DNA of 64,000 bases, taken from the NCBI GenBank assembly GCA_030765065.1, contig CM060979.1, positions 18,443,001 to 18,507,000 on the forward strand. The letters run 5' to 3'. Every line of letters begins with the position of its first letter. Position 1 is the stretch's first letter. A program made the position numbers and the translations under genes. Under the pieces are notes generated by a model. It was not told the DNA's origin. It did no database searches and saw only the letters and a program-made list of their open reading frames with translations. The stretch comes from Deroplatys truncata. Taxonomy: Eukaryota; Arthropoda; Insecta; Mantodea; Mantidae. Shown piece by piece: positions 1-64,000 of this stretch.

Positions 1-244
1 TTACATTGAGGTCTATTTCCCCCATACCAGCCGTAGAGACGCTTCCTCTCGCCACCGAATCACATCCATATGTGTGCGTTCTAAGGATATCATGGTCAAC
101 ATGGCTAACCACCACCAATAACAACTGCGTGATCCTGCAACACGCAGCATCTTGGTAGGAGCGTTTGACAGCTTTGCTAGTAATGCACTATGGGTTTTGC
201 AGGGTTGAAGTCTGCGAATATCGCAACTAAACGACGGTGAACGT
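1..244. other. Unassigned stretch
   Basis: No recognisable element. A minus-strand frame is open here, but its peptide matches no family I know and codes for no motif I can see. The LINE fragment begins just downstream. Confidence 0.4.
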
Positions 245-395
245 ATAAACAAAATATATGGGGAGCCGAATTGTGTTACCACGCACATACAAATCTAGCA
301 TACAACTTAAACTGGACTACGGATCTATAGTTTACAATTCAGCAAGTACCACAGCTCTTCACACCAGTCCCAGAGAGAGCCTACAAATTGAAGCT
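245..395 (+). pseudogene. LINE fragment, end of reverse transcriptase region (upstream piece)
   Basis: The translated stretch contains KLDYGSIVY followed by TSPRESLQIEA. In Jockey/I/R1-group LINEs these are the signature blocks after the palm, usually SKLDYGS and TSPVESL, with more residues between them; here the intervening part is missing. The piece is cut by an LTR and the LINE resumes at about 1312 in the same orientation. It is only about 50 codons long, so it is a relic of a polymerase ORF that normally exceeds 900 residues. Family assignment rests on these two motifs and on the RNase H downstream. Confidence 0.6.
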
Positions 396-1311
396 AAAGT
401 ATTTTGTTGTATTGTATTTCAACTGTTGGGGAGCCGAACTTGAAGTAGTTGCAACCGCACGTATAGTAAAAAGTTTCCGGTGGCCATCGCCCCAAATGTA
501 CTTTCGGGTGGCCTTTGCCCCCCCAAAACTGTTTAAAAAATATTAACTTTGTAATGTTTTACTATTTCTTTAAATATTATATATTTATGTTTGCCTCGAC
601 TACGTCAGTATTTATATTTTTTTAGAGGCATGAATGTCTTAGCACGGAGTGGTGCGACTGAGGAATGTAGGCTTACACAGATTATAATTTTACTTCACTC
701 ATTTTATTAATGCTTGATACGATTTAAATAAACACTTCACTGATATAGAAAGCTGTGAGATGTATTTTATTAATTACTTGCACTTTTTAGCACGTAAACT
801 ATTTTTGTCTCACACGAATACGTATTAAATTTCTCGAGGACGCACCCCGCGTCCGGTTTGGAACACTGTCTACAAGTACCGGACTTCTGAATTTGTAAAT
901 TTTGCTATATTTCAGTTCCTGATTGGCTAATCCTACTCCAATAGAATACCTTCATTTAACTAAAGTTTTTCTGGTTGTTGATTGGCTATTTATTAAACTG
1001 TCTCAAAAATTACATTATTGTTGCTCCAAGAATTACCAGTAGTATTATTACTTTCTAATTCATTATTGCCTCAAGGTTACCTCATTGTTAGCAACTTTTA
1101 ACCTATTATTCTCACAGATCCTACATTATTAAATTACGTAATACATTCACCTAACATTATTACACATGTATGCAATAATATAAACATATATAATGACTGT
1201 AATATACACTTTTTATATATTGTTTTACACACATATATTGCTTTAAGGTTATTGAATTTATATATTATATAATTTGACTGAAATCATTTAAATGTTAAAA
1301 ATACTGCCTCA
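395..1311 (-). repeat. LTR copy 1, inserted in the LINE
   Basis: Read on the minus strand, the copy starts TGAGGCAGTATTTTTA, as the other LTR copies do. It shares with them a CCAAT-like tract, an AT-rich middle and a 3' part rich in GGGGCGAAGG-type motifs. It sits between two LINE pieces in the same orientation, which indicates insertion into an older LINE. The left boundary near 395 is approximate, because the sequence there merges with LINE codons and I cannot see a clear 4-bp target duplication. No retroviral coding sequence is attached, so it is a solo or truncated LTR. Confidence 0.7.
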
Positions 1312-2425
1312 ACTTACGCTGCAAATTAGAAGAAAAATCACAAGTCTATCCTACGCATCACGTACTGCAACGAGACCATCATCTCTAGTCCACTCTTACA
1401 TATTTCCCATCAATAACATCGAAAATGCCACAGAATCAGTACAACCCTCAGATTTTCCAACTCGTCTCTCGGCGTACCTCAAGGAATTTAACATTACTCT
1501 GCCTAATACGCTCCCTTGTTTCATTGATTCAGATTATACGCAATGGAGACTCACATGCCCTTTTATCGATACATCATTAGCTAGGCAAGAAAAGTTTTCA
1601 ACAGATAGTTTACTTACAAAAGTCTGTTTAACGAATTGTGTACACTGTATTCAACACACACTCATATCTTCACCGATTGATCCACACTTGATGATAATGG
1701 ATGTGCAGCGGTATTCCGTGATTATACCATACAATATAGTCTTCCCAACTATCTTTATCTATTCTTGTGAATTGTTCGCGGTTTAATTCTCATTGGAACA
1801 TATGCTTACAAAAGATAACCCACGTAATTACATAATATTCTCCGACTCTTTGAGTGCTTTAATATCCTTCCAACAAACCTCAACTCCCCAAAACATCGTT
1901 AAAGAACTTCAGAAACTGTACAACCAAGTACTAATATCAGGTAAATCGGTATCATTCGCCTGGACTCCGTCTCATGTCGGAATTCAGGGAAATGAATCAG
2001 CGGCAGCCAAAGAAGCCATCAAACATCCCCTTCAGGACATCAAGATCCCACACACGGACTTCATCAACTCCATCAAAAAGACTTGCATTAATCAATGGAG
2101 ACAACATGGAAAGCCACATCTAGAAGCAGGTTACACTATGTCTACATTTCCGAGTCCAAGCTTCAACACTATCATTTCAACCGCAAATACCAAGTTGTAT
2201 TAACTCGACTACGTATTGGACTATAACGCACAAACATCTCAACCGTGACCTCCCTCGTGTGTGCGACCTCTGCAGACACAACCTCACAGTTCATCATCTC
2301 ATCACAGCCTGCCGCGGCTATGTACAACACAGAGAAAGATGTGACATCCCCAACAGCCTACCAGACGCCCTAAATTCAGCACAACAAAGAACCAATAAAC
2401 AACATATATATGCAAAATATAAATA
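1312..2425 (+). pseudogene. LINE 3' end with RNase H domain and terminal zinc knuckle, frameshifted
   Basis: This is the downstream half of a non-LTR retrotransposon ORF2. Visible blocks in order: the linker after RT (about 1312-1680), an RNase H domain (about 1680-2060) with ELFAV, FSDSLSAL and WTPSHVGIQGNE, then a CX2C...H...C knuckle (VCDLCRHNLTVHHLITAC, about 2250-2315) and a stop near 2425. The domain is broken. A frameshift lies near 1690-1780, a stop follows ELFAV, and another shift occurs near 2190. In GNESAAAKEA the usual catalytic Asp of GNExAD is Ala. An RNase H plus C-terminal knuckle is known in I- and Jockey-group LINEs. The coding part is a dead copy; the short A-rich end follows at about 2410. 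Confidence 0.8.
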
Positions 2426-2529
2426 ACTACTGAGGACTTAGGCCAGGCAACTTTATCTCTGATTCTATACGCAATGGGCAGATGTCATTAGTGTGCCGTT
2501 CAGTAGGCCTGCTTTCATTATCGGTGGAT

Positions 2530-2890
2530 AAATAAATGACAGAGCATTCACTATTACGATCTGTTTTTAATTTTACAACTGTTTTAGACAAGTTATATAT
2601 TATACAGCGACAGGCAAAAGAAATATAGGGTGTCCCAAGTCAAGGTGTTCGCAGCAATCTTTTGAGACCGGAACAGACATGGATGCCTTATCCATGACTG
2701 TAGGCGACAGTTGTTTTAGACCTAAGGTGGAGCATTGGGTCGTGGTATTAAATATCCAATCCGTTATTTACCTTTGCGACTGAGGGAAACCACGGAAAGC
2801 ACCTCAGTCCGATTGGTCGGCTCACGGTATTTGAACCCGGCACATCGTGAATGCGTGCCACAGATGTTACGCGTGAACTATCCAGCTCGC
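2530..2890 (-). repeat. tRNA-derived SINE (type 1), interrupted by a ~120-bp insert
   Basis: On the minus strand the copy has a tRNA-like head with an A-box near 2870 and a B-box region near 2830 (GTTCAAATACCG). A body with CTGAGG...GGTTTCCCTCAGTCGC follows, then the shared segment ending in the motif complementary to GAGCATTCACTATTA at about 2541. A ~120-bp insert at about 2590-2710 separates two copies of TGTTTTAGAC (2580-2589, 2712-2721), which look like its target duplication. The tRNA-derived Pol III promoter is the family hallmark; whether this copy is active cannot be seen. Confidence 0.7.
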
Positions 2891-3071
2891 TAGCATGCTT
2901 ATTGGTATATGCAGGCCACAGTTTGACCCGCCATCAAGTTCTGTGTTTGCCATAGATAAGTGACATGTGTGCTGGAATATTTGGTGATACTGCAAAAGGA
3001 GTTTTTCTCACGACACTGACTCATTCAACTTTCGTGTCGAACAGGAATGCTTCTGGTGTAAGACTTGCATA

Positions 3072-4079
3072 GCATTCTATAGAGATGTGACAGTTATTTT
3101 TAGTAACGGTCATAACTGTCGCAATTACACTGTGTTAACAGTTAGCAGTAACGATTAAGTTATATCTTTTCATGGTTATCACATTCGCAATTATATTACA
3201 TTAATGGTTACCAGCAACGGTCATGCTAAACTGTTGAATGCAGAGGTGAAATGAGTTATATGGGACGCTAAATATAAGCATTACATAATGCAGACATAGC
3301 AAAAGAAAATACTAGTCGGCCACGATATGAGTGCGCTTGCAGGAGGTCGCAACTGATTTTGTTGACAATGCGTAACGTCATCAAGATTAGGGATCAGAAC
3401 GAATGAGGGGCAAGGCGATAGGGAAAGGTACATTTGCACGTCTCAGCCACGGAACTGCGGAAGTTTTCTTTACCTGACTGTCCTTGCAATAGATGCCCCA
3501 CCCACTTATTCAGTTCCTCTTCCCACCGAACGCACTCATATAGTGGTCGACTTGTGCATCACTGTTGCCGACATCAACATGACTGTAATTAAGCATACAA
3601 TAAACTAAATATTCTAGTAGAACGAGATAAAACATGGTAATGCCATTTTCAAAAGCTATGTTGCTAGAGAGGAGATTTAATCACGGGGCAATAGTACCTA
3701 GATAGGTGCAGGTAACACTTACATTTGTGCGCTTTTAGCATTATGTGTCAGCAGTTTTGGATGTAAGGGAAAATACAAGAATAAGACATACACGCGGATA
3801 CTTAGGGGTACTTCTTAGTTCCCGTCCTATGTCCACGTGCTGCTACCATGTGCTCGGTGTAGTGATACATTAAGGTTTGTTTACTTCTACTTTGAACTTA
3901 AAGTGAAACGGGTATAGTTCCCAATAAGCGATACCAATGCAGTGATGTCACCCAGACTCGGTGACCGTCTCCGTTACTTTAGTCACTGTTAATGGGATAA
4001 CTAGTTACTGTCTGTCTCCATTACTTCTGTAACCGTTATATTAAGGTAGCCGTTATTTTCGCCCATCCCTACATTGTAA
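3072..4079. mobile_element. hAT-like non-autonomous element
   Basis: The left end TAGAGATGTGACAGTTATTT and the reverse complement of the right end, TAGGGATGGGCGAAAATAAC, form imperfect inverted repeats. TAGGGATGGGC is a typical hAT-type terminus. The flanks gCATTCTA (3072-3079) and aCATTGTA (4071-4078) look like an 8-bp target duplication with one or two changes. Several copies of a GTAACGGT-like motif in both directions lie near each end and could be transposase-binding repeats. No transposase frame is seen in the 1 kb, so it would depend on an autonomous hAT elsewhere. Confidence 0.55.
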
Positions 4080-4559
4080 TATATTGCACGCCACTGGCTA
4101 TTTCTTGCAGTTCTTTTTCTTTACAGTAGGTAGAACTTGCTTCTTGATTGATACAGCCTGCGTTCTTCATTCACTGCTTGCTTTTTTATTACATTTCCTG
4201 CTGAAGGAGAGAATAACTCAGGATCATCTGCTCTCTTTCGCGTTTTTTCATCTCCTTCCATTTCTTCCTTGGAGGAAACATCCACGTTCAGGACAAAACC
4301 CTCCCGTTAACGAGAAATACCTATTGATATCTCCACAACACAAATGTTCCAGCATTTCATACTGCACGTGAGGAGCTTTGAAATAAAAGCTTCCTGCCTC
4401 TTTCAGACAAATTGAGGGTAGTCGCCATTAATAACAAAAAGCGTGGGATTTTCTGTTGGGATTGGTAAGCGGTCTGTATCTTTCGTCCCCTAAAACTTTA
4501 TTGCCTTTGTGCTTGTTTTATTTATCTGCTCTCACAGTGGCGCATAAAAATGTATAAAC

Positions 4560-4752
4560 GAGCGGAATCGCTATAGCAGTAACGTCTGTGGCTCTCATTC
4601 GAGAGGTCCCGAGTTCAAATCCCGTAGGTCGACCAATCTGACTGAAGTTTTTTCGTGAATTTCTTCAGTCGCCAAGGTAAATACCGGATTGGATGTTTAA
4701 TACCACGACCCAAAGTTCCACCTTAAGTCTGGTAATAGTGAATGCTCTGAAG
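4560..4752 (+). repeat. tRNA-derived SINE head and body of SINE-VNTR composite 1
   Basis: The A-box-like region is at about 4575-4590 and the B-box GAGTTCAAATCCCG at about 4611-4624. The body AATCTGACTGAAG...TTCTTCAGTCGCC and the block AATACCACGACCC...CACCTTAAGTC follow. The same sequence order is seen at 12005-12200 and, reversed, at 2530-2890 and 59220-59412. It ends at GTGAATGCTCTG and runs directly into the tandem array. Confidence 0.75.
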
Positions 4753-5475
4753 GAGGGAATCCGTATAGAAGCAAAGGTACAATTGCCTGGCCTAAGGCCT
4801 CTGCCGTGTGGAAACTGCCATCTGCTCGCCACGTGTAGAAGTAGAGATACGGTTGCCTGGCACTAAGGTCCCTGCGAACACACGTCGAAGCTGCCATCTG
4901 TCCATCACGTATGAAAGCAGAGATACAGTTGCCTAGCACTAAGGCCTCTGTGGACACGTGTTGAAGCTGCCATCTGCCCGGCACGAGTAGAAACAGAGGT
5001 ACTGTTGCCTAGCACTAAGGCCTCTGTGGACACTTGTCGAAGCTACCATCTTACCAGCACGTGTAGTAGCGGATACAGTTGCCTAGCACTAATGTCTCTG
5101 TGGACATGTGTTGAAGCTGTCATCTGCCCAGCACGTGTAGAAGCAGAGATACAGTTGCCTAGCACTAAGGCCTCTGTGGACACGTGTTGAAGCTGCATCT
5201 CCCCGGCACCAGTAGAAACAGAGGTACAGTTACTTGGCAATAAGGTCTCTGTGGACATGTGTCGATATTGCCATCTATCCGGCACGTATAGAAGCAGAGG
5301 TACAGTTGCCTAGCCTTAAAACCTCTGGGGACACTTGTCGAAGCTGCCAACGTGTAGAAGCAGGGATACAGTTGCCTAGCACTTAGGTCCCTGTGGAAAC
5401 GTGTCGAAGCTGTCATCTGCCCAGCACGTGTAGAAGCAGATACAGTTGCCTAGCACTAATGTCTCTGTGGACATG
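4753..5475 (+). repeat. VNTR of about 76-bp units in SINE-VNTR composite 1
   Basis: About ten tandem units. The shared start GTTGCC(T) occurs near 4782, 4852, 4928, 5004, 5078, 5154, 5229, 5305, 5370 and 5445, so the period is 74-76 with one short unit of 65. A unit contains GGCCTCTGTGGACACGTG and GCACGTGTAGAAGCAGAG. Frames stay open for 60-80 codons on both strands only because the period is not often broken; they show no coding character. Confidence 0.85.
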
Positions 5476-5590
5476 TGGGAACGCAAGATGGTATGGTACA
5501 GCGATGAGATCCAGAAGGCTAACTGTCCGCCACACAGCGATACAAGAAGTATCTCCTAACAGATCCATCGCGATATGACCACGTAGTTAA
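5476..5590 (+). repeat. Conserved tail of SINE-VNTR composite 1
   Basis: After the array come GAAGGCTAACTGTCCGCC, then AACAGATCCATCGCGATATG and an A-run. The same tail closes the composite at 12740-12835 and appears reversed at 36640-36720 and near 54480 and 54800. The order head, VNTR, tail, A-run shows these are one composite retroposon. Confidence 0.7.
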
Positions 5591-5888
5591 AAAAAAATTG
5601 AGTTTTATTTATGGACGCTCTTTAACTACTATGGTTCTTAGCGTCCCATTCTATATTGGGCGTGAAACACCTGTAATTTTGCTCAGATGGCTCTTTATCA
5701 GGCTTGAGGTTCTTTTACGTGCCGTAAATCTACGACACGGGACCACCGGCTTTACTTCCCTTCCGAAGGAAGCCGTGCTAACGATTTTTACGCCCGAAAA
5801 AATCCATCGCCCTCCGCCGGGTTTGAACCCGCGACCTTGGGAACTAGAGGCTAGCACGGTACCACTAGTCCACGGAGGACGACACCAC
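5591..5888 (-). repeat. tRNA-derived SINE (type 3), nearly full length
   Basis: On the minus strand the head has GTGGACTAGTGGTACCGTGC (A-box side, about 5870) and a B-box GGGTTCAAACCCGG near 5825. Downstream is a conserved middle with GGTCCCGTGTCGTAGATTTA and GGCACGTAAAAGAACCTC, then a tail ending at the A/T-rich junction with the composite tail at 5590. Other copies are at 28862-29080 and 36112-36318. The GGCACGTAAAAGAACC block resembles a central domain found in several invertebrate SINE families (from memory, not searched). Confidence 0.75.
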
Positions 5889-6510
5889 GTAGTTAGAAGG
5901 ATGTAAAATAGAGGGAGAGGGAGGGGGAAGTATGAGCATAGAACCAAAACGTTTAGAAATACTAATTCTGCTGACCGCAGCTACAAATAGTGTTAAGTAT
6001 GAGAAGTTTAGCGTACAGGACCGACCTATCAAAGACTTGAACCAGGTGCCCGCACCAAGGACATGTCCCACAACTCAGCATGTCACGTCTGTCACAGCAC
6101 CCACATACCACCTCACACTGTCTCATCTGTCGAATGCCTGACGTAGTACACCTGTTAAGTGCTTGCCTGTTCTGTCGACCTGAGCAAGATGTGTTATATA
6201 GGGATGATTGCAATATATGAAATCCGATTCGATACAAAGCATTGTTTCTCTTATTAAAATGCAAATTTATATGGCGGGTTGATTAAAAGTAACCACCCTG
6301 GTGCAGAGACAGCGAGTCCGGGTCAGGTTGCCTGTATAATCACGTGTAACTTTAGGCTCAATCGATTCGGGATCCCATTGTATTGGCTACATATATCCAT
6401 TACAATGAAACATTGCTTGGTAATTTATTTTTCTTCTCTTTAGCTCTATTTTCATGTCACAAATCCTAACCTGGTACCAAAAATAAAATATCTAACAGAT
6501 TTTCCTGTTT

Positions 6511-6752
6511 TTATTTTCTCTACCACATACATGGTAGGTAGAGAAGGTATTGCATTCCACCAAAAAATTCAATACCGGAAATACATGTTTTAAGTCCAGA
6601 ATCCTTCAAATCCTTCCCCCCAAGAGCATTTTTGTAGCAAAACGTCCGTCTGTGTGTGTGTTTGGCTGTGAGCAGCATAACTAAAAAATAAAAAGTCCGT
6701 TAAATACCAAACTTGGCATTCAGGTTCAGTATCTTTCAAAGATGCCCTACAC
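6511..6752 (+). mobile_element. HINE-like copy 1, left part
   Basis: Begins with a diverged ATTTTCTCTACCAC terminus followed by TTGCATTCCACC, ATACCGG and the GT-rich stretch. It stops inside the family at AAGATGCC, where a SINE is inserted. The family sequence resumes at 8771 in the same direction. Confidence 0.7.
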
Positions 6753-7001
6753 CGTAGGGGCTAGAGAGTAGAGCTCCGGTTCCCGGTCATGGAATGCGCC
6801 TGTGTTCGATCCCACCCATGGGGATGCGAATTTTAAGTTTCGGATATAGGACCATTGCCTACTCAGCAACGTGAGGAAAATGAGGAGCTGCGATAGGCAG
6901 CGATCCCGGCCACGAAGGCCAACATTTGGCTAGGGATATGTGATACAACCCACATCACCTCCCCATATTTGTTGGATGATCGCCCACCTCTGCCGTATGT
7001 A
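6753..7001 (+). repeat. tRNA-like SINE (type 2), left part
   Basis: A tRNA-like head with an A-box-like stretch near 6760 and a B-box GTGTTCGATCCCACC at about 6813-6827. The body contains GAGGAGCTGCGATAGGCAGC. A reversed relative lies at 10984-11150. The pogo-like element interrupts it at TA 7000-7001, and it continues for a short stretch after 8273. Confidence 0.6.
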
Positions 7002-8272
7002 GGGGAGACCGGGGCAAGTTGACGATGTTAATAGTTAACCAATTTGAATAAATTCATTTTTAAGGTAATTTATTTTCCTTTGCATGTATTATTAGGATGG
7101 CCTTTTGTTGTACTGTACCCAGTTGGATAAAATTTTATTTTGATATAATCAGAATTATTTTGTCCATTTAAAAAAAAATCGCCAAAAGTGTCATCTTGCC
7201 CCGGTATCTTGACCAAGGGGGCAAGATGACAATTCTGATACAAGTTGAATACATTTTTATTATTAGAAAGCATAACAGTAGAGTAATTATTTTATACATT
7301 CTTACGTATCTTATGTTGAATAGCAGACAATTAAATGGTTAATATGTTGAACATTTTACTTCATAATAAATTAATATAACTCATAATTTGTGGTTTTTCA
7401 TTAACAAAAGTCACAAACAAATATTCCTCCTTCAAAGTTTGAGCAGTTCTCGTGTCACCGTATGTGGCATTTGCAACATTCTATCCAGTCTTCTGATGGA
7501 GGATCAACATAGATCTCATCACAAGCAGGACATTGCACTATTTCTTTGGAAGTCTGGGCTGACGTCATAGGAGTCGGAGTTCGGGCCTTTGCTGCACCCA
7601 AGCAACTCATTCTTCCCTCTTTGACCTCTAACAAAGCAGCAGGCATATCATTTCTGTCCCAGCTCCCTTTAGAAGACCTTTTTTATAATTCCTAACCATA
7701 TCTAAAAATTTAAAATCGCCAGAAATTACTAAAATAGCCCAAAAGAGAGAATTAAAATATTATTATGTCCATACGCCGCGTTATGAAACAGCTTGGGGAT
7801 CATGTAGCTCAAGAAAATCACAAAACGAAATAAAAATGCATATAAACACAAAAAGAAAGCAGTGAAAAGCACTTGGGGCAAAATGACAAAATCGTCAACT
7901 TGCCCCAATCGGGAACGCTAGAAGTCTTTAATTTTTGTGGTAGGATTAACAAGAATTAAATTTAAATAAATAGCGGTTGTGAAAAGCATATTATTTAAGG
8001 TATCAATGTATAGCAAAGAAAAACCAGATATCTTATCTGTTAGACCACGAGATCTTATGGCGAAGGTCTTGAAAATTACAACACCAGAGACAAAATACAT
8101 GAACGTCATCTAACAAACAGTGAAATGGCGGCAGCGACTTCGCGTACGAGTTTTTAGTGTCTAACAGTGTGGAGCGCTGGTAGTATTCGTAAGGTGGTGT
8201 TATCTAATAACATAAAGCTGAACTAAGTCATTCGTCATCTTGCCCCGCTCGTCAACTTGCCCCGGCCTCCCC
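7002..8272 (-). mobile_element. pogo/Tc1-mariner-like element with 27-bp terminal inverted repeats
   Basis: The left end GGGGAGACCGGGGCAAGTTG and the reverse complement of the right end, GGGGAGGCCGGGGCAAGTTG, are inverted repeats that continue into ACGA. Both are flanked by TA (7000-7001, 8273-8274), the target duplication of the IS630-Tc1-mariner group. The 13-mer GGGGCAAG(T/A)TGAC occurs seven times in both orientations: 7011, 7190, 7218, 7875 (one change), 7894, 8234 and 8251. A zinc-finger coding relic lies inside on the minus strand. At 1.27 kb it is too short for a full pogo-type transposase plus finger, so it is a deletion derivative. Confidence 0.7.
7388..7646 (-). pseudogene. PHD-type zinc finger relic of the element's transposase C-terminus
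   Basis: On the minus strand CPACDEIYVDPPSEDWIECC is followed by KCHIR, then a stop codon, then HENC and later CDFC. The spacing of Cys and His fits a C4HC3 (PHD-type) finger with a TGA where Trp is usual, before HE. Such fingers occur at the C-terminus of some insect pogo/CENP-B-like transposases (family knowledge). The catalytic DDE part is not visible, so the coding region is both truncated and interrupted. Confidence 0.55.
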
Positions 8273-8309
8273 TACGTGTGCGTGAGACCGGCACGAACAT
8301 ATTAAAAAA

Positions 8310-8770
8310 TCGCATACCAAGCGAATGCCTCAGGCGGTAACATCTGTCGCCCGCATACAGGAGGTCCCAGTGACCGCCCATTCTGACCCACTCTTTTTCG
8401 GGGATTTACCCCACCCCACACCGAATCTTTCTATTTATCATTTCCTTCATCCTTCTCTGCGTTTAGAACTTTGTGTTGGAAGTGTCGACGAGTTTGCGTA
8501 GCGGGGGAAAAGGATGTTCTCTGCAGAGCTTCTCCGCTCCTCGACATTCGGCTGGTTGTCAAAGTATAACAACCACCCCTAGGGGGTGGGATCCCCGGTC
8601 TGTCTGATGGGGCATCTATATCTAGAAACTGTAGGGACCCCCTACATTGCTGTCCCGTCTCTCCAGGTTCCGGCCGACCGTCTCCATTCACCTCACCTTA
8701 CCACCATATCCTCATTCTTGGATCGGCACCGAATCCCCTCCGCTTGACACTCCAATCCAATCCTTTAATG
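8310..8770 (+). repeat. SINE with tRNA-like head and long 3' body
   Basis: The head CAGGCGGTAACATCTG with the box GGAGGTCCCA matches the type 1 head at 12010-12065. The 3' body differs: CCCACTCTTTTTCGGGG, then a GC-rich region up to 8760 with no relation to the VNTR composites. It lies inside HINE-like copy 1, which resumes at 8771. A related head at 14795 has another body. Confidence 0.5.
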
Positions 8771-9230
8771 CAAAATGTTGATTTCGTCACAAATGATTCT
8801 AATGATTTTGATTAAAATGTCATATATTAAAGATATTGACATGAAAACTAAAATGTACATCGTGAATTTTCTGGAAATAGCCTGTTTAAGTTCTCGTCAT
8901 TCTGAAAGACTTTTGTATAATTAGTAAACCGTTACAAAGTCCTGTGTACCAAACATGTAGATCTCGTTAAAGCATACAAATTAGGCCAAATAAACTTTTT
9001 TGTGGCGTTAACCATATTTTTGTGGTCATGCAAAGAGCATCATGAAGCTTCAAAACTAACAAAGCAACCAGTTTTTTAAAAGGATGCCAACTGCATCCTT
9101 TTAATTATCTACAGCCCAATGTGTAAAGGTATAATGAATGTTTATCTCGATTAACCGGAAGTAGACAAAACAATAAGCTTTCATAACAATAGTTTGTAGC
9201 GAAAAGCATGCGAATGCAACACATCGGATT
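8771..9230 (+). mobile_element. HINE-like copy 1, right part
   Basis: Continues the family from GATTTTGATTAAAAT through GAATTTTCTGG and GTAGATCTCGTTAAA to the end GCAACACATCGGATTTT. With the left part at 6511-6752 it makes one old copy split by two SINEs and the pogo-like element. Confidence 0.7.
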
Positions 9231-9611
9231 TTTATACATTAAATTCAATTTGACAGACTGTAAATATACCGAAGTGATTGTTCATCTCTTTTACCGAGAA
9301 ATGTTAACTATAATTACTTCATAATATTACCTATAGGAATAAAGCTGTAATAGTGCAAACTAATACAAAGATGCAATTTTTCTTTATTTAAGGATATTAG
9401 AATATCATAACTTAGTCCATTCAGATAATCAAACCGACACACTACATTCACTTTCCTGCTTTCGGATTAGATTCCCTCCCCCGCAAAAAAAAAAACTGTA
9501 TAATTCTGCAGGAACATAAATTTTGCAAGTCTATGTACTGTATTGTTTTTCGAAAGGCTGCAAGCTCCAAAGCAGCTACAAGGTGACAAAAAAATGGGGA
9601 AGTTTCAGCAA
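9231..9611. other. Unassigned AT-rich stretch
   Basis: No recognisable element or frame. It separates HINE-like copies 1 and 2. Confidence 0.4.
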
Positions 9612-10850
9612 AATCTGATGTGATACATTCACATGACTTTCTCTACCCTCTATCGCTTATTAGTGGGTATACAAACTAGTCTTAATACAGCTTATTTTTC
9701 TATCTACTACATTTTTATCCAAATAAACCTTTGCAGAAATAGCTACGTTATACATTTCGTTATAGATACAAAGAGAACAGCGATAGTCAAATGTTTAAGA
9801 ACTGGACCTTATACACTGGCCTTAATAGTATATTACGCAACGAGACTATAATGGAGGTAATTAAAACGCGAGTATTATTAACCGCGCTTCGCTTCGCTCG
9901 CTCAGTTAATAATTATCATACGAGTGTCTTAATCAAGTCAAGTTATAGTCAAGTTTCATACGACTGTTTATGCTCGACCATGTATCTAAATCAAAGGTTT
10001 CATAAGTATTCGTTTCTGGTTTGAGTGATGTGTTACAATCCTTATTCCTTTATCTATGACCTTGTAGCACCTGTGTCAAACAAAGTTGCTAGCGTTGTGA
10101 GACGTACTACGCAGAATAATCGATACGGGGCCATTTCTGATTGGTCGAATACTAATACTGTAATGAACAGGTGTACTTTAATGAGGTCCATTAAAGTACT
10201 GCTACCAGTCGTATAAATACTACATTTTGGATTGGTCGAGCATAAAATTCCATACTGTTTCTATGCGAGAAACAACTGATGTTTAAAGAATAACCAAGAA
10301 ATGGACAATTAACAACGGATATATCAGAAATAGCTTATGCCACACAAAAAAATCTTTGTTAGAAATAAATTGTGTCTTTTAGAGATCTACATTTTTCCTG
10401 TAGTAGGTTTTTGTCTGTCGCTTAATGTTTACCAATTATGAAACGATATACAAAATTACTTCGGAATGAAAAGGACTTCAAAGGCTATTCCCAGAAAAAA
10501 ATATATTCTTTAATATATGTTATTTTAATCAAAATCATTAGAGCCAACTATAGAAAATATTTTTTTCGATAAATGTTACATGTAAAGGGTAGTTGGGGTG
10601 GGCGGAGTTTGTTGAAAATCTTCATGTCGCATTCTTGGAAGACACTGAACTTAAATACCAAGTTTGGTACTTACTCGCCTTTTCGTTTTTGAGTTATGCT
10701 GTTTAGACACACATACGGGCATGTTTCTAAAAATACTTTTTTTTGGATTCAGGGGGGCTCAAAACATGTATCTCCGGTGAAATCTCGGTATCGAATTTTT
10801 GGGTGGAATACAATACTTTCCCTACTTACTATACGTAGTAGAGAAAGTAA
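9612..10850 (-). mobile_element. HINE-like copy 2, carrying a MITE
   Basis: Starts ATCTGATGTGATACATTCACATGACTTTC (minus-strand 3' end with stem-loop) and ends TACGTAGTAGAGAAAGTAAAA. It belongs to the variant subfamily whose hairpin loop differs while the ATGTG/CACAT stem is kept. An insert at 9826-10242 interrupts it. Confidence 0.75.
9826..10242. mobile_element. MITE-like insert with a long palindrome
   Basis: The insert is flanked by TAA (9823-9825 and 10243-10245). The uninterrupted family sequence at 17262 reads CTTAAAATTTC, which shows the empty site. Inside, 9860-9882 and 9905-9932 form arms around a loop rich in CGCTTCGCTTCGCTCG. A second inverted pair, TTATGCTCGACCA (9968-9980) and its complement (10233-10245), bounds the right two thirds. 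It may be two elements, one nested or abutting. A 3-bp TAA duplication suggests the PIF/Harbinger group, but I see no matching termini. Confidence 0.5.
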
Positions 10851-10983
10851 AAGGAGGTTAAGTGTACGCATACATGAAAATTGTATACATTCCTTAATGA
10901 AATCAATTTTCACTTCCCTGTCACGTACCTGATAGGTAGAGAAGTGCAATTTTTGTTCAGTTCCCTTCAAATTTTGTAGAGAG

Positions 10984-11150
10984 ACACTATCCGAGGTAGC
11001 TGCCTATCGCAGCTCCTTAATTTCCCCACAATATTGACTGCGCACCGGTCCTATACACGGGACCCCAAAGGTGGGATCGAACCCGGACGCATTCCGTGGC
11101 TACCGGGAACCACGGCTCCATGCTACCGCGCATAGAGTTAGAAAACCGTT
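10984..11150 (-). repeat. tRNA-like SINE (type 2), reversed
   Basis: Contains the reverse of the type 2 features: GGTGGGATCGAACCCGGACGC (B-box complement, about 11069-11089) and GCTGCCTATCGCAGCTCC. Matches 6753-6900 in the opposite direction. Confidence 0.6.
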
Positions 11151-12004
11151 ACTGCAGATTTTGAAATCAGGCTTCCTACTTCATTAGCAAACAATACTAC
11201 CTATGTTATCTTACCTGTACACCAATATTTAGATAATAAAATATACATTTATAGTTCTAGGTAGCTAACGTGCCTGCCCTGGAGACTAAAGACATACGCC
11301 ACTGGAGGCGCCATGGAGAGCAGGGCTGAAGATTGCAGGAGAAAGGGTCAGCCCTCTAGGGATGATATCAAGTTTCAGATTTCCACCTAAACAAGCAAAA
11401 GCTGGTTTTCCTTCTCTCTGGTTTAGCGATTTGAAGCTTGCGATGGGACACAAGGAGGGGAAGACAATGACGTCGCCCTTGGCAAATCTATCCTCCGTGG
11501 GCCTCAAAGATTTATAAGCTTGCTCCTGGGTGGTGTCCCCATGAGCTCTCTTGGTTGGTGTGCGTGAGAGTAAAAAGAGAAGGTTATTGTTGATAACTAC
11601 TGCAGACAACACTTCCAGGTTTATTGCATGTAGAATCATGTATGATACTCGTTCATGCTCGCTAGTGTAGCCTAATTCACAACCTCTGCTTCATACTGAT
11701 AAATACGCTTAAGAAAACCTCGATTTGCTCCACTACATAGAAATTTAACTGGTCCAGTGGCCAGAATATCTGCAGAGACTTAGCCACGCGCCAGGGAAAC
11801 GATCTATAGACACTACAGTTGACGCTCTTCTTTGCCATTTACTGTGCAAATTCAACAACTTTTCTCTACACCCGGAAAACACAACTCTTCCGTATATACC
11901 GGTGCGAAAATATTTATTTACCTAACTATACAGGTAAGTCAGTTTTTTCAGGAAGAGCGTCGAAACGAGTTCTAAAAACGAAATTTTCCTGAAGTTACGT
12001 ACAA
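11151..12004. other. Unassigned stretch with one open frame
   Basis: A 117-codon minus-strand frame (11286-11639) is open. It has no recognisable motif, no homologue I know and no clear exon signals. I see no repeat family here. It could be chance, a fragment of an unknown element or a decayed exon. Confidence 0.3.
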
Positions 12005-12229
12005 TATTTTGTTACCGAGTGGGATGACTCAGGCGGTAAAATCTGTGACCCGCATTCGGGAGGCCCCAGGTTCAAATCCCGTGACCCAACCAATCTGTCT
12101 GAGGTTTTTCCGTGGTTTTCCTCAGTTGCCAAGGTAAATATCGGATTGCATATTTAATACCACGACCTAAAGTTCAACCTTAAGTCTAAAACAATAGTAA
12201 AATGAAAAATAAGTGGTAATAGCAAATGT
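12005..12229 (+). repeat. tRNA-derived SINE head and body of SINE-VNTR composite 2
   Basis: A-box region GACTCAGGCGGTAAAATC (about 12029) and B-box GGTTCAAATCCCG (12070-12082). The body CCGTGGTTTTCCTCAGTTGCC and block TTTAATACCACGACC follow, as in composite 1. A short stretch ending GGTAATAGCAAATGT corresponds to GGTAATAGTGAATGC of composite 1. Confidence 0.8.
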
Positions 12230-12770
12230 AAACAGCTAGACTGGACGGCACCCTAACACCATTTGCACGGCACGAAGCAGAAGATCTGACTGCCATGCGC
12301 TGGGGTGAGGAAGCAAGATGGCATTTCCAGGGATGAAACCTAGAAGGCTAACTGTCCGCCTTTCTGTGTGAGGACGGCGGTTAGACTGGACGGCACCTAA
12401 TGCCATTTGCACGTCAAGCAGTGGTTACAGGGATGATACCTAAAAGTCTAACTGCCCACATTCTGTGTGAGGGCGGCAGTTACACTGGACGGCACCTAAT
12501 GCCATCTGCACGGCAAGCGGTGGTTACAGGGATGAAACCTAGAAGGCTAACTGCCCATTTTCTGGGTGGGGGCGGCGGTTAGACTGGACGGCATCTAATG
12601 CCATCTGCACGGCAAGTGGTGGTTACAGGCATGAGATCTAGAAGCCTAACTCTCCGCCTTTCTGTGTGAGGACGGCGGTTAGACTGGACGGCACCTAATG
12701 CCATTTGCACGGCAAGCTGTGGTTATAGGGATGAGACCTAGAAGGCTAACTGTCCATCACATATCGCTCT
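12230..12770 (+). repeat. VNTR of about 99-bp units in SINE-VNTR composite 2
   Basis: Units begin TTA(G/C)ACTGGACGGCA at about 12381, 12480, 12579 and 12679, after a more diverged first unit near 12237, so the period is 99-100. Each holds CTAATGCCAT(C/T)TGCACGGCA and AGAAGGCTAACTG. The unit differs from the 76-bp unit of composite 1, although the fragment at 36655-36895 contains both kinds. Confidence 0.85.
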
Positions 12771-12840
12771 AAGAGTTTTCCACCAACAGATCCGTCGCGA
12801 TATGGCCAGGGAGTTAAAGCGACGTAAAAAAAAAAAGATA
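12771..12840 (+). repeat. Conserved tail and A-run of SINE-VNTR composite 2
   Basis: AAGAGTTTTCCACCAACAGA, then CGTCGCGATATGGCC, GTTAAAGCGACGTAAA and an A-run. Same tail as composite 1, better preserved. Confidence 0.75.
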
Positions 12841-13549
12841 GAAAGAAATATTTTGTTTCATGCTTTGTCGAAATACTTTATATTAGTTAAATTAATATTG
12901 TGCTGCACATTGTTGGACAGGAACGCAGTAATATGTTTCATATGCTCAAATACATGTTGGTAACCTTGGAGCTTGTCGGTGCAGTGGCGCCGTTCTCGGA
13001 GCAATATGAACTATTTCAACACATTGTTGAGCATGTGACTGCAGAAGCTCAGTAGCATTATGAAAACAAAAACTGTGGAAGTAAATCAATGAAGGTGAGT
13101 TATTAAGTAATATTCAAGTTTTAAAAGTAATATAGAAACGTGAGGTAATGCAATACGGAAGAAAAATGCTTATGAATAGTTATTCTCATATGTTGGTGTT
13201 GGAGTACAGAGAGTAACTGAACCAGCTTGACGTGCTGGTTTGGAGACAGAAAAATATGACATTCCAGATAGTATGATACAATACAATCTGTAGAAAATGT
13301 AGAGTACACAGTAGCAAACGAAGCATTTTGAGGTTAGGCGCATGGGATCGTAGATGTAGTATAATAACAGGAGCACTGCTTGAACAAACTTGAAATCTGA
13401 CTTTATGAAACATCAAAATGAAATGTAACTCACAAGTGTGTACGTACTGTTTTAACTAATGAGTTCTGGTACACAAAGGGAAGCTAGCGCGTACTGACAA
13501 AACGATATTACCGTACCGTGCAGTAGACTTCACATCACACACACCTGGG
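12841..13549. other. Unassigned stretch
   Basis: AT-rich. Three overlapping minus-strand frames of 60-76 codons (13121-13416) show no motif. No repeat family recognised. Confidence 0.35.
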
Positions 13550-14683
13550 GACAGTGACTACTGTCCATTCCAAACCAGAGTTCCCTCTGATGTAAACAGA
13601 AGCACGTGCTTCGGCTTGTCACGAACCCAAGAATATACTCTTACGCCAACGTAAATAGTTCCTTAATACATGTATTGTATTATGAAATATTAGAGCAGGA
13701 AATGTATAGAGCTACACATTTTATTGCGGTTATCATAAGAACTCATCGCTAAAGGTAATGGATATATACTAGGTGTTAAGAAATTACAAAATATGATTTT
13801 CGCCTGCTATTGCGTTGACGCCGAGAGCATCTTGCATGTTAATACCAACCAAATGCACCACTGCCACTCTCTTACGTACACAAGAAATGCAGCAATGAAT
13901 TCCCAGAGGTGCTATCTGAGTATCGAATAAACAGTTTGCGTAACACAGGATATATGATAAGCTAACAGTCATTCATAATACACTAACACACATATGCTCA
14001 GCTCAGGTCAAATCTTGTGATTTAGTCAGTTGGTATTTGAGCTCACATGGCAGAGGAAGGTGCGTGTAGTGCGAATAAACTGTTCAAAGACAGAAGCGGG
14101 AAACAGTTAAAAAGTGGCTAAAACAAACAAATCTTCATATATTCAACTCGCTATTACAAAAATACCCATCACTTGCATTATTGCATATTACGAAACTATA
14201 ATAATATCGGATTTTACAGGCGTTTCAGTGAGAAGTGTAACGAAAGCAAGCAGGGAATGTAAACAGACATAATGCAACATATAAGAGGAACTTGTGGGAA
14301 CTTGTTTTAAGTGCGACAGTGCTGTGGAATTGTGGATAAGCTTGTCATTATTTTGGAGAGTAGTTCTGATTCCGATATGGCAGCAGAGTCATCTTCGGGG
14401 GATTCGGATTTGGGTGTTGCACTTTTGCCCGAGGATTGTGATTAACGTAAGTAAAATGTTCATTGCCGCATACTTATTAAATCGATGGTTACCTCAGGTT
14501 GCATTTTGAACTATGATTCTCACGCAGGGCGCCTTTTTATAGATTAAATAGTGTTCAATAAGCACGTGGGAGGGAAATAAGCAGCAATTTGGGCGGAGAT
14601 TGCGAACTACTTTCGCGCGGATAATACAAAGAGTTTGTTTTCAGTGAAAGGCACTCTGGTTTGGAATGGACAGTAGTACTGTA
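13550..14683. mobile_element. Possible DNA transposon bounded by ~32-bp inverted repeats
   Basis: The left end holds ACTACTGTCCATTCCAAACC (13557-13576) and continues AGAGT. The right end, read in reverse complement from 14683, gives TACAGTACTACTGTCC, then ATTCCAAACCAGAGT. About 30 of 32 positions agree. The interior is 1.1 kb and has no transposase motif. Near the right end one frame reads an acidic peptide, SSSDSDMAAESSSGDSDLG, with an in-frame stop, then a good splice donor, GTAAGT, at 14449. Superfamily is not assignable; a target duplication is not evident. Confidence 0.45.
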
Positions 14684-14789
14684 CAAGCTTTGTTTACATT
14701 CGACACGCCACAAACAGGTTTCTCAGTCGGAGACTGATTTGTTGACCAATGTAGCGCAGTAAAAAAGCTTCTACGTAATTCCTAATCTC

Positions 14790-15225
14790 AAAATGCACTG
14801 AGTGAGATAGCTATGCGGTAACGTGGGAGGTCCCGGGGTCGATTCCAGTCGATCATTCAATACAACCTTGGGTTTTTCGTTGTTTTCCTCGGTCGGTAGA
14901 CGAATGCTTGGGCGGACCCTCATCTAACACGATTTCCTTTCCATAATTTCTCCTTCATTCTGTTTCCAGGTGTTTTACATTCTGTGGCGTATGGCGGTGC
15001 CGGACAGATGCCGTGGAAGCTTCCTCACAGAAGAGACTGCTCCCAGTGGAGACCAGAGGGCTATTTGGTCGACGTCTCGTCCATCACCCACTGTAGGAAG
15101 TTTTCGACCTGGAACTGTTAGGCACTTCCGCACGTCTCTGAGATCTGTAGCCTCCTGTGGTTCTTTCACTTCATCCCTTCCTCCTGGGGGTAGTAGCCAC
15201 AATAGATCTATGTAAGTCGCAGCGT
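14790..15225 (+). repeat. tRNA-like SINE head with long body
   Basis: Head with GATAGCTATGCGGTAACG and the box GGGGTCGATTCCAG (about 14836-14849), body GGGTTTTTCGTTGTTTTCCTCGG. The remainder to 15225 is GC-richer than its surroundings and open on both strands for 75-81 codons without a motif. I group it with the SINE, but its right boundary is uncertain. Confidence 0.45.
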
Positions 15226-15244
15226 ATTAGGTGTACCTCTACCC

Positions 15245-15404
15245 AGAAAATTTAGAATATACATTTTGGCATGTAAATATCTCTAATATACATATATTTT
15301 AATCAAAATCGCTACAGCCACGTTTCAGAAAATCTTCATTCGACGTCTCGATTTTGAATAATGATGTTCACAGACACAGGCACAAGGATATTTTTCTAAA
15401 AACG
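15245..15404 (-). mobile_element. HINE-like fragment
   Basis: Contains the family blocks AATATACATTTT, TTTTAATCAAAATCGCTA and GTTCACAGACACAGGC in minus orientation, with a deletion between them. It abuts the next copy head to head. Confidence 0.55.
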
Positions 15405-15410
15405 TTTTTT

Positions 15411-16226
15411 ACTTTCTCTACTACTATCTTAAGTAGGGGAAATATTGCATTCCACCCAAAAATTCTATACCGAGATTTCACCGGAAATTGAGGTGCCCTG
15501 AATCAAAATAAAGCATTTTTGGAAACATGTCCATGTGTGTGTCTGTCTGTGAACAGCATAACTCAAAAACGAAAAGTCGGATAAATACCAAACTTAGTAT
15601 TTGAGTTTAGTATCTTCCAAGGATGCGACACGAAGACTTTCAAGAAAATCCCCTCACCCTAGACTACCCTTTAGACATAACATTTTTCGAAAATTTTGAT
15701 GTTTTCAAAAATGGTTCTATGATTTTGATTAAAATATCATATGTTTAAGATATTTTCATGGCAAATTAAATGTATATCTTGAATTTTCTGGGAATGTCCC
15801 CAAAAGTCCTCTTCATTCTGAATGAATTCGCATTACTGCTAAACCGTAAGAGACAGAATATTTTACTACACTAAGAATTTAGAGCTCCTTAAAACACAGA
15901 ATTTATATCACACATACTTTTTGTATGTGTGTTTGTGTGGAGTGAGCCATTTCCGAGATATTCCTTGTTTTTTGTTTAAATTTTCCAATACTTAATACTT
16001 TTTCGTAAATGGGAACTCATTCGTTTTTGTATGTCCTGGACATACAAAGAGAATGGAATACTCCACATAGCAACCAGCTCTTAAAATATTTGACTATCGC
16101 TTAAAGCCTACCATATTCCCCTTGCATCTACAAGAAAATTAGCAATAAGAAGTAGATGGAGTATAAGCGTTTGTAAAAATAGTTTGTACAAGAGTAGAGA
16201 AAGTCATGTGAGTGCAACACATCAGA
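15411..16226 (+). mobile_element. HINE-like copy 3
   Basis: Begins ACTTTCTCTACTAC after a run of T. Continues through GATTTCACCGG, the GT microsatellite and GAATTTTCTGGGAATGTCC, and ends with GTAGAGAAAGTCATGTGAGTGCAACACATCAGAT before T9. Confidence 0.85.
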
Positions 16227-16235
16227 TTTTTTTTT

Positions 16236-16268
16236 GTGTTCAAGGGGCCTGAAAACGGTGAAATCTCG
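16236..16268 (-). mobile_element. Short HINE-like fragment
   Basis: GGGGCCTGAAAACGGTGAAATCTCGGTATC matches the family close to its 5' end, in minus orientation. It is cut on both sides. Confidence 0.4.
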
Positions 16269-16935
16269 GTATCATAGACTACACACTTAAAAAAATATGA
16301 CTTTGTCTTACAGAAGCACACAATGCTATTATTACGAAGAGTCCTTAGTCGCGGATTTTGAGATTTCTTTGGAAATCTGGGAACCAAAAAATGCGATAGT
16401 AAGCCATTTTCCGTATCAAATACATGGTAAATCTTACTCGTGATGTATTTCCAACTTCAGGGGAAAGTTGATGTTTTGGGGGTTAAATTGAAATTCAGAA
16501 ATAAAAAGAAAAAAATCAATCACGTTGACAAAAGAAGGGTAGAAAACAAAGAGGGACCTCAGGCCCCGTTTAAGAGCTCAATCACGTGAAAGCTTGGGGG
16601 ATGCCATTCCATCCACATCGCTGGCATCTAGGTCTCTGAAATTACTGGTGCCTCCAAGCCATTAAATAATTGAGTGGGAAACTAGTTTCCCTTTTTTTCC
16701 CTCCTTTTTCCCTGTGGTTTTGCTGCAGGCACAACAGTTAATATAACGTACAATTCCACGAGAGCAAATGTTTGTGGATATGCAATGCAGGGGAACCATG
16801 CTGACTGCATCTCCTGCAACCTACTGTATTACATTTCCTTGAGATTAAATTAATTCCCTAAACGGGGAAGCAAGAAGGTGCATACAACATTCAGTGGCAA
16901 CATTATCTCATTTGTACACAGATTGCTACATACAT
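16269..16935. other. Unassigned stretch
   Basis: No element or coding motif recognised. A truncated HINE-like 3' end (ATCTGATGTATTGCATTCAC) begins at about 16938. Confidence 0.4.
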
Positions 16936-17359
16936 AAAGATCTGATGTATTGCATTCACATGACTTTCTCTAATAACTCCTCTAGAAAAGTTCATTCTTG
17001 TATCTAATTCTTGTGGGTATAAGAAAAATGTAGTTGCTAAAACGAGCCACATTTTTAAAAATATGTGATACATTCACATGACTTTCTCTACCTTCTATCG
17101 TTTATTAGTAAGTATACAAACTATTCTTACTAAAGCTTATTTTTCTATCTTCTACATTTTAATCCAAACAAATATTTGCAGAAATAGCTACATTACAAAT
17201 GGTATAGATACAAAGAGAATAGCGATAGTCAAATGTTTAACAACTGGACGCTATATGCTGGCCTTAAAATTTCATACTGTTTCCATGACATCGCGAGAAA
17301 CAACTGAATGTTGAAAGAACTTCAAAGAGTGACCAAGAAATGAACAATTCGAACCATTT

Positions 17360-18080
17360 TGAGGCAGTGTTTTTAACACTTAAATGATTTCAGTCAAATT
17401 ATATATTTTGTAAATTCAATAACAGCCCGCCTGGAAGCAACATGTGTATGTAATAATTTGTAAAATGTATGTAACAGTCATTGCATATGCTTATATTATT
17501 GTATCCATGTGTAATAGTGTTATGTGAATACCTTACGTAATTTAATAATGTAGGAGCTGTGAGAATAATAGGTTAAACGTTGCTAACAATGAGGTAACCT
17601 TGAGGCAATAATGAATTTGAAAGTTTAACAATACTACTTGTGATTCTTGGAGTAACAATAATGTAAATTTTGAGACAGTTTAACAATAGCCAATCAACAA
17701 CCAGAAAAAGCTTTAGTTAAATAAAAGTATTCTATTGGAGTAGGATTAGCCAATCAGAGACTTGAAATACAGAAATTTACAAGTTTAGACGGTCGAAATC
17801 TATTCAGTTGCCCGCAGACAGTGCTCATAACTGGATGCATTGCTTGTGTGTCCTCGAGAAGTATAATACGTATTCGTGTGAGACGAAAACAGTTTTTACG
17901 TATTAAAAAAGTGCAAGTATTTAATAAAAACATCTCACACCTCTCTATATCAGTGAAGTGTTACAATCGAAATACGATACAACTCCGTACATACATAGGG
18001 CTAATAAAATACTCCTTTCTCAAATTGGCGTCCAAAGCGTGGTGCCAAAAACTCCTACAATAACAATAACTCCTTTCTCA
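17360..18080 (+). repeat. LTR copy 2, shortened, with a PBS-like motif near its 3' end
   Basis: The only copy on the plus strand. It starts TGAGGCAGTGTTTTTAACA and ends TTTCTCA. Flanks ATTT (17356-17359) and ATTA (18081-18084) fit a 4-bp target duplication with one change. After about 17965 the usual 3' third is missing. Inside, 18026-18045 reads TGGCGTCCAAAGCGTGGTGC, close to a tRNA-Lys primer-binding site. CTCCTTTCTCA occurs both just before this motif and at the very end. Confidence 0.75.
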
Positions 18081-18475
18081 ATTAGTAACGGATACCTCAG
18101 AAATGGCTTATGCCAGAAAAAAATATTTACTGGAAGTGAATTGTGCGTTGTAAAGAGATCTACATTTTTTGTACAGTACGTTTTGACTACTGCTTAACGT
18201 TTGCCAGTTATACAAGATTATACAAAATTCCTTCCGAATGAAGAGGACCTCAAAGGCATTACCAGAAAATATATTATATAAATTTTATTTGCACTCAAAT
18301 ATCTTTAATGCATAGTATTTAATAAAAATCGTTAGAGGAAGTTTTAGAACATTAAAATCTGTAGTAAGGGCGGGGGAATTTTCTTGAAAACCTTCGTGTC
18401 GCATATTTGGAAGATATTGCACTTAAACACCAAGTTTGGTCCAACACCACTTTTCGGTTTTGAGTTATGTTGTTC

Positions 18476-18522
18476 TCGGACACACGCCCGCGCGCGCGCA
18501 CGCACACACACACACACACACA
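18476..18522 (+). repeat. CG/CA dinucleotide microsatellite
   Basis: Alternating CGCGCGCG then CACACA inside HINE-like copy 4, at the family's usual microsatellite site. Confidence 0.8.
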
Positions 18523-18660
18523 CGACAGGTTTCTAAAAATGCTTTATTTTTTTGCATTCAGGGTGCCTCAAAATATGTATTTCCGATGAAACTCGGTATC
18601 GAATTTTTTGTCGAAATGCAATACCTTTTCTACCTATGTACATGGTAGAGAAAGTAAAAA

Positions 18661-19415
18661 TAATATTCACATAACTCTCTACCCTCTATCGGTTATTAGT
18701 GGGTATACAAATTATCTTACCAAAGTTTATATTCCTATTTACTTCATTTTAATCAAAATAAATTTTCTGAAAACAACTGCAACACAAATTTCGTTATATA
18801 TACAAAGAGAATAGCGATAGTCAAATGCTTTAGAACTGGACGCTGAAAGCTGAGCTTCAAATTCTATACTCTTTCCATGACAGGGCGAGAAACCACTGAA
18901 AATCGACAGCACTTTAAAAGAATGGCAAAGTATTGAACAATTCGAACCATTAATAACGGATATCTCGGAAATGGCTCATTCCACAAAGTTATTTGTAATA
19001 AATTGTGTGTTTTAAAGAGATCTGCATTTTTTGTACAGTGCGTTTTCTTCTATCGCTTAACGTTTGCTGGCTATACAACATTATAGAAAATTCCTTCCGA
19101 ATGAAGAGGACTCCACAGGCTATTCCCAGAAAATTTAAGATATACATTTTATACGTAATGTAAATATGTTTACTATATGGTACTTTAATCAAAATCGCTA
19201 TAGCCATTCTTTATAAAATAAAAAAAATAGAAAAATGTTCAATGTAAAGCATATTAGGTGGGGTATTTTTTTGGAAATCTTCGCGTCGCATTTTTGGAAG
19301 GTATTGAACCTAAATACCAAGTTTGGTACACATTCGACTTTTCCTTTTTGAATTATGCCGTTCATAGTAACAGACACACAAACACATCTCCGTGTTTGTA
19401 CACTCAGGAGATCGT
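18661..19415 (-). mobile_element. HINE-like copy 5, lacking its 5' end
   Basis: Follows copy 4 directly in the same orientation. Begins ATATTCACATAACTCTCTACC and runs to the microsatellite region (ACAGACACACAAACAC). The terminal ~120 bp with ACTTTCTCTAC are missing. Confidence 0.7.
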
Positions 19416-20094
19416 AAAACAGGTTTATCTTTCAAAATACAACATAACATTTGTTAAAACTTTCAAATGCAGAGAGATGAAACAAAAGTCATGATGTTTA
19501 ATATGTCCTGGCTCGAAAGGGAAGCAGTAACCCGTCTTTTGTTTTTTCAATTAAAGGAAAGACCACGGAATCCGTACACAAGCAGTTTACTCAACCGAAT
19601 TTTGAACTCGGGCCCTGTGTATTACAAGCTATATCATATGGAGCAGGGACAATCTGATTTCTTATATCAGAAATCATGAATATACTTTTCCATCCATAAA
19701 CCAAATGTTTTTGAATCCTCTTTCTTCCGTGTTTCTATATTGGGATCAAACCGATGACCCCTAAACTGAGATCCAATTATATTGTCAATAGAACCTGGTC
19801 CCGTCTGCAAGTCTCTCAGTCGTGGAAAGTGAATGTCCTTCTCCGATCCTTGTAATCTACTTTAAATGCGATTTCTTTTCCCGCAGTGAAGCTGGCCTTA
19901 GGCGCAGACAGTCTCCAGCTATTACTGTGCTTCGTGAAGGGTAAGTAAGCCTGTAGATACCATCTCTGGAGCATCCCATCAGACTCGAGTCTTAAAAATA
20001 TCGTGGTATGCAACAGCGGCGCACATTTCAGCATCCCATTTCTCTGTTAGATAACAACCACTTCAGAGTTAATTGTTTTATAAAACTGTCCATT
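19416..20094. other. Unassigned stretch upstream of the minisatellite
   Basis: A 72-codon minus-strand frame (19816-20034) reads a peptide with SFTAGKEIAFKVDYKDRRR. It is more protein-like than other chance frames here, but I do not recognise it. It ends at a stop with no clear splice site and could be an exon relic. Nothing else is recognised. Confidence 0.3.
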
Positions 20095-21924
20095 TGTCCA
20101 GTTTTCACTGCCACTTCACTAATGTCATTTAGTTCAGTTCTCACTATTACTTCACTAATGTCATTTAGTTCAGTTCTCACTGTCATTTCACTGATGTCAT
20201 TTAGTTCAGTTCTCACTGTCACTTCACTGATGTCATTTAGTTCAGTTTTCACTGGTCATTTAGTTTACTTCTGTCACTTCATTAATGCCATTTAGTTCAT
20301 TTCTCATTGTTGCTTCACTGATGTCATTTAGTTCAGTTCTCACTGTCAGTTCATTGATGCGATTTCGTTCAGTTCTCACTGTCACTTCATTAATGTCATT
20401 TAGTTCAGTTCTCACTGTCACTTCACTGGTGTCATTTAGTTCAGTTCTCACTGTCACTTTACTGATGCCATTTAGTTCAGTTCTCACTGTCACTTCATTA
20501 ATGCCATTTAGTTCATTTTTCATTTTGCTTCACTGGTGTCATTTAGTTCAGCTCTCACTGTCACTTCATTAACGCAATTTAGTTCATTTCTCATTTTGCT
20601 TCACTGGTGTCATTTAGTTCAGTTCTCACTGTCACTTCACTGGTGTCATTTAGTTCAGTTCTCACTGTCACTTCACTGATACCATTTAGTTCAGTTCTCA
20701 CTGTCACTTCATTGATGCCATTTAGTTCATTTCTCATTTTGCTTCACTGGTGTCATTTAGTTCAGTTCTCACTGTCACTTCACTGATACCATTTAGTTCA
20801 GTTCTCACTGTCACTTCATTGATGCCATTTAGTTCATTTCTCATTTTGCTTCACTGGTGTCATTTAGTTCAGTTCTCACTGTCACTTCACTGATACCATT
20901 TAGTTCAGTTCTCACTGTCACTTCATTGATGCCATTTAGTTCATTTCTCATTTTGCTTCACTGGTGTCATTTAGTTCAGTTCTCACTGTCACTTCACTGA
21001 TGCCATTTAGTTCATTTCTCATTTTGCTTCACTGGTGTCATTTAGTTCAGTTCTCACTGTCACTTCACTGATGCCATTTAGTTCAGTTCTCAATGTCACT
21101 TCATTAATGCCATTTAGTTCATTTCTCATTTTGCTTCACTGGTGTCATTTAGTTCAGTTCTCACTGTCACTTCACTGATGCCATTTAGTTCATTTCTCAT
21201 TTTGATTCACTGGTGTCATTTAGTTTAGTTCTCACTGTCACTTCACTGATGCCATTTAGTTCAGTTCTCACTGTCACTTCATTGATGCCATTTAGTTCAG
21301 TTCTCACTGTCACTTCATTGATGCCATTTAGTTCATTTCTCATTTTGCTTCACTGGTGCATTTAGTTCAGTTCTCACTATCACTTCATTGATGCCATTTA
21401 GTTTAGTTCTCACTGTCACTTCACTGGTGTCATTTAGTTCAGTTCTCACTGTCACGTCACTGATGTTATTTAGTTTAGTTCTTATTGTCGCTTCACTGGT
21501 GCCATTTAGTTCAGTTCTCACTGTCACTTCATTAATGCCATTTGGTTCATTTCTCATTTTGCTTCACTGGTGTCATTCAGTTCAGTTCTCACTGTCACTT
21601 CATTGATGTTATTTAGTTCAGTTCTCACTGTCACTTCACTGATGTTATTTAGTTCAGTTCTCACTGTCACTTCATTGATGTCATTTAGTTCAGTTCTCAC
21701 TGTCACTTCACTGATGTCATTTAGTTCAGTTCTCACTGTCACTTCACTGATGTCATTTAGTTCAGTTCTCACTGTCACTTCACTGATGTCATTTAGTTCA
21801 GCTGTCACTGTCACTTCACTGACGAGGTTTAGTTCAGCTGTCACTTCACTGATGTCACCTAGTTCAGTTCCGTCACTTCACTCACGTGCATTAGTTCAGC
21901 TGTCACTTCACTGAACCACTTCCA
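20095..21924. repeat. 36-bp minisatellite, about 50 units, with a periodic 35-bp variant
   Basis: The unit is TCATTTAGTTCAGTTCTCAC followed by TGTCACTTCACTGATG. A 35-bp variant with TTCATTTCTCATTTTGCTTC recurs. Its GCTTC (once GATTC) lies at 20527, 20598, 20741, 20848, 20955, 21026, 21133, 21204 and 21347, spaced 71, 143, 107, 107, 71, 107, 71 and 143. Each spacing equals 35 plus 36 times 1, 2 or 3. Frames stay open on both strands because 36 is divisible by 3, but every 35-bp unit shifts the frame, so it is not a repeat protein. Confidence 0.9.
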
Positions 21925-22084
21925 GTGAAGACTGTTATTCAGTTAACATGAAAGAAGCATATGCAAATACGCAGCATCTTTTATACAAAATAAACTACTA
22001 AAACCATAAATGGAACATATGTGCTGAGCTTAAAGTTGTAGCATTGCTGACGAGGCTAAAATAGGGGTACAGAAAATTCAAATT

Positions 22085-22685
22085 CCCGCTAGGGACAAAC
22101 ACTATATTGTGAAAAAATGCACACCCCGAAAAGAAAACTTTCTAGCTCAAAAATGTGCAACATGAAGCGTTGGTCGACAGGCAAAATTATATTATCTCCT
22201 GTTCAGGTTATCACTGGCTTAATAAAACAATTTTTGAAGGCAATGGATACAGGAGGTTCAGGAATCGCTTACCTGAAGGAAAAGTTTACACGAATTAGCG
22301 AGGCCAACATAAGCATGTACGTTGGAGACCTCAAATAAAGCAATTATTTTGTGACGCCGTATTCTAAGATAAATTGAATTTAATCGAGAGAGGCGCCTGG
22401 AATTAATTTGAAAACGCATGTTGCAACTTTCTGGGAAACAAGAAATCTAAAACTAAAAAGAAATTGTGGAGTGTCTACTTGCATCATTTTGTAACACGAG
22501 GTGTAATGTGTGTCTGAAGCTGCATATTTTTAAACTCTCATTTGGACTTTTTCCCGCAAATATGGACAAGTTTACGATGAGCACGGTGAAAATATTCATC
22601 AAGATGCAGCTGAAACGGAAAGGAGATACAGCGTAAAATACAAGGAAAACATGTTAACCACTACTATTGGACCCTTTTGAGAGTG
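22085..22685 (+). pseudogene. Relic of a widespread arthropod protein family (DEHGE...HQD motif)
   Basis: The first part, 22117-22338, reads GLIKQFLKAMD, then YLKEKFTRISEANI. After a stop the homology continues in other frames: an SFK...FLG-like stretch near 22410-22440, LKLHIF...LFPAN near 22520-22560, and YDEHGENIHQDAAETERRY at 22570-22626. This block order matches a family of uncharacterised, highly repeated proteins in arthropod genomes (from memory), in which (S)DEHGERFHQD is the hallmark. At least two frameshifts and several stops disable it. Whether the family is a transposon protein is not something I can settle here. Confidence 0.6.
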
Positions 22686-23510
22686 ACGCCTGAAGAACTA
22701 CAAAAAGAAAAAGGACAACAAAATCAGTTTTCCATTATAGTGGAAATTTCCTTCAATTTTAATATTGTCACTTTAAGATAGTAATAAATTACAATTATGG
22801 TTTAAAATAAAAACACTCCAAAGAGCAGCGAGTATTACGTGTGTTATGCAGTGATGTTCAAGTGTACAACACATTAAATTTTAACAAGAACATTCATAAC
22901 TGAAATCATCATTTGCTTCCAGCATTGTGGGTGTTATTTAACTATATCACGTATTTTATTTGTAATGATGTTGATAGATTTCGCATAACAGCAGTGGCTT
23001 GTTTCCCTGTGCAAGTAACGTGGTTTTATTTTTAGCGATAAAATGCAATTAGCTCTATTTATGCATATTTGGAGTGCAGATTTATTTGTTAACAGTTACA
23101 TACGATGTTATTATTCGTCATTATCTACCTAATTCGTGATAAAAATAAAACATCAACCGAAAATTTCTAACGTGCAGACAAAACCTTAATTTTATTTATA
23201 TAAATTTATGGCTGTTTTAAAAATGGTACATAGTAAACCAATTTGATTTCCAAATTCCGATTCCATGATGTGAATACAATAGGAATAGCCCCGATTTTTT
23301 TTTCCTGGAGTGGATTTTGGTGCCGAGCAGTTTGATGAGCCGTCTGCTTTGAGTAACATCACATTAACTTGCAGATTCTCAATTGTTTCCTTACAGCTAC
23401 TCTGTGACAACGATCTGACTACCGGGCCACTAGTTTCAAACCCTATCCTCTGAAATCAACTATGTCAATAACGGAGTTTCTTATTTCATGCAACCTAGAC
23501 GTAGAAAAAA
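22686..23510. other. Unassigned stretch
   Basis: AT-rich with no recognised element. A 72-codon minus frame (23192-23410) has no motif. Confidence 0.4.
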
Positions 23511-23511
23511 A

Positions 23512-24352
23512 ATCTGATGTGTTACACTCACATGACTTACTCTACTCTTGTACAAAGTATTTTTACAAACGCTTATTCTCCATATGCTTCATGTTAATCG
23601 AGATGTTAAAATTATTGCTAATTTTCTTGTAGATGCAAGGGGAATTGGTAGGCTTTAAGCTATAGTCAAATATTTTAAGAGCTGGTTGCTATGTGGAGTA
23701 TTCCATTCTCTTTGCATTACCAAGACAAAAAAAATGAATAAAGAATTCTCATTTCAGAAAAAGTAAAAATATTGCAAAATTTAAGGGAATAACAAGCAAT
23801 ATCTTGAAAATGGTTTAGTCAACAATAAAAAATGTATATGACATAAATTGTGTATTTTAACGCGATCTACATTTTTTGTGTAGTAAAATTTTGTCTATCT
23901 CTTATGCTTTACCAGCTATGCAAAAGTCGTTCACAATTAAGAACACTTTTGGAGACATTCCCAGAAAATTCGATTTATACATTTTATTTGTCATGAAAAT
24001 ATCTTAAACATATGATATTTTAATCAAAATCGTTAGAGCCATTTTTGAGAAAATTAAAATTTTTGAAAAATATTCCATGTGAAGGGTAATCTGGGGTGGG
24101 GGGATTTTCTTGAAAACCTTCGTGTCGCATCTCTGGAAGATACTGGACCTAAATACCTAGTTTGTTGTTTATCCGACTGTTCGTTTATGAGTTATAGTGT
24201 TCACAGACAGACACACACATGCACATGTTTCCAAAAATACCTTTTTTGGATTCAGGGGGTCTCAAAACATGTATTTCCGGTGAAATCTCGGTATCGAATT
24301 TTTGGGTGGAATACAATACTTCCCCTACTTACTATACTTAGTAGAGAAAGTA
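23512..24352 (-). mobile_element. HINE-like copy 6
   Basis: Complete from ATCTGATGTGTTACACTCAC to TTAGTAGAGAAAGTAAAA. Short CA tract only. A run of A precedes it on the plus strand (a T-run on its own strand). Confidence 0.85.
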
Positions 24353-24495
24353 AAAATGCATTTTAGAAATTGTGCGATTATTTTATGGACTGGCTGCTAA
24401 TTTCTATTAAGAGGAGCCGCTAAAATTCATTCTACATCAGAATGAGAATTTAATCAATTGTGAAAACTGTGCGGAAAGAAAACTTAAGTTATATA

Positions 24496-25340
24496 CGAGG
24501 GCGGATTGATAAGTCAGTGACTTATTAAAGAAAATAACAAGTTTTTTTTCAATAAAGTTAATTATGTTTCTTCCTTTAATTCAATACACGTTAACTATCA
24601 CGCCTTGTGAATCCCAAAAGACAGCTGTCATGATTTTTCTTACCAACGGAATTGTTTTCACTTTCTTTGGAGCAGGTTCGCCGAAAGAAATCCACTGCTT
24701 TGATTGTTGTTTGGTTTAAGGTTGATAGTAATGGATCCAAGTTTCATCAACCGTGATATAACGCCGCAAAAACTCATTTGGGTTGCGCTGGAACATGTTC
24801 AAACATCCCTGTGAAATGGTCACACGATTCCGCTTGTTCTCAATTGTGAGCGGTAGCGGCATGTATCTTGCTGACGGTTTTCTCATCCCAAAAATTCGTG
24901 CAGAATGTTATACACCCGTTCACTCGAGATGTCTACAATCTTGGCTATCTCACGGATTTTCACCCGGTGGTCTTCCAGCACAATATCGTGAACATTGTTC
25001 AGCATTTCTTCTGTTGTGACCTCAACCGGTCGTCCTGTGCGCATGGCATGTCTTGTGCTCGAACGGCCACATCGAAATTCTGTGAACAACTTGTGAACCA
25101 TGCCATGTGATGGAGGCGAGTCCCCATAATACTTGTTCAGCTTTTCTTCCGTTTCCTTCACCGTCTTACCACGCAACAAGTAGTGCCTTATACGAAATTT
25201 TAGACGCTCCCAACAATGTTCTAAGAAACAAATGAAGACGAATTATACCCAGAATAGATGTAAGAGTTGGGTGCAAACAAGAAACCTGTTATTAGAACGC
25301 TATCTCTCGTCAAAGTCATGAACTTATCAATCCTTCCTCG
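24496..25340 (-). mobile_element. mariner element, internally deleted
   Basis: Left CGAGGGCGGATTGATAAGTC and the reverse complement of the right end, CGAGGAAGGATTGATAAGTT, are terminal inverted repeats. Both are flanked by TA (24494-24495 and 25341-25342). At 845 bp it is about 450 bp shorter than a full mariner. The transposase part is on the minus strand and ends after the region of the first catalytic Asp and the VFWDSQG block. Confidence 0.85.
24600..25179 (-). pseudogene. mariner transposase, N-terminal part
   Basis: The N-terminal 98 codons (24883-25179) are open: GKTVKETEEKLNKYYGDSPP, then FTEFRCGRSST and GRPVEVTTEEM form the paired helix-turn-helix region, and VKIREIAKIVDISSERVYNI the second helix set. 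After a frameshift near 24883 the downstream part (24600-24860) still reads the block VDETWIHYY with the first catalytic Asp, then the VFWDSQG region. The second and third Asp regions are deleted. A stop replaces Glu or Pro shortly after WIHYY. The protein cannot be made or be catalytic. Confidence 0.8.
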
Positions 25341-25356
25341 TAAAATGGAATAAAAA

Positions 25357-26249
25357 ATCTGATGTGTTACACTCACATGACTTTCTCTACTCTTGTACAA
25401 ACTATTTTTACAAACGCTTATTCTCCATCTACTTCATGTTAATCGAGATAAACATTTGCAGAGTTTATCTTATTGCTAATTTTCTTGTAGATGTAAGGGG
25501 AATATATATTTACAAGGGCAATATAGAAATACAGTAGCCTTTAAGCACATACATATCTCTTAATAGCTGGTTGCTAGGTGCAGCACCATTCCCTTTCCCA
25601 CAGATTAATACTCTTTAAATATCCAAGACAAAAAAATGAATCACGAATTCCCATTTGAGAAAATTAGTATTGAAAAATTTAAGGGAATAACAAATAATAT
25701 CTCGAAAATGGTTCACTCAACAAATAAAATGTATGTGACATAAATTGTGTATTTTAACGCGATCTACATTTTTTTGTGCAGTAAAATTTTGTCTATCTCT
25801 TATGGTTTACCAGTTATGCAAAAGTCGTTCACAATAAAGAATACTTTTGGAGACATTCCCAGGAAATTCAAGATATACATTTTATTTTTCATAAAAATAT
25901 CTTAAACATATGATATTTTAATCAAAATCCTTAGAGCCATTTTTGAGAAAATTAAAATTTTTTAAAAATCTTCCATATAAAGGGTACTCTGGGGTGGGGG
26001 GATTTTCTTGAAAACCTTCCTGTCGCATCCTTGGAAGATACTGAACCCAAATACCAAGTTTGGTGTTTATCCGACTGTTCGTTTCTGAGTTATGCTGTTC
26101 ACAGACACACACACACACGGACATGTTTCCAAAAATGGTTTTTTTGGACTCAGGGGGTCTCAAAACATGTATTTCCGGTGAAATCTCGGTATCGAAATTT
26201 TGGGTGGAATACAATACTTCCCCTACTTACTATACGTAGTAGAGCAAGT
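25357..26249 (-). mobile_element. HINE-like copy 7
   Basis: Starts ATCTGATGTGTTACACTCAC 15 bp after the mariner's right end. Ends TACGTAGTAGAGCAAGTAAA. Copy 8 follows after only eight A, same orientation. Has a longer segment near 25500-25620 than most copies (TTACAAGGGCAATATAG). Confidence 0.85.
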
Positions 26250-26256
26250 AAAAAAA

Positions 26257-27121
26257 AATCTGATGTGTTACACTCACATGACTTTCTCTACTCTTGTACA
26301 ATCTAATTTTACAAACGCCTATTCTCCATATGCTTCATGCTAATCGAGATATCGAGATGTCAATCTTATTGGTAATTTTCTTGTAGATGCAAGGGAAATA
26401 TGGTAGCTTTTAAGCGATAGTCAAATATTTTAACGCTGGTTGCTATGCGGCGCATTACATTCTCTGCAAGTCCAGGACATAAAAAAATGAATAACGAATT
26501 TGAGAAAAAGTATAAGTATTGGAAAATTTAAGGGAATAACAAGCAATATCTCGAAAACGGTTCACTCAACAAAAGAAATGTATATGACATAAGTTGTGTA
26601 TTTTAACGAGATCTACAGTTTTTGTGTAGTAAAATTTTGTCTATCTCTTATGGTTTACCAGTTATGCAAAAGTCGTTCACAATGAAGAATACTTTTGGAG
26701 ACATTCCCAGAAAATTCGAGATATACATTTCATTTCTCATTACATTATCTTAAACATATGATATTTTAATCAAAATCGTTAGAGCCATTTTTGAGAAAAT
26801 TAAAATTTTCGAAAAATGTTCCATGTAAAGGGTAGTCTGGGGTCGGGGGAGTTTCTTGAAAACCTTCGTGTCGCATCTCTGGAAGATACTGAACCTAAAT
26901 ACCAAGTTTAGTGTTTATCCGACTGTTCGTTTTTGAGTTATGCTGTTCACAGACACACACACACACACAGACACACACAGACACACACACGGACATGTTT
27001 CCAAAAATGCTTTTTTTGGATTCAGGAGGTCTCAAAACATGTATTTCCGGTGAAATCTCGGTATCGAGTTTTTGGGTGGAATGCAATACTTCCCCTACTT
27101 ACTATACGTAGTAGAGAAAGT
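26257..27121 (-). mobile_element. HINE-like copy 8
   Basis: Head-to-tail with copy 7. Contains (CA)n with CAGACACACACAGACAC at 26950-26990, and ends TACGTAGTAGAGAAAGTAA. Confidence 0.85.
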
Positions 27122-27765
27122 AATTAGTTAGCCAAAATATTCAGTAGTTCTTATTTTGTTGCAACGGATCTACTTTGAACACATATCTCTTGAATACTAA
27201 GTTTAACTGATCCCATTTCCTTCAATTTTAGTCTTTTAAATACTAAATTATCGTACGGACAACACTGTCAAGAGCCTGGGCATGCCCTGACAAGAGAGCT
27301 GCCTCACATACTTAGTTTGTGGTTGTCTTTAAAGCGATGGAAAAGCTTCGGTTCCGAGTTGTTTTCATGAAATTCTCCTGACGACCAGAGAGATAGACAT
27401 AAAATGTGCTCAGGATCATCTAGGTTTCTGAACACGTACCTCTGCCCAGGCTAAATCCCCTTGTTGCATGGTTATTTATGTTCCTTCCTCACTCTTTCTT
27501 TAGCTCATGATAAAAGTTACAAATAGTTTTTCACTTCTCACAGGCAAAGAAGCGCTCCCATATCTGTCTTAGTTTCCACACTCGGCTTATCCTCCAAAAT
27601 GATCCTAATAACTTGCTTCACCACATCTTATTCTTCATGATTACCTTACAGTAACTCAGAACAGTCTACGGCTAGCTTTTACAGCAGCCTTTTTTACTTA
27701 CTGTATCGCAAGGAGAGAAAGCATTGTGTTCCATCCCCCCAAAATCTGATCTGATACATTCACCT
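27122..27765. other. Unassigned stretch
   Basis: No element or coding motif. The last ~75 bp include degenerate HINE-like ends (TTTTTACTTACTG at 27691; AAATCTGATCTGATACATTCAC at 27742). Confidence 0.4.
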
Positions 27766-28163
27766 TACTTTCTCTACTACGTATATAAACAGCGAAAGCA
27801 TTGCCTCCACTCAAAAATTCGATACCGATATTTCACCGGAAATACATGTTTTGAGGCGCCCCGAAACCAAATAAGGCATGTTTGGAAACATGTCCGTGTG
27901 TAAGTCTGTGAACAGGTAACTCAAAAATGTAAATTCTGATAAAAAAGTTGTATTTAGGTTCACTACCGGCTCGAAGATTTTCAAAAAAATCCCCCACAAC
28001 CACTATCTTTTACATGGAACACATTTTAAACTTTTTATTTTTAAAAGATGGACAAATAAAATGTACATCTTGAATTTTAGGAGAATACCCAACTAAGTCC
28101 TCTTCATTCGGAGGGAATTTCGTATAATCGTGTACAACTTGTAAACTTTAGGATAGACGAAAA
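27766..28163 (+). mobile_element. HINE-like copy 9, truncated
   Basis: Begins ACTTTCTCTACTACGTATAT and runs through CACCGGAAATACATGTTTTG. It is deleted internally and stops at CGATAGACGAAAAC-like sequence where copy 10 begins head-on. Confidence 0.65.
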
Positions 28164-28170
28164 CGTAAAA

Positions 28171-28840
28171 ATCTGACGAGTTACACTCATGACTTTCTCT
28201 ACTCTTGCACAAACTATTTTTACAAACTCTTATTCTATATATGCTTCATGTTAATCGAGATATTAATTGAAAAATTTAAGGGAATAACAAGGAATATCTC
28301 GAAAATGGTTCACTCAACAAAAAAAATGTATATGACATAAATTGTGTATTTTAACGCGATCTACATTTTTTGTGTAGTAAAATTTTGTCTATCTCTTATG
28401 GTTTCCAAGTTATGCAAAAGTCGTTCACAATGAAGAATACTTTTGGAGACATTCCCAGAAAATTCAAGATATACATTTTATTTGTCATGAAAGTGTCTTA
28501 AACATATGATATTTTAATCAAAATCGTTAGAGCAATTTTTGAGAAAATTAAAATTTTCGAAAAATGTTCCATGTAAATGGTAATCTGGGGTGGGGGGTTT
28601 TTCTTGAAACCTTCGTGTCGCATCTCTGGAAGATGCTGAACCTAAATACCAAGTTTGGTGTTTATCCGACTGTTCGTTTCTGAGTTATGCTGTTCACAGA
28701 CACACACACGGACATGTTTCCAAAAATGCTTTTTTTTGGATTCAGGGTCTCAAAACATGTATTTCCGGTGAAATCTCGGTATCGAATTTGTGGGTGGAAT
28801 ACAATACTTCTCCTACTTACTATCCGTAGTAGAGAAAGTA
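28171..28840 (-). mobile_element. HINE-like copy 10, internally deleted
   Basis: ATCTGACGAGTTACACTCAT to CCGTAGTAGAGAAAGTAAAA. About 170 bp between the CATGTTAATCGAGAT block and AAATTTAAGGG are missing relative to other copies. Confidence 0.8.
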
Positions 28841-28861
28841 AAAGATCGTGAAAAAACGGGA

Positions 28862-29080
28862 TTTTTGTTCAGAGGCCTCTTTATCAGGCTTGAGGTTCTT
28901 TTACGTGCCGTAAATCTACGACACGGGACCACCGGCTTTACTTCCCTTCCGAAGGAAGCCATGCTAAGGATTTTTACGCCCGAAAAAAATCCATCGCCCT
29001 CCGCCGGGTTTGAATCCGCGACCTCGTGAAGTAGAGGCTAGCATGGCAACCACTAGACCACGGCCGGGGCGCCACCTCGC
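28862..29080 (-). repeat. tRNA-derived SINE (type 3), head and middle
   Basis: Minus-strand head GGCCGTGGTCTAGTGGTTGC (about 29050-29069) with B-box GGATTCAAACCCGG. The conserved middle follows (GGCACGTAAAAGAACC). Truncated at the distal end compared with 5591-5888. Confidence 0.75.
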
Positions 29081-29544
29081 TGGGTCATGTGAATGTAAAT
29101 AATCGGTTTTTTTTCTGCTGGAGATACAACTACAGAATGCTCCATTTAACACGAGTTGTGTTGAACTCAGCAAACTGGAGATTCTGTGACTGTATTTGAC
29201 CTTAATCGGTTGTCCTTGTCTCATAGAAGTTTATCAGTCTCTGTGCGCCTGTTTGTCATTCCCTGTCCCCTCCCCCGCATCTCACCGGGGGATGAAATTA
29301 CAATTAGTCTGCGTTTCTCGTTGCTTTAAGGTCCACAACACGCTGATTATGAAGTGTTCTTTGTAATGTAATATTATGGGTACATCCAAGTTGCTTCTAG
29401 CATTCAGGGGCTAATGGAACAGTGTTTGTTGCACACCTCGCCCTCGGCTACAATTTGAGATCTCTGCAGGTGACAGCAACTTGCGTCTGCTGGTTTGTTA
29501 TCATCCTTCTTAGCGTCTAAATCACGTCCTTAATTTCTCCACCG
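29081..29544. other. Unassigned stretch
   Basis: No recognisable element or coding motif. Confidence 0.35.
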
Positions 29545-29687
29545 GTATTCAATAACGAGACTTCACCGCGTTCGTGCGTGTGTGAAAAGCATTACTCTTG
29601 GTCTTTAAGTCAAACATCTTCCAAAAATGCCTCACAAAGATTTTCAAGAAGTACCCCTCACCCTAAACTACTCTTTACATGCATGTA
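29545..29687 (+). mobile_element. HINE-like fragment, cut by the Tc1 element
   Basis: Degenerate ATTCAATAACGAGACTTCACC..., then AACATCTTCCAAAAATGCC and TTTTCAAGAAGTACCCCTCACC. Ends in CTTTACATG at the Tc1 insertion; the rest of the copy is not seen on the far side. Confidence 0.55.
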
Positions 29688-30933
29688 CACTATGTGATCA
29701 AAAGTATCCGGACACCCCCAAAAACATACGTTTTTCATCTTAGTGCATTTTTCTGCCACCTTCTGCCTGGTACTCATTATCCGCGACCTCAGTAGTCACT
29801 ACACATCGTGAAACAGCAGAATGGGACGCTCCGTGGAACTCACGGACTTCGAACGTGGTCAGGTGATTGGGTGTCACTTGTATCAGAAGTCTGTACCCGA
29901 GATTTCCACACTCCTAAACATCCCTAGGTCCACTGTTTCTGATGTGATAGTGAAGTGGAAACGTGAAGGGACATGTACAGCACAAAAGCGTACAGGCAGA
30001 CCTCGTCTGTTGACTGACAGAGACCGCCGACATTTGAAGAGGGTCGTAAAGAGTAATAGGCAGACATCTATCCACACCATCACACAGGAATTCCAAACTG
30101 CATCAGGCTCCACTCCAAGTACTACGACAGTTAGGGTGAGGTGAGAAACCTTGGATTCCATGGTCGAGCGGCTGCTTATAAGCCACACATCATGCAGGAA
30201 AATGCTATTCGACGCCTCGCTTGGTGTAAGGAGCGTCAAAATTACACGACTGAACAGTGGCAAAACGTTGTGTGGCGTCACGAAATCACGGTACACAACG
30301 TGGCGATCCGATGGCAGGGTGTAGGTATGGCGAATGCCCGGTGAACGTCATCTGCCAGCGTGTGTAGTGCCAACAGTGAAATTCGGAGGTGGTGGTGTTA
30401 TGGTGTGGTCGTGTTTTTCCTGGAGGGGGCTTGCACTCCTTGTTGTTTTGCGTGGCACGATCACATCGCAGACCTACATTGATATTTTAAGCACCTTCAT
30501 GCTTCCCACTGTTGAAAAGCAATTCGGGAATGGCGGTTGCATCTTTCAACACGATCGAGCACACGTTCATACTGCACGGGCTGTGGCGGAGTGGTTACAC
30601 GACAATAACATCCCTGTAATGGACTGGCCTGCACTGAGTCCTGACTTGAATCCTGTAGAACACCTTTGGGATGTTTTGGAACGCCGACTTCGTGCCAGGC
30701 CTCACCAACTTACATCTATATCTTTCCTCAGTTCCCCACTCCGTGAGGAATGGGCTGCCATTCCCTAAGAAACCTTCCAGCACCTGATTAAAAGTATGCC
30801 TGCGAGAGTGAACGCTGTCATCAAGGCTAAGGGTGGGCCAACAACATATTGACTTTCAGCATACCGATGGAGGGCGCCACGAACTTGTACGTCATTTTCA
30901 GCCAGGTGTCTGAATAGTTTTTATCACGTAGTG
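29688..30933 (+). mobile_element. Tc1-like element, full length but dead
   Basis: Left CACTATGTGATCAAAAGTAT and right, in reverse complement, CACTACGTGATAAAAACTAT are inverted ends reaching to CC/TC-AGACAC. Both are flanked by TA (29686-29687; 30934-30935). The 1246-bp length is normal for Tc1 and the transposase fills the interior in three frame segments. Confidence 0.9.
29821..30855 (+). pseudogene. Tc1-like DD34E transposase, frameshifted
   Basis: Segment 1 (29821-30144) carries the paired-like DNA-binding domain: ELTDFERGQVIG, STLLNIPRSTVSDVI, then the GRPR hook (TGRPRLLTDRDRR). Segment 2 (about 30140-30344) reads RRLAWCKER and WQNVVWRHEI, where the usual WSDES holds the first catalytic Asp; here it is His, followed by a 1-bp shift. 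Segment 3 (30334-30768) has [23 protein letters not shown] with the second Asp and [12 protein letters not shown] with the Glu, 34 residues apart (DD34E). A stop ends it 27 codons early (30767), after which KSMPARVNAVIKAKGG continues. Loss of the first Asp alone would abolish catalysis. Confidence 0.9.
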
Positions 30934-30997
30934 TATGTAGGGAGGGAGAGGTATAAAACAGAAAACTATAAGCGCTATATAGATGCACGAAAAGTGA

Positions 30998-30999
<2 letters not shown>

Positions 31000-31069
<70 letters not shown>
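31000..31069 (+). repeat. (AAT)n microsatellite
   Basis: About 22 perfect AAT units between the Tc1 element and HINE-like copy 11. Confidence 0.95.
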
Positions 31070-31070
<1 letters not shown>

Positions 31071-31117
31071 TCAGAGATTCTCGAATAATACACGCTCAAA
31101 CACATCGACTTGTTTTT

Positions 31118-31977
31118 ACTTTCTCTACTACGTATAGTATGTAGGGGAAGTATTGTATTCCACCCAAAAATTCGATACCGAGATTTTACCGGAAATATAT
31201 GTTTTTGAGGCCACCTGAATCCAACAAAAGCACATTTAGAAACAGGTCCGCGCGCGGGTGTGTGGGTGTGTGTGTGTGTCTGTGTACAGCTTAACTCAAA
31301 AACGAAAAGTCGGATAAATACCAATTTGATATTTGAGTTCAGTATCTTCCAAGAATGCGACACGAGGATTTTTAAGAAAAATCCCTCACCCCAGATTACT
31401 CTTTACACGGAACATTTTTTGAAAATTTTTATTTCGTCAAAAATGGCTCTAACGATTTTGATTAAAATATCATATGATTAAGATATTTTCATGACAAATA
31501 AAATACATATCTTGAATTTTCTGGGTATGTCCCCAAAATTCCTCTTCTTTCTGAATGGATTTTGCATAACTGGTAAACCGTAAGAGACAGATAAAATTTT
31601 ACTACACAAAAAAATGCAGATCTCGTTAAAACACAGAATTTATGTCAACATTTTTTTATGGAGTGAACCATTTCCGAGATATTCCGTGTTATTTGTTTGA
31701 ATTTTCCAATACTTATACTTTTTCTCAAATGGGAATTCCTCATTCCTTTTTTATGTCCTGGACATGCAAAGAGAATGGAATGCTTAGCTTAGCAACCAAC
31801 TCTGAAAACATTTGGCTATCGCACAAAGCCTACCGTATTCCCCTTGCATCTACAAAAAAATTAGCAATAGGACAGTTTCTGCAAATGTTTATCTTATTAG
31901 CATGAAGTAGATGGACAAAACTGTAAAAATAGTCTGTACAAGAGTATAAAAAGTCACGTGAGTGTAGCACATCAGAT
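31118..31977 (+). mobile_element. HINE-like copy 11
   Basis: ACTTTCTCTACTACGTATAG to GTAGCACATCAGAT. The right subterminal repeat is mutated to GTATAAAAAGTC. GT-rich tract at 31256-31280. Confidence 0.85.
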
Positions 31978-32772
31978 GTTTTTATTCCTGTTACAGAATG
32001 ATTGTTTATAGTAATTCTGGTTGGCAATATATAGAGAAGGCCCAATTTCAAAAAATAATGTTTTCACGATAAGCATCCTGTTAATGTTTATCAACGTTTA
32101 GTGAGGGAAACACAACCATGAATACCAAACATGAAAACAACACATTTTGAAATAAATAATTGTAATAAATAAAAGTGTGAGCTTGAAGAGCCATAGAAAC
32201 GAAAACATGAAATTAATGAACGAGTGGGAATGCGCTACAAAAAGAACACCGAAGTTTATTTGCCTCAGGAAATGTGAAAGCCCAGAATAAATTAAATCAA
32301 CGTTTGATGAAGTTAATAGCCCTGTACGTTGCTATGGAAAATGGCATTGAAACAGCGGACGATGATTCATTTTGAAAAGCAATTAGTCCTTTTGAAATGA
32401 ATGTTAGCAGTACTTGCAATTAAAAACATAAAGCCAGGTTTGGTATGCATTTGGAAAAACACAAAAAACTGAGCGTTTGAATGCGAACTGAACAATTTGG
32501 ACAAGTTTTATCTGCAAAAACAATTAGTCGTCGCTTCCTAAGGCCCTATAGGTAAGGGGAACAGAATATGGTTTAGAACAGCAAAAGCATGATATCAATA
32601 TAAGGTAAGCATGTTGATGTGAATTTCACCGAAGACTAACTTAGCAACCTTGGAAACGTAATTGCGGTTATGTATCTGTTATAACACGCATATTATATGC
32701 TTTATTTTAAGCCGATTGATTACTCCGGCGGTATCATATAATCCGTGCGCGTATGTGCGTGTGTTTCGTGTA
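31978..32772. other. Unassigned AT-rich stretch
   Basis: Short frames only and no known repeat. It ends at the first of two 0.3-kb direct repeats. Confidence 0.4.
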
Positions 32773-33069
32773 ACCTCAAAAATCACTCAAATGATTTTTA
32801 TAATTCTTTCACTATTGAAAATCCGAATAAAACAGCTTGTAATTTCATTTCATAAATTATTAAAAGATTAAAAAGGATTAACAAAGCCCTTGTATTTGAA
32901 TACGAACACATTAGAGTTATAAAATAATATGCTTACGAAGAAGACCTTGAGCTTTAGTTGAGAATGTCATTGAGTAGAAAAAGTAGTATTTGTTAATCCA
33001 CAGAATATAAATAGTTCCTGCACTCTGTAGAGTATAAACAAAAGCCAGTTACATTTTCTTGAAAGGAAT
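32773..33069. repeat. Direct repeat X, left copy
   Basis: From ACCTCAAAAATCACTCAAAT to TTGAAAGGAAT. It repeats at 34028-34326 with scattered substitutions. It ends exactly where the PBS-like motif and LTR copy 3 begin. Confidence 0.85.
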
Positions 33070-33072
33070 TTT

Positions 33073-33090
33073 GCCCCACGTTGGGCGCCA
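33073..33090 (-). promoter_or_regulatory. tRNA-Lys-type primer-binding site
   Basis: On the minus strand it reads TGGCGCCCAACGTGGGGC, which is the primer-binding sequence used by retroviruses primed with tRNA-Lys1,2. It lies 3 bp after the TTCA end of LTR copy 3, the position expected of a PBS. Confidence 0.85.
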
Positions 33091-33093
33091 ATT

Positions 33094-34026
33094 TGAAGTT
33101 GATGTATTGCTGCTGTTGGAGAGCCAAACTTGTACCAGATTAATGTTTACGTTATTAGCACCACGCTTTGGGTGCCAAACTTGAGGTAATTGCAGCCCCA
33201 CGTAGGATACAAACTTTCCGGTGACCTTCGCCCCACTTTTAAAAAATCAACTTTGTAATTTGAATGTTTATTTAAATATTATATATGTATGCCTCGGCTG
33301 CGTCAGTATTAATTTGAAGAAACACGTATCTCTTCGCAGGGGGTGGTGCGGCTAAAGAATGAAGGCTTACACAAATTATAATGGTATTTAACTTCGGTTT
33401 ATTAATCTTTCACACGATTAAATAACACTTCACTGATGTATCATACTGTAGAGCTGTGAACTTTATTTATTAATTTCATTTTTTAACATGTAAACTTCAT
33501 TTTTATTCTCGCCGTAATGAAGTTTTATGTCTCACATTTAACCTGTACCGTATCGAAGTGCTGATGAACGCTGTCTTCTAGCGTCTGGCGTTTACCGCTT
33601 AAATTTGTATACTTCCACTATTTCAATTTCTGATTGGCTATTCCTACTCCAATAGAATGCTTTTATTTAACTTAAGCTTTTTCTAGTTGTTGATTGGCTG
33701 TTTATTAAGAATGTTTAAATATTACATTATTGTTCCAAGAATTACTAGTAGCCTTTAGTAAACTTTCCGATTCATTGTTGCCTCAAGGTTACCTCATTAT
33801 TAGCAGCTTTCGGCTTCTTATTCTCGCAGCTCCTACATTGTTATATTACGTAATACATTCAGATAACATTATTAAACATGTACATAATAATACAAGCATA
33901 AGACAATGACTGTAACATACACTGTTTATATATTATAGTATACACATTGTTTAAGGCGAGCTGTTATTGAATTTATATATTACATAATTAGATTGATATC
34001 ATTTAAGTGTTAAAAATACTGCCTCA
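33094..34026 (-). repeat. LTR copy 3, with adjoining PBS
   Basis: On the minus strand it runs from TGAGGCAGTATTTTTAACAC to CATCAACTTCA (TG...CA), 933 bp. It carries CCAAT/ATTGG motifs near 33630-33700 and an AATAAA-like tract. Inside its 3' part are two more PBS-like motifs (complement of GCACCACGCTTTGGGTGCCA at 33160, and a weaker one near 33115). It lies between repeats X, not between 4-bp duplications. Confidence 0.85.
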
Positions 34027-34027
34027 G

Positions 34028-34326
34028 ACCTCAAAAATCATTCAAATGATTTTGATAATTGTTTCACTATTGAAAATCCCAAGAAAACGCCTTCTAATTT
34101 CATTTCATAAATTACTAAAAGATTAAAAAGGATTTACAAAGCCCTTGTACTTGAATACGAACACATTAGAGTTATAAAAGAACATGCTCACGAAGAAAGC
34201 CTTGATTTTTAGCTGAGAATGTCATGGAGTAGAAAAAGTAGCAGTTGTTAATCCACAGAAAATAAATTGTTGATACACTCTGTAGAGTATAAAAACAAAA
34301 GCGGGTTACATTTTATTGAAAGGAAT
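34028..34326. repeat. Direct repeat X', right copy
   Basis: ACCTCAAAAATCATTCAAAT to TTGAAAGGAAT. Stops at the same base as the left copy, then continues into different sequence (ATACAAGATGGCC). Confidence 0.85.
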
Positions 34327-35127
34327 ATACAAGATGGCCATGACATAACACTTCAACATACAGAAAACAAGAGTTTAAAAAGCGACAGTCGACCCTGTGT
34401 GAGCCAATTATGGTTCTTTTATCAAGAATAGCTGTTTTCACACAGATGGCCGCAGTTCCTTAAAGTATCTGGAATAATCAACTACCAATTTCGGCCCTGC
34501 ATGTCACTACGTCGGCAGCCCGCTTAACAGTCAGTAGCCGGCTGCACCAGGTATCTACAGCGCTCCCCGGGTTGCGTTCTCTCCGCCAGCATAGATAGCG
34601 CTTATGCAGTCTCAACGTCGTCATCACGTGATTTTCCGGTGCCCTTCAAGCGGTATCCTTCAACGAAGAAGAGTGTGTAACAGACTTTGTTCTCGAGGAC
34701 CAAAGAAGAACTTTTCTTGAGCTTCGTGGCTGGGAGCGGTCGTCTCCACGCTTTTCGGCCTTATCTAGATTATACATATACTTTTTTGGCGCAAGTAAAT
34801 TTCTAAATTCTTGTCGTGTGTGGAGCGAGTTTATATTGGAATATCACCACGTGTTAAACTCCACTCAAAATGGCAAATATCGTGTGAGAAGGACAAAGCA
34901 GAATGCTGTGTGTTTCAATTGTATTTATTACTGTTTCTACATTTGAATGTGAATATATTCAGTGCTTTTGGGGCTGTACGAATTACTAGTTTTATTTAGA
35001 GCTGCTTTATATCGTTATTTCATTTCCTTTAACCTTTGGTAGCACAAAGACAACTACTCTGGAGGAATGCTTTATTTCCAATGAATTCTACAGTGGGCCC
35101 GCCATTTTACCTTTTCGGTGAATTTTT
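34327..35127. other. Unassigned stretch with a GC-richer island
   Basis: 34480-34760 has more CG dinucleotides than its surroundings and a short frame follows (34811-34999). I see no exon or promoter signal strong enough to call. Confidence 0.3.
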
Positions 35128-35955
35128 ACTTTCTCTACTACGTGCAGTAAGTAGGGGAGGTATTGTATTCCACCCAAAAATTCTATACCGTGATTTCAAC
35201 GGAAATATATGTTTTGAGACCACCTGAATCCAAAAAAAAGCATTTTTGGAAACCTGTCCGTGTGTGTGTCTGTGAACAGCATAACTCAGAAACGAACAGT
35301 CGGATAAACACCAAACTTGTTATTTAGATTCAGCATCTTCCAGAGATGCGACACGAAGGTTTTCAAGAAAATCCCCCCACCCCAGATTACCCTTTACATG
35401 GAACATTTTTCGAAAATTTTAAGTTTCTCAAAAATGGCTCTAACGATTTTAATTAAAATATTTTCATGACAAATGAAATGTATATCTCGAATTTTCTGGG
35501 AATGTCTCCAAAAGTATTCTTCATTGTGAACGACTTTTGCATAACTGGTAAACCATAAGAGATAGACAAAATTTTACTACACAAAAAATGTAGATCGCGT
35601 TAAAGTACACAATTTATGTCATATACTTTCTTTTTTTTTTTTTTTTTTTGTTGAGTTAACCATTTTCGAGATTTTGCTTGTTGCTCCCTTAAATTTTCCA
35701 ATACTTGTACTTTTTCTCAAATTCGTTATTCATTTTTTTTTGTACTGGTAATGCAAAGAGAATGGAATACTCCACATTGCAACCAGCTCTTAAAATATTT
35801 GACTATCGCTTAAAGCCTACCAATTCCCCTTGCATCTACAAGAAAATTAGCAATAAGATTAACATCTCGATTAACATGAAGCATGTGGAGAATAAGCGTT
35901 TGTAAAAATAGTTTGTACAAGAGTAGAGAAAGTCATGTGAGTGTAACACATCAGA
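35128..35955 (+). mobile_element. HINE-like copy 12
   Basis: ACTTTCTCTACTACGTGCAG to AACACATCAGAT, followed by T8. Has an internal poly-T tract at 35629-35650 where other copies have a short T run. Confidence 0.85.
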
Positions 35956-36111
35956 TTTTTTTTAAAGAAATCGTGGCATTCTACGCATTGACTACATTTA
36001 TATTAGCCTTGCTAGAATGTTACATGTGTAATATTTGTTTCTTTAGTGAAATAGTATCAAAACCTCTGAAAAGTCTTTATAATTGTATAGAGGCATGCAA
36101 TGAAAAAAATT

Positions 36112-36318
36112 AAATTGAATTTTATTTATGGACGCTCTTCAACCGCTGTGGTCGTTAGCGTCCCATTCTATAGTGGTCTTGAAAGACGGGAAATTTTGCT
36201 CAGAGGCCTCTTTATCAGGCTTGAGGTTCTTTTACGTGCTGTAAATCTACGACACGGGACCCCCGGCTTTACTACCCTTCCGAAGGAAGCAATGCTAAGG
36301 ATTTTTACGCCCGAAAAG
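36112..36318 (-). repeat. tRNA-derived SINE (type 3), lacking its head
   Basis: Matches 5595-5800 from TTTTATTTATGGACGCTC to TTTTTACGCCCGAAAA. The tRNA-like head expected at the right is missing and an HINE-like fragment follows directly. Confidence 0.7.
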
Positions 36319-36319
36319 A

Positions 36320-36536
36320 GTATAGAATTTTAAGGCAGCGTATGGCACCAGTTCTAAAACATTTGAGAATCGCTGTTTTCTTTGTATTTTTAAGAAAATG
36401 TGTAATGCAGCTATTTTCGGAAAGGTTTATCTCGAATAAAATGAAGTAGATAGGAAAATAGGCATTCATAACAATAGCATGTACACACACTAACTAGAGA
36501 TAGAGGGTTTAGAAAGGCATATGAATTTAACACATC
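36320..36536 (+). mobile_element. HINE-like fragment, 3' third (variant subfamily)
   Basis: GCGTATGGCACCAGTTCTAA through TAGAGGGTTTAGAAAGGCATATGAATTTAACACATCGGAT. The stem-loop end is recognisable though mutated. Confidence 0.65.
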
Positions 36537-36540
36537 GGAT

Positions 36541-36543
36541 GTT

Positions 36544-36619
<76 letters not shown>

Positions 36620-36627
36620 TATTATTA
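36541..36627 (-). repeat. (AAT)n tail
   Basis: About 28 ATT units on the plus strand. They adjoin the reversed composite tail (AAAGCGACGTAAATT on the minus strand), so they are its 3' simple-repeat tail. Confidence 0.85.
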
Positions 36628-36895
36628 ATTTACGTCGCTTTAACTACTTGGTCATATCGCGACGAATCTGTTAGTGGAAAACTCTTAGATAGATGTGAGG
36701 CGGACAGTTAGCCTTCTAGGTCTCATCCCTGCAACCACTCGCTTCGTCACGTGTCCACAGAGAACTAGCGCATAGCAACTGGGTCTTCTGCTTCGCGCCG
36801 TACAGATGGCATTAGGTTGTCGTCCAGTCCAACTGCCGCACTCATATAGAAAGGCGGACTGTTTGCCTTCAAGGTCTCATCCCTGTAACCATACC
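36628..36895 (-). repeat. SINE-VNTR composite fragment (tail and VNTR)
   Basis: On the minus strand the tail has CGTCGCGATATGACC and CTAACAGATTCG. One and a half VNTR units precede it. They contain both CTCTGTGGACACGTG (as in the 76-bp unit) and GACTGGACGACA (as in the 99-bp unit), suggesting the two arrays come from one longer ancestral unit. Confidence 0.7.
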
Positions 36896-38258
36896 GCATA
36901 TCGTTTTGTAGTACGTTTTTGTTTATGTCTTAACGTTTATTAATTACACATAATTCCTTTTGAATGAAGAGGACTTCGCAGGGTATTCCAATAAAATTTC
37001 AGATATACATTTTATTGTCACGTAAACATCTTAAACATGGTGTTTTAATCAAAAGAAAATAAAAAATAATGAGCATTTTTCCATGTAAAGGGCGTTTTAG
37101 GATGGTGTGATGTTTTAAAAAGAATCTTCTGTCGCATCCTGAAGTAGTTATATTGACTTTACATATGGAAGCCCAAATTGAAGTAGGAGTTGTATTGAAG
37201 GATGAGTATTATATTTCGACTGTTGTAGAGCCGAACTTGAAGTAGTAGCAACCGCACGTATGGTAAAAAGTTTCCGGTAGCCCTCGCCCCAAATGTACTT
37301 TCCGGTAGTCTTTGCCCCACATGTTTATACAAATATTAACTTTGTAATTTGACTGTTTCTTTAAATATTATATATTTATGTTTGCCTCGGCTACGACAGT
37401 ATTATTGTTAGAGACATGAATTTCTTTGCAAGGCGTGGTGCGGCTGAAGAATGTAGGCTTACATAGATTATGTTTACTTCACTACATTTATTAATCCTTG
37501 ACACAATTTAAATAACACTTCACTGATATATAGAGTTGTGAGATTCTTTTATTAATTACTTACACTTTTTAACACGTAAACTATTTTCGTCTCGCACGAA
37601 TACGTATTAAACTTCTAGAGGAGACATCTCGCGTCCGGTTAGGAACACTGTCTACAAGCAACTGACTTGATTTCTACCGCCTAAATTTATAAATTTCTGT
37701 ATTTCAAGTCTCTTATTGGCTATTCCTAATCCAATAGGATACTTTTATTTATCTTAAGTTTTTTCCTGGTTGTTGATTGGCTATTTTATAAACTGTCACA
37801 AACACTACATTATTGTTGCTCCAAGAATGACTAGTAGCATTATTACACTTTCTTACTCATTATTGCTTTAAGGTTACCTCATTGTTAGCAACTTTTAACC
37901 TATTACTCCTACATTATTAAATTACGTAATACATTCAAATAACATTATTACATGTATACAATAATATAAACATATGCAATGACTGCAATATACACTTTTC
38001 GTATATTGTTACATAACCTATTGCTTTAAGGCGGGCTGTTGTTATATTTTATATTATAGAATTTGACTAAAATCATTTGAATGTTAAAAATACTGCCTCA
38101 ATCCTTGGAAGGTACTAAACTTTTCGTTACACACGGTATATTCTTTGCAAAAGAGCCCTTTTTGGATTCAGGGACCCTCAAAAAGTGCATTTTCGGTGAA
38201 TCTCGGTATCAACTTTATGGGTGGAATACAATACTTCCTCTGCTTACTATAAATTAAA
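36896..38258 (-). mobile_element. HINE-like copy 13, split by a solo LTR
   Basis: Left part 36896-37139 from CGTTTTGTAGTACG to GTCGCATCC. Right part 38101-38258 from ATCCTTGGAAGG to CTTACTATA. The right terminal GTAGAGAAAGT is lost. Confidence 0.75.
37140..38100 (-). repeat. LTR copy 4, solo LTR with ATCC target duplication
   Basis: Plus-strand TGAAGTAG...CTGCCTCA, 961 bp. Flanks ATCC (37136-37139 and 38101-38104) are identical, and the joined flank recreates the family sequence GCATCCTTGGAAG. This fixes the LTR ends. Two PBS-like relics lie inside at about 37168-37182 and 37222-37240. Confidence 0.92.
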
Positions 38259-40019
38259 AACTTCACTAGTTACAATCACGTTTTCTACGTAACTTCACTG
38301 ACATAACACCACAGAGGTTGGCATTCCCTGCATTTCCAGTGGTTAAGGGCCTGGTTCGCAACACCACATACCTACGGTATCATAGGTTAACTGGCAACAG
38401 AATCCGCCCTTTACTCCATTTCCACTAATTTATCCGTAATTGCTGTTTAATTAATTAGCTCTTGATGCGCAGTGAACAAAACCCAAGTTGCTGAACACAA
38501 GGTTCATTATAACGCAGATGAATAATTATGTTTATTTCCACGAATGCTCAATCGTTTCAAATTAATTTAAATGAACATCCCGTCCATTAGATACAGGTTT
38601 AATCCGTGTTTCGCTGCACTTGCTATTCTCGCTATATAATAACTAGAGCCTATATGTTCCTTTATTTAAAATCGTACTGCTCACTGGAATAAAGTATACC
38701 AATCTTATAGTGCCTATAATTTGAGACAGTAACTATGGTTATATATGCCATATATAAATATATATATATAATGTGAATTATAATGTAAAATTGTATTAAT
38801 AAGAAAAATACTTGTATAAATAGAAGTTAAGGCATAAGTTTTATGTATGTGCAAGTGTAGCTGGAGCTGTGGAATTCTTGTTAAAAGCCGACAAACATAT
38901 CTTTGTGTTAAAATTAGGGCCCAGGCAAAAAGGACTTTACGGGAAGGTCATAAAAACCAGACCTTGAGTCTTTGTGAAATAGAAAATGCGACAAGCGAAA
39001 ATAACATATGTTTGTAGAGAGGCCACCTGCTTGCAAACGTAGAACAATAGCCGAGTAAGTCTTCTGGAAGGTTCCAAGCTGAACGAAGACAGACAATGAA
39101 ATTTTAAGGAAGAATATGTTTAAAATCTTTAAGGGAAGAAATGTTAGTTCTAGCGTCTCCATCAGCCAGGGCGGTTGGGTATAAAGTGCTGCGATGTGAA
39201 TAACATACATGTAAGCTTTCAGAAGCAGGCGTTATTATTTACTTCTTATAATGTAGTAGGAACCATGAAAGGTTATCGATTTAAAGGTCTATAGGAACGT
39301 GTGATAAATACTACAATTACTTCTAGAGCACGTATAAAATACTTGATTGCTCAGCGACCGCAAGTTTGGCTTACGAACGTGGTAGGGCTAGACCGTTCTA
39401 CATCTCCAACTAACTTAAGAACTGTGTAGATTATTAATAAGACAGTCAATGCGTGCGCCATTAAAGCATAGTATTTTTCAATAACTTAATCTATTGTTAG
39501 AGTTGTTACTTTTTACCTTCCTTCCCGTATCACACCCTGCAAAGTTATACAAGCTCTACCAAAAACCTAAATAACAGCCGCCGTGGCAAGAAATAAAAAT
39601 AAACAATAACAGTAACAACTAAAACATCAGATATTTAACAACATTACCATAGTTCATATATTAAATCATATATTAATATATTGGACATACTGCGAGTTAT
39701 GCTCGCCCTCTACGAGTATACCGCAAATTCCTATTTTCATACTTTGTGCCTTTTCGTAGTTTAAGGGCTTATGTTTTCTTTGTATAGAGAGCTTAGGTTT
39801 TTGGGTATCGTAATTTCATTATTTGTGTTTTAGGCGGCTATTTATTAACATTATTTATTAACGTGATGTTAACTTTAGTATTGCAATTAATATTCAGCGC
39901 TCTGAGCAAATAAGTCATTGCTGACAACGTGCCTGAGGAACGTTTTAACACCGATATTCCTTTCTTAACGTCAAAATTTGCATTGTTTTGAGTAATAATA
40001 AAATACTGTCTACTTAGTA
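38259..40019. other. Unassigned stretch
   Basis: 1.76 kb without recognised repeats. A 98-codon minus frame (38914-39210) has no motif. A (TA)n-like tract is at 38750-38770. This is the longest apparently element-free part of the window, so it is a candidate for unique sequence. Confidence 0.35.
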
Positions 40020-41215
40020 CAACGGCGGATCGAAAAGTAACGCACAATAATTTTTTTTCTGCCTTGGTATTCCAGCTGGAATGTTGCAATTTCACACAGA
40101 TATAGTTTGAAGTTTTCACTACAGAGGGTACTTTTTGTTTCATGTGCAGCTCTAGCGAGAGAAGCGCGCACTTCGCAACAAAATGGCGCGCATGTTACTG
40201 TCGTCCACGTGTGAAGAGCAGAGAGGTGTGGAGGGCATAACCGAGTGATATTCACAGGGATATGCGTGGCGTGTATGGGGATGATTGTATGGACCGTAGC
40301 AATGTCTCCAGATGGTGTGCATTCTTCACAGGGCCCTGTGAACCATAGTGATTCGCCACGCTCCGAGAGGCCGGTAATAGCTGCAACCTCGCAGAATGTC
40401 AGAGGCATCGAGGCGGCAATTTTGTACGACCGGCGTGTGCAACTGCGAACCTTATCGCAACAGTTCTACATTTCCTATGGTGCAGTGTACGATATTGTTC
40501 ATGACACGTTGAAATTTCGTAACGTTAGTGCTCGCTGGGTGCATAAGAACCTGAAAGACAACCACAAGGGCCAGCGAATGATGACGAGCTTGGATCACCT
40601 AACGCGGTACACCGCAGAAGGGCATGACTTTCTGAAAGCAATCGTCACTGGTGATGAGCCGTGGGCATACCACTACACGGCCGAAACCAACCATGCTGGT
40701 TTCCCAGTGAAGAAAAAAATCAAAGTGACTCAATCTGCTAGGAAAGTGCTTGTGACGGTGTTCTGGGATGTGCATGGTGTTGTATTGGTGGACTTTGCTG
40801 AACACGGGACCACTGTGAATGCTGCAGCCTACATGAAAACTTTGGTGACGTTGCGTCGTGCCCTTCATGACAAACGCCACAACATGAATGCTGACGATGT
40901 TAAAATTCTTCATGACAATGCTTGCCCCATGTTGCTGCTCCTGTTCGTCAGAAAATCACCAAATTAAGTTGGGAGGTGCTCCAGCATCCACCATACAGTC
41001 CGAAACTTACACCGTCGGACTTTTATCTGTTTGGTCCCGTGAAGAAATTCCTGGCCGGCCAACGCTTTGCGACAGATGCGGAAGCGAAATCAGCAGTCCG
41101 CAGATGGCTATACTCCAAGGAAACGAACTTCTACGAACAGGACATATTGAAACTGGTATCACGATGGAAGAAATGTGTTGAGAAAATGGGCGACTATGTT
41201 GACAGGTAAGTAAAA
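40020..41215 (+). mobile_element. mariner element, right end lost
   Basis: The left inverted repeat starts CAACGGCGGATCGAAAAGTA after TA (40018-40019). Transposase follows. After the stop at 41209 the right inverted repeat is missing; DD41D transposase sequence begins within about 20 bp. Confidence 0.85.
40200..41209 (+). pseudogene. mariner DD34D transposase, nearly complete but frameshifted
   Basis: The N-terminal helix-turn-helix part (about 40200-40380) is in broken frames. From 40380 one frame is open to 40967: RVQLRTLSQQFYISYGAVYD, then WVHKNLKDNHKGQR (WVPHxL region), VTGDEPWAYHY with the first catalytic Asp, VTVFWDVHG and ILHDNAC with the second Asp. Loss of one C in a C-run at about 40925 shifts to the frame 40922-41209: PYSPKLTPSDFYLFG carries the third Asp, 34 residues from the second. 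About 10 residues are missing after YTAETNHA. The catalytic triad is otherwise intact, so the copy died fairly recently compared with its neighbours. Confidence 0.9.
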
Positions 41216-42206
41216 GGTGTAAGTTCATTGCGGTACCAGGCATTGAGCTTGAACGAGTTCTTCGTGCCGTGGATGCAGACCCATCACAAAGCACAAGACG
41301 TGTGGTTGTAAGGGAAAGAGTTAAGTTATATGACTATCTGGAGAATTCTGCATGAAAATCTTCTGTACCCGTATCACCTTCAACGTGTGCAAGGATTAAA
41401 TGAGGCGGACTTTGAGCCAAGAAGACATCTCTGTCAACCCATGTTACAGCAGTGCACTGTGTTCATCAATTCCCTAGCCTGTATCTTCTTCACGGATGAG
41501 GCTGGTTTTACCCGCGACTCATAACTGGGCATTTGAAAATCCTAATGAAGGACGACAGGACAACCATCAACAGAGGTTCTCTCTCGATGTTTGGGGTGGA
41601 ATCATTCATTATCATCTTATTGGTCCCTACTTCTTCCCTACGCGTCTGAATGGACAAACCTATCTCCAGTTTCTCAGAAATGAGTTGCATCACTTAACTG
41701 ATAATGTGCCTATGGACATCATCCAACGAATGTGGTTTTCACACGATGGTGCTGCAGCTCATTTCAGTATGATAGTTCGTAAGTTTTTGAATGATCGATT
41801 TCTGCAAAGATGGATTGGTCAAGGGAGACCCATTGCACGGCCTGCTCGATCGCCTGATTTGAATCCAGTGGATTTCTTCGTCTGGGGACATTTGAAGTCC
41901 TTGGTTTATGCGACTCCTGTACCTGATGTTGGCATTTTGAGAGGACGTATACAAACTGGATTTGACCAAATACCGAACACACCAGAAATTTTGAACAGAG
42001 TACGCCAGAGCATGGAACGGAGGCTTACTGCATGCATCGAAGCAAGAGGAATCCACTTCGAGCAATTTTTGCAACTTTCGATTTTGTGTTGTAACTCTGA
42101 AATAAATGATTTTCAGACCCATGTTCATATGAATTTTTTTTTTTACTGTTTGGATGTCAGGAACACGTCCCCAAAATATATGACATCCTTAAAGATACAC
42201 TCTGTA
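41216..42206 (+). pseudogene. DD41D-type Tc1/mariner-group transposase, 5' truncated
   Basis: Starts inside the linker (GIELERVLRAVDADPSQSTRR). Then TIWRILHENLLYPYHLQRVQ, FFTDEAGFTRDS with the first Asp, a frameshift near 41517, and an open frame to about 42160: WFSHDGAAAHFS with the second Asp and SPDLNPVDFFVWGHLKSLVY with the third. The last two are separated by 41 residues, hence DD41D (the rosa-like group, from memory). The N-terminal helix-turn-helix is missing. The 3' end has a long terminal repeat region finishing ACACTCTGTATA at about 42206. The missing N-terminal part is the portion present in the other relic at 45656-46427. Confidence 0.85.
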
Positions 42207-42237
42207 TAAGCTTGGCATTTATCCGACGTTTCTTTTT

Positions 42238-42755
42238 ACTTTCTCTACTACGTATAGTAAGTAGGGGAAGTATTACATTCCACCCAAAAATTCGATACCG
42301 AAATTTCACCGGAAACACATGTTTTGAGTCCTCCTGAATCCAAAAAAAGTATTTTTGGAAACATGTCCCTGTGTGTGTCCGTGTATGTGTCTGTGAACAG
42401 CATAACTCAAAAACGAACAGTCGGATAAGCACCAAACTTGGTATTTACGTTCAGTATCTTCCAGAGATGCGACACGAAGGTTTTCAAGAAAATCCCCCCA
42501 CCCCAGATTACCCTTTACATGGAACATTTTCAGAAAATTTTAATTTTCTCAAAAATGGCTCTAACGATTTTTATTAAAATATCATATGTTTAAGATATTT
42601 TCATGACAAATACAATGTATATCTTGAATTTTCTGGGAATGTCTCCAAAAGTATTCTTCATTGTGAACAACTTTTGCATAACTGGTAAATCATAAGAGTT
42701 AGATAAAATTTTACTACACAAAAAATGTAGATCGCGTTAAAATACACAATTTATG

Positions 42756-42794
<39 letters not shown>

Positions 42795-43158
42795 ATTGAG
42801 TGAACCATTTTCGAGATATTGCTTGTTATTCCCTTAAATGTTTCAATACTTATTTTCTCAAATGGGAATTCGTTATTCATTTTTTTGTCTTGGATATGCA
42901 AAGAGCATTAATCTGTGGCAAAGAGAATGGTGCTGCACCTAGTAACCAGCTACTAAAAGATATGTATTTGCGTAAAGGCTACTGTATTTCTATATTGCCC
43001 TTGTAAATATATATTCCCCTTACATCTACAAGAAAATTAGCAATAAGATAGAGTCTGCAAATGTTTATCTCGATTAATATGAAGTAGATGGAGAATAAGC
43101 GTTTGTAAACAGAGTTTGTACAAGAGTAGAGAAAGTCGTGTGAGTGTAACACATCAGA
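42238..43158 (+). mobile_element. HINE-like copy 14
   Basis: ACTTTCTCTACTACGTATAG to AACACATCAGAT. Contains an (AT)n tract at 42757-42791 at the site where copy 12 has poly-T. Confidence 0.88.
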
Positions 43159-43163
43159 TTTTT

Positions 43164-43312
43164 TGAGTTGTGATGTTCACAGACAGAGACACACGGACGT
43201 ATTTTCTTTTGGATTCAGGGACCCCAAACTATGTAATTCCGGTGAAATCTCGGTATTGAATTTTTGGGTGGAATGCAATACTTCCCCAACTTACTATACG
43301 TAGTAGTGAAGT
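43164..43312 (-). mobile_element. HINE-like fragment, 5' end only
   Basis: GAGTTGTGATGTTCACAGAC to ATACGTAGTAGTGAAGTA. Opposes copy 14 tail to tail. Confidence 0.65.
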
Positions 43313-43966
43313 AGTAATAAATGTCACTTATTTTCCATAATAACTCTGCGGGGTAAAGAAAATAAGGCCGAAATCGATTCGAAGGAAAGACCTAGTTTAA
43401 TTTTATGATTCTCGTAGGTCACAATAATGTGCTAACTATATGGTTGGATGTTTAAATGACCCGCGCTAAACGCTACAGATGCCCATAATGACTACATGCT
43501 AAGCTAACCTGGTATTTGTTGAGCACGTTTTTTTTCTACACTTTTTTTTTTAAAAGAAAACCAAAGAAGATTATGTAGTTTGAAAGGAAGGGAGACATAC
43601 AAGCGGAGCATTATTTATTCAAGACAGTAATCTACGTGTAATAACATATCCTCAATAATGTATATGTATCAGTTGATAAAAGTTAATTGCAGTGCGAGGT
43701 AGTGAGATGTCCTGCCGATATGCTGCGCCACTGCAATTACCCTGAAAGGTTTAATTAAACCCGTTAGCAAGTAGCAGGTCCAACACGACATAATGTCGCC
43801 ACCCTTACACCGAGTAATATGGTCTTGGTCTCCTGCCAAGCCACCCCTATCATGTTTTGTTAACTGACCAACATGCACTGTACACGCCATTTGTAAATCT
43901 TAATGCAAGTTTACTTACTGCAGTAAGATGGATTTTAAGAAAAGAAGAAACTTTTCATCTGTTGAA
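43313..43966. other. Unassigned stretch
   Basis: No recognised element. A 73-codon minus frame (43669-43890) lacks motifs. Confidence 0.35.
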
Positions 43967-44798
43967 TTCACGTGACTTTCTCAACTTATTCTTCCAAAAC
44001 TTATTCTCAGAAAAGTTTATTTTCTCTAGTACTTATAGTAAGTAGGGGAAATATTGCATTCAACCCAAAAATTCAATACCAAGATTTCACAAGAGATACA
44101 TGTTTTAAGGCCCACCTGAATTCAAATAAAACATTTTTGGAAACGTGTCAGTGTGTGTGTGTATAAACAGCATAACTCAAAAACGAAAATTTGGATAAAT
44201 ATCAAAGTTGGAATAATCCCCAACACCAACTATCCTTTACATGTAACATTTTTCGAAAATTTTGATTTCGTAAAAAACGGTCTACAATTATTATTAAAAT
44301 ACCGTATATTAAAAATATTTAGATGACAAAGAGAACATTTTGAATTTTCTGGGAATAGTCTTTGAAGTCCTCTTCATTCGGAAAAAATGGTATAATCTTG
44401 TAACACTAAAAAGAGAGGGAGGGTGATCTCTTTAAAATACACAGTTTATTTAAAATAAGCTTTTTGAAACATAAGCCGTTTCTAAGATATCAGAATTGTT
44501 CCATTTGTGGTCATTCTCTTAAAAGTCCTGTCAACATTTAGTTTATCGCGAGGTCATGGAAACAGTATGGACTTTTAAGGGCAGCATGTAGCGTCCAGTT
44601 GTTAGACATTTGACTATCGCTGTTTTCTTTGTATCTATAACGAAATGTGTAATGTAGCTATTTCTCAAAAGGGTTATTTGGTTTAAAATGTAGTAGATAG
44701 AAAAATAAACTTGAATAAGAATAGATAATTTGTGTACCCACTAATAAATAAATAGAGGGTAGAGAAAGTCATGTGGTATTATCATTAAGATTTTTTTT
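43967..44798 (+). mobile_element. HINE-like copy 15 with a short inverted piece at its left
   Basis: The main copy begins ATTTTCTCTAGTACTTATAG at 44022 and ends GTAGAGAAAGTCATGTGG...AAGAT, T10. The piece 43967-44020 (CACGTGACTTTCTCAACTTA) is a 3' end in reverse orientation. Confidence 0.7.
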
Positions 44799-44835
44799 TT
44801 TCATTTCATTATGTTCTCCAAATACTATTACCAGT

Positions 44836-45656
44836 TAAGGGTTTTAGGGAACTACCAGAACGATTTCATATTTCTCCCAGTCAATTTGGTTTTAGAATAG
44901 GACACGGTACTACTGATGCTGTAATAGGTTTTTTTAGACGAACTTTGGATGCTTTTGAAGGTAGTTTTCCATTCTATGGCCGTTTCTTTAATCTAACAAA
45001 GGCCTTTGATACAATTTCACACGAAATACTTTTAAAAAAGTTAGCCTACTATGGTTTTTATATTAGCATAAATTTAATACGTTCTTACCTAAGTGACAGA
45101 TATCAGGCTACTTATGTTAGTGACCAAAAATCTAGTTTTAAAAGGATAAAGCAATGTTGTCCCGCAGGGCTCGGTACTGGGACCTATTTTCTTTCTGGTG
45201 TATATCAATGATTTTCCGGAAGCTATACAAGACGAATGCCATTTGCTGATGATTTAGCATTGAATATATGTTGTAATGACAATGATACTCTCACAAGTAA
45301 ACTTAAAGATATAACTTCAAGAGTAAATCACTGGTGTCACTCTAACAGATTGATACTTAATCAAGATAAGACTGTGGATCTCAGTTCTGCTGACTCTAAT
45401 CCTTCAACAGTCAAATTCTTAGGCATTTATCTTGAATCTAAATTAGGGTGGAAATCCTACATAGAGTACATCTCAGGGAAACTGAGTAAAGGAGTGTTCA
45501 TGCTACGTGCACTGAGCCAAACAATAAATAATAAGTCATTACTGTCAGTGTATTACAGTAATATATACTCCATTTTAAATTATGGTGTGTTACTTTGGTG
45601 CAACCATACCTATGCTAATAAGCTTTTTATTTTACAAAAGAGAGCGATAAGAATAG
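44836..45656 (+). pseudogene. LINE reverse transcriptase (Jockey/CR1-like), upstream piece
   Basis: Blocks in order: PSQFGFRIGHGTTDAV, LTKAFDTISHEILLKKLAYY with the first catalytic Asp position changed to Asn (FNLTKAFD for FDLTKAFD), a frameshifted CPAGLGTG/LFLVYINDF region, and FADDLALN with the catalytic Asp pair at about 45241-45264. Then WCHSNRLILNQDKT, VKFLGIYL and the thumb region to LQKRAIRIA. The piece is 5' truncated: no endonuclease or ORF1. The DD41D relic interrupts it at about 45656 and it resumes at 46431. Confidence 0.85.
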
Positions 45657-46427
45657 CGTTTCTGCATCCTGGATGGCTGCTCCATAAACCAATGATTTAA
45701 GATGCCCCCAGAGGCAAAAATCCACAGGATTGAGTTCGGGAGAAAGTGCAGGCCATGGAACTGGTCCTCCTCTGCCTATCCCTCCATGCTGTCACGTGTG
45801 ATGTACCATGCCACAGCCAATTGTCGTACTGATACCTGGATCGTCTTCGACACACTTTAACATCTGTTCTTCGCGTACGAACAACTCTTGGTCTTCCTCG
45901 ATCAATAGTCCGTGGTGCAACGGTTCCTGTCTCAGCAAGGCGACGATAAACAGCGACAAAGGTTGGATGACTCGGTTGTCTTCGGTCTGGAAACTCCATC
46001 TGATAGAGCAGTGCAGCCTCGCGTCCATTACCATTCGCGCGACCATACATAAAAATCATGTCTGCCTGTTCACGAAATGAATATCCAGCTATGGTGGAAC
46101 GAATCACGTGCAGTTAACACACTACATGTGCACAATTGAAACGTTGAAGACAGACTAATCACAAATGACAAACGTAAACAAGTCTCCATGGCAACACTTC
46201 GCCATCTATCGTATGTAGTACAATGGGTCAACGCCTTCTATGAATGCATAGAGAAATGAAGTTTTGAGGTTGGACCCCGAAGGCCGTTGAACTCACACTT
46301 TCATTGTGACAGGAATAACGCGAAAACCGAGGATTATGGGACATATGTTCATATGAACTTTTTCCTTCTTTTGGTGTGAGGAACCCATACCCGAAGTTTG
46401 TAAAAGTATTTCTGAAACATCCTGTAT
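45656..46427 (-). mobile_element. DD41D-group element, internally deleted, inserted in the LINE
   Basis: The right end on the plus strand (TGAAACATCCTGTATA) mirrors the end at 42195-42206. The two copies share a long terminal region including ATGTTCATATGAA. The interior keeps the N-terminal transposase part and a short C-terminal part only. The left end is truncated, so no TA pair can be checked. Confidence 0.75.
45660..46107 (-). pseudogene. DD41D transposase, N-terminus joined to C-terminal motif
   Basis: From 46107: YSFREQADMIFMYGRANGNG, RRQPSHPTFVAVYRRLAETG (helix-turn-helix region), then a shifted frame with LKCVEDDPGISTTIG. Then, after loss of about 500 bp, FPWPA-like sequence and NPVDFCLWGHLKSLVYG (about 45665-45720) appear in another frame. 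The segments with the first and second catalytic Asp are deleted. Confidence 0.75.
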
Positions 46428-46745
46428 ATTTTGAATTGTCTTTTGTACATTACGAGGAATCTACAACAGTATAGTCTGTGTGAAACTGCTCATAATTATC
46501 CGACACGAAGTAGCAACAATATTGATTTTGGTAAATATAAGTATAGTAAAACAAAAAATAGCTTTGAAGCATCATCCATTAATCTATTCATAGTTTACCG
46601 GATAAAATCAAGACACTTACATACGACAGATTTTAATGATATTGAAGAAAAATCCTGTCTATAAGTTCCAGGAATTTTTTAAGATTGAATTATTGTAATA
46701 TTTCACATCTGACGTTGCTATACATGTGTAAATGTTTTTAGCAAT
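46428..46745 (+). pseudogene. LINE 3' end, downstream piece
   Basis: Continues the LINE of 44836-45656: YSLCETAHNYPTRSSNNIDF, then NSFEASSINLF and a stop near 46662. HNYxTR and NxLP-type blocks are typical of the end of Jockey/CR1-like ORF2. The following ~80 bp to about 46745 are 3' untranslated sequence without a clear A-tail. Confidence 0.7.
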
Positions 46746-46794
46746 ACATATCCACCCAACCAACCACCCATCTATAACGGGTGAACCATAAGAT

Positions 46795-47085
46795 AGGGGA
46801 AAAAACAACTTATTTTCCAAAACCTGTAGAATTCTTTAGGAGAAACAATTTATTTCAAAGAACTTTTTCTCTGGTTGAGCCACTTCCAAGAGAACCGTTA
46901 TTATTGGTTTGAATTTATCAATAGTTTTATTGTTGTTTCAACTGCTGTCGCTATTCAGCTGTTTCTCGCACTTCATGATAGGTTTGTGCAATTTCAAGGC
47001 CAGCATATTGCGCCAACTGACTATCGATTCTGCTTTCTTGTAATGAAACTATTTCTGCAAATGTTTATCTTGATGAAGTAGATAC
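46795..47085 (+). mobile_element. HINE-like fragment, 3' half (variant subfamily)
   Basis: TTTTCTCTGGTTGAGCCACTTCC through GCATATTGCGCCAACTGACTATCG to ATGAAGTAGATAC, lacking the stem-loop end. It meets copy 16 head-on. Confidence 0.6.
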
Positions 47086-47091
47086 AAAAAA

Positions 47092-48812
47092 ATCTGATGT
47101 GTTACACTCACATGACTTTCTCTACTCTTGTACAAACTATTTTTACAAACGCTTATTCTCCATATGCTTCATGTTAATCGAGATGTTAATCTTACTGCTA
47201 ATTTTCTTGTAGATGCAAGGGGAATTGCTAGGCTTTAAGCGATAGTCAGATATTTTAAGAACTGGTTGCTATGTTGAGTATTCCATTCTCTTTGCATGTT
47301 GAAGAGAAGTTAATTTGTTGTATTGTTATTTTTACGTTATTACTTGCCCCAGCTTTGGGAGCCAATTTGAAGAAGTTATTGTATTGAAGGAGTTGTATTA
47401 TATTTCGGGTGTTGGGGAGCCGAACTTGAAGTAGTTGCAACCGCACGTATGGTAAAAAGTTTCCGGTAGCCTTCGCCTCAAATGTTTAAAAAAAATATTA
47501 ACTTTGTAATTTTGACTGTTTCTTTAAATATTATATATTTATATTTGCCTCGGCTGCGTCAGTATTTATATTTTTTAGAGACATGAATGTCTTAGCAGGG
47601 AGTGGTACGACTGAAGAATGTAGGTTTACACAGAGTATACTTTTACTTCACTCCGTTTATTAATGCTTGACACGATTTAAATAATACTTCACTTATATAT
47701 GTATATATATATATATAGAGAGAGAGAGAAAGCTCTGAGATTTCTTTTATTAATTACTTGCACTTTTTAACACGTAAACTATTTTTGTCTCACACAAAAT
47801 AGTATTAAATTTCTCGAGGACGGATCTCGCGTCCGGTTAGGAACACTCTCTACAAGCAACTGACTTCTGAATTTGTAAATTTTGCTCCATTTTAGTTTCT
47901 GATTGGCTAATCCTAGTCCAATAGAATACCTTCATTTAACTAAAGTTTTTTTCTGGTTGTTGAATGGCTATTTTATAAGCTGTCACAAAAAATTACATTA
48001 TTGTAGCTCCAAGAATTACCAGTATCATTTAAACGTTCTAATTCATTATTGCCTGAAGGTTACCTCATTGTTACCTCATTGTTAGCAACTTTTAACTTAT
48101 TATTCTCACCGCTCCTACATTATTAAATTACGTAATACATTCACATAACATTATTACACATGTATACAATAATATAAACATATACAATGACTGTTACATT
48201 CATTTTTATATATTGTTACATACACATATTGCTTTAAGGCGGGCTGTTATTGAATTTATATATTATATAATTAGACTGAAATCGTTTAAGTGTTAAAAAT
48301 ATTGCCTCAATGTCCAGGACATAAAAAAAGGAATGACGAATTCCCATTTGAGAAAAAGTATAGGTAGTGGAAAACTCAAACAAATAACAAGGAATATCTC
48401 GGAAATAGTTCACTCGACAAAAACACTGTATATGACATAAGGAGATCTACATTTTTTGTGTAGTAATATTTTGTCCATCTCTTACGGTTTAGCAGTTATG
48501 CAAAAGTCATTCAGAATGAAGAGGTCTTTTGGGGACATTCCTAGGAAATTCATAATATACATTTCTGTCATAAAAGTATCTTAAACACATGCAATTTTAA
48601 TCTAACCCGTTAAGAGCCATTTTTGAGACAGTAAAAATTTTCGAAAAATCTTTCATGTAAAGAGTAGTCTGGGGGGGGGGGGTTCTAAAAACCCTTCGTG
48701 TCCCGTCTTTTTCTTTTCTTTTTGTTTTTTCTTTTTGCATTCAGGGGGGACAAAAACATGTATTTCTGGTGAAATCTCGATATCTAATATTTGTAATCTA
48801 CTTACTATGCGT
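47092..48812 (-). mobile_element. HINE-like copy 16, split by a solo LTR
   Basis: Left part 47092-47299 from ATCTGATGTGTTACACTCAC to TTTGCATGT. Right part 48310-48812 from ATGTCCAGGACAT to ACTATGCGTAATA. The two parts rejoin perfectly at TTTGCATGTCCAGGAC. Confidence 0.8.
47300..48309 (-). repeat. LTR copy 5, solo LTR with ATGT target duplication
   Basis: TGAAGAGAAG...TTGCCTCA on the plus strand, 1010 bp, flanked by ATGT at 47296-47299 and 48310-48313. PBS-like relics lie inside at 47344-47362 (complement of GCCCCAGCTTTGGGAGCCA) and about 47407-47425. A (TA)n(GA)n tract is at 47695-47730. Confidence 0.92.
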
Positions 48813-49254
48813 AATAAGCGTTTTTAAGAACAATTTGTAGTAGCTATATAAAAGTAAACGATGCCACTTTGTCTCTATAAAGCGAAGAAAGTCTTAATAA
48901 ATTATTACCACTGCCGTTTAATCGTGCAAAAACGAAAGGAAAACAAAGAAGGGGTTAGCGAGTGCAAGGATATAAATCAAAGTGGTATAAAGCAGTAATC
49001 ACTATCCGGTCCTTGCAGTAAAAAAAAACACACTTTAGTTTCCTATTCAACTCCAGTTTCCTGTACACTACGTCCGTGACATTAAAGTAATGGTAGCTAA
49101 TTCACTATGCACCCCATGTTCTTAAATATCTAAAAGGAAACATAACTCCGCCTTATGAGCAGACTTAATTCCTTGCGAACAAAAGGGAGAAGAAACGAAG
49201 ACAACTTCAACCTCTTCAGGTGCAGATTCCACGACATTAGGCGACTTTAACTCT
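48813..49254. other. Unassigned stretch
   Basis: No recognised element or frame. Confidence 0.4.
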
Positions 49255-49415
49255 TATCTACCACATACCTAGTAAACCGTTGCATTTCACCCTAAAATTC
49301 GATATCGAGATTTTATCGCAAACACATGTTTTGAATGAATGTGAACACTGAATGAATTAAAAAAAACCATTTTTACAAAAAGGTACACGCGCGCGGGTGT
49401 GTATATGAACAGCAT
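49255..49415 (+). mobile_element. HINE-like fragment, 5' end
   Basis: CTACCACATACCTAGTAAAC, TTCGATATCGAGATTTTATC and a GC/GT tract ending GAACAGCATAA. It meets copy 17 head-on. Confidence 0.55.
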
Positions 49416-49426
49416 AAATTAAAACA

Positions 49427-50336
49427 ATCTGATGTGTTACGCTCACATTACTTTCTCCACTCTTGTACAAACTATTTTTACAAACCCTTATTCTCCATCT
49501 ACTTCATGTTAATCGAGATAAACATTTGCAGACTCTATCTTATTGCTAATTTTCTTGTAGATGTAAGGGTAATATATATTTACAAGGGGAATATAGAAAT
49601 ACAGTAACCTTTAAGCATATACATATCTCTTAATAGCTGGTTGCTAGGTGCAGCACCATTCGTTTGCCACAGATTAATACTCCTTGCATATCCAGGACAA
49701 AAAAAAATGAATAACGAAATCCCATTTGAGAAAATCAGTATTGAAAAATTTAAGGGAATAACAAGCAATATCTCGAAAATGATTCACTCAACAAAACAAA
49801 TGTATCTGACATAAATTGTGTATTTTAACGCGATCTATATTTTTTGTGTAGTAAACTTTTGTCTATTTCTTATGGTTTACCAGTTATGCAAAAGTTGTTC
49901 ACAATGAAGAATACTTTTGGAGACATTCCCAGAAAATTCAAGATATACATTTTATTTGTCATGAAAATATCTTAAACATATGATATTTTAATCAAAATCG
50001 TTAGAGCCATTTATGAGAAAATTAAAATTTTCAAAAAAACTTCCATGTAAAGGGAAATTTGGGGTGGGGGAATTTTCTTGAAAACCTTCGTGTCGCAACT
50101 CTGGAAGATACTGAACCTAAATACCAAGTTTGGTGTTTATCCGACTGTACATTTCTGAGTTATGCTGTTCACAGACACAAATACACACAGACAGACACAC
50201 ACACGGACATGCTTCCAAAAATGCTTTTTTTGGATTCAGGGGGTCTCAAAACATGTATTTCCGGTGAAATCTCGGTATCGAATTTTTGGGTGGAATACAA
50301 CACTTCCCCTACTTACTATACGTAGTAGAGAAAGTA
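49427..50336 (-). mobile_element. HINE-like copy 17
   Basis: ATCTGATGTGTTACGCTCAC to TACGTAGTAGAGAAAGTAAAA. CAGACAGACACAC tract at 50185-50207. Confidence 0.87.
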
Positions 50337-50340
50337 AAAA

Positions 50341-50800
50341 GTAAAGTGCGATAAATAGCAAACTTGGTATTTGGCTTCCGTTTCTTTCAAAGGTGCGACG
50401 CGAGGATTTTCAAGAAAATTCGCCTCGCGCCAAACTACCCTTTTCATGGAAGATTTTTCGAAAATGTTTACATTCTAAAAATGGCTATAACGATTTTGAT
50501 TCAAATATTACATATTAAAGATATTCAAATGACAAATAAAAGTTTATCTTGAATTTTCTGGGAACAGCTTGTGAATTCCTCTTCATTCGGAAGCGATTTT
50601 GTATGAAGTTGTATAACTGGTAAACGTTAAGCGATAGACGAAAATGCACTACACAAAGAAATGTAGATCTCTTTAAAACCATAATTTGCTTCGAATAAGT
50701 TTTTCTTTTCGTAGAATGATCCTTTCTGAAATATCCGTTATTAATGGTTCGAATTGTTAACTTCTTGGTCATTCTTTAAAGTCTTGTCAACATTCGATTG
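50341..50800 (+). mobile_element. HINE-like fragment, middle part (variant subfamily)
   Basis: AGTGCGATAAATAGCAAACT to CTTGTCAACATTCGATTG. Its missing 3' end may be the piece at 52856-53113, which starts AACATTCAATTGTTTCC. Confidence 0.65.
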
Positions 50801-50858
50801 TTTTTCCACACAAGCCGTGTGTTAGACAAGGTTGGAAAATTAGAAAGAAAAATTCAAA

Positions 50859-50930
50859 GCCATAGCCGGGATTTGAACCACGAATCTCCCAGTCTCCATC
50901 CGGTTGCTCTAACCACTGAGCTATCATGGC
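50859..50930 (-). repeat. tRNA-like sequence (SINE head or tRNA pseudogene)
   Basis: The minus strand gives a 72-nt sequence with A-box TAGCTCAGTGGTTAGAGC and B-box GGTTCAAATCCCG. The D arm GCTC/GAGC pairs. The acceptor stem pairs at five of seven positions plus one G-T. The anticodon stem pairs 4 of 5 and the loop would read GGA. T-stem pairing is poor. A similar flanking motif (ACAAGCCGTGT...GACAAGGTTGGAAA) occurs on both sides (50812 and 51118), which suggests a repeat unit rather than a working tRNA gene. Confidence 0.55.
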
Positions 50931-51177
50931 AACATGCCGGCACGCCATTAAATTCCCCAACTAATTTGCATTTTACTCGGTAAACCCCAAGAAGATCCGA
51001 AATTGTATTGAGATGACATACCCCAATGGCGAGCTATAATGTTGTAAGTACTTTAAGTCCCGGGCTTCATAGTTTCAAACACTATTAGGTCAATTAATGG
51101 ACTTAATTGTTCTTTCACAAGCCGTGTCTTGGACAAGGTTGGAAAGGTAGAATCAGATAACTGAAAAATACATTTTT

Positions 51178-52811
51178 ACTTTCTCTACTACATATAGTAA
51201 GTAGGGGAAGTATTGTATTCCAACCAAAAATTCGATACCGAGATTTCACCGGAAATACATGTTCTGAGACCCCCTGAATCCAAAAAAAGCATTTTTGGAA
51301 ACATGTCCGTGTGTGTGTCTGTGAGCAGCATAACTCAGAAACGAACTTTGAGATAAACACCAAACTTGGTATTTAGGTTCAGTATCTTCCAGAGATGAGA
51401 CACAAAGGTTTTCAAGACCCCCAGATTACCCTTTACATGGAACATTTTTCGAAACTTTTAATTTTCTCAAAAATGGCTCTAACGATTTTAATTAAAATAT
51501 CATATATCTAAGATATTTTAATGACAAATAAAATCCATATATTGGATTTTCTAGGAATGTCTCCAAAAGTATTCTTCATTGTGAACGATTTTTGCATAAC
51601 TGGTAAACCATAAGAGATAGACAAAATTTTACTATACAAAAAATGTAGATCGCGTTAAAATACACAATTTATGTCATACATTTTTTTTGTTGAGTGAACC
51701 ATTTTCGAGATATTGCTTGTTATTTCCTTAAATTTTGCAATACTTATACTTTTTCTCAAATGGGAATTCGTTGTTCATTTTTACTTTCTCTACTACGTAT
51801 AGTAAGTAGGGGAAGTATTGTATTCCACCCAAAATTTCGATACCGAGATTTCACCGGAAATACATGTTTTGAGACTCACTGAATCCAAAAAAAGCATTTT
51901 TAGAAACATGTCCGTGTGTGTGTCTGTCTGTGTGTCTGTGTGTCTGTGAACAGCATAACTCAAAAACGAAGAGTCGGATAAACACCAAACTTGGAATTTA
52001 GGTTCAGTATCTTTCAGAGATGCGACAGGAAGGTTTTCAAGAAAATCCCCCCACCCCAGACTACCCTTTACATGGAACATTTTTCGAAAATTTTAATTTT
52101 CTCAAAAATGGCTCTAACGATTTTGATGAAAATATCATATGTTTAAGATAATGTCATGAGAAATGAAATGTATATCTCGAAATTTCTGGGAATGTCTCCA
52201 AAAGTATTCTTCATTATGAACGACTTTTGCATAACTGGTAAACCATAAGAGATAGGCAAAATTTTACTACACAAAAAATGTAGATCGCGTTAAAATACAC
52301 AATTTATGTCACATACATGTTTTTTGTTGAGTGAACCGTTTTCGAGATATTGGTTGTTATTTCCTTAAATTTTCCAATTCCTGGACATGCAAAGAGAATG
52401 GAATGCGCCACATAGCAACCAGCGATAAAATATTTGACTATCGCTTAAAAGCTACCATATTCCCCTTGCATCTACAAGAAAATTACAAATAAGATTGACA
52501 TCTCGATATCTCGATTAATATGAAGCATATGGAGAATAGGCGTTTGTAAAAATAGATTGTACAAGAGTAGAGAAAGTCATGTGAGTGTAACACATCAGAT
52601 TTTTTTTTGTCCTGGTAATACAAAGAGAACGGAATACTCCACATAGCAACCAGCTCTTAAAATATTTGACTTTCGGTTAAAGCCTACCAATTTCCCTTGC
52701 ACCTACAAGAAAATTAGCAATAAGATTAACATGAAGCATATGGAGAATAAGCGTTTGTAGAAATAGTTTGTACAAGAGTAGAGAAAGTCATGTGAGTGTA
52801 ACACACCAGAT
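51178..52811 (+). mobile_element. HINE-like copy 18, split by copy 19
   Basis: Outer copy: 51178-51782 from ACTTTCTCTACTACATATAG to GTTCATTTTT, then 52601-52811 from TTTTTGTCCTGGTAATAC to AACACACCAGAT-like end. The joined sequence matches uninterrupted copies (for example 35730-35750). Confidence 0.88.
51783..52600 (+). mobile_element. HINE-like copy 19, nested in copy 18
   Basis: ACTTTCTCTACTACGTATAG to ATGTGAGTGTAACACATCAGAT, 818 bp, within a T-run of the outer copy and in the same orientation. Because the outer sequence is known, this fixes the element ends. No target duplication beyond T is visible. Confidence 0.9.
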
Positions 52812-52855
52812 TTTTTTTCTTTCAGTCGTCTGATTCTACCTTTCCAACCTGTAAA

Positions 52856-53258
52856 CATTCAATTGTTTCCTGCGATTGCATGGAAACAGTATGTAATTTT
52901 AAGGTCAGTATATAATGTCCAGTTCTTGAACACTTGACTATCGCAGTTCTCTTTGTATCTGCAACGAAATGTGTAATGCAGCTATTTCTGCAAAGGTTTA
53001 TTTGCTTAAAATTTATTAGATACAAAAATAAGCTTTAGGAAGAATAGTTTGTATACCCAGTAATAAACTATGAGGGTTGGGAAAGTCATGTGTATGTATT
53101 ACATCCAATATTGTCGTATACCTACAACGAAATGTGCAAATGTATAGGATTTAAGTTTATGTCGATTAACAACGAATAAATTGTAAAGTTTTTGTAACAA
53201 AGTTTATAGAAAAGTGAGAAGAGAAAGTCATGTGAATATAAGGCATCAGATTATTTTC
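52856..53258 (+). mobile_element. HINE-like 3' fragments, two in tandem
   Basis: 52856-53113 ends GGGTTGGGAAAGTCATGTGTATGTATTACATCCAAT. 53114-53258 ends GAAGAGAAAGTCATGTGAATATAAGGCATCAGAT. Both keep the subterminal repeat and stem-loop region of the variant subfamily. Confidence 0.65.
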
Positions 53259-53779
53259 ATTTGAAATTTCTAATTCCCTGTGTACATTTACTCGTACTTA
53301 AATGTCCGCGGTCTGTTTTCGTGGACACAAGAAGTCGCCGCTGATTCGCTACAGCAGAGTTCTAAAGGAAACCGTTGGGGAGCATCACATACCAAGGGCG
53401 GCCTTTTGGCTGACAAGTGAAATGAGGGCCAGAGGAAATGTTTATCAGATTCCTTTTACCCTTGCCATGAAGGACATAATCCATAGAAAAGGACTGTCAG
53501 TTATCTACGGTGAAAGGCGATGAGGTCGCCGCAAGGACTAAAACCCGTATAACGCTGTTGTCAGGTCATATGAAATGTTGCGGCATATGACATTAGCACT
53601 AGCACTATCTGATGGACGGCATTGGTTTTGCTCCTGCAGCTGTGCTGGCTCGTGAAATTCCATTAATTTCTATTACTTCATGAAAAGAGTGTATAAAAGG
53701 AGTTAACCATATTACGACTTAAACTCCATTAACATCGTTTCCTTTATGGAACAAGAACTGCTATTCTTGAGTCTAACTA
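53259..53779. other. Unassigned stretch
   Basis: A 73-codon plus frame (53302-53523) shows no motif I recognise. No repeat family is seen. Confidence 0.35.
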
Positions 53780-54433
53780 CCAGGCGTGTTTTTAAAGTAA
53801 CGATAATTTTTTAAAAAATAATTATATAACATTATTTTCCAAATACCGTATTATCATGCATTTTCTTACACCTCACACTACTTTTCACAGTCAGGCATTT
53901 GACCACCTGTAACGGGAAACCTGCTTTTGTACGCCTTCGTCAAAGAATGATGCCGCCTGTGATGAAAGGCATGTCTGCACTTCTTGTTTCACATCATCAT
54001 CGTTGAAATGTTTTCCGCCAAGGAATTTCTTTTCGCTTGCTGCTAAATCCAGGGTGTAGGGAGGGTGACATATTGTTCCCAACCAAATGATGCGATCAGA
54101 TCTTGAGTTTGTTTGGCTGTGTGTGGCCGGCAACTGTCACTCATTCTTGTTTCCCCCATAAACCTCACACAATTGACGATTAATGTTTGCTGACATAACG
54201 TTTCTCGCGTTCAGAAAACGAATCAATGATCTGACTTCACAGTTCGGCGGGTCGTTCGACTGTTTTGAACATTTTAAAACGCTCTAACAATAGGAAAACA
54301 CAAAGTGACGATCGCGCACAGCTGCACCTGGCTTCCTAATGAATGGAGGAAGTGATCGCGCATGCTCAGAATCGCCACTGCAGCGCTGTAGCGGCAAGAT
54401 ATTAAAACGGTACTTACTTTAAAAAGCGTCTCA
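53780..54433 (-). mobile_element. mariner-derived MITE
   Basis: Left CCAGGCGTGTTTTTAAAGTA and, in reverse complement, right TGAGACGCTTTTTAAAGTAAG are imperfect inverted ends. Both are flanked by TA (53778-53779; 54434-54435). The interior keeps only the transposase C-terminus on the minus strand (53891-54060), with HPPYTLDLAASEKKFLGGKH for the usual HPPYSPDLAPSD..., and GKHFNDDDVKQEVQTCL. The third catalytic Asp is changed to Glu with a residue lost. The catalytic core upstream is deleted. Confidence 0.8.
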
Positions 54434-54477
54434 TATTATATGATTCTCTAATTGTGGTTACTGTCTTCATTCTTACC

Positions 54478-54970
54478 AAGAGATACCTTGTGGATCGGTG
54501 TGCGGCGGACAGTTAACCTTCTAGGTCTCATCCCTGTACCATACAATCTTACTTCGACACGAGTCCACAGAGGCATGTGCATAGCAACTGTAACTCCGCT
54601 TCAACACGTGCCGGCCAGATGACATTGGGGTACCGACTCTCGTGTAAACATATGGGAGGGATGGGAGGGAGGGTCTACCTGACCCTGATGGGAGGGTCTT
54701 CTTCGAAGGTCTACGCCTACGCCCCCTCCTAACAACCCAGGGTCGGCGCCTCCGAGCGACTCTACAAGCGTGGGGGTTTCCCATGAGACCAATATCGCGA
54801 CGTATCTATTAAGAGATACCTTGTGGATCGGTGTGCGACGGGCAATTAGCTTTCTAAGTCTCATCCCAAACAATCTTACTTCGTCACGTGTCCACAGATG
54901 CATGTGCATATCAACCGTACCTCTGCTTCTACACGCGCCGGGGAGATTACATTAGGGTGCCGTCTCTTCT
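54478..54970 (-). repeat. SINE-VNTR composite fragments, two copies 331 bp apart
   Basis: AAGAGATACCTTGTGGATCG starts at 54478 and again at 54809. Each is followed by the reversed VNTR motif (CGTGTCCACAGA, CCGGCCAGATGACATT / CCGGGGAGATTACATT). Between them lies a GC-rich stretch with GGGAGGGATGGGAGGGAGGG. This points to a local duplication or two insertions of one long VNTR unit. Confidence 0.6.
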
Positions 54971-54989
54971 GATAATGTTTCAACCTAGA

Positions 54990-56470
54990 ATGACCCTCTT
55001 GTAAACATATGGGAGGGAAGAATGACGGAGACAGTGAGACGGAATGCTCTTAGGCTGCTGGTTGGTGGAGGGAAGTTCATTGAGGTTTTCTTTTATTGGA
55101 GCATCGAGATGCCTGAGGAAACATCGCAGAGCCACCAAGCCTGCTAAGGCAGGAATCTCCTCTTCTGCCCCGGCATATCTGCCGAGGGAACTTCGCCGCA
55201 GTCGCCACAGCCTGGTCAAGCTACGCCTTGGCCATAGCTTCGCCGCCCGCTAGCGCAGCTTCGCCGCGACCGTTCCTGCAGTCGCCGCCTCACTCACCGG
55301 CAACCACGCTGCCGATTCTGCGAACTTCCCTGCCACCGCAGGGCCAGCCTGTGCCTCAAGGGAGGTACAGTGCTGTTACCAGAGGGGTCCCGAAGGACCT
55401 GCCAGTCAGGTCCCTCAACACCGCAGCTCACCTGAAGGTCACCAGGATTATCGGAGCACAGGGACCCACGTCGCTCGTCAGGATAGGGTTTGCAGACCCT
55501 GGCGACTAGAAGCGGCCTTGAAAGCGGGCCTGCCCTTGTTAGGGCGGTGATTACGCATCGAGGCCAGCCGAGTGGAACGTCAGGCTCCCTGCCGACGCTG
55601 CTCTGCCTGCGGGCACACTGAGACGTCCTGCACACCACAACCGAGGTGCCACTGCTGTGGCGCCTGCAGCACCACTGCTTCGTGCAAGCAGCACATCTGC
55701 GTAATCGCCGCCGTTATTGTGCAACTTGTGGAAGTACGACTCAGTTCACCGGCCAAGGGCTCTGCCCCCTGCATCCTCGCAAGAAGGCATCGCCGAAACC
55801 GCCTGCTCCTTCCACGCCACCGCAGCTGACACCATCACCACCACTACAGCCTACAGCGGTCACCTTGGAATCATCACCAACACACTCGACCGGAGCAGCG
55901 ACACGGGAAGCCATTCAGGATCTTCATGCCGAGTTTCTGAACTTCGGTGCCCTTTTAGCCGCTCTGGAAGCGTCCATATCAGACATCACAAAGCAACTTC
56001 AAATTCTAAAAACATTTGTGGATGTTAATCATCAGGCCATCGCCACCGAAGTTCCAGCCCGGTTAGAGAAAGTATACGATCACCTCTACGACGTGGAGAG
56101 CTTGGCAGCGAACTACAACACGCCGCCGAACAGAAGGTATCACCGTCACTAACCTTTACCACTACCACCAGGAATCCTTTCTTATCCTCACCTTTAACTT
56201 ATCTGTGAGGCAGGCTGGGCCTTGGTCAAGCCTGTCTCCCAGCACACATCCTTACTCCTCTGGCGACCGCACTGCGGCCCAGTTTCAACTATCACCTTGG
56301 AATGCGTGGGTGCTTTAGGCGGTACCGCAGCAAACCTTCTCCTTTCAATCCGGTGGAGGAGTTTTTAGTGGGTATGCCGACTATTTGATGAGTCCCACAC
56401 TCTCAGCCGCGACTCCCTTCGGGTCTGGGATTAGTGATTAAATAATTTTCTTCTCCACTCGAAAAAAAAA
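54990..56470 (+). mobile_element. LINE relic carrying only ORF1, with 3' end and A-run
   Basis: Much GC-richer than its surroundings. The ORF1-like coding relic (55080-56152) is followed by about 300 bp that looks like LINE 3' untranslated sequence (TTTTTAGTGGGTATGCCGAC at about 56363) and A9 at about 56461-56470. No reverse transcriptase is present, so it resembles a HAL1-type half-LINE or an internal deletion. Confidence 0.6.
55080..56152 (+). pseudogene. LINE ORF1 (gag-like, zinc-knuckle) protein, frameshifted
   Basis: The Pro/Ser-rich N-terminal part runs to about 55350. RYSAVTRGVPKDLPVRSLNT and GPTSLVRIGFADPGD (about 55362-55508) match the RRM-like region found in Jockey-group ORF1. A stop and shift follow. 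Then CRRCSACGHTETSC (55590-55631) is a CX2CX4HX4C knuckle, followed by a damaged second one (CHCCGACSTTASC) and a third (YCATCGSTTQFTG) after a shift near 55650. The C-terminal part, open to 56152, has a Pro-rich stretch and a probable coiled coil (FLNFGALLAALEASISDITK onwards). In intact elements this protein binds the element RNA. Confidence 0.75.
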
Positions 56471-56895
56471 TATATGTTTTCGCACAATAAACGCCTCTAA
56501 GAAGTACAACACCGTAAGCAGTTTTCTAATCACTGCTCAGCGCGAATTAGTTTCAGCGAAAGAACAGTCTGCAAATGTTTAGATTCATTTCTCTGTATCC
56601 TGCACATACACCTCGGATGTGTTCTAGGCTCAAGAATTCTGAAAGGAATGCTTGCAACAGACATATACATAAGCATAGGGGCATAGCTTAAACCGAACAC
56701 AGGCACAGCTATACACTATTAACTACTTATGTAGCCTACCTTTGTATTACTAATGAAACAGTTGTATAATACATACTGTAGGCCTCTGACGAAGAAACGT
56801 TTGCGAGGTGTTCTGCTCTCCGTAGAAGTGAGGGGAGCAGTACCACGTCACAGCACAAAATGTTGTCATAAATAGATATACTATCTGCATTAAAA
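56471..56895. other. Unassigned stretch
   Basis: No recognised element or coding motif. Confidence 0.4.
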
Positions 56896-57838
56896 ATCTG
56901 ATGTGTTACACTCACACGACTTTCTCTACTCTTGTACAAACTATTTTTACAAACTCTTATTCTCCTCTTTTCATATTAATCGAGATAAACATTTGCAGAA
57001 ACGCTCTTTGGACATGCAAAGAGAATTACATTTTACACATAACGACCAGTTCTAAAAATATTTTGACTATCGCTTAAGGCGTACTATGTTCCCCTTGTTT
57101 TGTATTTGCAAGGGCAATATAGAAATACAGTAGCCTTTGAGCATAGACATATCTCTTAATAGCTGGTTGCTAGGTGCAGCACCATTCTCTTTGCCACAGA
57201 TTAATACTCTTTGCATATCCAAGACAAAAAAATGAATAACGAATTCCCATTTGAGAAAATAAGTATTGAAAAATTTAAGGGAATAACAGGCAATATCTCG
57301 AAAATGGTTCACTCAACAAAATGTATATGACATACATCGTGTATATTAACGCGATCTACATTTTTTGTGTAGTAAAATTTTGTCTATCTCTTATGGTTTA
57401 CCAGTTATGCAAAAGTCGTTCACAATGAAGAATACTTTTGGTGACATTCCCAGGAAATTCAAGATATACATTTTATTTGTCATGAAAATATCTTAAACAT
57501 ATGATATTTAAATCAAAATCGTTAGAGCCATTTTTGAGAAAATTAAAATTTTCGAAAAATTTTCCATGTAAAGGGTAATCTGGGGTGGGGGATTTTCTTG
57601 AAAACCTTCGTGTCGCATCTCTGGAAGATACTGAACCTAAATACCAAGTTTGGTGTTTATCCGACTGTTCGTTTCTGAGTTATGCTGTTCACAGATACAC
57701 ACACACGGACATGTTTCCAAAAATGCTTTTTTTGGATTCAGGGGGTCTCAAAACATATATTTCCGATGAAATCTCGGTATCGAATTTTTGGGTGGAATAT
57801 AATATTTCCCCTACTTACTATACGTAGTAGAGAAAGTA
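56896..57838 (-). mobile_element. HINE-like copy 20
   Basis: ATCTGATGTGTTACACTCAC to TACGTAGTAGAGAAAGTAAAA. A duplicated-looking middle (57000-57120) contains two versions of the CATGCAAAGAGAA block. Confidence 0.87.
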
Positions 57839-59219
57839 AAAATATCGTGCAATGTTAATATTCCAGCCTGTTTCACTTGGAGCAGTGTGTACGTGTTTTT
57901 AGTTATTTGCATTGCCCAGTAAGAAAGGAAGTACAAAGTAGTCTCTCTTCATTTGTTCGCCTTATTAATCTTCACTTATATTCAGCATTGTTAGCACAAG
58001 CGCGTATGTTTTCTAAGAGGCCCTTAAGCCTTGTTGATATATTGAAGTAGAGCCGTAACCTTTTTTTAGATAGCGCTAGAATTGTGGATGTCAACACATT
58101 CCTTACAGCCACATTCTCGTCAGGGGAACACAGCAATTGTATTCCAATTCCACACGGCTCTCTCAGAACAAAGTAGGTCTCGAGATGAATGCTGATTCAG
58201 TTGTTACTGTTTATCGCGCAGAGTCGCTTCTGATATTAAAGACCGTATTTCCTACGCCTCTCGCATACTTCACAGCCCAGAACACTTACATATACGTCTT
58301 AGTTTATAGACACCTTTAGAATATCATAGTTTCCACTTAGCCTCAGATTTTCAACCACGTTTATTTTTTCCACAACCTGAGGCAGATAGGATTGCTTTCG
58401 TCTAACTCAGCAATATATAATTATTATCCAGACATACATTAATCTCCTTTTAATTAATTCATTATCAACCAAATTCTGTTTCTCTTCAATCACATAAGTT
58501 ATTTATCTTTCTTCAATTATTCTATCATTTCATCTTGGTTTACATCTAAGCAAAATCTTCTTATACAAATGTTTGCCTAAATTTTAAATGATGCCTTTTG
58601 TTTCAATTGTCTGAAATGGGCTATTTAACTTTATAATCTCTATTTTAACTTCTCTTAAAAAGTTTTTCTCCAACCATCGATAATCATATCTCCTCCAAGT
58701 ATTGACATATATTTGTTATAGTTAATAGGGCTCACTGAGATTAAAATAAAACGTATTTTATAATCCAGAAAATACCTCCTCCCCCTTCATGCAAACAAAT
58801 CCGTAGTATTACGAAGAAAAGTTCTATTTTCTTAGCATTTCATACCAGAAGGAATATGCAATTTAAAAACAGTCAGATTATCATCACGTAACAGGTCGTC
58901 AGTTTGCCGAAACAAAACACAGGCTAGGCAAGCCTTAAGAAGTGGCGAGAAGCAAATGAAGCCGCATTGTTTCGCGATGCTCAAGAAATAAACATCGATG
59001 CATAACTTTATGCTACTACACGTAATATTAATTCTTTAACATATAGATTTAATAAGTTACTGGCAATGTCTTACTCGATAAATTGTCAAAAATTTAGCGC
59101 TGCTACAGCTAGTGTGTATGCACACGTGTAGCGTCAAACACGTGGCGGTTTGGGCCTTCTTGTTTACGATAGGATCGCTCTTGTCTGACACAGAATATAC
59201 CTGTTTTCAATATTTGTGG
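57839..59219. other. Unassigned stretch
   Basis: About 1.4 kb, very AT-rich from 58320 to 58800 (many CTTTTAATTAATTC-type tracts). No repeat family or coding motif recognised. Confidence 0.4.
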
Positions 59220-59412
59220 ATAGAATGCAGAGCATTCACTATTGTCGTCTATTTTTCATTTTACTTTTTGTTTGTTAGTTTTAGATTTATAATGGACCTT
59301 TGGCGACTGAGAAACCAAAAAGAAGAAGTCAGATTGGTCGCCTTACGGGATTCGAACCCAGGAATCTCCCGAATACGAGCCACAGAAGTTACCGCCTATA
59401 AAGCTGTTTAAC
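59220..59412 (-). repeat. tRNA-derived SINE (type 1), reversed
   Basis: Contains GCAGAGCATTCACTATT (distal end), TGGCGACTGAGAAACC, and GGGATTCGAACCCAGG (B-box complement, about 59347-59362). A shortened copy of the SINE head-body used in the VNTR composites. Confidence 0.7.
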
Positions 59413-59713
59413 CCCGTCAAATATATTTCAAATATTCAAACGTAGACTCACTGCTATTCCAGAAATGTGCACCATTACAACGTACCCTAACAGATAGAGC
59501 TTTTTTACAACTTCTGAAATAAATATACATGATTCTTAAAACATGGTTCACAGTACTTTTCATATTTGATCTATCTAACAACAGACATTTTTGAGTTTGG
59601 TACTGTAAAATATTTCCAAATGTTATTAAGTATACTGAAATCAGAGGCTGATAACTTTGAAGTTTAGAGGAAATAACCAATTGAAAATGTGCAATTTTGT
59701 TTCACTGATTTTT
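59413..59713. other. Unassigned stretch
   Basis: No recognised element. It separates the SINE from HINE-like copy 21. Confidence 0.4.
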
Positions 59714-59850
59714 ACTTTCTCTACTACGTATAGTAAGTAGGGGAAGTATTGCATTCCACCCAAAAATTCGATACCGAGATTTCGCCGGAAATATATGTTT
59801 TGAGACCTCCTGAATCCAAAAAAAGCATTTTTGGAAACATGTCCGTGTGT

Positions 59851-59884
<34 letters not shown>

Positions 59885-60580
59885 CTGTGAACAGCATAAC
59901 TCAAAAACGAACAGTCGGATAAGCACCAAACTGGGTATTTAGGTTCAGTATCTTCTAGAGATGCGACACGATGGTTTTCAAGAAAATCCCTCCACCCCAG
60001 ACTACCCTTTACATGGAAGATTTTTCGAAAATTTTAATTTTCTCAAAAATGGCTCTAACGATTTTGATTAAAATATCATATGTTTAAGATAATGTCATGA
60101 GAAATGAAATGTATATCTCGAATTTTCTGGGAATGTCTCCAAAAGTGTTCTTCATTGTGAACGACTTTTGCATAACTGGTAAACCATAAGAGATAGACAA
60201 AATTTTACTACACAAAGAATGTAGATCGCGTTAAAATACACAACTTATGTCATATACATTTCTTTTGTAGAGTGAACCGTTTTCGAGATATTGCTTGTTA
60301 TTTCCTTAAATTTTCCAATACTTATACTTTTTCTCAAATGCGTTATTCATTTTTTTATGTCCTGGACATGCAAAGAGAATGGAATGCGCCACATAGCAAC
60401 CAGCGTTAAAATATTTGACTATCGCTTAAAAGCTACCATATTTCCCTTGCATCTACAAGAAAATTACCAATAAGATTGACATCTCGATATCTCGATAACA
60501 TGAAGCATATGGAGAATAGGCGTTTGTAAAATTAGATTGTACAAGAGTAGAGAAAGTCATGTGAGTGTAACACATCAGAT
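59714..60580 (+). mobile_element. HINE-like copy 21
   Basis: ACTTTCTCTACTACGTATAG to ATGTGAGTGTAACACATCAGAT. (GT)n tract at 59843-59887. Followed by T10 and copy 22. Confidence 0.9.
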
Positions 60581-60590
60581 TTTTTTTTTT

Positions 60591-61245
60591 ACTTTCTCTA
60601 CCACGTACATAGTAAGTAGAGAAGGTATTGCATTCCACCCAAAGATTCGACACCGAGATTTCATCGGAAACACACGAGGCCTCCTGAATCCAAATGAAAC
60701 ATTTTTGGAAAATTCTTATTTTCTAAAAAATGAGTTCTTACGATTTTGATTAAAATACCATATATTAAAAGGTATTTACATGACAAATAAAATGTATTCT
60801 TGAATTTTCTAGGAATACCTGTGAAGTCTTCTTCATTGGGAAGGAATTTTGTATAATCTTGTATAACTGGTGAACGTTAAGCGATAGACGAAAACGTACT
60901 ACATAAAATTGTAATCTGTTTAAAACACACAATTTATTTCAAAAACTTTTTTTTTGCATAAGCCATTTCCGAGATATCCCTTACCAAGTTTCGAATTGTT
61001 CACTTCTTTTTTTAAAGTCCTTTCAACATTCAGTTGTTTCTCGCGATTGCGTGGAAATAAGGCCGGCGTATAGCGCCCAGTTCTTTAACATTTGACTATC
61101 GCTTTTCACTTTGCATCTATAAAGAAATTTGTAAAGTGGCTATTTCTGAAAAGTTTAGTAGACTGTAAACTATGCTGTAAGAATAGTTTGTATCCCATTG
61201 TTAAACAATAGAGGGTAGAGAAACTTATGTGAATGTAACATCAGA
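60591..61245 (+). mobile_element. HINE-like copy 22 (variant subfamily)
   Basis: ACTTTCTCTACCACGTACAT to GAATGTAACATCAGAT, then T7. Head-to-tail with copy 21 but of the other subfamily, so the pair arose by insertion rather than duplication. The GT-rich third is deleted. Confidence 0.85.
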
Positions 61246-62199
61246 TTTTTTTAATGGGTCTCCACCATCCTCATAGCCGTTCCAACGCTCACCTTGTTAT
61301 TTTGTTTGTGTTGTATTTGATTTACAAATTAAGAACAATGCAAAGACAATTATTGTTTCCATTGTATCCTAGCTACATACATAAAACGTATGTAAAGTCA
61401 AAATTAAAAAAAAGAGTTGTAAGAAATCACTTTCAATGAATCGCGCGTGAATCTTTCTCCTTTTAGCAAAACCCAGAATAATAAAATCCGTTGAAAATTA
61501 ATTTGTCAGAAATTTTTCTTAAAACAATCTATTTTCTAGACATGTTTACATAATTAAAACAGTTTCCGTGGTCTTTTTTTATTTCTCCGACTTTCCAGTT
61601 AGGTGTAAATCATGCAAATATATATAAAGTGAAACCTGCTCAAATAAGAATCGTGTTTCGGAAAAAGTTTCGGTTCCAGTCGAAATAAAATACTTTATGT
61701 GCAGTTTTCCCTGAAGTATACGGAAAATTGAAATTTGAAACAGCTTGCAACTACTTACAATGGAAATATGCTAGTAAAACGCATTTATTTTGGGATATGC
61801 AATGCTTCCAAGGAAACTGCAAAAGTAGGCCATTAAGGTATATGATGTAAACGTACACATCAGAGCGAAATAAAAGAAACAGTTGCAAATGTGTGCGGTG
61901 AAGGAACGCTTAGAGAAGAGTGCTATTGAGCAAACACAAAACGAGATGAAGGTGACAGACGTGTGGAGTTCCAGGAAAACTAACATGTGAAAGGACAAGT
62001 GGACATAGGTGATTAGTGTTAAAATTCTAGTTTAGTGTTTTTTTTGGGGGGGTGGGTTGGCATCCTTTAACCTGTGAGGTCATCTCGGATGATGAATGAA
62101 GTGGGTAAAATGATGCTCAAATGAGCCGCGGGTCCATAGAGCTTAAAGTTATGCAACATTCGTGTTTTCAGTAGTAAAACCTTATGCGCGTAGGCGGTT
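61246..62199. other. Unassigned stretch
   Basis: No recognised element. A T/G tract (TTTTTTTGGGGGGGTGGG) lies near 62040. Confidence 0.4.
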
Positions 62200-62274
62200 G
62201 AAATCTCTATATAGAATTTTTGGGTGGAATGCAATAGCTTCTCTATTTACTACATACGTAGTAGAGAAAGTAAA
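62200..62274 (-). mobile_element. HINE-like 5' end fragment
   Basis: GAAATCTCTATATAGAATTTTTGGGTGGAATGC to TACGTAGTAGAGAAAGTAAA. Confidence 0.65.
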
Positions 62275-62329
62275 TGCGGAAACCTGTTATATTTTTACTC
62301 GTGTATTTAAAATGAAAGGGGAACAAAAG

Positions 62330-62410
62330 TCGACTAGCTCCAGGGAGATTTGGCCTTGCAACCTCTGGAAGAGTAAGCCAGCTCTCTACCAATTAGCTAA
62401 GAGCTGTAGT
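62330..62410 (-). repeat. tRNA-like SINE head fragment
   Basis: The minus strand reads TTAGCTAATTGGTAGAGAGC, then TGGCTTACTCTTCCAGAGGT, an A-box and anticodon-arm-like sequence. The B-box is degraded. Confidence 0.4.
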
Positions 62411-62528
62411 AAGCGTGACATTGTAACAAGCTGTATTCGTTTTGATTACAAATATTCAGTGTTGAAACACTCTGAAACACCTGTCTGTTTCAAATTATGT
62501 ATATGTAATTATATTTCCGGAAGACTTG

Positions 62529-63358
62529 CGAAGTAGGTTGTCGTATTCTATTTCGACTGTTGGGGAGCCAAAATAGATCATTGAATGTCTCACGTATGGT
62601 ACAAAGTTTCCGGTAGCCTTTGCCCCAAGTTTAAGAGTCAACTTTGTATTTTGAATGTTTCTTTAAATATTACATATATTTATGTTTGCCTCGGCTGCGT
62701 CAGTATTAATTTGTAGAGACATGAATTTCTTAACAAGGCGTGGTGCGACTGAAGAATGTAGGCTTACACAGATTATAATTTTACTTCACTGCTTTTATTA
62801 ATGCTTGATACGATTTAAATAATACTTCACTGATATAGAGAGCTGTGAGATTATTTATTAAGTAATTGCAGTTTTTAACACGTAAACTATTTTCGTCTCA
62901 CACGAATACGTATTAGACTTCTCGAGGATGCGTATCGCGTCCGGTTAGGAACGCTGTCTACAAGCAACTGACTTCTGAATTTGTGCAATTTGCCCTATTT
63001 CAGTTTCTGATTGGCTAATCCAACTCCAATAGAATACTTTTATTTAACTTCAGCTTTTTTCTGGTGGTTGATTCGCTATTTTATAAACTGTCTCTAACTC
63101 ATTATTGCCTCAAGGTTATCTCATTGTTAGCAACTTTTAACCTATTATTCTCACAGCTCCTACATTATTAAATTACGTAATACATTCACTTAACATTATT
63201 GAACATGTTTACAATAATATAAACATTAATACAATGACTATTACATGAATTTTATATATTACATTATACACATATTGCTTTAAGGCGGGTTGTTATTATA
63301 TTTTATATATTATATAATTGAACTGAAATCATTTTAAAATATTAAAAATAATGCCTCA
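62529..63358 (-). repeat. LTR copy 6, solo LTR with CTTG target duplication
   Basis: Plus-strand CGAAGTAGG...TGCCTCA, 830 bp. Flanks CTTG at 62525-62528 and 63359-63362 are identical. The expected terminal T is C here. One PBS-like relic (GTTGGGGAGCC) lies at about 62559. Confidence 0.88.
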
Positions 63359-63499
63359 CTTGTAATTAATGTTGTGTTCCCCATTATAACTACTACAAGA
63401 ATATAGGCTTTGCGAACTAAGCCTGGCCATCCCGAAAGCTCACGGAGGTACCCGACTCGGCCAGTTTTAAATTGACCGAGTGTAACTCCACAGCTATGC

Positions 63500-63575
63500 T
63501 TTGTGTAGAGTGGCTAGGGCGGCGGGTTTCTAACGAAAAGGTTCAAGTTCGAATCCCACCCCCGTCTGCAGAGTT
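63500..63575 (+). repeat. tRNA-like sequence (SINE head)
   Basis: A-box-like GTGGCTAGGGCGGCGG and B-box GTTCGAATCCCACC at about 63548-63561. The usual pairing of acceptor ends is not visible. Confidence 0.45.
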
Positions 63576-63599
63576 TTGTATACATACGGTACGTAGAGT

Positions 63600-64000
63600 T
63601 GAAGTAGTAGTTATTTGCACCACGCTTTGGGTGTCAATTTAAAGTAGGTTGTATTGAAGGAGTCGTATTATATTTCAAATGTTGGGGAGCTGAACTTTAA
63701 GTTTGTTTGCAACTGCACGTATGGTACCCGGTTTCCGGTAACCTTCGCCCCAAATGAAGTTTCAGGTGGCCTTTGCCCCAAGTTTAAAAATATTAACTTT
63801 GTAATTTAAACTGTTTCTTTAAATATTATATTTATGTTTGCCTCGGCTGCGTCAGTATTTATTTTAGAGACACGTTTCTCTTAGCAGGGTTGTGGTGCGA
63901 CAAGAATGTAGGCTTACACAGATTATAATTTTACTTCACTCCTTTTATTAATACTTGATACGATTTAAATAACACTTCACTGATATAGAGAGCTGTAAGA
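63600..64000 (-). repeat. LTR copy 7, continuing beyond the window
   Basis: Plus-strand start TGAAGTAGTAG at 63600 with a possible target duplication GAGT just before it. A PBS-like relic (complement of GCACCACGCTTTGGGTGTCA) lies at 63618-63637 and a second near 63681. Only about 400 bp are in the window. Confidence 0.85.

Follow-up and report, generated by a model that had tools for sequence, protein, structure and literature searches.

A probable tRNA-derived SINE family with tandem arrays cut from different parts of its own body

We analyzed a stretch of 64,000 nucleotides, referred to below as the window, with positions counted from its first letter and minus-strand positions marked rc. 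Two loci, one at 4.5 kb (element 1) and one at 12 kb (element 2), each begin with a tRNA-like head and a conserved region behind it, continue with a tandem array, and close with a tail that both have in common. An earlier, sequence-only reading of this DNA had reported a common order of head, body, array, and tail at the 2 loci, and we confirmed it: identity is 82.6% between the heads (155 bp) and 77.9% between the tails (95 bp). The different arrays that it described, with units of 76 and 99 bp in about 10 and 5 copies, were recovered by TRF as 76 bp × 9.7 and 99 bp × 4.3.

In element 1, the head, comprising the tRNA-like part and the conserved post-head region, lies at 4557-4746 on the plus strand (head profile, 204 bits) and ends in TTTAATACCACGACCCAAAGTTCCACCTTAAGTCT. 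On the same strand follow the array of the 76-bp unit (4762-5477; 9.7 copies with 76% matches by TRF, and unit mapping) and the distal body and tail (5478-5589; sequence comparison and tail profile), which run up to a nested insertion and end there in TCGCGATATGACCACGTAGTTA. The insertion is a second SINE on the minus strand (5590-5883) flanked by a 12-bp duplication, ACCACGTAGTTA, at 5578-5589 and 5884-5895, a string with no other occurrence in the window. The A-run after element 1, previously taken to close that element, is the nested minus-strand SINE's and not element 1's own. The remainder of the element 1 tail, GAAGGATGTAAAATAG, resumes at 5896-5911 on the plus strand and, in an alignment by eye, matches the sequence with which the other tails end, AAAGCGACGTAAAA. 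With the A-run reassigned, no target duplication was detectable around element 1, 1472 of 3000 random flank pairs scoring as well, and its absence is in keeping with the age of the element. A duplication picked out by eye, TTTTATTTAT, was dropped since its downstream copy sits inside the nested SINE. The nested copy belongs to another SINE family, which looks tRNA-type by eye, has its own 3' stem-loop, and is also present at rc 29063-28847 (91%) and rc 36317-36105 (89%).

The array of element 1 appears to contain a block duplication in which A-B-C became A-x-B-y-C. Three variant-bearing strings, chosen by eye and without a control, recur with their order kept at offsets of 225, 301, and 367 bp, and unit pairs 2-5, 4-8, and 3-7 are 96%, 92%, and 89% identical; no long high-identity self-matches were found in this array at the set cut-offs. 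From these recurring strings, it seems that multi-unit blocks were duplicated and that further units were added since, which points to exchange at the DNA level.

Element 2 is bracketed on the plus strand by an 11-bp target-site duplication, AATATTTTGTT, repeated exactly at 12003-12013 and 12847-12857, with just these 2 occurrences in the window and 0 on the other strand. Enclosed between them, all on the plus strand, are the head (12014-12202; profile, 204 bits), with A box TGACTCAGGCG and B box GGTTCAAATCC; a first, nearly complete body period that keeps most of the core (12233-12361; alignment, and 110 bits with a body profile built from 4 copies, this period among them); the array of the 99-bp unit (12328-12756; 4.3 copies with 85% matches by TRF), the unit consisting of the two body flanks and a filler, with the core missing; and the tail (12720-12846; tail profile and folding), with a CGTCGC/GCGACG stem-loop, a 20-nt loop, and an A-rich end. 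The target duplication was equaled by 9 of 3000 random flank pairs and, in another test, by 94 of 20000. Since it encloses head, array, and tail, element 2 was inserted as one piece.

Further copies on the minus strand are partial. The copy rc 36891 (36629-36891; similarity search and alignment) is truncated at its 5' end and comprises a 99-type junction as in element 2, one complete body, the tail with its stem-loop, and (AAT)n; the adjoining (TAT)n run of 27.7 copies at 36545-36627 is the (AAT)n tail of this SINE copy, rc 36891-36629, and thus a microsatellite at a SINE end. Two copies without head or array were identified by alignment and profiles, with a single-copy body followed by a tail at 54790-54990 and by part of a tail at 54478-54650. 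These 2 headless copies, rc 54990 and rc 54650, which lie within 54478-55010, share direction and about 20 bp of upstream sequence that is absent from the other copies, and they look like a duplicate pair; given this different upstream sequence, body and tail may belong also to another element. Similarity search and profile further located the rc 2889 copy (2427-2891), with head, middle, and one truncated body unit, no tail, and an insertion of ~115 bp between head and middle (by eye), and a copy with only a head, internally deleted, and the middle (59195-59414). A target duplication around the whole composite, the check suggested with the sequence-only reading, was supported in 1 of 4 copies tested, element 2, against element 1, rc 36891, and rc 2889, the candidates at the last 2 being weak (72 and 193 of 3000 random pairs as good, respectively).

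The 76-bp and 99-bp units are different pieces of one SINE body of ~150 bp. The claim that the 2 arrays use different units was borne out for unit length and not for descent, as the sequences are not unrelated and both map to one body. When the 76-bp unit is aligned to rc 54990, to rc 54650, and to the second body in rc 36891, it corresponds to the contiguous body core, and alignment to the same single bodies and rc 36891 resolves the 99-bp unit into the body flanks, with the core absent and a filler of roughly 20-26 nt. The stretch multiplied in one array is therefore the one lost from the other. Two copies of CGAAGC flank the core in rc 36891 (read from the alignment), a pair that would suit deletion between short repeats. 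A foldback hairpin was predicted in the 99-bp unit, with folding no better than that of shuffles (z −0.52). Both unit types had also been reported in the fragments at 36628 and 54478, and rightly so: both fragments hold the body from which both units derive.

We searched the heads for pol III promoter boxes and the tails for conserved folding. The B box is present with 0 mismatches in both heads (AGTTCAAATCC in element 1, GGTTCAAATCC in element 2). The A box of element 2 has 1 mismatch at +11, 11 nt past the target duplication, whereas that of element 1 has decayed to 3 mismatches at +11, with the best A-like matches (1 mismatch each) at +3 and +17. The majority sequence of 4 heads at the A box is TAGCTCAGGCG. 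Under a looser test allowing ≤2 mismatches in an A box at +11 and ≤1 in the B box, which was passed by 2 of 20000 random places, element 2 passes and element 1 fails. Neither ARAGORN at default settings nor Rfam called the heads as tRNA, and a relaxed ARAGORN setting gave a tRNA-Ala call in the element 2 head; because no call was made at normal thresholds, we name the head tRNA-like and infer its tRNA origin.

The 6-bp stem CGTCGC/GCGACG with its 20-nt loop is found in 2 of the 3 tails tested, intact in element 2 and rc 36891 and broken in element 1. Out of 200 shuffles each, folding was as good in 1 for rc 36891 and 20 for element 2. As a 6-bp stem of about this geometry also occurs in 804 of 20000 random 45-mers, the stem by itself is modest evidence. 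Near its 3' end, the nested SINE (5590-5883) forms another stem of comparable size, whose loop also contains AGTAGTTAAAG, and 0 of 200 shuffles folded as well. The loop motif AGTAGTTAAAG is common to the tail of the first family and the nested SINE family, which suggests one putative partner LINE for both. No partner LINE was found.

Taken together, we consider it probable that the window holds one old, long, tRNA-derived SINE family whose body duplicates in tandem and is remodeled at the DNA level and that at least 1 duplicated form has been mobile. The complete form would be ~0.5 kb long, with a pol III head, the conserved post-head region, the middle, a single-copy body of ~150 bp, and a tail in which a 3' stem-loop precedes an A-rich or (AAT)n end. 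Such copies would presumably be transcribed by pol III and copied into the genome by LINE machinery that recognizes the tail with its stem-loop. Body duplication may have arisen by unequal exchange or by microhomology-mediated template switching, and the 99-bp unit may have lost its core through the CGAAGC repeats found on either side of it in one copy. One or more copies with a duplicated body would then have served as a source for retroposition, with most of the array length acquired or remodeled later, copy by copy, at the DNA level.

The case for mobility comes from the junction between units. The rc 36891 copy starts within a 99-type unit and crosses a junction of the element 2 type, formed by GTCCGCC, the filler, and TTRGACTGGACG, and its positions 10-99 align across this junction with an element 2 unit (90 bp at 83% identity, E 7e-22). 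A 38-base junction query matched 4 junctions of element 2, a 14-base piece of element 2, and rc 36855-36821 (83% over 35, E 0.35), and neither single-body copy; the junction alone is not significant at this E value, and the shared junction is claimed from the 90-bp match. The 3' ends differ, with an A-run in element 2 vs (AAT)n in rc 36891, and the 500-bp flanks of element 1, element 2, and rc 36891 have nothing in common at E 0.01. As the 99-type junction is common to element 2 and rc 36891 despite these unrelated flanks, the comparison suggests at least one retroposition of a copy whose body was already duplicated. Points against the preferred reading are that each long array type is complete at one locus only, that the 5' truncation of rc 36891 hides the length of its array, that target duplications outside element 2 are weak or absent, that the head is recognized as tRNA only at a relaxed setting, that element 1 has a decayed A box and a broken 3' stem, and that few heads and tails are linked.

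The divergence between units does not decide whether whole arrays were mobile. Mean K80 is 0.211 among the 76-bp units (36 pairs) and 0.128 among the 99-bp units (6 pairs), which is of the same order as the divergence between insertions (0.213-0.260 for heads and 0.145-0.280 for tails). A more far-reaching version of the preferred reading is possible, if rather doubtful: an arthropod SINE with master copies that have duplicated or multi-copy bodies, and whose minisatellites would spread by retroposition and then switch between amplification of core and flank, would have arrived independently at an SVA-like lifestyle using its own body.

Somewhat less likely again is the model proposed for reptile SINE-derived satellites, in which single-body SINEs were inserted, arrays formed later in place, and none was ever mobile. 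It would account for units and breakpoints that differ between elements 1 and 2, for the single-body copies elsewhere, for the block remodeling in element 1, and for a divergence between units that is on average no larger than that of heads between insertions. However, purely local growth sits poorly with a 99-type junction and filler common to element 2 and rc 36891, whose 3' ends differ and whose 500-bp flanks are unrelated, and we regard it as unlikely.

SVA has Alu-like and SINE-R parts, and its VNTR constitutes a module distinct from the SINE portions. The sequence-only reading had named these loci an SVA-like composite retroposon, of which we retain a tRNA-headed element with a variable array between constant ends and, at element 2, insertion as one unit, and discard the foreign VNTR module, as each unit comes from the body of the SINE itself, a body present once at rc 54990-54790 and once at rc 54650-54478. 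A truly SVA-like system, with a long-array source gene whose copies arrive with full-length arrays and vary in copy number, agrees with the target duplication that encloses head, array, and tail of element 2 and with the junction common to element 2 and rc 36891. Yet the 2 full arrays use different units, no 2 loci in the window have a long array in common, each long array type being complete at one locus only, and the array is the SINE's own body and not a separate module, so that this explanation appears quite improbable.

We also examined how often head, body, and tail are linked in the window. The head profile, built from 4 window copies (12015, 4558, rc 2890, and rc 59414), matched 6 sites, namely these 4 builders, 8323, and 14800. 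The tail profile was built from 5 copies identical to its 5 long matches (rc 36737, 12720, 5491, rc 54869, and rc 54544), and it gave 5 more short matches, 4 within the array of element 2 and 1 at rc 36890. Copies of the family are thus dispersed over the 64 kb, whereas the 3 profiles (head, body, and tail) had 0 matches in the reversed window. Allowing ≤2 mismatches, TCGCGATATGACCA occurs at 3 sites, in the tails of element 1 and element 2 and at rc 36662-36649.

Heads and tails joined end to end account for 2 of the 6 heads and 2 of the 5 long tails. The concern that heads and tails might be mostly unlinked elsewhere, raised with the original claim, is therefore partly justified, since 4 of 6 heads lack a tail and 3 of 5 long tails lack a head; truncation would explain these counts as well. 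Of 200000 trials with random placement, 4647 produced at least 2 links. Spacing by itself is therefore weak evidence, and stronger evidence comes from the target duplication of element 2 and the overlapping partial copies. Across the copies, head and middle are joined at 4 loci (element 1, element 2, rc 2889, and rc 59414), middle and body at 3 (element 1, element 2, and rc 2889), and body and tail at 5. These joins are what a family of truncated and eroded copies should show. That the head of a SINE merely lies close to an independent repeat that forms arrays, as the few linked heads and tails and the random trials would allow, is scarcely credible with both parts inside the target duplication of element 2, the main evidence against it, and with the same middle connecting the head to the body in rc 2889 as well, a third locus.

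We compared the preferred reading, a SINE family with a duplicating body, with known systems, and the closest appear to be the SINE-derived satellites (sSats) of squamates, which these elements seem to resemble more than they do human SVA. According to the available sections of PMC10702118, sSats are tandem repeats whose units derive from various portions of a tRNA SINE and which keep SINE ends. They form a series from internally duplicated SINEs up to long satellites, and the units of Squam3 measure 67-215 nt. As in sSats, the units here come from part of a SINE and differ per locus, SINE sequence stands at the ends, the units number from few to many, and some contain extra nucleotides of uncertain origin (same sections of PMC10702118). 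Most sSats have one extended terminal unit, with both termini as a minor variant (PMC10702118, same sections); elements 1 and 2 have both termini, and a duplicated form here seems to have been retroposed. Longer sSat arrays tend, not strictly, to be more homogeneous, and here the reverse holds for 2 arrays only (9.7 copies at K80 0.211 vs 4.3 copies at 0.128). A preference for subtelomeric sites is another feature of sSats. The sSat authors were uncertain whether such satellites are restricted to squamates (PMC10702118, available sections). On our reading, tandem arrays derived from SINEs would reach beyond reptiles into an apparent insect genome. Dimeric SINEs and SINEs with internal duplications of ~30 nt also exist (as cited in the available part of PMC10702118); in these the duplication lies inside a mobile SINE, as here, where the units measure 76-99 bp and reach up to 10 copies.

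SVA and LAVA elements are described in the accessible portion of PMC4432496 as hominoid-specific, with a VNTR long taken for GC-rich repeats of 30-50 bp and with DNA-level remodeling that involves microhomologies of 5-42 bp. Mobilization by non-LTR machinery, constant ends, a central tandem array, and DNA-level remodeling with microhomology would be common to both systems (PMC4432496, same portion). The differences are that the units here are the SINE's own body, that the head is tRNA-like, and that single-body copies are present. Among cockroach elements, Sbg1-Sbg9 of Blattella germanica have a tRNA-type promoter, lengths of 306-658 bp, and simple-repeat or poly(A) tails; the 9 SINEs start 11 bp before the A box and have target duplications of 10-15 bp, and Sbg3 copies have differing short duplications at the tail (PMC9191728, text available in part). 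Element 2 is like them in its 11-nt spacing from border to A box and its 11-bp target duplication, a likeness by description only, and the available description of Sbg1-Sbg9 says nothing of arrays of body units inside the element (PMC9191728). Among the literature matches listed, titles and abstract starts included no SINE from an insect in which body units form an internal array, in a search with subscription journals mostly outside its range. Four element patterns gave 0 matches each against viral contigs, and one scan of a species-genome collection also gave 0; both sets may exclude records near the source genome, and these negatives carry little weight.

These copies make the birth of a minisatellite readable step by step, from a single body to a duplicated body with a common junction and on to a core that was either amplified or deleted. 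If duplicated copies were mobile, retroposition would be a route by which satellite seeds are scattered.

Other repeats and gene-like sequences were identified elsewhere in the window. A 36-bp minisatellite occupies 20091-21912, with ~46 copies in the main TRF row and a 107-bp higher-order period. Pieces of mariner-/Tc1-like transposases lie at 24883-25242, 29812-30768, and 40215-40967, some with domain scores below the Pfam cut-off, and reverse transcriptase pieces, below the Pfam cut-off, at 44789-45700; these pieces would fit an arthropod host and do not prove one. A tRNA-Ser (gga), either a gene or a SINE head, was called by ARAGORN on the minus strand at 50858-50930 and recognized as tRNA by Rfam.
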